Source: Chthoniobacterales bacterium
GTDB taxonomy: Bacteria > Verrucomicrobiota > Verrucomicrobiia > Chthoniobacterales > UBA10450
NCBI GenBank assembly: GCA_013694595.1
Contig: JACDCC010000243.1
Span: 1 to 32,756, forward strand
DNA length: 32,756 bases
Direction: 5' to 3'
The first letter of the stretch is position 1. Each line of letters begins with the position of its first letter. The translations under genes and the position numbers were made by a program. Under the pieces are notes generated by a model. It made no database searches. It was not told where the DNA came from and saw only the letters and a program-made list of their open reading frames with translations. Below are positions 1 through 32,756 of this stretch, piece after piece.

Positions 1-497
1 TCGCGGAGCTTCGCCAGTTCGGGCGAATCGGAAGGTGTGGCAAGGAAGAGCGGCTCGCCCGATTGCCAGGCGCGTCCGATGATCCCCTCCCCTACGTCGA
101 TCGCATGGGAGCGGAGGTAGCTCTCGAGCGCACCAGGAGTGGTAGCCGCCTGCTGCAGGATGTGCGCGGGAACTTCAACTAGCGGCGGGCAGCCCTTGGA
201 GATGAACGCCGGCGCCAGCTTCATTCCCCCGCGCTCGACGACATAAAGCGCGCCGCCGTGCGCATCGAGGATCCGGGTTGCACCCTCGACGATCAGCCGG
301 TGCAGATCGGACGCGCGGATCGTCTCAGTGAAAGCCGCGCCGAGGCCATGGAGAAAATCGAAAACGAGCGTCTCCTCGACCTGGATCTCCTCGTTAGACC
401 GCTCCAGCGCGCGAATGCGCTCGGTTTGCTTGCGCCACGACCATGCCCATCCGGCGAGACACGCGACGAGTAGCCCGAGGAGAAGAATTGGCCACAT
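1..497 (-). CDS. Membrane-anchored GAF-domain regulator, N-terminal part (gene runs off the window)
   Basis: The reading frame is open from an ATG at 497 down to the window edge, giving 165 codons. Residues 1-20 are hydrophobic (MWPILLLGLLVACLAGWAWS), a likely membrane anchor. A short charged, coiled-coil-like stretch follows (about 22-45). From about residue 50 the pattern is that of a GAF sensory domain (DLHRLIVEGATRILDAHGGALYVVE, then GEGIIGRAW). The missing C-terminus is expected to carry the output domain. The gene starts 15 nt after the STAS gene on the same strand, so the pair is probably co-transcribed. GAF proteins paired with STAS antagonists usually end in a SpoIIE/PP2C phosphatase that dephosphorylates the STAS protein. 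That output is inferred and not visible here; a histidine kinase or cyclase is possible. Confidence 0.75.
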   Translation of the reverse strand, partial: MWPILLLGLLVACLAGWAWSWRKQTERIRALERSNEEIQVEETLVFDFLHGLGAAFTETIRASDLHRLIVEGATRILDAHGGALYVVERGGMKLAPAFISKGCPPLVEVPAHILQQAATTPGALESYLRSHAIDVGEGIIGRAWQSGEPLFLATPSDSPELAKLR

Positions 498-512
498 GAC
501 TGAACGGCCGGG

Positions 513-1043
513 CTACTTCGCAGTGGGCTCTTTTTGCAGGTCTTGCTTCAGGTACTCGAGAACGTCTTTGAACCGCGAAAAATTCTCGGGCGCTGCCTCG
601 CAAAGCGCCTCGTGCGCATCCAGCATCTGCTGGGCCTGCCGCTGCTTCTGCACCGAAACATCCGGGGAGACGGCGCCAGTCAAGACCTCCGCGTTTGTCG
701 GCGCGGCCGCGGCATCGGATTCGGACCCGTCGGCGTGAATACTGAAGATTTGGTCGAGACCGAGCCCCGTGAGAAGGTCGCGGCTGTGCTGGCCGCAATG
801 CACTACATGAAGATGGCCGTGCCCAAGTTCTTTCAACCGCAGCGCTACGCCCGCCATCGTGCCCATGAAAGTGGAGTCCATCATCGCGCAGTTCTCAAGG
901 TCGACGATGAATTCGCGGTAGCCGCGGTTCACCATCTCCCGGGCAAATTCCTTCAGATTTCCGCTGTTCAGGAAGGTGCCTTTGCCCTCGACCTTTACCC
1001 AGACGGCCTGGCCGTTGACTCCGACTTGTATAGAAGACTGCAC
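513..1043 (-). CDS. STAS-domain anti-sigma factor antagonist-like protein with C-terminal extension
   Basis: 176 residues from a GTG at 1043. The first ~105 residues match a STAS domain (SpoIIAA/RsbV type): FIVDLENCAMMDSTFMGTMAG contains the D-S-T site where the Ser is normally phosphorylated by an anti-sigma kinase, followed by LHVVHCG and a GLDQIFSI segment. In the family, unphosphorylated STAS proteins bind the anti-sigma factor and free a sigma factor, or act in other partner-switching circuits. Residues ~110-176 form a charged helical tail (EALCEAAPENFSRFKDVLEYL), longer than the usual ~110-residue antagonist. No anti-sigma kinase or sigma gene is visible in the window. The downstream GAF protein is the likely partner. 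A TTGACA/TATAGT promoter lies just upstream. Confidence 0.88.
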   Translation of the reverse strand: MQSSIQVGVNGQAVWVKVEGKGTFLNSGNLKEFAREMVNRGYREFIVDLENCAMMDSTFMGTMAGVALRLKELGHGHLHVVHCGQHSRDLLTGLGLDQIFSIHADGSESDAAAAPTNAEVLTGAVSPDVSVQKQRQAQQMLDAHEALCEAAPENFSRFKDVLEYLKQDLQKEPTAK

Positions 1044-1057
1044 GAAGACCTGAAAAA

Positions 1058-1085
1058 ACTATAGGGTCGCCTCTGGCAGTGTCAA
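1058..1085 (-). promoter_or_regulatory. Sigma-70-like promoter of the STAS/GAF operon
   Basis: On the minus strand a perfect -35 TTGACA (1085-1080) is followed, after 16 nt, by TATAGT (1063-1058, 5 of 6 to consensus). The GTG start of the STAS gene is 14 nt further on, leaving a short leader. The -35 lies inside a 13-bp sequence repeated at the promoter of the next gene upstream (1768-1780). Confidence 0.65.
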
Positions 1086-1181
1086 TGCGACCCACCCTCG
1101 GCTGCAGAGGTGAAATGGCTTCGAAAAGAGATCATCGGCGTCCCTGAAAAGATCGGATATCGCGCAACCGGTGCGCCCCTT

Positions 1182-1739
1182 TCACTTCCAAAGGAACGAT
1201 TTGTCTTCCGCGACGATGCGGCCGTTCTCGATCAACAAACAGCGCCAGGCGGTGACGCGGCCATCGGTGTGGAAATCATCGCCAATGATTCCGAATTCCG
1301 TCCGATAGCTCCCTTTCACGTTCTGATAGCTGACCTCGCGGGCCTGCGTCTCCGCGCGGAGGTTCTGCTGCCGATACTCGAGCCGGACGGTGATGTTCGC
1401 CGGTCGCTTCGCGCGCCAGAAGAAGTCAAAATAATGACCGAGCCGCTGGCGAAAATCGAGCGCGGTGACCGCACCGTGGAACCGGTAGGAGGCTTCAAAT
1501 CCGAGCGACGGGTCGCGCACGACTCCGCCGGTCAGCCCCCGTCCCCGCCGCGGACCGGGAACGTCTCCGAGGAAGGTGAGCTTCGTCTTGCGGAACTCAA
1601 AAGCCGGATCGAGCGCCATCGGAAGCGGAGTCACTTCCGAGAGCTGGCGGTACGGGTCGGGTTGTTGCGGCTTGCCGATCGGATGCGCGGTGACGGCCGT
1701 GAACAACAGAAGCGTGATGATTCCCGCGCAGAACTTCAT
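1182..1739 (-). CDS. Secreted protein of unknown function (185 aa)
   Basis: I do not recognise a family. The N-terminus is a clear Sec signal peptide (MKFCAGIITLLLFTAVTA, cleavage expected before HP). The rest is soluble, rich in beta-type alternation, and contains several 'attribute' phrases such as LTFLGDVPGPRRGRGLTGGVVRDP and ITVRLEYRQQNL. An export role in the periplasm or outside is likely. It has its own promoter-like sequence immediately upstream, with the -10 box 6 nt from the ATG, and ends 138 nt before the STAS gene. A link to the STAS/GAF signalling pair is suggested only by position and by the shared 13-bp promoter repeat. Confidence 0.75.
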   Translation of the reverse strand: MKFCAGIITLLLFTAVTAHPIGKPQQPDPYRQLSEVTPLPMALDPAFEFRKTKLTFLGDVPGPRRGRGLTGGVVRDPSLGFEASYRFHGAVTALDFRQRLGHYFDFFWRAKRPANITVRLEYRQQNLRAETQAREVSYQNVKGSYRTEFGIIGDDFHTDGRVTAWRCLLIENGRIVAEDKSFLWK

Positions 1740-1745
1740 CGCGCT

Positions 1746-1774
1746 ATCAAACCGGTTCCGCGGGGGCGTGTCAA
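1746..1774 (-). promoter_or_regulatory. Promoter of the secreted protein; candidate leaderless start
   Basis: Minus strand TTGACA (1774-1769), 17-nt spacer, TTTGAT (1751-1746; 4 of 6 to TATAAT), then 6 nt and the ATG at 1739. A normal start site about 7 nt after the -10 box would fall on the ATG itself. The -35 sits in the 13-mer shared with the STAS promoter. Confidence 0.5.
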
Positions 1775-1839
1775 TGCGACGCAGTTCGCCGCTCTAGCGT
1801 GGTAGTGTTCGCGCATTGTCAGCCTGGACGGCAGATTCG

Positions 1840-1891
1840 CCCTCACCTCAATCCTCTCCCTCAAGGGAGGACGCGCAGCGCCAGGTGAGGG
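1840..1891. repeat. Intergenic nested palindrome (REP-like)
   Basis: Outer arms CCCTCACCT (1840-1848) and AGGTGAGGG (1883-1891) are perfect reverse complements. Inside them CTCCCT (1856-1861) and AGGGAG (1864-1869) form a second hairpin with a 2-nt loop. It lies between divergently transcribed genes. The CCTCACCT..CTCTCCCT wording resembles intergenic repeats found in many copies in GC-rich genomes. Only one copy is seen in this window, so repeat status is inferred. Confidence 0.5.
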
Positions 1892-2012
1892 GCAACTCAC
1901 AATCAACAAACACTTCCCTCTAGCGTCCGGCATGACGGACCAGCGGCTAACCCGCGGCCGGCTTCGCCTACGAGCTGGTTTCACTCCAGGCGTTCCGCGG
2001 TTAACTAGTGGC

Positions 2013-4744
2013 GTGATTCAGGTTCGCTACGACCGCGGCGTTTATCTGCCGGAGCATGATCTCTGGCTGGACGCGTGGGACGCGAAGCCGCTTGCGTTTG
2101 TCTCGCATGCGCACAGCGATCACATCGCGCCGCATGCCGAGATCATTCTTTCCGAACGCACCGCGCGTTTGATGCAGGCGCGAATCCCGGGCGAACGGAC
2201 GGAGCACGTGCTGCCGTTCGGCGAGACGAAGACGGTGCGCGGTCTTGAGATCACGCTGCTCCCGGCGGGCCACATCTTCGGCTCCGCGCAATTTTTTCTC
2301 CAAACTAAGCGCGGTTCGCTGCTCTACACCGGCGACTTCAAACTGCGGCCGGGACGTTCCGCCGAGCCGACGGAGTGGCGAAACGCAGAGACGTTGATCA
2401 TGGAAACGACCTACGGTCTGCCGCGTTACCGTCTGCCACCCACGAACGACGTGATCGCGCAGATCGTCGCTTTCTGCCGCGACGCGCTGGAAGAGAAGGC
2501 GGTACCGGTGCTCCTCGGGTACTCGTTAGGTAAAGCACAGGAGATTCTCTGCGCGCTCGCAGGCGCGGGACTGAGGCCGATGCTGCATGGGTCGGTCTTT
2601 CGCATGACGCGCATCTACGAGCAGTTCGGCCAATCGTTTTGCGACTACGAGCGCTACAACGACAAAGCTCTCGACGGGAAGGTGCTGATCTGCCCGCCGA
2701 GCGCGAACCGGTCACGGATGCTGGAGAAAATCCCGCGTAAACGCGTTGCGATGATCAGCGGCTGGGCGGTGGATCCGAACGCGAAATATCGCTACCAGGT
2801 GGACGCAGCTTTCCCGCTCTCCGATCACGCGGATTACACCGATCTGCTGCGTTACGTGGAGCTGGTGCAACCGGCGCGCGTGCTGACGTTGCACGGTTTC
2901 GCCGCCGAATTCGCACGCGATCTGCGCGAGCGCGGGATCGAAGCGTGGGCGCTGAGCGAACAGAATCAGCTGGAGCTGATGCTGCCGAAGATCCGGAGGG
3001 AGGCGCTTCCGCGCATCGATGGACATGCAGAAGCATGTCCCCCCGCCGCGCCGTCGGAGTTCGCCGGTTTCGCCGAGACAGGCGAAGCGATCGCCGCGAC
3101 GCCAGCGAAGCTCGAGAAGGTTCGCATTCTCTCGGAGTATCTCCGCTCGCTCGCGCCCGAGCAGCTGCCAATCGCGACGCGCTATCTGACGGGGAAGGCG
3201 TTCGCTCAAAGCGATCCGCGTCCGCTGCAGGTCGGGTGGGCGGTGATTTTCCGCGCCCTGCTCGCGGCGACGAAGATTCACGATTCGGAATTGCACCGCA
3301 TTGCCGGCAGCCACGGAGACGCCGGCAAGACCGCGCTCGAAGCGCTTGAGGGGCGCACGAACCCGGAGCCGTTCACGCTTCTGGAATCCAAACAGCTCTT
3401 CGACGATCTGCACAAGGCACGCGGACCGCTTGCGAAAGCCGAGCTGCTGCAGGCGCGGCTGGCGAAACTCTCCCCGCGCGAAGGGCAATACGTCGTAAAG
3501 ATTCTGACCAGCGATTTGCGGATCGGCCTGCGCGAAGGCCTGGTGGAAGAGGCGATCGCCACGGCCTTCGAGGCACCCATCGATGACGTCAAAGAAGCCA
3601 ACATGCTGCTTGGCGATCTCGGGGAGGCAGCGGCGCTCGCCTCCGGCGGGCAATTGCGGTCCGCTGAGCTGTCCCTCTTCCGCCCGATCAAATGCATGCT
3701 GGCGAGCCCCGAACCGACTGCGGAAGCGATCTGGGCGCGCTTCGCGGACAATGCCGCGAAGACGCAGACGATCTTCGTGGAGGACAAGTTCGACGGCATC
3801 CGCGCCCAACTACACCGCGGCATCGATCGAGTGGAAATTTTCTCACGCGACCTGCGCCGCATGACTGATCAGTTCGGTGAGCTCGCAGAGCGGGCGAGAT
3901 CGTTCGAAGCTGAGGTGATCCTCGACGGTGAGATCATGGCATTCGAAAACGGCCGTAAGCTCACGTTTTTCGATCTGCAGAAACGCCTCGGGCGGAAAAG
4001 CGAAGGGAGCGATTTGTTTGCCGCGGCGTCGGCTGACGTGCCGGTGGTATTCGTCGCGTTCGATCTTGTTTGGGTGAACGGACGGTCGTTATTGAAGGCG
4101 CCGCTGTCCGAGCGGCGCGAGCTTTTGCGCGAACTAGCGCTGCCACCGCAGTTCCAAGTCTCGGAAGTATCGCCCGCTCATTCGCCGGAGGAGATCGAGC
4201 AGGCCTTTCAAGCGGCGCGCCTCCGGTTGAACGAAGGCCTGATGGTGAAGGATCCGGCGAGCTTCTACACGCCCGGCCGGCGCGGGATGTTCTGGTTCAA
4301 ACTAAAGAAGGAGCTCGCCACACTCGACGTCGTGGTGGTGGCCGCCGAGCTCGGTCACGGCAAACGGAACCACGTGCTGAGCGATTACACGTTTGCGGTG
4401 CGCGACGATACGACGGGACAGTTGCTCACCATCGGGAAAGCCTACAGCGGCCTCACCGATGTCGAGATCGCGGAGCTGACCGAGCACTTCAAGCAGAACA
4501 CGCTCGCTGAACATGGCCGCTACCGGCGAGTGAAGCCGGACGTGGTGCTCGAGATCGCGTTCGACTCGATCCAGCCGAGCACGCGGCACGAGAGCGGCCT
4601 CGCGCTGCGCTTCCCACGGATCAAAGCAATCCGTCGCGACAAAGCGGTCGAGGCGATTGATACCGTCTCCTACGCGCGGCGGCTCGCAGAAGAGAGGATC
4701 GGACCTCCGCCGGCCGCGGCGAAAACACGGGCGCGTTCGTCTCG

Positions 4745-4748
<4 letters not shown>
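2013..4748 (+). CDS. Metallo-beta-lactamase exonuclease fused to ATP-dependent DNA ligase
   Basis: Two enzymes in one chain of about 911 residues. The N-terminal ~345 residues are a metallo-beta-lactamase nuclease of the ligase-associated/Cft2-like type: the zinc motif HAHSDH starts at 2112-2123 (preceded by SH at 2103-2108), with TGDF, ETTYG and SDHAD motifs further on. The C-terminal part is an ATP-dependent DNA ligase: an alpha-helical DNA-binding domain, then the nucleotidyl-transfer motif EDKFDGIRAQ with the adenylated Lys encoded at 3786-3788, DGEIMAF, EGLMVKDP and WFKLKKE, and an OB-fold tail. The nuclease presumably trims ends that the ligase seals. In other bacteria these are adjacent separate genes, often with an Lhr-like helicase and a phosphoesterase, neither of which is here. 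The GTG at 2013 is preferred because similarity starts at IQVRYDRG; an in-frame ATG at 1932 would add 27 low-complexity residues. Confidence 0.93.
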
Positions 4749-6781
<2,033 letters not shown>

Positions 6782-6859
6782 CGTGGAGTTAGACCGACAC
6801 GGTCGCTCCTTATTCGAAACTAACCAGCGCCGGGGCTGCATAGCCGCCGATCTCTACGG

Positions 6860-7081
6860 CTACGGCCCGGCAGAGGGTGTCGGCGTCGCCGGAGCCGGCG
6901 AAGAGGCGGGAGCGGGTGCAATCGTGACCGTTTCGATGCTGGCCTGGCGCGCTCGTTGGTTGTTCGCGTAGATCGACAACAGCGCCATCCCGAGCAGGAT
7001 CAGCCCCATCAGAAGCAACCCGCTCCGCGGCGCGCGCGACGAGGGCGGCGAGCTCTGCGAAGAATCCTCCGGTCGATGCAC
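6860..7081 (-). CDS. Small single-span membrane protein with Pro/Ala-rich tail
   Basis: 73 residues from a GTG at 7081. Residues 1-19 are polar and Ser/Pro-rich, 20-41 form one transmembrane segment (SGLLLMGLILLGMALLSIYA), and the tail is Ala/Pro-rich (APAPASSPAPATPTPSAGP). I recognise no family. It sits in the gap between plsC (53 nt upstream) and the DUF6600-like gene (78 nt downstream), all on the same strand, and its Pro/Ala tail echoes that of the larger neighbour. A GATAGT hexamer lies exactly 6 nt before the GTG, a possible own promoter. Coding status rests on the ORF, the clean membrane segment and its fit in the gene run. Confidence 0.6.
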   Translation of the reverse strand: MHRPEDSSQSSPPSSRAPRSGLLLMGLILLGMALLSIYANNQRARQASIETVTIAPAPASSPAPATPTPSAGP

Positions 7082-7134
7082 AAGCGCACTATCTGCGGTC
7101 GAACCGCAGGCGCAACCACCGACCCCGCGCGCTG

Positions 7135-7749
7135 CTACTCCAGCCGCAGCGCGGCGATTGCTTCCATCACCCGCTCGCTGAGTCGCTGGTAGACTTCTTT
7201 GCTCCGCGGCTGCAGGTCGGCCTCGGTGAAGTGCAAAGCCTCGCCCACGACGATCGTAATGCGGCTGAGCCGGAAGCTTCCCCCGCCACGTGGCAACGCT
7301 TCATGCGCGCCGAAGATGCGCATCGGTACGACAGGCGCGAGCGTCTTCGCAATGACAAAGCCGAGACCGGGGAGCGCCGGCTGCAGCGCGCCATCGAGAG
7401 TTCGTGCTCCTTCTGGAAAGACGACGGTCGCGTGCCCCGCTTTCAAGAGCCGGAGCAAGGCCTTGAGCGCACTGCGGTCGTTCCCTTCCTGGTCAACGGG
7501 AATAACGTTCAGCCGCGGCAACCACCAGCCAAGCAGCGGCTCGTCGAGCAGTGTGTCGCGGGCCAAAAAGTGCACGGCGCGTCCACTGGCAACTGCCGCG
7601 AGCGGCGGATCGAGATAGCTCTGGTGGTTCATCGCCAGGATCAACGCGCCCTCCCGCGGAACGCGCTCGCGGTGAACGACCCGGAAGCGAAAGAGCAGCT
7701 TGCCGACAAGCCAGGCGAGGAAATATCCGGCCCAGTACCAAAGGTTCAT
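7135..7749 (-). CDS. plsC: 1-acyl-sn-glycerol-3-phosphate acyltransferase family protein
   Basis: 204 residues, typical for a short PlsC. It transfers an acyl chain to lysophosphatidic acid at the inner membrane to make phosphatidic acid, the precursor of membrane phospholipids. An N-terminal hydrophobic segment (about 4-22) anchors it. The catalytic HX4D motif is NHQSYLDP (His42, Asp47), and the substrate-binding motif appears as FPEGARTLDG near residue 112. The gene begins 6 nt after the cmk stop, so translation is probably coupled. The order aroA-cmk-plsC is a common bacterial arrangement. Related acyltransferases with other acceptors have the same motifs, so the substrate is assigned from family membership. 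Confidence 0.88.
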   Translation of the reverse strand: MNLWYWAGYFLAWLVGKLLFRFRVVHRERVPREGALILAMNHQSYLDPPLAAVASGRAVHFLARDTLLDEPLLGWWLPRLNVIPVDQEGNDRSALKALLRLLKAGHATVVFPEGARTLDGALQPALPGLGFVIAKTLAPVVPMRIFGAHEALPRGGGSFRLSRITIVVGEALHFTEADLQPRSKEVYQRLSERVMEAIAALRLE

Positions 7750-7755
7750 TGATCG

Positions 7756-8427
7756 TTAGACCCGTGGCGGTGGCGCTTCCCAGCCTTGCACGCGCAGACG
7801 TTCCACGATCTGGCCGACCACCCCTTCGATGCTGAGCTGTGAGCTGTCGATCACGTGCGCATCTTCGGCAATCATCAGCGGTGCTGTCTTGCGGGAGGAG
7901 TCCGCCTGGTCGCGCATTGCGATCTGATCGGCGTGACCTTGTGCCGCCCGGCGCTTCGCGCGGACTTCCGGGGAGGCGTCGATGTAAAATTTGTACGGCG
8001 TCTCCGGGAACACCACTGAACCGATATCGCGGCCTTCCATCACGACATCGTGGCTGCTCGCGTAGGAACGCATTTGCGCGCCAAGCAATTCGCGCACGCG
8101 CGGAACACTGCTGACCGGCGACACGGCCTCATTCACCCGGACGTCCCGCAGGTGACTGGCGGGATCGACACCATCGATCTGAATGCGCGACTCGCCTCCC
8201 TCCAAATCGCATTCGATCCGTGCCGTTTCGACCAGCCGCGTGACCGCAGCGGCATCGTGGAAGTCGGTTCCGCGATCGAGGACAAACCACGCGATCGCGC
8301 GGTACATCGCGCCGGAGTTTACGTAAACAAATCCAAGTTTCCGCGCCAGCTCGCGCGCGACACTGCTTTTGCCCGAGGCCGCCGGCCCATCGATCGCAAC
8401 GACGCGCTGCGCAGCAGGTGCCATCAT
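7756..8427 (-). CDS. cmk: Cytidylate kinase
   Basis: 223 residues, the usual length. It phosphorylates CMP and dCMP with ATP in pyrimidine nucleotide salvage and in recycling CMP from lipid and RNA turnover. The P-loop is GPAASGKSS (residues ~14-22). The CMP-binding region contains VNSGAMYRAIAWF, and EGRDIGSVVFPETPYKFYIDAS is the characteristic Cmk signature, followed by RAKRRAAQ. Two adjacent ATG codons (8427 and 8424) could start it. It lies 45 nt downstream of aroA and 6 nt upstream of plsC, as in many genomes. The rpsA gene (ribosomal protein S1) that often follows this pair is absent; a small membrane protein comes after plsC instead. Confidence 0.95.
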   Translation of the reverse strand: MMAPAAQRVVAIDGPAASGKSSVARELARKLGFVYVNSGAMYRAIAWFVLDRGTDFHDAAAVTRLVETARIECDLEGGESRIQIDGVDPASHLRDVRVNEAVSPVSSVPRVRELLGAQMRSYASSHDVVMEGRDIGSVVFPETPYKFYIDASPEVRAKRRAAQGHADQIAMRDQADSSRKTAPLMIAEDAHVIDSSQLSIEGVVGQIVERLRVQGWEAPPPRV

Positions 8428-8472
8428 CGCAACAACCCGCCCGCGCGATGCTCGAGGCGCCAGATCCGCATG

Positions 8473-9822
8473 TTACTCGTCGTCCCGCGACGGTGCGAGA
8501 GAGCTAATCACCGGCGTCGTCATCCGCGCCCGCTTCGGGTTCATGATCTCATCGAGCGCCTTGGCGAAGCCGGGATACGACTCCTGCACGCATTGCGCAT
8601 CCTGCACCACGGTCTCGCCGTCGGCGAACAATCCGGCGACCGCGAAAGCCATCGCGATCCGGTGATCACCGAAGCTCGCCACCCGCGCACCGCGCAGAGA
8701 GCCACGCCCGTGAATTTCGAGCCCGTCATTGAGCTCCAAAACTTGAGCGCCCATCGCGCGCAGATTGTGCGCGATCGCAGCGATGCGATCCGTCTCCTTG
8801 ACGCGCAGTTCTTCCGCGTGCCGAATTGTAGTGGTGCCGCTCGCGAGCGCGCCGGCCACGGCGAGGATCGGTAACTCGTCGATCACCTGCGGGATCTCCT
8901 TGCCCTGGATGATCGTGCCTTTCAGAGAGGCGCCGGTGATCTCCACCGTCCCGCGGGGCTCGATCTGGTCTACATCTTCGACGGCTTCGCGCACCTGCGC
9001 GCCCATGCGAATCAAAACGCCGAGCAACGTGGTGCGCGTATCGTTCAGCCCACTGTCGCGAACGAGGAGGTGCCCTCCCGGTTGGGCCGCAGCTGCCACG
9101 AGCCAGAAGGCGGCGGAAGAGATGTCTCCCGGGATGGTGAAATCGCGCGATTCAGGTGTTTGATCGCCGAAAATGCTGAGCCCGCCGTCTTCCTCTTTGA
9201 CGGTGCGGACGAGGAAGTAGTTGAGCATCAGCTCCGTGTGATTCCGGGTGATGGAAGGCTCGTTCACCGTCGTCTTCCCTTTGGCTAAGAGACCCGCGAG
9301 CAGCACCGCACTTTTCACCTGCGCGCTGGCGATGGGTGAATCGTACTCGATGCCGCGCAAGTTGGTGCCGGTAATGCGCAACGGCGCGCTGTCGTTCGGC
9401 CCTTCCGCGACAATGTTCGCCCCCATCTGCCGGAGAGGAGTCATCACACGTTCCATCGGACGCTTTGAAAGTGCGGCCGAGCCGACCAGCCGGCTGTCGA
9501 ATGATTGCCCGGCGAGCAAGCCGGCCAGCAACCGCATCGTCGTGCCCGAGTTTCCACAATCGATATCGCCGGGTGGCGGTGTCAGGAGCCGCCGTTTTCC
9601 GTGCACGATCAGCATCTCGGGCTCGGGTTGCTCGATTCTGATGCCGAGCGCGCGCAAGGCGCCGACGGTGCGCATGCAATCCTCGCTCGGGAGAAAGCCA
9701 CGCAAGACGCAGACGCCGTTGGAAAGCGCGGCGATGATGACGGCGCGGTGGGAAATGCTCTTGTCGCCCGGCACCGTCATCTCCGCTTCGATCCTTGGTG
9801 CTCGTTTGACGCGAAATTCCAT
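8473..9822 (-). CDS. aroA: 3-phosphoshikimate 1-carboxyvinyltransferase (EPSP synthase)
   Basis: 449 residues. It condenses shikimate-3-phosphate with phosphoenolpyruvate, the sixth step of the shikimate pathway to aromatic amino acids. Visible motifs are PGDKSISHR (residues 18-26), DCGNSGTTMRLLAG (88-101), RPMERVMTPLRQMGA (121-135), SAQVK (166-170), RNHTE (193-197), NDTR (260-263) and KETDR near the C-terminal third. The set GDKS, SAQxK, RxHxE and NxTR is the one described for class II EPSP synthases. The Gly of GNSGTT is kept, where the glyphosate-insensitive CP4 enzyme has Ala, so insensitivity is not implied. The tail (NPKRARMTTPVISSLAPSRDDE) is a short polar extension. It probably heads the aroA-cmk-plsC run, with a small ORF ending 4 nt upstream. 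Confidence 0.96.
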   Translation of the reverse strand: MEFRVKRAPRIEAEMTVPGDKSISHRAVIIAALSNGVCVLRGFLPSEDCMRTVGALRALGIRIEQPEPEMLIVHGKRRLLTPPPGDIDCGNSGTTMRLLAGLLAGQSFDSRLVGSAALSKRPMERVMTPLRQMGANIVAEGPNDSAPLRITGTNLRGIEYDSPIASAQVKSAVLLAGLLAKGKTTVNEPSITRNHTELMLNYFLVRTVKEEDGGLSIFGDQTPESRDFTIPGDISSAAFWLVAAAAQPGGHLLVRDSGLNDTRTTLLGVLIRMGAQVREAVEDVDQIEPRGTVEITGASLKGTIIQGKEIPQVIDELPILAVAGALASGTTTIRHAEELRVKETDRIAAIAHNLRAMGAQVLELNDGLEIHGRGSLRGARVASFGDHRIAMAFAVAGLFADGETVVQDAQCVQESYPGFAKALDEIMNPKRARMTTPVISSLAPSRDDE

Positions 9823-9826
9823 GTGA

Positions 9827-9955
9827 CTAGTGAGTTCGTTTAAGCGGCGCTAACCGCGCGCGCCAAAACGTACCCCGGCCGGGCGCGACCAGCAGCATGC
9901 GATAAGGCGCGGAGTTGTCCAGCACGCGCGCGTTCTGCGGGAGATCGCAGCTCAC
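9827..9955 (-). CDS. Small ORF or gene remnant just upstream of aroA (42 aa)
   Basis: From a GTG at 9955 to a TAG at 9829-9827, ending 4 nt before the aroA ATG. The translation begins MSCDLPQNARVLDNSAPYR and continues with MLLVAPGRGTFWRARLAPLK. Codons through about position 34 favour G/C in the third position like the neighbouring genes, and the composition looks protein-like rather than random. An in-frame TGA lies 5 codons upstream of the GTG. It may be a true small protein translationally coupled to aroA, a leader ORF, or the C-terminal remnant of a decayed gene. I recognise no family. Confidence 0.35.
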   Translation of the reverse strand: MSCDLPQNARVLDNSAPYRMLLVAPGRGTFWRARLAPLKRTH

Positions 9956-9991
9956 CGTCGGCTGAGATCACTGTCCGCGGCGAGAATTCGG

Positions 9992-10381
9992 CTACGGGAC
10001 GAGGAAGATCTTCCCGGTATACGGATCCTTGACCTCGGTGCCTGGCGCGTAGCCGCGCACGTCCGTCATCTTGTCAGGCGAGTACGGGCTGTGGACGAAG
10101 CCTGGTTTGCCGGGAACAGGGATGCCGTATTGATAATCCGCCTTCGGCGCAGCTGCGGGCGAAGCCGCGACCGCTACGCTCTCTTGCGGCGGTTCCACCG
10201 GCGTCATGGGGGGGGCGGGTTGAATTTCCGACGGGAATGGCTGTGGCTGGACCGGATACTGCGCAGTTGCTTGCGAGGGGTACTTCGTCACCGGCCGCGT
10301 CGTCCGGCGCGCGGGCGGTTCGTCGATCTCACACGACGTGAAGACGAAGAGAAGAAAGGCGAGCGACAGGGAAAATTTCAT
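9992..10381 (-). CDS. Small probable lipoprotein, Pro-rich
   Basis: 129 residues. The N-terminus is a lipoprotein-like signal (MKFSLSLAFLLFVFTSCEID), with Cys17 as the probable lipid site; Phe at -3 is not ideal. The middle is Pro/Gln/Ala-rich and disordered. The C-terminal ~45 residues look conserved and folded: GIPVPGKPGFVHSPYSPDK, then VRGYAPGTEVKDPYTGKIF. This ending resembles short verrucomicrobial hypothetical proteins known to me only as uncharacterised. It is probably anchored to the inner or outer membrane. A promoter-like pair lies 27-55 nt upstream. It is 169 nt upstream of aroA on the same strand, with the small ORF between them. Confidence 0.78.
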   Translation of the reverse strand: MKFSLSLAFLLFVFTSCEIDEPPARRTTRPVTKYPSQATAQYPVQPQPFPSEIQPAPPMTPVEPPQESVAVAASPAAAPKADYQYGIPVPGKPGFVHSPYSPDKMTDVRGYAPGTEVKDPYTGKIFLVP

Positions 10382-10407
10382 AGGTGGATTGTGACGAAGG
10401 TGCGTCC

Positions 10408-10436
10408 GTTCTAATTCAATGTGCGCTGGGTGACAA
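10408..10436 (-). promoter_or_regulatory. Promoter-like sequence upstream of the lipoprotein gene
   Basis: Minus strand TTGTCA (10436-10431, 5 of 6 to TTGACA), 17-nt spacer, TAGAAC (10413-10408, 4 of 6 to TATAAT). The expected start would give a leader of about 20 nt before the ATG at 10381. Confidence 0.5.
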
Positions 10437-10583
10437 TGGTTAATTAGCAGCTACGAATGACCAATAAAGCAGACGCAGTGATGGTCCGGTTGTATCCTGT
10501 TCGAGCAACGAAACGAATCGCTCCCGAGACGACGAAAGATACAGTTCAGCGGGCGTCAGTCGCCGAATGAAGAAGTAACGACA

Positions 10584-11750
10584 ATGGCCACCAGCAGCAG
10601 CGAACAGATCCTGGTCGTGGATGACGATCCGACGAGCCGCCGTCTGCTTGTGCGCACTCTGACCGCGGCGGGATTCACCTGCCGCGAAGCGCAGAACGGC
10701 ATCGATGCACTGGAGCATGTCCACAACGAGCTACCGTCGCTTCTGCTGTTGGACTTCGACATGCCCGGGATCGACGGTGCCGAGGTTTTGAAGCGGCTGC
10801 GCGCGGACAAAGATTCGGCGATAGCGCAGTTGCCCGCGATCATGCTCACCGGCCATGGCGGGGAAGAGAGCGAAGTGCTCTGCCTGGAAGCCGGCGCGGA
10901 CGACTTCGTGACGAAGCCGATCAACCAGGCAGTGCTGCAGGCGCGGATCGAGACGCAGTTGCGGTTGCTCTCGATGAGAAGTCAGCTGCAACAGCAGAAC
11001 GATGAGCTGGAGGCCTGGCGCAAAAATCTGGAGCGGGACCTCGCCGCCGCGCGACTGACCCAGCAATCATTGATTCCGCAGAAGGCGCCGGCCCTGGAAG
11101 GGTGGGAAGTGGCCGCTGTCTACCGGCCGGTCATCCAGGTCGGCGGAGACATATACGGCTGGCTGCGGATGGCTGATGGACGAACGCTTTTCTGGATCGC
11201 GGATGCCACCGGCCACGGAGCGTCCGCCGCACTACTTACCACCCTGGCCAAGTTGCTGTTTCACCATGGCAGCGTGGAGCACAACCTGCCGGCCGACATC
11301 ATGTGCGCGGTGAACAAAGACTTTCGCAGTATCTTCGGCGCGCGTTCCTTCATGACGGCGATGTGCGTGGCGGTAGATCCGGTGAGCGGCCGCGTCAGTG
11401 TGGTGGGCGCGGGGCATCCGCCGTTGCTGGTCTCGCGAGGGGATGGGCGAACCGAGGCGATCCCCTCCTCCGCGCCGCCACTCGGATTGATCGATGCGAC
11501 GGAGTTTCTGGAGACGAACGTGGAGCTCGCGCCAGGTGACACGTTCCTCCTTTACACGGACGGGCTCTATGGCGGCGAGAACGCACAATCGACACGTCTC
11601 ACACCCGATGGTCTCGCCCGGATGCTACAGCCGCCGACGCTCCACCCACAGGCTTTGCTGACTCGCCTGCTCGACCAGACCCTCTCGACTAATGGAGATA
11701 AGCCGCTGCCGGACGACATCGCAGCGGTCGCGGTGAAGCGTTGCGCGTGA
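10584..11750 (+). CDS. Response regulator with C-terminal PP2C-type (SpoIIE/RsbU) phosphatase
   Basis: 388 residues. Residues ~8-124 are a receiver domain: the acidic pair in VVDDDPTSR, phospho-acceptor Asp57 in LLLLDFDMPGIDG, and Lys109 in VTKPI. A Gln/Glu-rich helical linker (125-165) leads to a PP2C/SpoIIE phosphatase (about 175-388) with VGGDIYGW, DATGHGASAALLTT, GAGHPPLL, LLYTDGLYGGEN and a final PDDIAAVAVK, which supply the metal-binding Asp residues. Such proteins dephosphorylate a STAS antagonist when their receiver is phosphorylated, switching on a sigma factor or another partner. The STAS protein at 513-1043 is a candidate substrate and the hybrid kinase at 12737-14662 a candidate input; both links are by proximity only. 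The start is preceded by a weak GAAG. Confidence 0.93.
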   Translation: MATSSSEQILVVDDDPTSRRLLVRTLTAAGFTCREAQNGIDALEHVHNELPSLLLLDFDMPGIDGAEVLKRLRADKDSAIAQLPAIMLTGHGGEESEVLCLEAGADDFVTKPINQAVLQARIETQLRLLSMRSQLQQQNDELEAWRKNLERDLAAARLTQQSLIPQKAPALEGWEVAAVYRPVIQVGGDIYGWLRMADGRTLFWIADATGHGASAALLTTLAKLLFHHGSVEHNLPADIMCAVNKDFRSIFGARSFMTAMCVAVDPVSGRVSVVGAGHPPLLVSRGDGRTEAIPSSAPPLGLIDATEFLETNVELAPGDTFLLYTDGLYGGENAQSTRLTPDGLARMLQPPTLHPQALLTRLLDQTLSTNGDKPLPDDIAAVAVKRCA

Positions 11751-11818
11751 CAGCACAAATATTCCCGGCGTTCAAAATTAGTATTGCCCTGCTCCCAGCT
11801 ACGCACTAATCAGCCTCT

Positions 11819-12109
11819 ATGCCGAAAACCACAGCCAAAACTCCTTCCAAGCGTAAACCGAACGCTGCGTTCATGAAACCAGTGCAGCCGGACGACAAAC
11901 TTTCCCAGGTCGTCGGGTCGAAACCTCTCCCACGTTCGGAGCTCACCAAGAAACTCTGGGATTACATCAAGAAGAACAACTTGCAGGACACGAAGAAGCG
12001 GACGCAGATCAACGCGGACGATAACCTGAAGGCCGTCTTCAATGGCAAGAGCCAGGTCAGCATGTTCGAGATGACCAAGCTCGTGTCGGGACACATCTCC
12101 AGCTCCTAG
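11819..12109 (+). CDS. SWIB/MDM2-domain protein
   Basis: 96 residues. A basic N-terminal tail (MPKTTAKTPSKRKPNAAF) precedes a SWIB domain (about 20-92): VQPDDKLSQVVGSKPLPRSE, then LTKKLWDYIKKNNLQD, then INADDNLKAVFNGKSQVSMF. The family is best known from eukaryotic SWI/SNF complexes and MDM2; in bacteria it is typical of Chlamydiae and Verrucomicrobia, where one idea is a role in DNA compaction or topoisomerase function (in Chlamydia a SWIB domain is also fused to topoisomerase I). The Lys/Ser/Thr/Pro-rich tail suits nucleic-acid binding. Function here is inferred. It starts 68 nt after the PP2C gene and is followed by a strong hairpin. Confidence 0.92.
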   Translation: MPKTTAKTPSKRKPNAAFMKPVQPDDKLSQVVGSKPLPRSELTKKLWDYIKKNNLQDTKKRTQINADDNLKAVFNGKSQVSMFEMTKLVSGHISSS

Positions 12110-12132
12110 CGGTTCATTAGACTGCTCCTGTT

Positions 12133-12158
12133 TAGCCCGGCGCTTTGTCGCCGGGCTA
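12133..12158 (+). terminator. Strong GC hairpin after the SWIB gene
   Basis: TAGCCCGGCG (12133-12142) and CGCCGGGCTA (12149-12158) are perfect 10-bp arms around the loop CTTTGT, 23 nt after the SWIB stop. No U-run follows, so this is either a factor-assisted terminator, an mRNA 3' stabiliser, or one copy of a palindromic intergenic repeat. Confidence 0.55.
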
Positions 12159-12260
12159 CTCGTGTACACGAGCGTCGGTGCTGGTCCGGGTGGGCGCCGG
12201 CTCGGTCAGGCTCGATCTGTCTCGCTTGCGGAAACGCACAACCTGCCGGAAACTGCGCAC

Positions 12261-12740
12261 GTGAAACGCCTCGGATTTTCCATCTTCTGCGCGGCTCTGA
12301 TCGCGCTCGTCAGCCTGAGCTCAGCCGAAGGGAAGAATGGCTGGTTGAGCAACTTCAAAGAGGCTCAGGAACAGGCGAAGTCATCGAAGAAGCTCGTGCT
12401 GGTGGACTTCACCGGCTCCGACTGGTGCGGGTGGTGCATCAAGCTCGACAAGGAAGTCTTTTCGACGCCTGAGTTCCAGGAATATGCGGGCAAGAATCTC
12501 GTACTGATGGAAGCGGATTTCCCGCGCCGGAAAGAACTCCCGAGCGAGGTGAAGAGCCAGAATGAGCGGCTCGCGCAGGACCTCGGCATCCAGGGTTTTC
12601 CGACGCTCGTGGTCTTTGACAGTGAGGGCAAAAAGCTCGCGGAATTCGGCTACGAGGCGGCAGTCCCACCGAATTCGGGGAAAACTCAGGCCACGCCGCA
12701 GGCGTTCATTGCGCGGCTCGAGCAGCTCCGCAAAGGTTAG
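12261..12740 (+). CDS. Exported thioredoxin-fold protein (CxxC)
   Basis: 159 residues from the GTG at 12261, chosen because it begins a Sec signal peptide (MKRLGFSIFCAALIALVSLS, cut near SAEG); an in-frame ATG at 12162 would precede it by 33 polar residues and overlap the hairpin region. The mature part has a thioredoxin fold: LVDFTGSDWCGWCIKLDKEVF with the redox pair Cys56/Cys59 and the cis-Pro loop GIQGFPTLVVFD (Pro114). This WCGWC thioredoxin_7-like form is common in secreted disulfide reductases of the periplasm. Substrate unknown. The stop codon overlaps that of the convergent hybrid kinase by 4 nt (TTAG). Confidence 0.88.
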   Translation: MKRLGFSIFCAALIALVSLSSAEGKNGWLSNFKEAQEQAKSSKKLVLVDFTGSDWCGWCIKLDKEVFSTPEFQEYAGKNLVLMEADFPRRKELPSEVKSQNERLAQDLGIQGFPTLVVFDSEGKKLAEFGYEAAVPPNSGKTQATPQAFIARLEQLRKG

Positions 12741-14662
12741 CCAGTCTTGAGCGGCGGCCCGCGCCAGCCTACTTCAACCTTTCCGCCGTCGAACGTCCGC
12801 TGCAGCGCGTCTGCCAATTCGCGCCGCGTGAATGGCTTCGGCAACGCGCCGCGAAATCCATAGGCGAGAAACTCCGACAGCGCGGCTTCATCGGAATAGC
12901 CGCTGCAGATGATCGCATTCACCTGCGGGTCCATCCCGCGCAGTCGTTCGATCGTAGCGAGGCCGCCCATGCCACCGCGGACCGTAGCGTCGAGGATCAC
13001 GGCTTGAAACTGTTCGCCGCGACGCAATGCCCGCTCGTAGCTGCGAACCGCTTCCAGACCGTCAGCCACCGCAGTTACTTCATAGCCGAGCGTACCCAGC
13101 AATTGCGAAGTCAGTTCACGGATCGCCGCCTCGTCGTCCATCACGAGGATGCGTTGATGGTTGAAATGAAAAACGCGATCGCTCACCGGCGTTTCAATGG
13201 CAGCGACTTTTCCGTCGCTGGCCCAAAGGTAAAACGTGAACGTCGAACCTTCCGGCGACGTCGCCTCCAGGTGCAGCAGCCCCCCGTGCTTCTTCACAAT
13301 CGAATAGCTGATCGCGAGACCGAGCCCGCTCGCAGCCGGCTTGGTGGTGAAATAGGGATCGAAAATCTTCATCGCCAGCTCGTCGGGAATTCCGGTGCCG
13401 CGATCTGAGATCGAAATCTTGAGGTAACGGCCGGCAGGTAGAATGGCAGCCGCGCGATCCTCCAACTCCACGTTGCGGGCGCAGATGCGGACGGTGCCGC
13501 CTTTTGGCATCGCTTCGCGCGCGTTCAGCATCAGCGCATTTACCACCTGCTCGATTTGGCCTGCGTCCACTTCGGCCTTCCACAGGTTCGGCGCGAGATC
13601 CACATCGGCCCGCAGATTCGAGCCGTAGAGCACAAATTCCGCAGAGTGCTCGAGCAGCTCGGAAATCGACGTTACTTTCTTCAGCGGCGCACCACCCTTT
13701 GAGAAGGTGATCAGCTGGCTGGAAAGATGCGCCGCGTGTTGCGCCGCCTGGCCAGCCTTCGAGAGGAAGGAGAGCAGACTGCCGCAATCAGCCGGCGCCT
13801 CGATTTGCGCGAGCCCAATATTACCAGAAATCCCCGTCAGGATGTTGTTCAAATCGTGTGCGATCCCGCCGGCCAGAGTGCCGAGCGATTCGAGTTTGCT
13901 GGTCGTGAGGCGCTCGCCTTCGGTGCGTTTCCGCTCGCTGATGTCGCGGAAGAAGACGGAGACGCCACCGGCGCTCGGATACGCATGCACTTCGGTCCAC
14001 TTTTTCTCGGCCACGTCGCTGGCTTCGAATTCCACCGGCACCTGCTCCGCCATCACCTTGCGATAATTCGCCTCGAAGACCGAGCCGGCGAGCTCTGGAA
14101 ACTTGCTCCACAAGTCCTCACCGAGAAGCTCGTCACGCCGCCGGTTGAGCAGCAGTTCGGCTTCTGGGTTGAGGTAGGTAAATTTCCAATCCTGATCCAG
14201 CGCGAAGAATCCATCCGTCGTGTTCTCGAGGATGTTGGTCACCGTCTGCGCGGATTCCTGGAGCGCGGCGCGCGCCTGGTTGCGCTCTGCGAGCTCACGG
14301 ATCTGCCGCTCGGCGACAGAAAGCCGCACGTTCAGCAGCCCGAGATCGAGCGGCTTTGTGAGATAATCGTTGGCGCCGGCTCCCAGCGCCTGCTGCAGAT
14401 CCTCGGTGTCGCCGCGTGCGGTCACGAGAAGAATGAACATCTCATCGCCCGCGGTTTCGGCACGCAGCTGCCGGCAGAGATCCACGCCGCTTTTGCCGGG
14501 CAACATCCAGTCCAGGATCAAAAACGGGAAGGTCTCAGCCGCGAGAGCGGCCTCAGCCTCTTCCGCGCTGCCTACCGCCACAACGCGATGGCCGCGGCGC
14601 TCGATCAGCCGCTGCAAATTGCGACGGCTGTCGGCATGATCCTCGACGAGCAAAATTTTCAT
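12737..14662 (-). CDS. Hybrid sensor histidine kinase: REC-PAS-HisKA-HATPase-REC
   Basis: 641 residues, with no membrane segment. Receiver 1 (1-120) has Asp51 in LILDWMLPGKSG and Lys103 in LTKPL. A PAS domain follows (about 135-245; NTTDGFFALDQDWKFTYLN). The dimerisation domain carries the phospho-acceptor His269 in AGGIAHDLNN. The ATP-binding domain has the N box at Asn380 (NALMLNAREAMPKGG), the G1 box ISDRGTGIP and the G2 box ASGLGLAIS. Receiver 2 (about 504-625) has Asp558 in AVILDATVRGGMGG, where the usual Pro after the Asp region is Arg, and Lys609 in LPKPF. It probably senses an internal signal through PAS and the first receiver, then relays phosphate to another protein. The nearby receiver-PP2C gene is a candidate target. 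Divergent from the deacetylase gene. Confidence 0.94.
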   Translation of the reverse strand: MKILLVEDHADSRRNLQRLIERRGHRVVAVGSAEEAEAALAAETFPFLILDWMLPGKSGVDLCRQLRAETAGDEMFILLVTARGDTEDLQQALGAGANDYLTKPLDLGLLNVRLSVAERQIRELAERNQARAALQESAQTVTNILENTTDGFFALDQDWKFTYLNPEAELLLNRRRDELLGEDLWSKFPELAGSVFEANYRKVMAEQVPVEFEASDVAEKKWTEVHAYPSAGGVSVFFRDISERKRTEGERLTTSKLESLGTLAGGIAHDLNNILTGISGNIGLAQIEAPADCGSLLSFLSKAGQAAQHAAHLSSQLITFSKGGAPLKKVTSISELLEHSAEFVLYGSNLRADVDLAPNLWKAEVDAGQIEQVVNALMLNAREAMPKGGTVRICARNVELEDRAAAILPAGRYLKISISDRGTGIPDELAMKIFDPYFTTKPAASGLGLAISYSIVKKHGGLLHLEATSPEGSTFTFYLWASDGKVAAIETPVSDRVFHFNHQRILVMDDEAAIRELTSQLLGTLGYEVTAVADGLEAVRSYERALRRGEQFQAVILDATVRGGMGGLATIERLRGMDPQVNAIICSGYSDEAALSEFLAYGFRGALPKPFTRRELADALQRTFDGGKVEVGWRGPPLKTG

Positions 14663-14731
14663 CTTTTTCTGGAATTCGCTAGGGAGAGCGTGTCTGACCC
14701 CCTTTTAGAGCAGGATAACTGCCAACGTTTC

Positions 14732-14758
14732 CTACGCGCCGCTTTTAGCGCGTCGTAG
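14732..14758. other. Imperfect hairpin in the kinase/deacetylase intergenic region
   Basis: CTACG (14732-14736) pairs with CGTAG (14754-14758), and the stem extends inward through CGC/GCG with single-base bulges around a TTTTA loop. It sits between divergent genes. It could be an operator or part of the kinase leader; no further evidence separates these. The rest of the ~205-nt gap shows nothing recognisable. Confidence 0.25.
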
Positions 14759-14867
14759 AGTGGACATCTGACTGGGCTCCTCTGCGGCCGACGGAGGAGG
14801 CGTTGGTTGCGTTGCTCATCGCCTCTGCTACATACAGCGAAGTTTTCGCGCTCAATTGTCACCGCTA

Positions 14868-15776
14868 ATGTTCCTCTCACGGTTGCCACTGCTCTCCGCG
14901 GTGGTGTTTCTCACCGCCAGCTCCGTTCTGGCGCAAGCTCCTTCGTCCGCGCAACCCGCGCCCTCCGCCGCACGGGCCCTCCCGCCGTCGCAAGAAGGGC
15001 CGCCGCTTAAAGCCGGACCAGCAGCTCCCGCCGCCGCTGCGGTGCAGAGCGGGCCGCAGATCACCTTCAATTCGGTTTATGTCGACGGTCCATTCATCGC
15101 CATCACCTTTGATGACGGCCCGCACGGCACCCTCACGCCGAAGCTGCTCGACATGCTCGCGGCGCGCCGCTTGAAAGCGACCTTCTTTGTCGTCGGCGAA
15201 TGCGTCGCGGAGTTCCCGGAAATCGTGAAACGCGCCGCGCGCGAAGGTCATGAAATTGCGAGCCACTCCTGGTCACACCCGAATCTCGGGAAGATGTCGG
15301 ACGATGCGGTGCGCTCGCAATTGCAGAAGACCGACGACGCAATCAAGGCCGCGATCGGCGTCCGCCCGGCCCTGATGCGCCCGCCCTACGGCTCGATAAC
15401 CCCACGGCAGAAGAGCTGGATCCACGAAACGTTCGGCTATAAGACGATCATCTGGGATGTCGACCCATTCGATTGGAAACGCCCTGGCCCTGCGGTGGTT
15501 CGAGACCGCATCGTGAATCAGAGCAAGCCCGGGTCGATCATCCTCGCGCACGACATTCATGCCGCGACCGTGGAAGCGATGCCGGCCACTTTTGACCAGC
15601 TCACGGCGAAAGGTTTCAAATTCGTCACCGTTTCCGAGTTGCTCGCGATGGCGCGCCCTGCGCCGCCGAAGCCATCTTCCACGCCGGCGTCAATCGCGCG
15701 TCCGCCGGCCGCAGAGCCGATTCCAGTTCCTTCCGTTCCGGCTTCGCCCGCGGCCTCCGCGCTCCCGAACGGCTAA
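14868..15776 (+). CDS. Secreted polysaccharide deacetylase (NodB domain)
   Basis: 302 residues from the ATG at 14868 (a TTG at 14856 is in frame but precedes the signal peptide by only four residues). Signal peptide MFLSRLPLLSAVVFLTASS, cut after LAQA. A Pro/Ala-rich linker (25-62) leads to the NodB domain (about 75-265): TFDDGPHG with the catalytic and metal Asp82/Asp83, HxxxH metal site SHSWSHPN (His133, His137), RPPYG, WDVDPFDW and ILAHDIH. Enzymes of this CE4 family remove N-acetyl groups from peptidoglycan, chitin-like or exopolysaccharide chains. The C-terminal ~40 residues are a disordered Pro/Ala tail. The dynamin-like gene starts 10 nt after its stop, so the two are likely co-transcribed. 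Confidence 0.93.
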   Translation: MFLSRLPLLSAVVFLTASSVLAQAPSSAQPAPSAARALPPSQEGPPLKAGPAAPAAAAVQSGPQITFNSVYVDGPFIAITFDDGPHGTLTPKLLDMLAARRLKATFFVVGECVAEFPEIVKRAAREGHEIASHSWSHPNLGKMSDDAVRSQLQKTDDAIKAAIGVRPALMRPPYGSITPRQKSWIHETFGYKTIIWDVDPFDWKRPGPAVVRDRIVNQSKPGSIILAHDIHAATVEAMPATFDQLTAKGFKFVTVSELLAMARPAPPKPSSTPASIARPPAAEPIPVPSVPASPAASALPNG

Positions 15777-15786
15777 TCCTGCCGGC

Positions 15787-17514
15787 ATGATCGCCGACAG
15801 CTATCTGCAGCTTCGGACCGAGATCGAGACTGCGCTCGCCGCTCTCCTGAAGCTGAGTTCTGAGATGCGGCGCGATCCGGCGTTGCTCGACACGCTGCAA
15901 GGACTGCTGACAGACATTCGCGAGCCGCTCTTGTTTGTCGTCGTCGGCGAGGTGAAAGCGGGCAAGTCGTCGCTGCTGAACGCGCTCTTCGGACAGGAGT
16001 TTGCGAAGGTGGACGTGCTGCCGGCAACTGACAAAGTCTACATCTTCCGCTATGGCGAAAAGGAAAGCGCGGTCGAAGTCTCGCCAAATTTAACCGAGCG
16101 CTACCAGCCGATCGAGTTTCTGCGCGACTTCAATGTCGTCGATACGCCCGGCACGAACACCGTCGTGCCAGAGCATCAGACGATCACCGAGACTTTCATC
16201 CCGCGCGCCGACCTCGTGCTGTTCGTCTTCTCCGTCACGAATCCATGGACGCAATCCGCGTGGACCTTGCTCGATCTGGTGCAGAAGAAATGGCTGAAGA
16301 ACGTCGTGTTCGTCGTGCAACAGGCGGACCTGCGCGAGAGCAGCGAAGTCGACATGATCCTGCGCCATCTCGCTGATACGGCCATGCAGAAACTCGGGTT
16401 CGCGCCGCCGATTTTCGCCGTCTCCGCGCGCAAGGCGCTTCTCGCGAAAACCAGCGGCGTCGACAAGGAGCGGCTCTGGGCCGACAGCCAGTTCGGCCCG
16501 CTCGAGGACCAGATCAACCACATGGTCGCGGAAAGCGGCGCGCGCATGTTGAAGCTGGAGTCGACCGGACGCACGGCTGTTTTGATGCTCAACGACGTGG
16601 GCGACGAACTCCGCGGCAGCTTCGAAACGATCCGGCGCGACGAGGAGCAGCTCACGCGCGTGACTGAATTCCTCGAGGCGCGCAAACAGCAGACGCTGCG
16701 GCAAGTAGGCGGGTTCCTGCGCGGGATCGAGCGGGCATGCCGCGACTGCAGCGAGCACGGGACAAAATTGCTTCAGGACAAGCTTACCTTCTGGAAAAGC
16801 TGGCGCCTGATCTGGAAGCGCGCGCAGTGGCAGGAAGATTTCCAGCACGACGTCGAGAAGGAGCTGCGCGACACCGTGCAACCGCAGGTGGAGAACGCCG
16901 TCGAATTACTCGAAACCGACCTGCGCGGACTCTGGCCGCAGCTGCAGGACACGCTGGAATCGCAGTTCGCTTCCGAAGGCAAAAACCGGGTAACGAAAAC
17001 CAATCCTGACTTCGCGCAGCAACGGCGTGAGCTGCTGCAATCGATCCAGCTCACCCTGGTCGAGCGGATTTCTGGTAAAGGCATTGAAGAGCAATTGGCG
17101 AAGGTCTTCGCGGAGAGCGCCACCTGGCTGCGAGTGCCGGCCGGAGTCGCGGCCGCTGGCGGCATCGCGACCATCCTTTCCGCGATGATCAGCGCTTCCG
17201 TTGCCGACGTCACCGGCATCATCGCCACCTCAGCATTCGTCCTCGGCAGCGTCTTTGCGGTCGGGCAACGCCGGAAAATCCTGACAGCATACGACGAGCA
17301 GATGGAGGCGAAATGCCGCGAGCTCAGCCAGACGATCGAGCGCCAGATGGAGCACGCGATCGACTTGTTCTACAACGAAGTCTCGCGAGCCTTCCACCCA
17401 CTTGCCGCCTTCTGCGCGAGTGAACGCAAGCGCTATGAGCCACTGCTCCAGCGAGTGGACGCACTCGGCCAGACATTCGCCAGCCTGAAAACGCGTCTCC
17501 GCGACGCGAAGTAA
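15787..17514 (+). CDS. Bacterial dynamin-like GTPase
   Basis: 575 residues from the ATG at 15787; the frame is open much further upstream, but that would overlap the deacetylase coding region. GTPase domain about 40-250: G1 P-loop GEVKAGKSSL (54-63), Thr81 as the probable switch I residue, G3 DTPG (119-122), and an atypical G4, QQAD (178-181), in place of N/TKxD. A long alpha-helical region follows (about 260-440), then a hydrophobic double segment at 450-493 (VPAGVAAAGGIATILSAMIS and IIATSAFVLGSVFAVGQ) that resembles the membrane-inserting paddle of dynamin-like proteins, and a final helical part. Such proteins remodel or protect membranes. Bacterial ones often occur as pairs; only one is here. 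Ten nt downstream of the deacetylase. Confidence 0.88.
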   Translation: MIADSYLQLRTEIETALAALLKLSSEMRRDPALLDTLQGLLTDIREPLLFVVVGEVKAGKSSLLNALFGQEFAKVDVLPATDKVYIFRYGEKESAVEVSPNLTERYQPIEFLRDFNVVDTPGTNTVVPEHQTITETFIPRADLVLFVFSVTNPWTQSAWTLLDLVQKKWLKNVVFVVQQADLRESSEVDMILRHLADTAMQKLGFAPPIFAVSARKALLAKTSGVDKERLWADSQFGPLEDQINHMVAESGARMLKLESTGRTAVLMLNDVGDELRGSFETIRRDEEQLTRVTEFLEARKQQTLRQVGGFLRGIERACRDCSEHGTKLLQDKLTFWKSWRLIWKRAQWQEDFQHDVEKELRDTVQPQVENAVELLETDLRGLWPQLQDTLESQFASEGKNRVTKTNPDFAQQRRELLQSIQLTLVERISGKGIEEQLAKVFAESATWLRVPAGVAAAGGIATILSAMISASVADVTGIIATSAFVLGSVFAVGQRRKILTAYDEQMEAKCRELSQTIERQMEHAIDLFYNEVSRAFHPLAAFCASERKRYEPLLQRVDALGQTFASLKTRLRDAK

Positions 17515-17546
17515 AAACGGCGCACGACCAGCCGCCGCGACCCAGC

Positions 17547-18371
17547 CTACTTTTTCTTCTTGTCGCCTGCGTCCTGCACGAGGCGCTGCTCCGTCTGGCG
17601 CTTCGCGATCACGAAGTGATTGTTGTCGCCATGGTTCCGCCAGGGACCGGCCGGAACGTCCCGGACCTCCACGAACTGCCAGTCGGTTACGTCGGTCGAC
17701 TGCATCCCGAGGAAGTCCCGCACGGCCGGTGAAACATCGAGCCCGGCGCCTTTGTTGAGGTTCGGCTTCGGCCGCTCGTTCTGGAAGACATACTGGAAAT
17801 GATCGGTGCGGAAGGGACCGCAATCTTCCCATTGCGCGTAGCAGACGCGATTGCCTTTGCGAATCGCCAGCCAGCGGCCGCGGCAGACCGATTGCCCCTG
17901 CTGCGTGAACGCCTGCTTGAACCACGGAATCACGAGCGGCGCCTCCGGCTTGAACCGCCCACGGGTCACGTCGTTATACGGCAAGGCGACGTAGAACGGG
18001 TTCTGGCGCGGAACGAACGCAGCCGGGATGTAATCGCGGCGCGCAGACAGATCCGGATTATCGTAGCCGCCGTAGTTCCCCACCCAATTGGCGTCCCACG
18101 AGCTTTTCGTATTCGGCACGGGATTGTTCTGCGTTGGCTGTTCGCCGATCCAGAAGACAGTGGTGATGATGTTCGTCTTCCAGGGATAACGAGTCGTGCT
18201 GGTGCGGGACGTGGTCGGCACAAAAACCTGCGGTTCCACCTTCAACATCGCCTGCTCTCGGAGCTTCATGGCGTATTTCGCAAAGTCGACACTGCTCTCG
18301 TACGGCGACTGCGCGCGAGCGGCCACGGCGGTCCCGACGAGCAGGAGGCAGGTTGCGAAAGTTGTTCTCAT
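17547..18371 (-). CDS. Secreted protein with RlpA-like double-psi beta-barrel features
   Basis: 274 residues from the ATG at 18371, which starts a signal peptide (MRTTFATCLLLVGTAVAARAQ); an upstream in-frame start at 18494 would add 41 polar residues and run across an inverted repeat. The C-terminal half carries WEDCGPFRTDHFQYVF and GAGLDVSPAVRDFLGM, then VTDWQFVEVRDVPAGPW. The DCGPF...GLDVSPAVRDFLG pattern matches the core of double-psi beta-barrels of the RlpA/expansin type (DxGPF and DLS..aa..LG), which in RlpA bind or cut glycan strands. The N-terminal ~120 residues have no recognised pattern. A cell-wall role is plausible but inferred. The tail is basic (KKKK). It is 119 nt downstream of nadB and converges with the dynamin gene. 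Confidence 0.78.
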   Translation of the reverse strand: MRTTFATCLLLVGTAVAARAQSPYESSVDFAKYAMKLREQAMLKVEPQVFVPTTSRTSTTRYPWKTNIITTVFWIGEQPTQNNPVPNTKSSWDANWVGNYGGYDNPDLSARRDYIPAAFVPRQNPFYVALPYNDVTRGRFKPEAPLVIPWFKQAFTQQGQSVCRGRWLAIRKGNRVCYAQWEDCGPFRTDHFQYVFQNERPKPNLNKGAGLDVSPAVRDFLGMQSTDVTDWQFVEVRDVPAGPWRNHGDNNHFVIAKRQTEQRLVQDAGDKKKK

Positions 18372-18380
18372 TGAGCGATA

Positions 18381-18418
18381 TGCCGGACCTTTCGTATGCG
18401 AAAATTTTGCGTCCGGCA
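18381..18418. promoter_or_regulatory. Inverted repeat in the leader of the DPBB-like gene
   Basis: TGCCGGAC (18381-18388) and GTCCGGCA (18411-18418) are perfect arms, with an inner TTCG/CGAA stem (18391-18402). It ends 9 nt before the ATG at 18371, so it may be an operator or a 5'-leader hairpin that hides the start region. Confidence 0.45.
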
Positions 18419-18490
18419 AGTGGTTTTGCCCCGTTTTGGGCCGGCCACTGCCAGCCGTGTAATCGGTAGAAAGCACTAACCGTTCCAGCC

Positions 18491-20089
18491 TCACAGCCTG
18501 CTAAGCAGCGTGTCGCGCTGATAGTGGCGGTCGTCGAGTTCCGGATGGTCGAGCGTGTAGTGCAGTCCCCGGCTTTCTTTACGGCTCAGCGCGGAGTCGA
18601 CGATCAGAGCCGCCACCGTGGCGAGATTGCGCAGCTCGAGGAGGTCGACCGTGATGCGGAAATTCCAGTAAAACTCGCGGATCTCGCGCTGCAGATTGCG
18701 CAGGCGGGCGCTGGCGCGCTGCAGCCGCTTGTCGGTGCGGACGATCCCGACGTAGTCCCACATGAGGCGGCGGATTTCGTCCCAATTGTGATAGATCACG
18801 ACCAGCTCATCCACGTCCTGCACATCGCCCGCTTCCCATTCCGGCAGCGTGATCGCGCCGCCGGGTTGCTGCGCACGTGGCGCCCGGGAGAGCGTGCGAA
18901 ACGCGCGATGCGCGACCACCAATCCCTCCAGCAGTGAGTTGCTCGCCAGCCGGTTCGCGCCGTGCAGACCAGTCGAGGCCACTTCGCCGATCGCGTAAAG
19001 TCCGGGCAACGTGGTGGCGCCGTTCACGTCCGTCTTGATGCCGCCGCATTGATAGTGCGCTGCCGGCACGACCGGAATCGGTTGCCTGGTCATATCGACC
19101 CCGAATTTCAGGCACGTCTCGTAAATGTGCGGAAAGCGCTCGCGCACGAAATCGGGATCTTTGTGCGTGATATCCAGAAACACGCACTTCGCTCCGGAGC
19201 GTTTGATTTCCGCATCGATGGCGCGCGCGACGATATCCCGCGGCGCGAGTGAACCGCGGGAATCATATCGCGGCATGAAATCGTCGCCCCGACTGTTGCG
19301 CAGAATTCCCCCCTCGCCTCGCACCGCTTCGGAGATGAGGAACGACTTCGCGCTCGGATGAAATAAGCAGGTCGGATGGAATTGGATGAACTCCATGTTC
19401 GCAATCGCCGCGCCGGCGCGCCACGCCATCGCCACGCCGTCACCCGTCGCGATGTCCGGATTAGTCGTGTAGAGGTAAACCTTCCCGCATCCGCCGGTCG
19501 CGAGCACCAGCCGATCGGTGCGGAGCGTTTTCACCTCGCCGGTCTGCGCGTCGAGCACATACACGCCCAGGCAGCGGTCTTCGGTTGCGAAGCCGAGCTT
19601 GCCCGCCGTGATCAGGTCGACTGCCATGTGGTTCTCGAGCAGATCGACGCGCGGTGAACGTTCCAGCTCGCCCAGCAGCGTCTTCTCAATCTCAGACCCG
19701 GTCACATCCTGCACGTGCAGCACACGTCGTTTCGAGTGACCGCCCTCGCGGCCAAGATCTGGCTCGCGATGCCCGGAGATTTCACGTTCATCAAACTGCA
19801 AGCCGAGCTCCACAAGCTCACGGATTCGTTCCGGCCCCTCCGTCACGACCGCGCGGACCGTCTGCTCATCGCAAAGACCGGCGCCCGCTTCCAACGTATC
19901 GCGCACATGCAGCTCGAAGGAATCTTCATCGCTCGTCACGCAAGCCACCCCGCCTTGCGCCCACGCGGTGTTCGAATCGGCCCCCTTCCGTTTGGTGATC
20001 ACCGCCACGGAGCCGTGCTTCGCCGCGTTCAAAGCGAAACTCAGCCCGGCAATGCCGCTGCCGATGACGATGAAATCGTACTCCTTCAC
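18491..20089 (-). CDS. nadB: L-aspartate oxidase
   Basis: 532 residues from a GTG at 20089. It oxidises L-aspartate to iminoaspartate with FAD, the first committed step of de novo NAD synthesis; NadA and NadC are not in the window. The FAD motif is IGSGIAGLSFAL near the N-terminus. Substrate and FAD-site motifs of the succinate dehydrogenase/aspartate oxidase family follow: NTAWAQGGVACV, REGGHSKRRVLH, FHPTCLFHP, SEAVRGEGGILRN, PAAHYQCGGIKTD and GLHGANRLASNSLLEGLV. The C-terminal helical domain is complete. The GTG start overlaps the panC stop (GTGA, 20089-20086), a coupling arrangement. Both enzymes draw on the aspartate pool (PanC through beta-alanine), which may explain the pairing. Confidence 0.96.
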   Translation of the reverse strand: MKEYDFIVIGSGIAGLSFALNAAKHGSVAVITKRKGADSNTAWAQGGVACVTSDEDSFELHVRDTLEAGAGLCDEQTVRAVVTEGPERIRELVELGLQFDEREISGHREPDLGREGGHSKRRVLHVQDVTGSEIEKTLLGELERSPRVDLLENHMAVDLITAGKLGFATEDRCLGVYVLDAQTGEVKTLRTDRLVLATGGCGKVYLYTTNPDIATGDGVAMAWRAGAAIANMEFIQFHPTCLFHPSAKSFLISEAVRGEGGILRNSRGDDFMPRYDSRGSLAPRDIVARAIDAEIKRSGAKCVFLDITHKDPDFVRERFPHIYETCLKFGVDMTRQPIPVVPAAHYQCGGIKTDVNGATTLPGLYAIGEVASTGLHGANRLASNSLLEGLVVAHRAFRTLSRAPRAQQPGGAITLPEWEAGDVQDVDELVVIYHNWDEIRRLMWDYVGIVRTDKRLQRASARLRNLQREIREFYWNFRITVDLLELRNLATVAALIVDSALSRKESRGLHYTLDHPELDDRHYQRDTLLSRL

Positions 20090-20928
20090 GCGAGTCGGAT
20101 GTTGTCGATCAAGCGCGTGTGGCCAAAGCGAACGGCGACGGCGAAGAGGGAGTTGTCAGTCACGGTTTTTTCCGGCTGCAGGTTGTCAGCATCTACCAGC
20201 TCCACGTAATCGATCTGCGCAAGCGGTGCTGAGGAGATCCGGGCGCGCACTTCGTTCACCAACGAATCAGCGGCTCTGGGGCTGGTTTTCGCCGCCTCGC
20301 GTGCGGCCAGCAGAGCGGCCCGCAGGACCGGCGCCTGCCGACGTTCGTCTTCGCTGAGATATTGATTTCGCGAGCTGCAGGCGAGCCCGTCCGCCTCCCG
20401 CACGGTCGGAGCGCCGATGATTTCAATCGGGAAGTTCAAGTCGCGCACCATCCGGCGAATGATCGCGAGCTGCTGAAAATCCTTTTCACCGAAGACCGCT
20501 GCGTGCGGCACCACCAGGTGGAACAGCTTCGTTACCACCGTGCAAACGCCGCGAAAATGACCAGGGCGCGACTTGCCGCAAAGCGTATTCGCAAGCGCGT
20601 GCTCTTCTACGGTGACCGACTGATCGTGGAAGTACATCTCCTGTGCACCCGGCCGAAAGAGAGCGTCGACGCCTGCGCTGCGGCAGAGTTCTTCATCGAC
20701 ACTTTGCGGCCGTGGGTATCTGTCGAAGTCCGATCCCGGCTCGAACTGGAGCGGGTTCACGAAGATACTAACCGCCACCCCGCCATCGGGTCCGGCCGCG
20801 GTGCGCGCCAGTCGGATCAACTCCAGATGGCCCTTGTGCAAAGCGCCCATCGTCGGGACGAGCACCCGACGTTTTCCGCTCCGCAGCACGAACTCGCCGG
20901 CCGCCTGGCCGCTCTCAATGATCTCCAT
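20086..20928 (-). CDS. panC: Pantoate--beta-alanine ligase (pantothenate synthetase)
   Basis: 280 residues from the ATG at 20928, the standard length; longer in-frame starts would overlap the methyltransferase. It joins pantoate and beta-alanine with ATP in the last step of pantothenate synthesis, toward coenzyme A. Motifs: VPTMGALHKGHLELI (the HIGH-like ATP site), VSIFVNPLQFEPGSDFDRYPR, CGKSRPGHFRGVCTVVTKL, VFGEKDFQQLAIIRRMVRDL and SSRNQYLSEDER (the KMSKS-like loop). It starts 2 nt after the methyltransferase stop and its TGA overlaps the nadB GTG. PanB and PanD are not visible. Confidence 0.96.
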   Translation of the reverse strand: MEIIESGQAAGEFVLRSGKRRVLVPTMGALHKGHLELIRLARTAAGPDGGVAVSIFVNPLQFEPGSDFDRYPRPQSVDEELCRSAGVDALFRPGAQEMYFHDQSVTVEEHALANTLCGKSRPGHFRGVCTVVTKLFHLVVPHAAVFGEKDFQQLAIIRRMVRDLNFPIEIIGAPTVREADGLACSSRNQYLSEDERRQAPVLRAALLAAREAAKTSPRAADSLVNEVRARISSAPLAQIDYVELVDADNLQPEKTVTDNSLFAVAVRFGHTRLIDNIRLA

Positions 20929-20930
20929 GG

Positions 20931-21635
20931 CTACGCTTCTTTCGGCTCGATCCAGACCGCCTGGCGCGCAAAGCGGAACGTCGCCGCGCCAAATTGCTCC
21001 CAGCCCGCTTGCCGGGTTAAGTCGCACAACTCGCTGAAAGAAAATGCGCGTCGCGCGGAGGCCCGACCGTCTTCGCGGGTCATGCGATCGCGGTAGATGA
21101 GCGTCGTCAGCAGGTAAACTCCCGCGCGTGCGAGCCAGCCGCGGCGCAGATCCGAAACTAGCACAAAACGGCGGGAAAGCTCGCGACAGCGCCGCAGCAG
21201 CCGCACCGCGTCTTCATTGCTGAAGTGGTGTAGCGCCAGCGAACAGATCACAATGTCGTATTCTCCGGTTCCACCAAAACTCAGCACGTCAGCGCGCGTG
21301 CAGACGATCTCAGGGTAGCCGGCGCTCAGCCGCCGCGCCGACTCGATGGTCGACGGCTGGTAATCGACCGCCACGATCTCCACGTCCACGCCGACGCGGC
21401 GCGCCTGATCGGCGATCAGGCGCGGGATATCCGCTGAGCCGGTGGCAAGGTCCACAATTCGCAAGTGATCTCCGCGTCTCATCCAGCGCCTGATGAACCT
21501 GCTGATGATCCGATAGCTGCCGAAGTAGCGGTTCAATCCGCGCAGACTTCGCAGCGCCGCTTCCAACTCCGCAGGATCCGCGTCCGGACGGTCCATTAAC
21601 TCCGGTGCCGCCGGTTCAAACTCCCGCGGGCTCAT
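20931..21635 (-). CDS. Class I SAM-dependent methyltransferase
   Basis: 234 residues. The SAM-binding motif I is IVDLATGSADIPRLIAD (about residues 58-75), the acidic motif II is IVAVDYQPSTIESARR, and motif III/IV reads DIVICSLALHHFSNEDAV. The UbiE-like layout with an extended C-terminus (VYLLTTLIYRDRMTREDGRA, then FSFSELCDLTRQAGW) fits small-molecule or lipid methylation; members of this type are found with polyketide or quinone genes. The substrate cannot be told from the sequence. It starts 9 nt after the cupin stop and ends 2 nt before panC, so it is within a tight operon. Confidence 0.85.
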   Translation of the reverse strand: MSPREFEPAAPELMDRPDADPAELEAALRSLRGLNRYFGSYRIISRFIRRWMRRGDHLRIVDLATGSADIPRLIADQARRVGVDVEIVAVDYQPSTIESARRLSAGYPEIVCTRADVLSFGGTGEYDIVICSLALHHFSNEDAVRLLRRCRELSRRFVLVSDLRRGWLARAGVYLLTTLIYRDRMTREDGRASARRAFSFSELCDLTRQAGWEQFGAATFRFARQAVWIEPKEA

Positions 21636-21644
21636 GCGGTTGTG

Positions 21645-22394
21645 CTACTGCGTGAGGAAGCCGTCCCAGGACGGCGGGAGCGTGGCCGTTTCCACCTCGC
21701 TCGCAATTCGCCCCTCGAAGTCCGGCCGAAAAGAGGTGCTGGTGCCGTAGACCATGATCAGGTCTTCCGATCCTTCCACCCGAATGGCATGCGCAACACC
21801 CGCCGGAATAACCACACCGGCGTTATTGCCGCTCCGGTGGTTATCACCATCGATGAAAAAACGCATCGTTCGTGTGGGCATGGCAACGCGCACGTCGTGC
21901 AAGATCATCTCAGCCACACCCTGCACGAAGAACATCACGTCCCACTGCTCGCTCTCGTAGCGGCGCAATGAGGTATTCGCCGGCTCATCTACGAACAGGC
22001 GCCGGAACCAGTCGGCGGGCTCTGTGCCGTCCGGAATGCTCGGCGGATGAACGTGAAACCCCTTCGCGGTCTGGGCGAACATCCGTGCCGCCGCCCATTG
22101 TTGCGGCCACATCCCGATCTTCGAGAGCACTCCTTCATCGCGGCGCACGAACTCGCCGAACGAGCCCCGGTGGCGCTGCGGATAGATCGCGCGTGCGAAG
22201 ATTTCGACGCCTGGTATCCAAGCGGCGCATAGCTCCGCGTCCTCGCGGTTGGCGAGCACGAGCTTGCCAATATCCACGCCGACGCTTCCCAACTGCTGCG
22301 CCAGGCTGCCCGCGCTGTAATCGCGCGTCACGAGCGCTTGCTGCGCGCTCTCGGAAAGCCCGTGCCAGAGGTTGCCTTCGGAGCTGCTGCTCAT
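21645..22394 (-). CDS. RmlC-like cupin protein
   Basis: 249 residues. The C-terminal ~140 residues look like the RmlC (dTDP-4-dehydrorhamnose 3,5-epimerase) cupin: GFHVHPP in place of the RGLHxQ strand, then MFFVQGVAEMILHDVRVAMP, GNNAGVVIPAGVAHAIRVEG and DLIMVYGTSTSF. The N-terminal ~90 residues (with LCAAWIPGVEIFARAIYPQRHRG) include the start of the same fold. It may be a sugar epimerase or a non-catalytic cupin acting on the sugar used by the adjacent glycosyltransferase, whose stop it overlaps by 1 nt (TGATG). The catalytic His/Asp pair of true RmlC is not clearly matched, so the exact activity is open. Confidence 0.75.
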   Translation of the reverse strand: MSSSSEGNLWHGLSESAQQALVTRDYSAGSLAQQLGSVGVDIGKLVLANREDAELCAAWIPGVEIFARAIYPQRHRGSFGEFVRRDEGVLSKIGMWPQQWAAARMFAQTAKGFHVHPPSIPDGTEPADWFRRLFVDEPANTSLRRYESEQWDVMFFVQGVAEMILHDVRVAMPTRTMRFFIDGDNHRSGNNAGVVIPAGVAHAIRVEGSEDLIMVYGTSTSFRPDFEGRIASEVETATLPPSWDGFLTQ

Positions 22395-24829
22395 CAGCTG
22401 CCGTTCCTGCCTAACGAGAAGTCCGCGCGCTCGCGCGAAAGATTCGGATTGTAGTACGGATCGCGCTCCAGGAGATCAGGCCAGCGTTCGCGCATCACGT
22501 CGGTTTCGAGGGCTTCTACGCTGCGCCGGCGGCTCGCGGATTCGTGATGATACAGCTTCGCGAAGGGCGTGTAGACAATCAGGTAACCGGTGCGGCGCAT
22601 CTTGAGGCAGAGATCCACGTCACTGAATGTGACGGGAAGCCGCTCCTCGTCAAAGCCGCCGATTTCATCGAAAACCTCGCGTCGAGTCATCAAGCAGGCG
22701 CCGGTTACCGAGCTGTAATTCCGTGTCACCTGCAGCTGCCGATTCACCCCCGGATCTTCGGCCGGAAAGCCGCGGAACGCATGCTGCGCGATACCACCGA
22801 CGCCGAGCACGACCCCTGCGTGCTGGACCGTGTTGTCGGGATACAAAAGCCGGGCGCCGACGGCGCCGACTTCCGGCCGTTGCACGTGCTCGACCATGGC
22901 TCCGAGCCACTCGCTGTCGATCACTTCGACGTCATTGTTCAGGAACAACAGCCACGGACACTGCGTTTGCTCGACCGCGAAGTTGTTGATCGCTGAGAAA
23001 TTGAAGGGGCCCGGGTAGTGCAGCAGGCGATGAGTAGTACGCGCAAAATAATCGCGCGCTTCCTGCGACTCGCTGTCGTTGTTCACGATCACGATCTCGA
23101 AGTCGGGATAGCTCGTTTTCTTCACGATGCTTTCGATGCATCGCGACAGGAGCGGAATCCCGTCTCGCACCGGGATGATGATGCAGACCTTACGCGCTCG
23201 CCTCACCTCCCGTTTGACCCAGTAGGCGTGCGTCCGCCAGTCAATCGCCACGTGCCCCGCCTCCGCGCGGCGCTGCAGATGCTCGTCAATCGCGCGTTTC
23301 CCGGCCTCGAGCGCTTTCGGTTTGCGGCGAATGTTATCGGAGGTCGAGGAGGCGCTGCGGCGCCAGTGATACAGCACGCGCGGAATATGATGAATCCGCT
23401 CCGTCCGCTCCACGATTCGCAGAAACAGGTCGTAATCCTGTGCGCCATCGAACTCGGAGCGGAAGCCGCCGACGGAGTCGATCAAAGTGCGGCGTATCGT
23501 CGTGAAGTGGCAGATGTAGTTGTAGGAAAGGAAGAAATCGGGCGACCAGTCGGGCTTAAATAGCGGCGCCTCGAAGCCGTTCTCCGTCAGCTTGTCTTCA
23601 TCGGAATAGATGAGATCGGCGTCGGGGTGCGCCAGGAGCAACTTCGCGGTCTGATAAAGCGCATCGGGCTCCAGCACGTCATCATGATCGAAGAACCCGA
23701 TCCACTCGCCGGTGGCGATCGCGATGCCTGCATTCGACGCCGCGGAGATTCCACCCGAAGCCGGTAACCGCGTCAGCCGGATCCGCCGATCGCGCGCGAG
23801 GATCGCGGGCAGAATTGCAATCGTCTGAGGATCAGTGGACGCGTCATCGATCAGGATCAGCTCCCACTTCTCGTAGACCTGCGCCAGCACAGACTCGATG
23901 GCAGCGTTCAGCCAGGAAACGGGCGTGTTGAACACCGGAGTGATGATGCTGATGAGTGGCGCGTGCTGGAAAGTCCGCGCCTCCGCCCGCATCGCCTCTA
24001 CCTCCTTTGGCGTGGGGCGCCGCTGGAGAAACCACGTCTGATATTCGTCCGGGGAGGCGGCTGCCTGCCGGGTCAGAGGAACTGGCCGCGCCTGTCTGCG
24101 TTTCCCTATTTCGCGAAAGAGCTTTTGCGGCAGCCGATACGGCGCGAGCAGCACCTGCCCGATCTTTCGTTCAGGACATTTCCGCAGCGCCTGCTTCTCC
24201 TGTTTTAGCTGCTTCAGCTCTTTCTTCGCTTCTTTCAGGTTCAGGACCTTCTCCTCGAGCTTCGCGATGTGCCGGTCGGCAGCTTCGAGTTCGGACATCC
24301 GGGTGCGCAATGTCCGCTCGAGCCCGCGCATCCGCTGATTGAGCCGCGCGAAGGCAGTCTCGACCGAGGGGACAAACGCCGTTCCCTCCGCAGATTGCGT
24401 CCGCAGGAGCCGGATGGCGCCTGGATCGACTTCGGTCACGTCCGAGTCGTAGTCGGGCACGAGGCTGCGTTTGCGAAAGCTTTCCACCAGGAGCGGCCGT
24501 CGTTTCGGCACATCCGCGCCGGCCGCGGGGACGAGGACGATGTCATCCGCGACGCGCGCGAGTTCGTTCACAATCGCCTCGTCTTCGCTATCGCCCTTCG
24601 CGTAAACCCAAACCGCAAGATCGCAGCGCGGTGTGCTGCCATTCTGCGGGAGGGCATTCGCGAGCTGCTTCGCCGACTCGCAAATGACGGCGTCCGTGGC
24701 GAGGTGCTCGAACTGACCCGCGATCGCTTCGCGCGCCAAACCGACGAGCACGAGTGTCGCCGGCTCGAACTTTTGCGTAAGCACCCGCGCGAAGTCCGAG
24801 CGGATGGAATGAGCCGGCGTCTGCAACAT
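22394..24829 (-). CDS. Bifunctional-type glycosyltransferase with two GT2 domains
   Basis: 811 residues from the ATG at 24829; in-frame ATGs at 24913 and 24928 would run into the divergent acyltransferase gene. Residues ~20-140 look like a degraded Rossmann/methyltransferase module (FEPATLVLVGLA, then LAVWVYAKGDSEDEAIVNEL, IVLVPAAGADVP). A coiled coil spans ~157-217. The first GT-A domain starts near 291 (PLISIITPVFNTPVSWLNAA) with a DHDD metal site at about 381; the second starts near 547 (KVCIIIPVRDGIPLLSRCIE) with FLNNDVEV, and a late GGFDEER...FSDVDLCL. The two domains may build a repeating or two-sugar unit of O-antigen-like or other surface glycan. It is the first gene of the run through nadB and has a TATAAT box just before its start. 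Confidence 0.9.
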   Translation of the reverse strand: MLQTPAHSIRSDFARVLTQKFEPATLVLVGLAREAIAGQFEHLATDAVICESAKQLANALPQNGSTPRCDLAVWVYAKGDSEDEAIVNELARVADDIVLVPAAGADVPKRRPLLVESFRKRSLVPDYDSDVTEVDPGAIRLLRTQSAEGTAFVPSVETAFARLNQRMRGLERTLRTRMSELEAADRHIAKLEEKVLNLKEAKKELKQLKQEKQALRKCPERKIGQVLLAPYRLPQKLFREIGKRRQARPVPLTRQAAASPDEYQTWFLQRRPTPKEVEAMRAEARTFQHAPLISIITPVFNTPVSWLNAAIESVLAQVYEKWELILIDDASTDPQTIAILPAILARDRRIRLTRLPASGGISAASNAGIAIATGEWIGFFDHDDVLEPDALYQTAKLLLAHPDADLIYSDEDKLTENGFEAPLFKPDWSPDFFLSYNYICHFTTIRRTLIDSVGGFRSEFDGAQDYDLFLRIVERTERIHHIPRVLYHWRRSASSTSDNIRRKPKALEAGKRAIDEHLQRRAEAGHVAIDWRTHAYWVKREVRRARKVCIIIPVRDGIPLLSRCIESIVKKTSYPDFEIVIVNNDSESQEARDYFARTTHRLLHYPGPFNFSAINNFAVEQTQCPWLLFLNNDVEVIDSEWLGAMVEHVQRPEVGAVGARLLYPDNTVQHAGVVLGVGGIAQHAFRGFPAEDPGVNRQLQVTRNYSSVTGACLMTRREVFDEIGGFDEERLPVTFSDVDLCLKMRRTGYLIVYTPFAKLYHHESASRRRSVEALETDVMRERWPDLLERDPYYNPNLSRERADFSLGRNGS

Positions 24830-24835
24830 CCTCAC

Positions 24836-24865
24836 ATTATATTGATTGAAGGCCGACGCAGGCAA
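24836..24865 (-). promoter_or_regulatory. Promoter of the glycosyltransferase-nadB operon; candidate leaderless start
   Basis: A perfect TATAAT (minus strand, 24841-24836) lies exactly 6 nt before the ATG at 24829, with TTGCCT 18 nt further up (24865-24860). A start point about 7 nt after the -10 box would coincide with the ATG, so the mRNA may have no leader and no Shine-Dalgarno. Confidence 0.5.
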
Positions 24866-24911
24866 ATTTACGCTGCCGCGCTGACCGCCGGGCGGCGACG
24901 GCGGATTCTGC

Positions 24912-26849
24912 ATGCTCGATTTCGGCACCTACCTTCTCTATCGCGCAGGCTCGGCTGTCGTCAGCGTAATTCCGCTGCGACTGCTTTTTCGCCTCGGCGA
25001 GCTCCTCGGCCTGGCCGCGTGGATCGTGCTGCCCCGGTATCGCCGCCTCGCGCGCGAAAACCTGGGCATCGCCTTCGGCCACGAGCAGACGGCCGCCGAA
25101 TTGCGCCGCCTGGCGCGGCGGCATTTCCGGCGTCTGGGGGCGAACCTTCTCTCGAGTGTGAAGCTCGGCACCATGCCGCTCGAGAAAGTCGAAGCTTGCG
25201 TCTCGCTGGAGAACGCCGAGCTCGTCCACAACGAACTCCGCGCCGGACGTCCACTGGTCTTCGCGCTCAGCCATCTCGGAAGCTGGGAACTCTTCGCGCA
25301 GGTGTTCTCGCGCCATTTCGGCTACGTCCGGAACAGCACCGTCTATCAGGCGCTCGGTAACCGCTACATCGACGAGGATGTTCGGAAGAAACGCGCGCGT
25401 GCCGGCGTCGAACTGTTCGATCGAAAGCAAGGTTTCCAGAAGGCGATCGAACTCCTTCGCTCGGGCGGAGTGCTCGGAATTCTGAGCGACCAGCACGCCG
25501 GCGATCACGGACTCTGGACGCCGTTTTTCGGCCGCCTCGCCTCGACCACTCCCCTTCCCGGTTTACTCGCCAAACGGACTGGCGCCGGCGTGATCAGCGC
25601 CGCGATCTATACCGCTGGCCCCGCGCGCTGGCGAATGGTGTTCACGCCGCGCTTCGATACGGCCGACGACTCGATCCAGACAATTACCGCGAAGGCGAAC
25701 GACGTGATCGCAGCGCAGATTCGCAGCGCGCCCGAGGATTGGTTTTGGGTGCACAACCGCTGGAAAACGCCGAAGCCCGATTTCCTACTGACCGACTACA
25801 AACGCGGCATCCATCTGCCGCCGGGTGCGCAGCTGCAGCCGTTCCGAATCCTGATCCGCGGCACAAACTGGCTCGGCGATAGTGTCATCAGTGCCGATGC
25901 CGTCCGGGCGATTAAGCGCGGCCGCCCTGATTCTCACGTGACGGTGGCGGCGCCGGCCAAAATCGCGTCGATCTGGAAGCTCGTCCCAGAAGTGGACGAA
26001 GTCCTGCGCCTGCCGGGCGGCGGTTCATTAGGCGCAGTCGTCCGTCGCTTCCGGAGCGAACCGCGCTTCGATGTAGCGATCCTGTTTCCAAATTCGCTCC
26101 GGACGGCGCTGGAGGTGTGGCTTGCAGGAGTGCCTCGACGCGTCGGCTACGCGGGACATCATCGGCGCTGGCTGCTCAACCAGATTGTGCCGGAGCCTGC
26201 CGTTCCGCACCCGATTGAACATCAGATGCATCGCTATCTCCAGTTCGCGCGCTACCTCGGCACGAGTGCAGATCCGGAAGTCGTAGCACCTGTTCGGCCC
26301 GCGCGTCCCCTCAGAAGGATCGGGCTCTGCCCTGGCGCAGAATATGGATCAGCCAAGCGCTGGCTTCCCGAGCGGTTCGCAGAAGTTGCAGCCAGCGTGG
26401 CCTCAGAACGGCCGGTCGACTGGATCTTGTTCGGAACGACGGCGGACGCGGAGATCGGAAAAATTATTGCCGATCACCTGGGCGATCGCTGCGTGAACCG
26501 CATCGGCCAGACGACTCTCGACGAGCTCATCATGGAGCTGAGGGAATGCGCCCTTCTGCTCACTAACGACACCGGCACGATGCATCTCGCCACACTTCTC
26601 GGCGTTCCAGTCGTCGCGGTCTTCGGCTCGACCGAACACCGTCTTACCGGCCCGCTCGGGTGTGGCAACCACGTGATCCGTCGGCACGTAGAATGCAGTC
26701 CCTGTTTTCTGCGCGAATGCCCGATCGACTTTCGATGTATGCACGCGGTCAGCTCTGAGGAAGTGACGGCGGCAGTTCTGACGGCGCTGGGAAGCAATGG
26801 TGGCTCAGTCGCGGACAATTCCGTTGCGTCGCTCGCCCATTCGGCGTGA
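24912..26849 (+). CDS. Fused lipid A-type acyltransferase and GT9 heptosyltransferase
   Basis: 645 residues with two enzymes. Residues ~1-295 are an LpxL/HtrB-type acyltransferase: an N-terminal membrane segment (VVSVIPLRLLFRLGELLGLA), the HX4D/E site SHLGSWE (His121, Glu126), SDQHAGDHG and WVHNRW (about 280-284). Residues ~311-645 are a GT9 glycosyltransferase like WaaF/WaaC: RILIRGTNWLGDSVISADAV, TNDTGTMHLATLLGVPVVA, FGSTEHRLTGP and the Cys motif CSPCFLRECPIDFRCM. Lipid A acylation and inner-core heptose transfer are consecutive inner-membrane stages of LPS assembly, so fusion could channel or localise them. The two are usually separate genes. It may act on a different lipid or sugar; the substrate is from family knowledge. 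The thioesterase gene starts 1 nt after its stop. Confidence 0.9.
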   Translation: MLDFGTYLLYRAGSAVVSVIPLRLLFRLGELLGLAAWIVLPRYRRLARENLGIAFGHEQTAAELRRLARRHFRRLGANLLSSVKLGTMPLEKVEACVSLENAELVHNELRAGRPLVFALSHLGSWELFAQVFSRHFGYVRNSTVYQALGNRYIDEDVRKKRARAGVELFDRKQGFQKAIELLRSGGVLGILSDQHAGDHGLWTPFFGRLASTTPLPGLLAKRTGAGVISAAIYTAGPARWRMVFTPRFDTADDSIQTITAKANDVIAAQIRSAPEDWFWVHNRWKTPKPDFLLTDYKRGIHLPPGAQLQPFRILIRGTNWLGDSVISADAVRAIKRGRPDSHVTVAAPAKIASIWKLVPEVDEVLRLPGGGSLGAVVRRFRSEPRFDVAILFPNSLRTALEVWLAGVPRRVGYAGHHRRWLLNQIVPEPAVPHPIEHQMHRYLQFARYLGTSADPEVVAPVRPARPLRRIGLCPGAEYGSAKRWLPERFAEVAASVASERPVDWILFGTTADAEIGKIIADHLGDRCVNRIGQTTLDELIMELRECALLLTNDTGTMHLATLLGVPVVAVFGSTEHRLTGPLGCGNHVIRRHVECSPCFLRECPIDFRCMHAVSSEEVTAAVLTALGSNGGSVADNSVASLAHSA

Positions 26850-26850
26850 A

Positions 26851-27291
26851 ATGGGGCGGATGATCAGCAGCGACATCCCGCGCATCAAGACTGAGGTGCA
26901 GGTGATGTTTTTCGACACCGACTGCGCCGCCGTGGTGCACAACATTGCCTATCTGCGCTTCATCGAAATCGCGCGGACACTCCTCGCGGAGCAGCTCGGC
27001 ATGGGGCTTACGCAAATGGCCGACGCGCAAAAGTATCCGGTCGTCGTCCGCACGGAGATCGACTACCGACGTGCCGCCAAACTCGGCGATCGGCTCGTGA
27101 TCGAAGGCTGGCTCGACCGTGTCGAACGGGTGCGCTTTTGGTGTGCATTCCGCATCGTACGACCCGCGGACGAAGCAGTCATCGCCGAGTCGCGTCAGAT
27201 GCTCGCGGTGATCGAAATGCCATCGGCGAAGCTGCTCCGGCTGCCCGAAGAGTGGGACAAGTATCGCAGCTCGAACGCAGTCGCGGGTTGA
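26851..27291 (+). CDS. YbgC-like hotdog-fold acyl-CoA thioesterase
   Basis: 146 residues from the ATG at 26851, one base after the acyltransferase stop; an ATG at 26860 is also possible and has a GGGGCGG just upstream. The 4-hydroxybenzoyl-CoA thioesterase/YbgC signature is MFFDTDCAAVVHNIAYLRFI, with catalytic Asp in DTD (residue 24) and the long helix after it. These enzymes hydrolyse acyl-CoA or acyl-carrier protein thioesters; YbgC-type proteins often accompany the Tol-Pal envelope system, not seen here. In this setting a role in lipid or acyl-chain supply for the preceding acyltransferase is plausible but inferred. Confidence 0.9.
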   Translation: MGRMISSDIPRIKTEVQVMFFDTDCAAVVHNIAYLRFIEIARTLLAEQLGMGLTQMADAQKYPVVVRTEIDYRRAAKLGDRLVIEGWLDRVERVRFWCAFRIVRPADEAVIAESRQMLAVIEMPSAKLLRLPEEWDKYRSSNAVAG

Positions 27292-27329
27292 GGCAGACGG
27301 CAGAAGGCTAGCGCCTAACGAGCAAAGCG

Positions 27330-29054
27330 ATGGCCACTGGAACCCGCCCTTTCGGGCTGCACGAAACGTTTCTCGACCCACAGGCGCTCCCGCCGCCGCC
27401 GGTGCGGCACGCGCTCTTTGCCTTCGTGGTGGTGCTCGCCTCGATCCTCCACATCGGCACCTCCGGGTGGAGCGACATCCACAACGGGCCTGAGGGGACC
27501 TACGCAGGTGGTGCGCGTGAAATGCTCCTGACCGGCGACTGGCTCGTCCCGCAGCACCACGGCATTGCTGCCCCTGAGGAGCCGCCCCTTCTCTCGTGGC
27601 TGATCGTTCTCTCCTACCAGGTTTTCGGAGTCAGTCCCATGGCGGCGCGGGTGCCGATTGCGCTCGGCATGGTCGGAGCGGTGGCGTTGACGTTCCTGAT
27701 CGGCGAGCGGCTGGGCGGCTACTGGCGCGGGTTCACCGCCGCCCTCATTCATCTCTGCTCGTTTGGCACCTTCATCTGGGGAAGGATCGTCACGCCGGAA
27801 CCACTGGCCGCCGCGCTCATGGCCGGCGCGATTTATTGCGCAGTTTGTGGTTACCAACAAACGCGCAGGCGGCGCTGGTGGTTTGCCGGTTGGTGGCTCT
27901 GCGCGGCCGTGGCCTACCTGACGCAGGGCGCCTTCGCAATCGCTGTGCTGGCGGCCATTTTCCTCCTGCTGGCGGCGTTCTTTCGCGAGGCGCGCAGTCG
28001 TTTTCGATCCCTTGTGCGATGGAGCTACCTGGTGCCGTTCGTCGTCTTCATCGCGGGTTGGCACTTGCTCCTGTGCAGTCAATTTCCTGCGTGGCTAGCC
28101 GACGTTCTGTCATCGCCGTGGCTGCTGCCGTTTGCCGCGACCGGCTCACCGGAGGGTGCTTCGTTGCCATGGTTTTCATTCGCGCATTTCGCCTGGTGGT
28201 TTCCTTGCGCCGTGCTCGTGTTGCCGGCTGCTTTTCTCGCCTGGCGCAAGATCATTCGGCCGCACGAAATCGAGACAACCGACGCCCTCCCGCTCTGCTG
28301 GATGTTTGCAGGTTTCCTGCCGCTCCTGCTGATGCCGCCTCGGCAGGAATACCATTCGATGATTATGTGGAGCGCGTTCGCCCTGTGGGCGGCGTCGACG
28401 TGGGACCGAATGCCGCGTGCGCTGCAGCTGACCGGCATCGCGGCTGCCGGCGTGGCTGGAATCGCGGCGATCTGGGTCACTGGCGTCGGGCGCTTACCGG
28501 CGCAGCTTCTCGCCACGCCGGTTGGCGATCGCCCACTCGGGGTAATGCCCGAAGTGCTCGCATTGACCATTGCCCTCTTCTCGTTCGCCGCTGCTTACCT
28601 TGTCTGGCGACATTGGGAACGGCTCGCGATCACCGTCTTCATGCTTGGGATGGTGCCGCTCGGCCTCACGGCGGCAGATGGCATGGCACGTCTGGGGCCA
28701 CATTTCTCGTTCGCGCGTGCCGCCGAGTTCTTGAAGATCCACCGTGGCGAAGAGGGCGAAGTAATGTTCGAAGGTTCGAAGTGGGCCGGCAGCAGCCTCG
28801 GATTTTATCTCGAGAACCGCCTCTTCATAGTGGAACCATCGCGGCTACCGGGAAGCGGATCGACTGCGGCGGTCGATCCGCACCGCCTGAACGAGCAACA
28901 AGCACTCGAAAAAATGGCCGCGCCGCATGCCGTTTACCTCATCATCCACAAGGATCGCGTGCCGTTCTGGCAGGAGCGGCTGACGGCGCGCTTTCACATT
29001 TACCACCAGGTCACCACCTGTGGGCCGCACGTGGTCATCAACAACCACCCGTGA
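27330..29054 (+). CDS. ArnT/PMT-like membrane glycosyltransferase (GT39/GT83 type)
   Basis: 574 residues with about ten hydrophobic segments. After the first one comes the periplasmic loop GPEGTYAGGAREMLLTGDWL and then EEPPLLSWLIVLSYQVFG, matching the ArnT/PMT loop (DE.RYAE.ARxML.sGDW, then .KPPLYYW); the expected acidic pair is partly altered to PEG. The C-terminal ~100 residues (from GEEGEVMFEGSKWAGSSLGF) form a soluble domain. Enzymes of this class move a sugar from a polyprenyl-phosphate donor to lipid A or protein at the outer face of the inner membrane. Following the LPS-type acyltransferase/heptosyltransferase, lipid A or glycan decoration fits. The acceptor is unknown. It starts 38 nt after the thioesterase gene. 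Confidence 0.88.
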   Translation: MATGTRPFGLHETFLDPQALPPPPVRHALFAFVVVLASILHIGTSGWSDIHNGPEGTYAGGAREMLLTGDWLVPQHHGIAAPEEPPLLSWLIVLSYQVFGVSPMAARVPIALGMVGAVALTFLIGERLGGYWRGFTAALIHLCSFGTFIWGRIVTPEPLAAALMAGAIYCAVCGYQQTRRRRWWFAGWWLCAAVAYLTQGAFAIAVLAAIFLLLAAFFREARSRFRSLVRWSYLVPFVVFIAGWHLLLCSQFPAWLADVLSSPWLLPFAATGSPEGASLPWFSFAHFAWWFPCAVLVLPAAFLAWRKIIRPHEIETTDALPLCWMFAGFLPLLLMPPRQEYHSMIMWSAFALWAASTWDRMPRALQLTGIAAAGVAGIAAIWVTGVGRLPAQLLATPVGDRPLGVMPEVLALTIALFSFAAAYLVWRHWERLAITVFMLGMVPLGLTAADGMARLGPHFSFARAAEFLKIHRGEEGEVMFEGSKWAGSSLGFYLENRLFIVEPSRLPGSGSTAAVDPHRLNEQQALEKMAAPHAVYLIIHKDRVPFWQERLTARFHIYHQVTTCGPHVVINNHP

Positions 29055-29056
29055 CC

Positions 29057-29096
29057 GGTGGATCGCCCCGGCGGATATCGGGTTGAAAAATCCACC
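29057..29096. other. Inverted repeat between the ArnT-like gene and the small basic protein gene
   Basis: GGTGGAT (29057-29063) and ATCCACC (29090-29096) are perfect arms, with CGCC-CC-GGCG (29064-29073) as an inner hairpin. It begins 2 nt after the upstream stop. It could be a terminator-like or 3'-end structure. It overlaps the candidate promoter of the next gene, so a regulatory role is also possible. Confidence 0.35.
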
Positions 29097-29110
29097 ACAC
29101 CGCCTACCGT
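29083..29110 (+). promoter_or_regulatory. Possible promoter of the small basic protein gene
   Basis: TTGAAA (29083-29088, 5 of 6 to consensus), 16-nt spacer, TACCGT (29105-29110, 3 of 6). The -10 is weak. The start would lie about 25-30 nt before the ATG at 29144. Confidence 0.3.
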
Positions 29111-29143
29111 TCCGGCTCACTTTCGACGAACACCGGAACATCT

Positions 29144-29299
29144 ATGTCGCAGCATCGCAGTCTCAAAGGGGCCAGCACCATCACGGCCAAGCGTAATGTC
29201 TTGAAGCGTTTCGAGCGCGTCGAGCTCCTGAAAAAACGTGGTCAGTGGAAGGACGGAACCAAGGTTCTTGGACTTCCGAAGACCAAGCCGGACGCGTAA
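29144..29299 (+). CDS. Chlamydia/Verrucomicrobia-type ribosomal small basic protein
   Basis: 51 residues, too short for many gene finders: it starts MSQHRSLKGASTITAKRNVL and ends GQWKDGTKVLGLPKTKPDA. It is rich in Lys/Arg (13 of 51) and contains the family's RNVLKRFERVELLKKRGQWKD-like core (RNVLKRFE, LLKKRGQW). This matches the small basic protein restricted to Chlamydiae and Verrucomicrobia that has been named as ribosome-associated. Its exact role is unclear, but the lineage restriction makes it the best taxonomic marker here. It has its own promoter-like sequence and is followed 69 nt later by the rRNA-type pseudouridine synthase, a fitting neighbour. Confidence 0.9.
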   Translation: MSQHRSLKGASTITAKRNVLKRFERVELLKKRGQWKDGTKVLGLPKTKPDA

Positions 29300-29368
29300 G
29301 GCCTCCGCGTAGGAACTCAGTAGCGCCTCGCCCGCCCTCGGGTCGAGCGAAGCGCATCCTCTCGTGCC

Positions 29369-30127
29369 ATGCGCCTGAACCGCTTTCTTGCTGCGGCGGG
29401 CGTTGGTTCACGTCGCCACTGCGATGAATTGATCGCTGCCGGCCGGGTGACGATCAACGGCCGCGTCTGTACCGATTTTAGTGCCCAGCCGGCGGAAGGC
29501 GATCACGTCAAAGTCGGCAGCAAAATGGTTCGCGCGCAGCAGCGGCTCGATATCCTGCTGCACAAGCCGGCGGGGTATGTTTCCACCCGGAGCGATCCGA
29601 ACGCGCGGGATACCATCTTCGACCTGCTCCCGCCAAAGCTGCCGCGCCTGTTCAATATTGGGCGACTCGACGCGCAAAGCGAAGGCCTGCTCGTGCTGAC
29701 CAACGACGGCGATTTTGCGCAGCGTCTGATGCACCCGCGTTACAAGGTCGACAAGGAATATGAAGTGACGTTGGATCGCGCATGGCAGCCGGAGCTCGCC
29801 GCGAAGCTCCTCCGCGGTGTGATGCTCGACGGGCAACGCGCCAAGCTCGAGCGCGTGCATTCCATCGCGCCGACCAAGCTCCGCGTCGTGCTGCGTCAGG
29901 GCATCAACCGCCAAATCAGGCGCATGTTCTATGAGCTCGGATATGAGGTGAACCGGCTGGTACGGACGCGGATCGGAAACCTGCGCCTGGGAGATCTGCC
30001 GCGCGGCCATTGGCGCCCGCTGACGAAAGCAGAACTGCGTGCGCTCGATCCAAAGACGTCGTCGCCGGCCCGCAAATCAGCCATCGTCGACCGGCAGTCA
30101 GCGCCGTCGCGCGATTTGTCATCCTGA
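29369..30127 (+). CDS. rluB: rRNA pseudouridine synthase, RluB/RsuA family
   Basis: 252 residues. An N-terminal S4 RNA-binding domain (about 1-55: MRLNRFLAAAGVGSRRHCDE, LIAAGRVTINGR) is followed by the RsuA-type synthase domain (about 60-225): ILLHKPAGYVSTRSDP, the catalytic GRLDAQSEGLLVLTNDG with Asp101, KEYEVTLD, and LRQGINRQIRRMFYELGYEV. It isomerises a uridine in rRNA to pseudouridine. RluB (23S U2605) is favoured over RsuA by the overall form, but RluE/RluF-like specificity cannot be excluded. The last ~20 residues are a polar tail that runs into a repeat element, and the TGA stop itself lies in that element. Confidence 0.88.
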   Translation: MRLNRFLAAAGVGSRRHCDELIAAGRVTINGRVCTDFSAQPAEGDHVKVGSKMVRAQQRLDILLHKPAGYVSTRSDPNARDTIFDLLPPKLPRLFNIGRLDAQSEGLLVLTNDGDFAQRLMHPRYKVDKEYEVTLDRAWQPELAAKLLRGVMLDGQRAKLERVHSIAPTKLRVVLRQGINRQIRRMFYELGYEVNRLVRTRIGNLRLGDLPRGHWRPLTKAELRALDPKTSSPARKSAIVDRQSAPSRDLSS

Positions 30128-30155
30128 GGCAGGCGAAGCGCGCCGAAGGATCTCG
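30118..30155. repeat. REP-like palindromic element supplying the rluB stop codon
   Basis: Contains GTCATCCTGAGG...CGAAGGATCTCG: ATCCT (30121-30125) pairs with AGGAT (30147-30151), separated by a GC-rich loop. The wording GTCATCCTGA...GAAGGATCT is like intergenic repeats found many times in GC-rich soil bacteria. The TGA of rluB (30125-30127) is inside it. A single copy is seen here, so repeat status rests on this resemblance. It fills most of the space between rluB and the convergent fmt gene. Confidence 0.5.
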
Positions 30156-30216
30156 CGTTCGCGCTGGAACCGCCATCTCAAGACGATCGTGGCCACTGTA
30201 GCGTCGGCGACATCCG

Positions 30217-31167
30217 CTACGTTGCTGAGCCAGTCGTCGCGTTCGCGAGCCAGCCATGGCCGCGCAGCAAGTCGGAGGCCTGCATACGCTTTTTGCCTTC
30301 AAGCTGCACCTCACCGAGCAGCAATGCGCCCGCACTGGTCCCAACCACAAGCCCGCCGGCCGATTGCGCAAATTCTCCCGCCGCGGCGGAATCAGTCGAA
30401 ATAATCGTCGCGCTAAAGATCTTCAGCTTACGCTGCCGCCCTGTATCATCACGCAGGAGCGCGTACGCCCCGGGCCAGGGGTCGTAGGCGCGGATCTTCC
30501 GCTCGATCGCTTCAACACGTTCCGACCAGTCGATGAGTCCGTGCTCGCGCTCCAGCTTCGGCGCATAGGTCGCACTAGCCGAATCCTGCGGTACGCGGGG
30601 AGCTGTTCCCGATTGCAGAGCGTCCAGCGCTTCTGCCAGCGCGCGAGGAGCTACTTCTGCCAGCCGATCGTGGAGTGATCCGCCGGTCTCGTCCGGCGCC
30701 AGCGCAATCCGCGATTGCAGCAGCATGTCGCCAGTATCGAGGCCTTCATCCATGTACATCACGGTGATGCCGGTCTCGCAGTCGCCTGCCAGGATGGCGG
30801 CTTGAATCGGAGCCGCACCGCGATGCTTCGGGAGCAGGGACGCGTGCAAGTTCAAACATGCTATTGAGGGAATTTCCAGCACCGCGCGGGGAAGGATTTG
30901 CCCATAGGCCATCACCACGATCACTTCGGGAGATAGCGCGCGAATCTCCGCCACCGCCTCTTCGTGTTTGATCCGGCGCGGCTGGAGAACGGGAATGTTT
31001 GTGTCCGCAATCACAGCTTTGGTCGGCGGCGCCTGAATGCGCTGGTCCCGGCCAACCGGTTTGTCCGGCTGCGTGACGACGCCGGCCAGCTGGTGCAAAT
31101 GATGCGCGCGCAACCAGCGAAGCACCGGCAGCCCGATCTCCCCGGTGCCGATAAAAAGAATGCGCAC
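30217..31167 (-). CDS. fmt: Methionyl-tRNA formyltransferase
   Basis: 316 residues from a GTG at 31167, the usual length. It formylates the methionine of initiator tRNA using 10-formyl-tetrahydrofolate. The N-terminal Rossmann domain begins MRILFIGTGEIGLPVLRWL and contains the catalytic set Asn106, His108 and Asp144 (NLHASLLPKHRGAAPIQ and DEGLDTGDM), at the same positions as in the E. coli enzyme. The C-terminal tRNA-binding OB domain follows from about 205 (IDWSERVEAIERKIRAYDPW). The gene starts 3 nt after the stop of the small Cys-rich gene. The peptide deformylase gene (def), a frequent partner, is not in the window. Confidence 0.96.
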   Translation of the reverse strand: MRILFIGTGEIGLPVLRWLRAHHLHQLAGVVTQPDKPVGRDQRIQAPPTKAVIADTNIPVLQPRRIKHEEAVAEIRALSPEVIVVMAYGQILPRAVLEIPSIACLNLHASLLPKHRGAAPIQAAILAGDCETGITVMYMDEGLDTGDMLLQSRIALAPDETGGSLHDRLAEVAPRALAEALDALQSGTAPRVPQDSASATYAPKLEREHGLIDWSERVEAIERKIRAYDPWPGAYALLRDDTGRQRKLKIFSATIISTDSAAAGEFAQSAGGLVVGTSAGALLLGEVQLEGKKRMQASDLLRGHGWLANATTGSAT

Positions 31168-31170
31168 GCG

Positions 31171-31422
31171 CTAGATGTGCAGCCGCGGCGCGGGTGCGGC
31201 GCGGCGCGGCGGACGACGCGCAGCCATCTTCTGCGCCATCAACTTTTCGCCGGCGGTCACCTCGCGCTGACCGACCGACGAGGCGCAACCAGTGCAGAGA
31301 TAATCGTAAACTTCCTTGTCCGGCAGGATCAACAGGAGCCGTTCACGCACCGGCATCGCTGTCTTGCATTTTTCGCAATAGAGACTCGAGGCGGTAAAAT
31401 TCTCAAACTGTTGCTGGCTCAT
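31171..31422 (-). CDS. Small Cys-rich (zinc-ribbon-like) protein between adk and fmt
   Basis: 83 residues. Two Cys pairs, YCEKCK (residues ~15-20) and LCTGCA (~42-47), form a likely zinc ribbon, with a basic Ala/Arg/Pro tail (ARRPPRRAAPAPRLHI). No family is recognised. The gene overlaps the 3' end of adk by 20 nt and ends 3 nt before fmt, so it is translated inside a tight operon with translation-related neighbours; a nucleic-acid or ribosome-associated role is suggested by the position and charge only. The clean Cys spacing supports a real gene rather than a chance ORF. Confidence 0.7.
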   Translation of the reverse strand: MSQQQFENFTASSLYCEKCKTAMPVRERLLLILPDKEVYDYLCTGCASSVGQREVTAGEKLMAQKMAARRPPRRAAPAPRLHI

Positions 31423-32014
31423 ACTGCGTCATCGCGCCCTCGTTCACCTGCTCGAGGATGTGCAGCAAAACCTTCGCGGGCGGTTCGGTCGCGTCAATAC
31501 ATGTGATGCGCTCCTTGCCGTAGTAGCCAAGCACCGGCTTGGATTCGTTCTCGTAGGTGGCGAGCCGACGCTTGATCACGTCTTCGTTCGCGTCGTCGAG
31601 ACGATTGTCCTTGAGCGCACGCTTCTTCAGGCGGGTAAAGAGCGCCGCGCGATCAGGGCAGGAGAGGTGGAAGACTTTCTCTACGTCGATCAGATCATCC
31701 ATGATCTTCGCCTGTCCGACGTTCCGCGGAATGCCATCCAGCACGAGCGTGTCGATATCCGGTTTGAAATTGTGTCCGTCCACCGCGGCATCGATCCGAG
31801 CCTTCCAGAGCTGCACCGTGATCTCGTCCGGCACGAGCTGGCCCTTGCTCGAATATTCCAGAAAAGCGCGACCGACGGCAGTCCGGGTGTCGATGGAGCG
31901 AAAGACGTCGCCGCACGCGCAGTGAAAAAACCTCGGAATCGTGCCGAGTGTTTTCCCCTGCGTGCCTTTGCCGCTGCCCGGGGGTCCGAAAAGAAGGTAG
32001 GTTCTATACTTCAT
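31403..32014 (-). CDS. adk: Adenylate kinase family nucleotide kinase
   Basis: 203 residues. It interconverts AMP+ATP and 2 ADP, balancing adenylate energy charge. P-loop GPPGSGKGTQ (10-19), AMP-binding stretch ACGDVFRSIDTRTAVG with the family's DxxR form, DGIPRN (here Ile replaces the common Phe/Tyr) and the LID region R..DNRLDDANEDVIKRRL. The LID lacks the long zinc-binding insert, making it a short form; a different NMP specificity cannot be excluded. The gene lies 125 nt downstream of rpmA, with a promoter-like box between them, and overlaps the small Cys-rich gene by 20 nt. Confidence 0.9.
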   Translation of the reverse strand: MKYRTYLLFGPPGSGKGTQGKTLGTIPRFFHCACGDVFRSIDTRTAVGRAFLEYSSKGQLVPDEITVQLWKARIDAAVDGHNFKPDIDTLVLDGIPRNVGQAKIMDDLIDVEKVFHLSCPDRAALFTRLKKRALKDNRLDDANEDVIKRRLATYENESKPVLGYYGKERITCIDATEPPAKVLLHILEQVNEGAMTQYEPATV

Positions 32015-32026
32015 GTGAGGGCGCCG

Positions 32027-32056
32027 TTTATACGCGAATCATTTGCCATCGCACAA
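32027..32056 (-). promoter_or_regulatory. Candidate promoter of adk-fmt
   Basis: Minus strand TTGTGC (32056-32051), 18-nt spacer, TATAAA (32032-32027, 5 of 6 to TATAAT). The ATG of adk follows 12 nt later, giving a very short leader. Read-through from rplU-rpmA is also possible. Confidence 0.45.
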
Positions 32057-32139
32057 CGAACAAAATCCGGCGGCTATACGCATACGGAATGGCAAGCGAC
32101 CCTTACTGAAGATCACGCACCCCGAGACGGAGCTACCTG

Positions 32140-32400
32140 TTAGCTCGTGGCTTCCGCGAGCGGCTCGACGTTCACACGTCGTCCCGCGCGGTCGAATTTC
32201 ACCCGCCCGTCGACCAGCGCGAAAATCGTGTAGTCACGACCGAGGCCAACGTTCTTGCCCGGCTGAAACTTCGTGCCGCGCTGGCGAATGATGATGTTGC
32301 CGGCAACAACCGCTTCGCTGCCAAATTTTTTCACGCCGAGCCGTTTGCTGACGCTGTCGCGGCCGTTCTTGACGCTGCCCTGTCCCTTTTTATGAGCCAT
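32140..32400 (-). CDS. rpmA: 50S ribosomal protein L27
   Basis: 86 residues, the family's normal size. N-terminus [20 protein letters not shown], then [20 protein letters not shown] and [16 protein letters not shown], all typical of bacterial L27. The protein lies near the peptidyl-transferase centre and its N-terminal tail reaches toward the tRNA ends. There is no long N-terminal extension needing cleavage, unlike in Firmicutes. It starts 14 nt after rplU, the standard rplU-rpmA pair. No clear Shine-Dalgarno lies before the ATG. Confidence 0.97.
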
Positions 32401-32414
32401 GAGATTCTAGAAAG

Positions 32415-32747
32415 TTACTTGTTCGAGGATGAACCGAGACTGATCTCGGTGATCTTGACGCGCGTGAGCTTGCGGCGATGGCCGACGGTACGGTGATACC
32501 CTTTGCGGCGGCGATACTTGAACGCGATCACCTTCTTATCTTTCCGCTGCTCCAGGACCTCGCCGGTCACCGTCGCCCCTTCGATCAAAGGGGAACCGTG
32601 GGTGAGGTTGTCGCCGTCACCGACAAACAGCACATCGGCAAAAACGCCCTCGGTGCCAATCTCGGCATCGAGAAAATCGACATCGATGATGTCACCCTGT
32701 GCGACGCGGTGTTGTCGACCGCCGGTTTTGATAATTGCGAATGCCAT
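32415..32747 (-). CDS. rplU: 50S ribosomal protein L21
   Basis: 110 residues, a bit longer than the common ~103. N-terminus MAFAIIKTGGRQHRVAQGD, then VLFVGDGDN, the VTGEVLEQRKDKKVIAFKYR segment and RRRKGYHRTVGHRRKLTRVKI, all typical of L21, which binds 23S rRNA. The C-terminus carries a short Ser-rich extension (SLGSSSNK). It heads the rplU-rpmA pair; its promoter lies outside the window. A GGAG ribosome-binding site is seen at the window end. Confidence 0.97.
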   Translation of the reverse strand: MAFAIIKTGGRQHRVAQGDIIDVDFLDAEIGTEGVFADVLFVGDGDNLTHGSPLIEGATVTGEVLEQRKDKKVIAFKYRRRKGYHRTVGHRRKLTRVKITEISLGSSSNK

Positions 32748-32752
32748 GGCTA

Positions 32753-32756
32753 CTCC
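32753..32756 (-). promoter_or_regulatory. Shine-Dalgarno (GGAG) of rplU
   Basis: GGAG lies 5 nt before the ATG at 32747 (minus strand). It is the clearest ribosome-binding site in the window, in contrast to the poor or absent ones before most other genes. Confidence 0.6.

Follow-up and report, generated by a model that had tools for sequence, protein, structure and literature searches.

One of the closest described systems is the bacterial ligase-associated DNA damage response set, which comprises a ligase (TIGR04120), a helicase (TIGR04121), an exonuclease (TIGR04122) and a PdeM-type phosphoesterase (TIGR04123). The role and target of the set formed by LigB, Lhr, phosphodiesterase and nuclease are called unknown in a 2023 paper (PMC10140301), which reports 13 RMMBL–LigB fusions from Antarctic Dry Valley metagenomes. 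The fusion that was expressed there is 959 residues long and its nuclease half was insoluble; the separated ligase half of one such fusion seals nicks with ATP (PMC10140301, section 18). According to the same paper, none of the fusions whose flanks were compared lies in a helicase/phosphodiesterase operon, and a fusion from Opitutus terrae, OTER_RS15935, is cited from Ejaz & Shuman 2018. Because PMC10140301 reports such proteins, the nuclease–LigB fusion itself is already in print.

We analyzed a 32,756-nucleotide contig of a Chthoniobacterales bacterium (the window), in which a nuclease–ligase fusion gene occupies 2013..4748 of the forward strand (GTG start, 911 codons plus stop). Its domain order is that of the Dry Valley and O. 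terrae fusions, to which we liken it by their published description only, and like the Dry Valley members compared in that paper it does not stand beside helicase or phosphodiesterase genes. O. terrae, as described there, keeps the operon, whereas in the genome of the window the partners are on other contigs. Relatives of all four members of the damage response set occur in this genome; they differ from that set in that all score below the curated cut-offs, the nuclease and ligase are fused, and the genes are scattered.

The open frame spans 1932–4748 on the forward strand and holds 938 codons when read from the ATG at 1932, from which residues are numbered throughout. GTG 2013, the start originally proposed, is likelier than this ATG, because the matches of many relatives begin only there, at about residues 26–28. 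Two congeners (G002 and G003) seem to have an in-frame stop upstream of that point, as inferred from frame length against matched range. NCBIfam and Pfam place TIGR04122 (residues 34–343), RMMBL (295–339), DNA_ligase_A_N, DNA_ligase_A_M and DNA_ligase_A_C in that order within the single open frame. The original prediction of two domains in one chain, each with an intact catalytic motif (HAHSDH, residues 59–64; EDKFDGIR, with K619), is borne out.

The metallo-beta-lactamase/beta-CASP nuclease half extends over 2013..2984 (+; residues 28–351), as delimited by TIGR04122 and the model fold, with its HAHSDH motif at 2106..2123 (+). The TIGR04122 match scores 229 bits against a curated cut-off of 325, and by this profile score the nuclease half is a relative of the ligase-associated exonuclease, not that equivalog. 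Residues H59, H61, D63, H64, H114, D135, H299 and H321 are identical in all 71 aligned rows. Across 151 nuclease loci, some of which are the same gene twice or partial genes, nine of 10 nuclease positions are intact wherever covered, with a Q at H299 in locus L058 as the sole exception; at the tenth, H219, four standalone loci have another residue. Modelled alone, the nuclease half reaches a pLDDT of 94.4 and a pTM of 0.91.

A linker follows at 2985..3059 (+; residues 352–376), most of it predicted to be disordered. In the full-length model (pLDDT 89.7, pTM 0.58), pLDDT falls below 50 over residues 317–343 of the model, whose count starts at GTG 2013; in the numbering used here these are residues 344–370. 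The model thus shows a fusion predicted to consist of well-formed domains on a flexible tether. The ligase half comprises an N-terminal DNA-binding domain (DNA_ligase_A_N, 3060..3560, residues 377–543), an adenylation domain (DNA_ligase_A_M, 3720..4307, residues 597–792) and a C-terminal OB-fold domain (DNA_ligase_A_C, 4368..4643, residues 813–904), all on the forward strand. The codon of the motif I adenylation lysine, K619, was located at 3786..3788 (+) by ligase alignment. All three domains exceed their Pfam cut-offs and the catalytic lysine is present, as in a three-domain LigB-type ligase, and motifs I, III, IIIa, IV, V and VI can be recognized; judged from these features, the ligase half is probably active. 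It matches archaeal ligases and human ligase 1. Against the more specific models it scores 305 bits to TIGR04120 (curated cut-off 400), 326 to PRK03180, 325 to PRK09247 and 325 to LigA_Halo, each below its own cut-off.

The fusion gene is flanked by one ORF without a Pfam match and by a gene for a DUF6600 protein, with no helicase or phosphodiesterase gene adjoining. The DUF6600 gene (4745-6841) is convergent, its stop overlapping that of the fusion by four bases, and its product has a long low-complexity tail rich in alanine, threonine and proline. Neither a helicase-like nor a PdeM-like gene lies within the window, as the original prediction had it, but the broader claim that the fusion exists without its usual helicase and phosphoesterase fails on a genome-wide search. 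A PdeM relative is found on another contig (C85:5152–5739; 131.8 bits to TIGR04123, below the cut-off of 150), and the search for the helicase recovered an Lhr-type C-terminal part that runs off the end of contig C132. These two finds rule out that the partners are absent from the genome. The helicase fragment is 86% identical to residues 592–855 of the helicase of a congener, or 75% over 322 aligned residues with gaps included; the congener's protein scores 749 bits to PRK13767 and 668 bits to TIGR04121, both below cut-off. The first ~590 residues of the helicase were not found in the genome of the window, whose assembly consists of 413 contigs with 91.85% completeness and 5.12% contamination, and we assume an assembly gap. 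The same genome (G000) has three more genes with an ATP-dependent ligase domain, on contigs C339, C158 and C135, one of them in a frame of 856 codons.

Among 58 genomes, that of the window and those of relatives, the fusion is present in 45, including that of the window (five of these show it as a pair of matches within a single frame); three have fusion-like fragments, two a standalone nuclease (G041 and G050) and seven nothing similar, and in one, 76% complete, neither half was seen. A frame broken between the domains, or a chimera, is ruled out by this recurrence. The family of the window has the fusion as its usual form (33 of 37 genomes, with three fragmentary and one with neither half), so that the gene is no oddity of a single genome; the 45 fused genomes and the phylum sample dispose of that idea. 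Neither is it the standard form across the phylum, an outcome that the original prediction had named as counting against it. In an even phylum sample of 387 genomes, 84 have a match at 1e-30 and 303 do not. After sorting by hand, with at most two candidates scored per genome, 32 genomes are fused (one split over two contigs), three have a truncated ligase, 33 have the related nuclease alone at 42–58% identity, 13 have separate distant nuclease and ligase genes, and three have a distant nuclease only. A further scan, which reaches close relatives only, returned 62 named loci, 61 of them in Verrucomicrobiota records; the remaining one matches the ligase distantly and belongs to a Desulfohalobiaceae record.

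The ancestry of the fusion was examined with quick trees that included 20 of the 33 standalone nucleases of the phylum sample and, as fused rows, the window, 12 of the 61 Verrucomicrobiota loci, 20 from the class (two with truncated ligase) and nine from the order. All 42 fusions examined have ligase halves that fall into a single clade (starred support of 100), which lies 1.69 changes per column away from the nine separate ligases, and within it the halves group by the families of their organisms; the placement of one ligase row (L174), with a branch length of 2, is unsure. Families f1, f5, f9, f15 and f17 have starred support in both the nuclease and the ligase tree, and family f18 has 99 (starred) in the ligase tree and 94 in the nuclease tree. 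In the nuclease tree, fused and standalone members are intermixed. Standalone members nest inside families f15 and f17, the standalone nucleases of G343 and G193 group with the fused one of G311, from the same genus, with starred support of 99, and the starred branches require at least four changes. Each of the 20 standalone nucleases examined stops at the point where a linker would begin.

The simplest history is one fusion followed by repeated loss of the ligase. Its rival, that an ancestral standalone nuclease was fused repeatedly and independently with one kind of ligase, draws on the nuclease tree, where the fused halves are not a single clade (a fused-only clade is rejected, AU p 6.6e-7) and standalone branches lie near the base in families f13, f14 and f22. 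In addition, no ligase relic was found within up to 4 kb behind any of 20 standalone nucleases (best match E 0.68). Repeated fusion is harder to reconcile with the single ligase clade, with the recurrence of the same families in both trees, with the grouping of G343 and G193 with G311, and with the decaying ligase halves described below, which look like intermediates of loss. It also sits poorly with the neighbors in f17, where the flanks fetched show the same AI-2E transporter gene upstream of 13 of 13 standalone and five of six fused genes. It is upstream of neither of two truncated genes, and within these flanks a methylpurine glycosylase gene lies downstream of six of 13 standalone, three of six fused and both truncated genes; these counts come from direct comparison of the flanks, as broader neighbor groups mix in some opposite-strand frames. 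Since some standalone lineages lie near the base and relations between families, poorly resolved, differ between the two trees, repeated gain keeps a place among the explanations, but we consider it unlikely.

The original prediction took the fusion to imply a fixed 1:1 unit for processing and sealing ends. As a general requirement, this is contradicted by standalone nucleases and decayed ligase halves, and the tether in the model is flexible. The adenylation lysine is K in 48 of 51 aligned ligases and is changed in three fusions, to L in G275 (L154), R in G340 (L155) and Q in G057 (L174; C67:21196-23886). G275 and G340 also lack the ligase C-terminal domain, and in G267 (L189) only the ligase DNA-binding domain is left. 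All four genomes keep intact nuclease motifs despite their damaged ligase halves, and none has a second match to PF04675. PF04675 was likewise without a match in all 35 genomes whose related nuclease stands alone, so that none of them shows a LigB-type ligase. An obligate 1:1 complex, in which the fusion hands a processed end straight to the ligase, would account for the short linker (17–52 residues, median 30, in 84 loci passing the end filter) and for retention of the fusion throughout most of the window's family. It would also fit the low dN/dS within the window's clade, where comparison with five relatives gives 0.09–0.17 in the nuclease half and 0.06–0.11 in the ligase half (dS 0.76–1.84, often above 1 and partly saturated). 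Set against these are the genomes whose ligase is dead, truncated or absent, and a tether whose flexibility is apparent from the low pTM of the full-length model relative to its pLDDT, which together make an obligate complex improbable. These sequences suggest instead that the ligase half was damaged or lost time and again and the nuclease half retained, a pattern of loss from fusions that we did not find in the published literature searched.

Helicase and PdeM genes were tallied across the same lineages, with a helicase counted at ~620 bits or more to TIGR04121 (pieces summed, fragments in proportion) and G057 counted as fused despite its changed lysine. In this tally completeness was entered as 97 for all class-level and separate-gene genomes, from which G318 and others differ; none of the class-level fused or standalone genomes is below 96. 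Of the 61 fused genomes with a completeness of 90% or more, 42 carry helicase and PdeM, two PdeM alone and 17 neither. By this criterion, the 17 genomes with neither indicate that the fusion can do without its partners. The 35 standalone-nuclease genomes all came out without PdeM and without a full-length helicase of the type counted. In a raw comparison, ligase loss is strongly associated with absence of both partners (both present in 42 of 61 fused and 0 of 35 standalone genomes; Fisher 1.2e-12). With relatedness allowed for, no link was seen (79 rows, 77 with both traits, G275 and G340 excluded; four independent pairs, median p 0.5). Helicase and PdeM do co-vary with relatedness allowed for under the main helicase criterion (median p 0.03, range 0.03–0.06), but this no longer holds when long Lhr-type frames are counted as helicase (median p 0.125); these tests used 72 rows, seven low-completeness genomes having been dropped.

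Such frames, at ~410–440 bits to TIGR04121, are carried by five of the 17 genomes with neither partner (G009, G019, G021, G040 and G389). Lhr-type frames of ~1150–1520 codons and ~410–450 bits occur without a counted helicase in these five and in G027 and G340. Weaker TIGR04121 matches (102–249 bits) in five standalone genomes (G041, G134, G221, G322 and G380) were judged to be other helicases. Two fused genomes below 90% completeness (G013 and G056) have a helicase fragment and no PdeM that was seen. G267 keeps both helicase and PdeM with its truncated ligase, which argues against a strict order of loss. The genes are arranged variously: in the window's family, each of the 15 genomes of 90% completeness or more that possess fusion, helicase and PdeM has them on three separate contigs, and in six genomes (G196, G067, G074, G142, G153 and G328) fusion, helicase and PdeM form a run in which the matched regions are 3–307 bases apart. 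The helicase of G328 is above the TIGR04121 cut-off and starts three bases behind the fusion, whereas those of the other five are below it, at about 640-660 bits; the fusion thus goes with two kinds of helicase.

A third alternative concerns the substrate: the nuclease half might cut RNA or RNA:DNA hybrids (R-loops, primers or ribonucleotides in DNA), with the ligase sealing what remains. Its nearest folds are archaeal aCPSF1 (FttA), CPSF73, TTHA0252, Cas14 and RNase J (Z 25–33); Foldseek ranks archaeal CPSF ahead of SNM1A, and a profile search agrees. Fold and motifs are common to SNM1A and Apollo, to CPSF73, aCPSF1 and RNase J, and to the nuclease half, mostly at 14–24% identity in structural alignments, and unlike the fusion these enzymes are without a ligase. 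H321 points toward RNA, since at this position the beta-CASP enzymes that cut RNA carry His and those that cut DNA carry Val. We know of no activity for the window protein or for any fused nuclease half. Mycobacterial Lhr is reported to prefer RNA:DNA duplexes (PMC8301817). On the other side, the best matches in a single-sequence search are the DNA repair nucleases SNM1A and Apollo (their absence from the 50 fold matches listed excludes nothing), and a shared fold shows no substrate. We give an RNA substrate little credence, although DNA as the substrate is itself only putative, as the fold is nearest to RNA-cutting beta-CASP enzymes.

The reading that we favor, and hold to be rather probable, is a two-headed end-processing enzyme with its partners in trans, derived from one vertically inherited fusion whose ligase was later lost repeatedly and whose nuclease was kept by selection. 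The enzyme would be related to the bacterial ligase-associated damage-response set. Its N-terminal beta-CASP nuclease would trim or open a damaged end and, some 30 flexible residues on, the LigB-type ATP-dependent ligase would then seal the nick, trimming presumably preceding sealing; the Lhr-type helicase and PdeM-type phosphoesterase, encoded elsewhere, would probably contribute in trans. A single origin within the class, followed by vertical descent, is the most likely history of the fusion. The low dN/dS of both halves, the gene runs of six genomes and the 42 of 61 fused genomes with both partners speak for this reading. The flexible tether would raise local concentration rather than fix geometry, and since inactivation or loss of the ligase half followed on several occasions, the tether would be a help and not a necessity. 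The nuclease half is probably the part that has a duty of its own and is kept by selection.

A further reading, which we regard as evenly poised, takes the nuclease to be a core sufficient in itself, to which the other members of the set are optional additions. One ancient Verrucomicrobiota fusion would have had its ligase repeatedly inactivated, truncated or deleted in place, with the adenylation lysine lost in two lineages and the nuclease motifs hardly ever touched, and helicase and PdeM would mostly occur, or be missing, as a pair, also in genomes where they are not linked. Lineages that have the nuclease without ligase, helicase or phosphoesterase form a natural deletion series, and they indicate where testing should begin and that a single unit of nuclease and sealing activity cannot account for everything. 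If the nuclease is indeed such a core, it would perform a task for which no dedicated ligase is needed, and the genomes compared would show the stepwise dismantling of a repair system.
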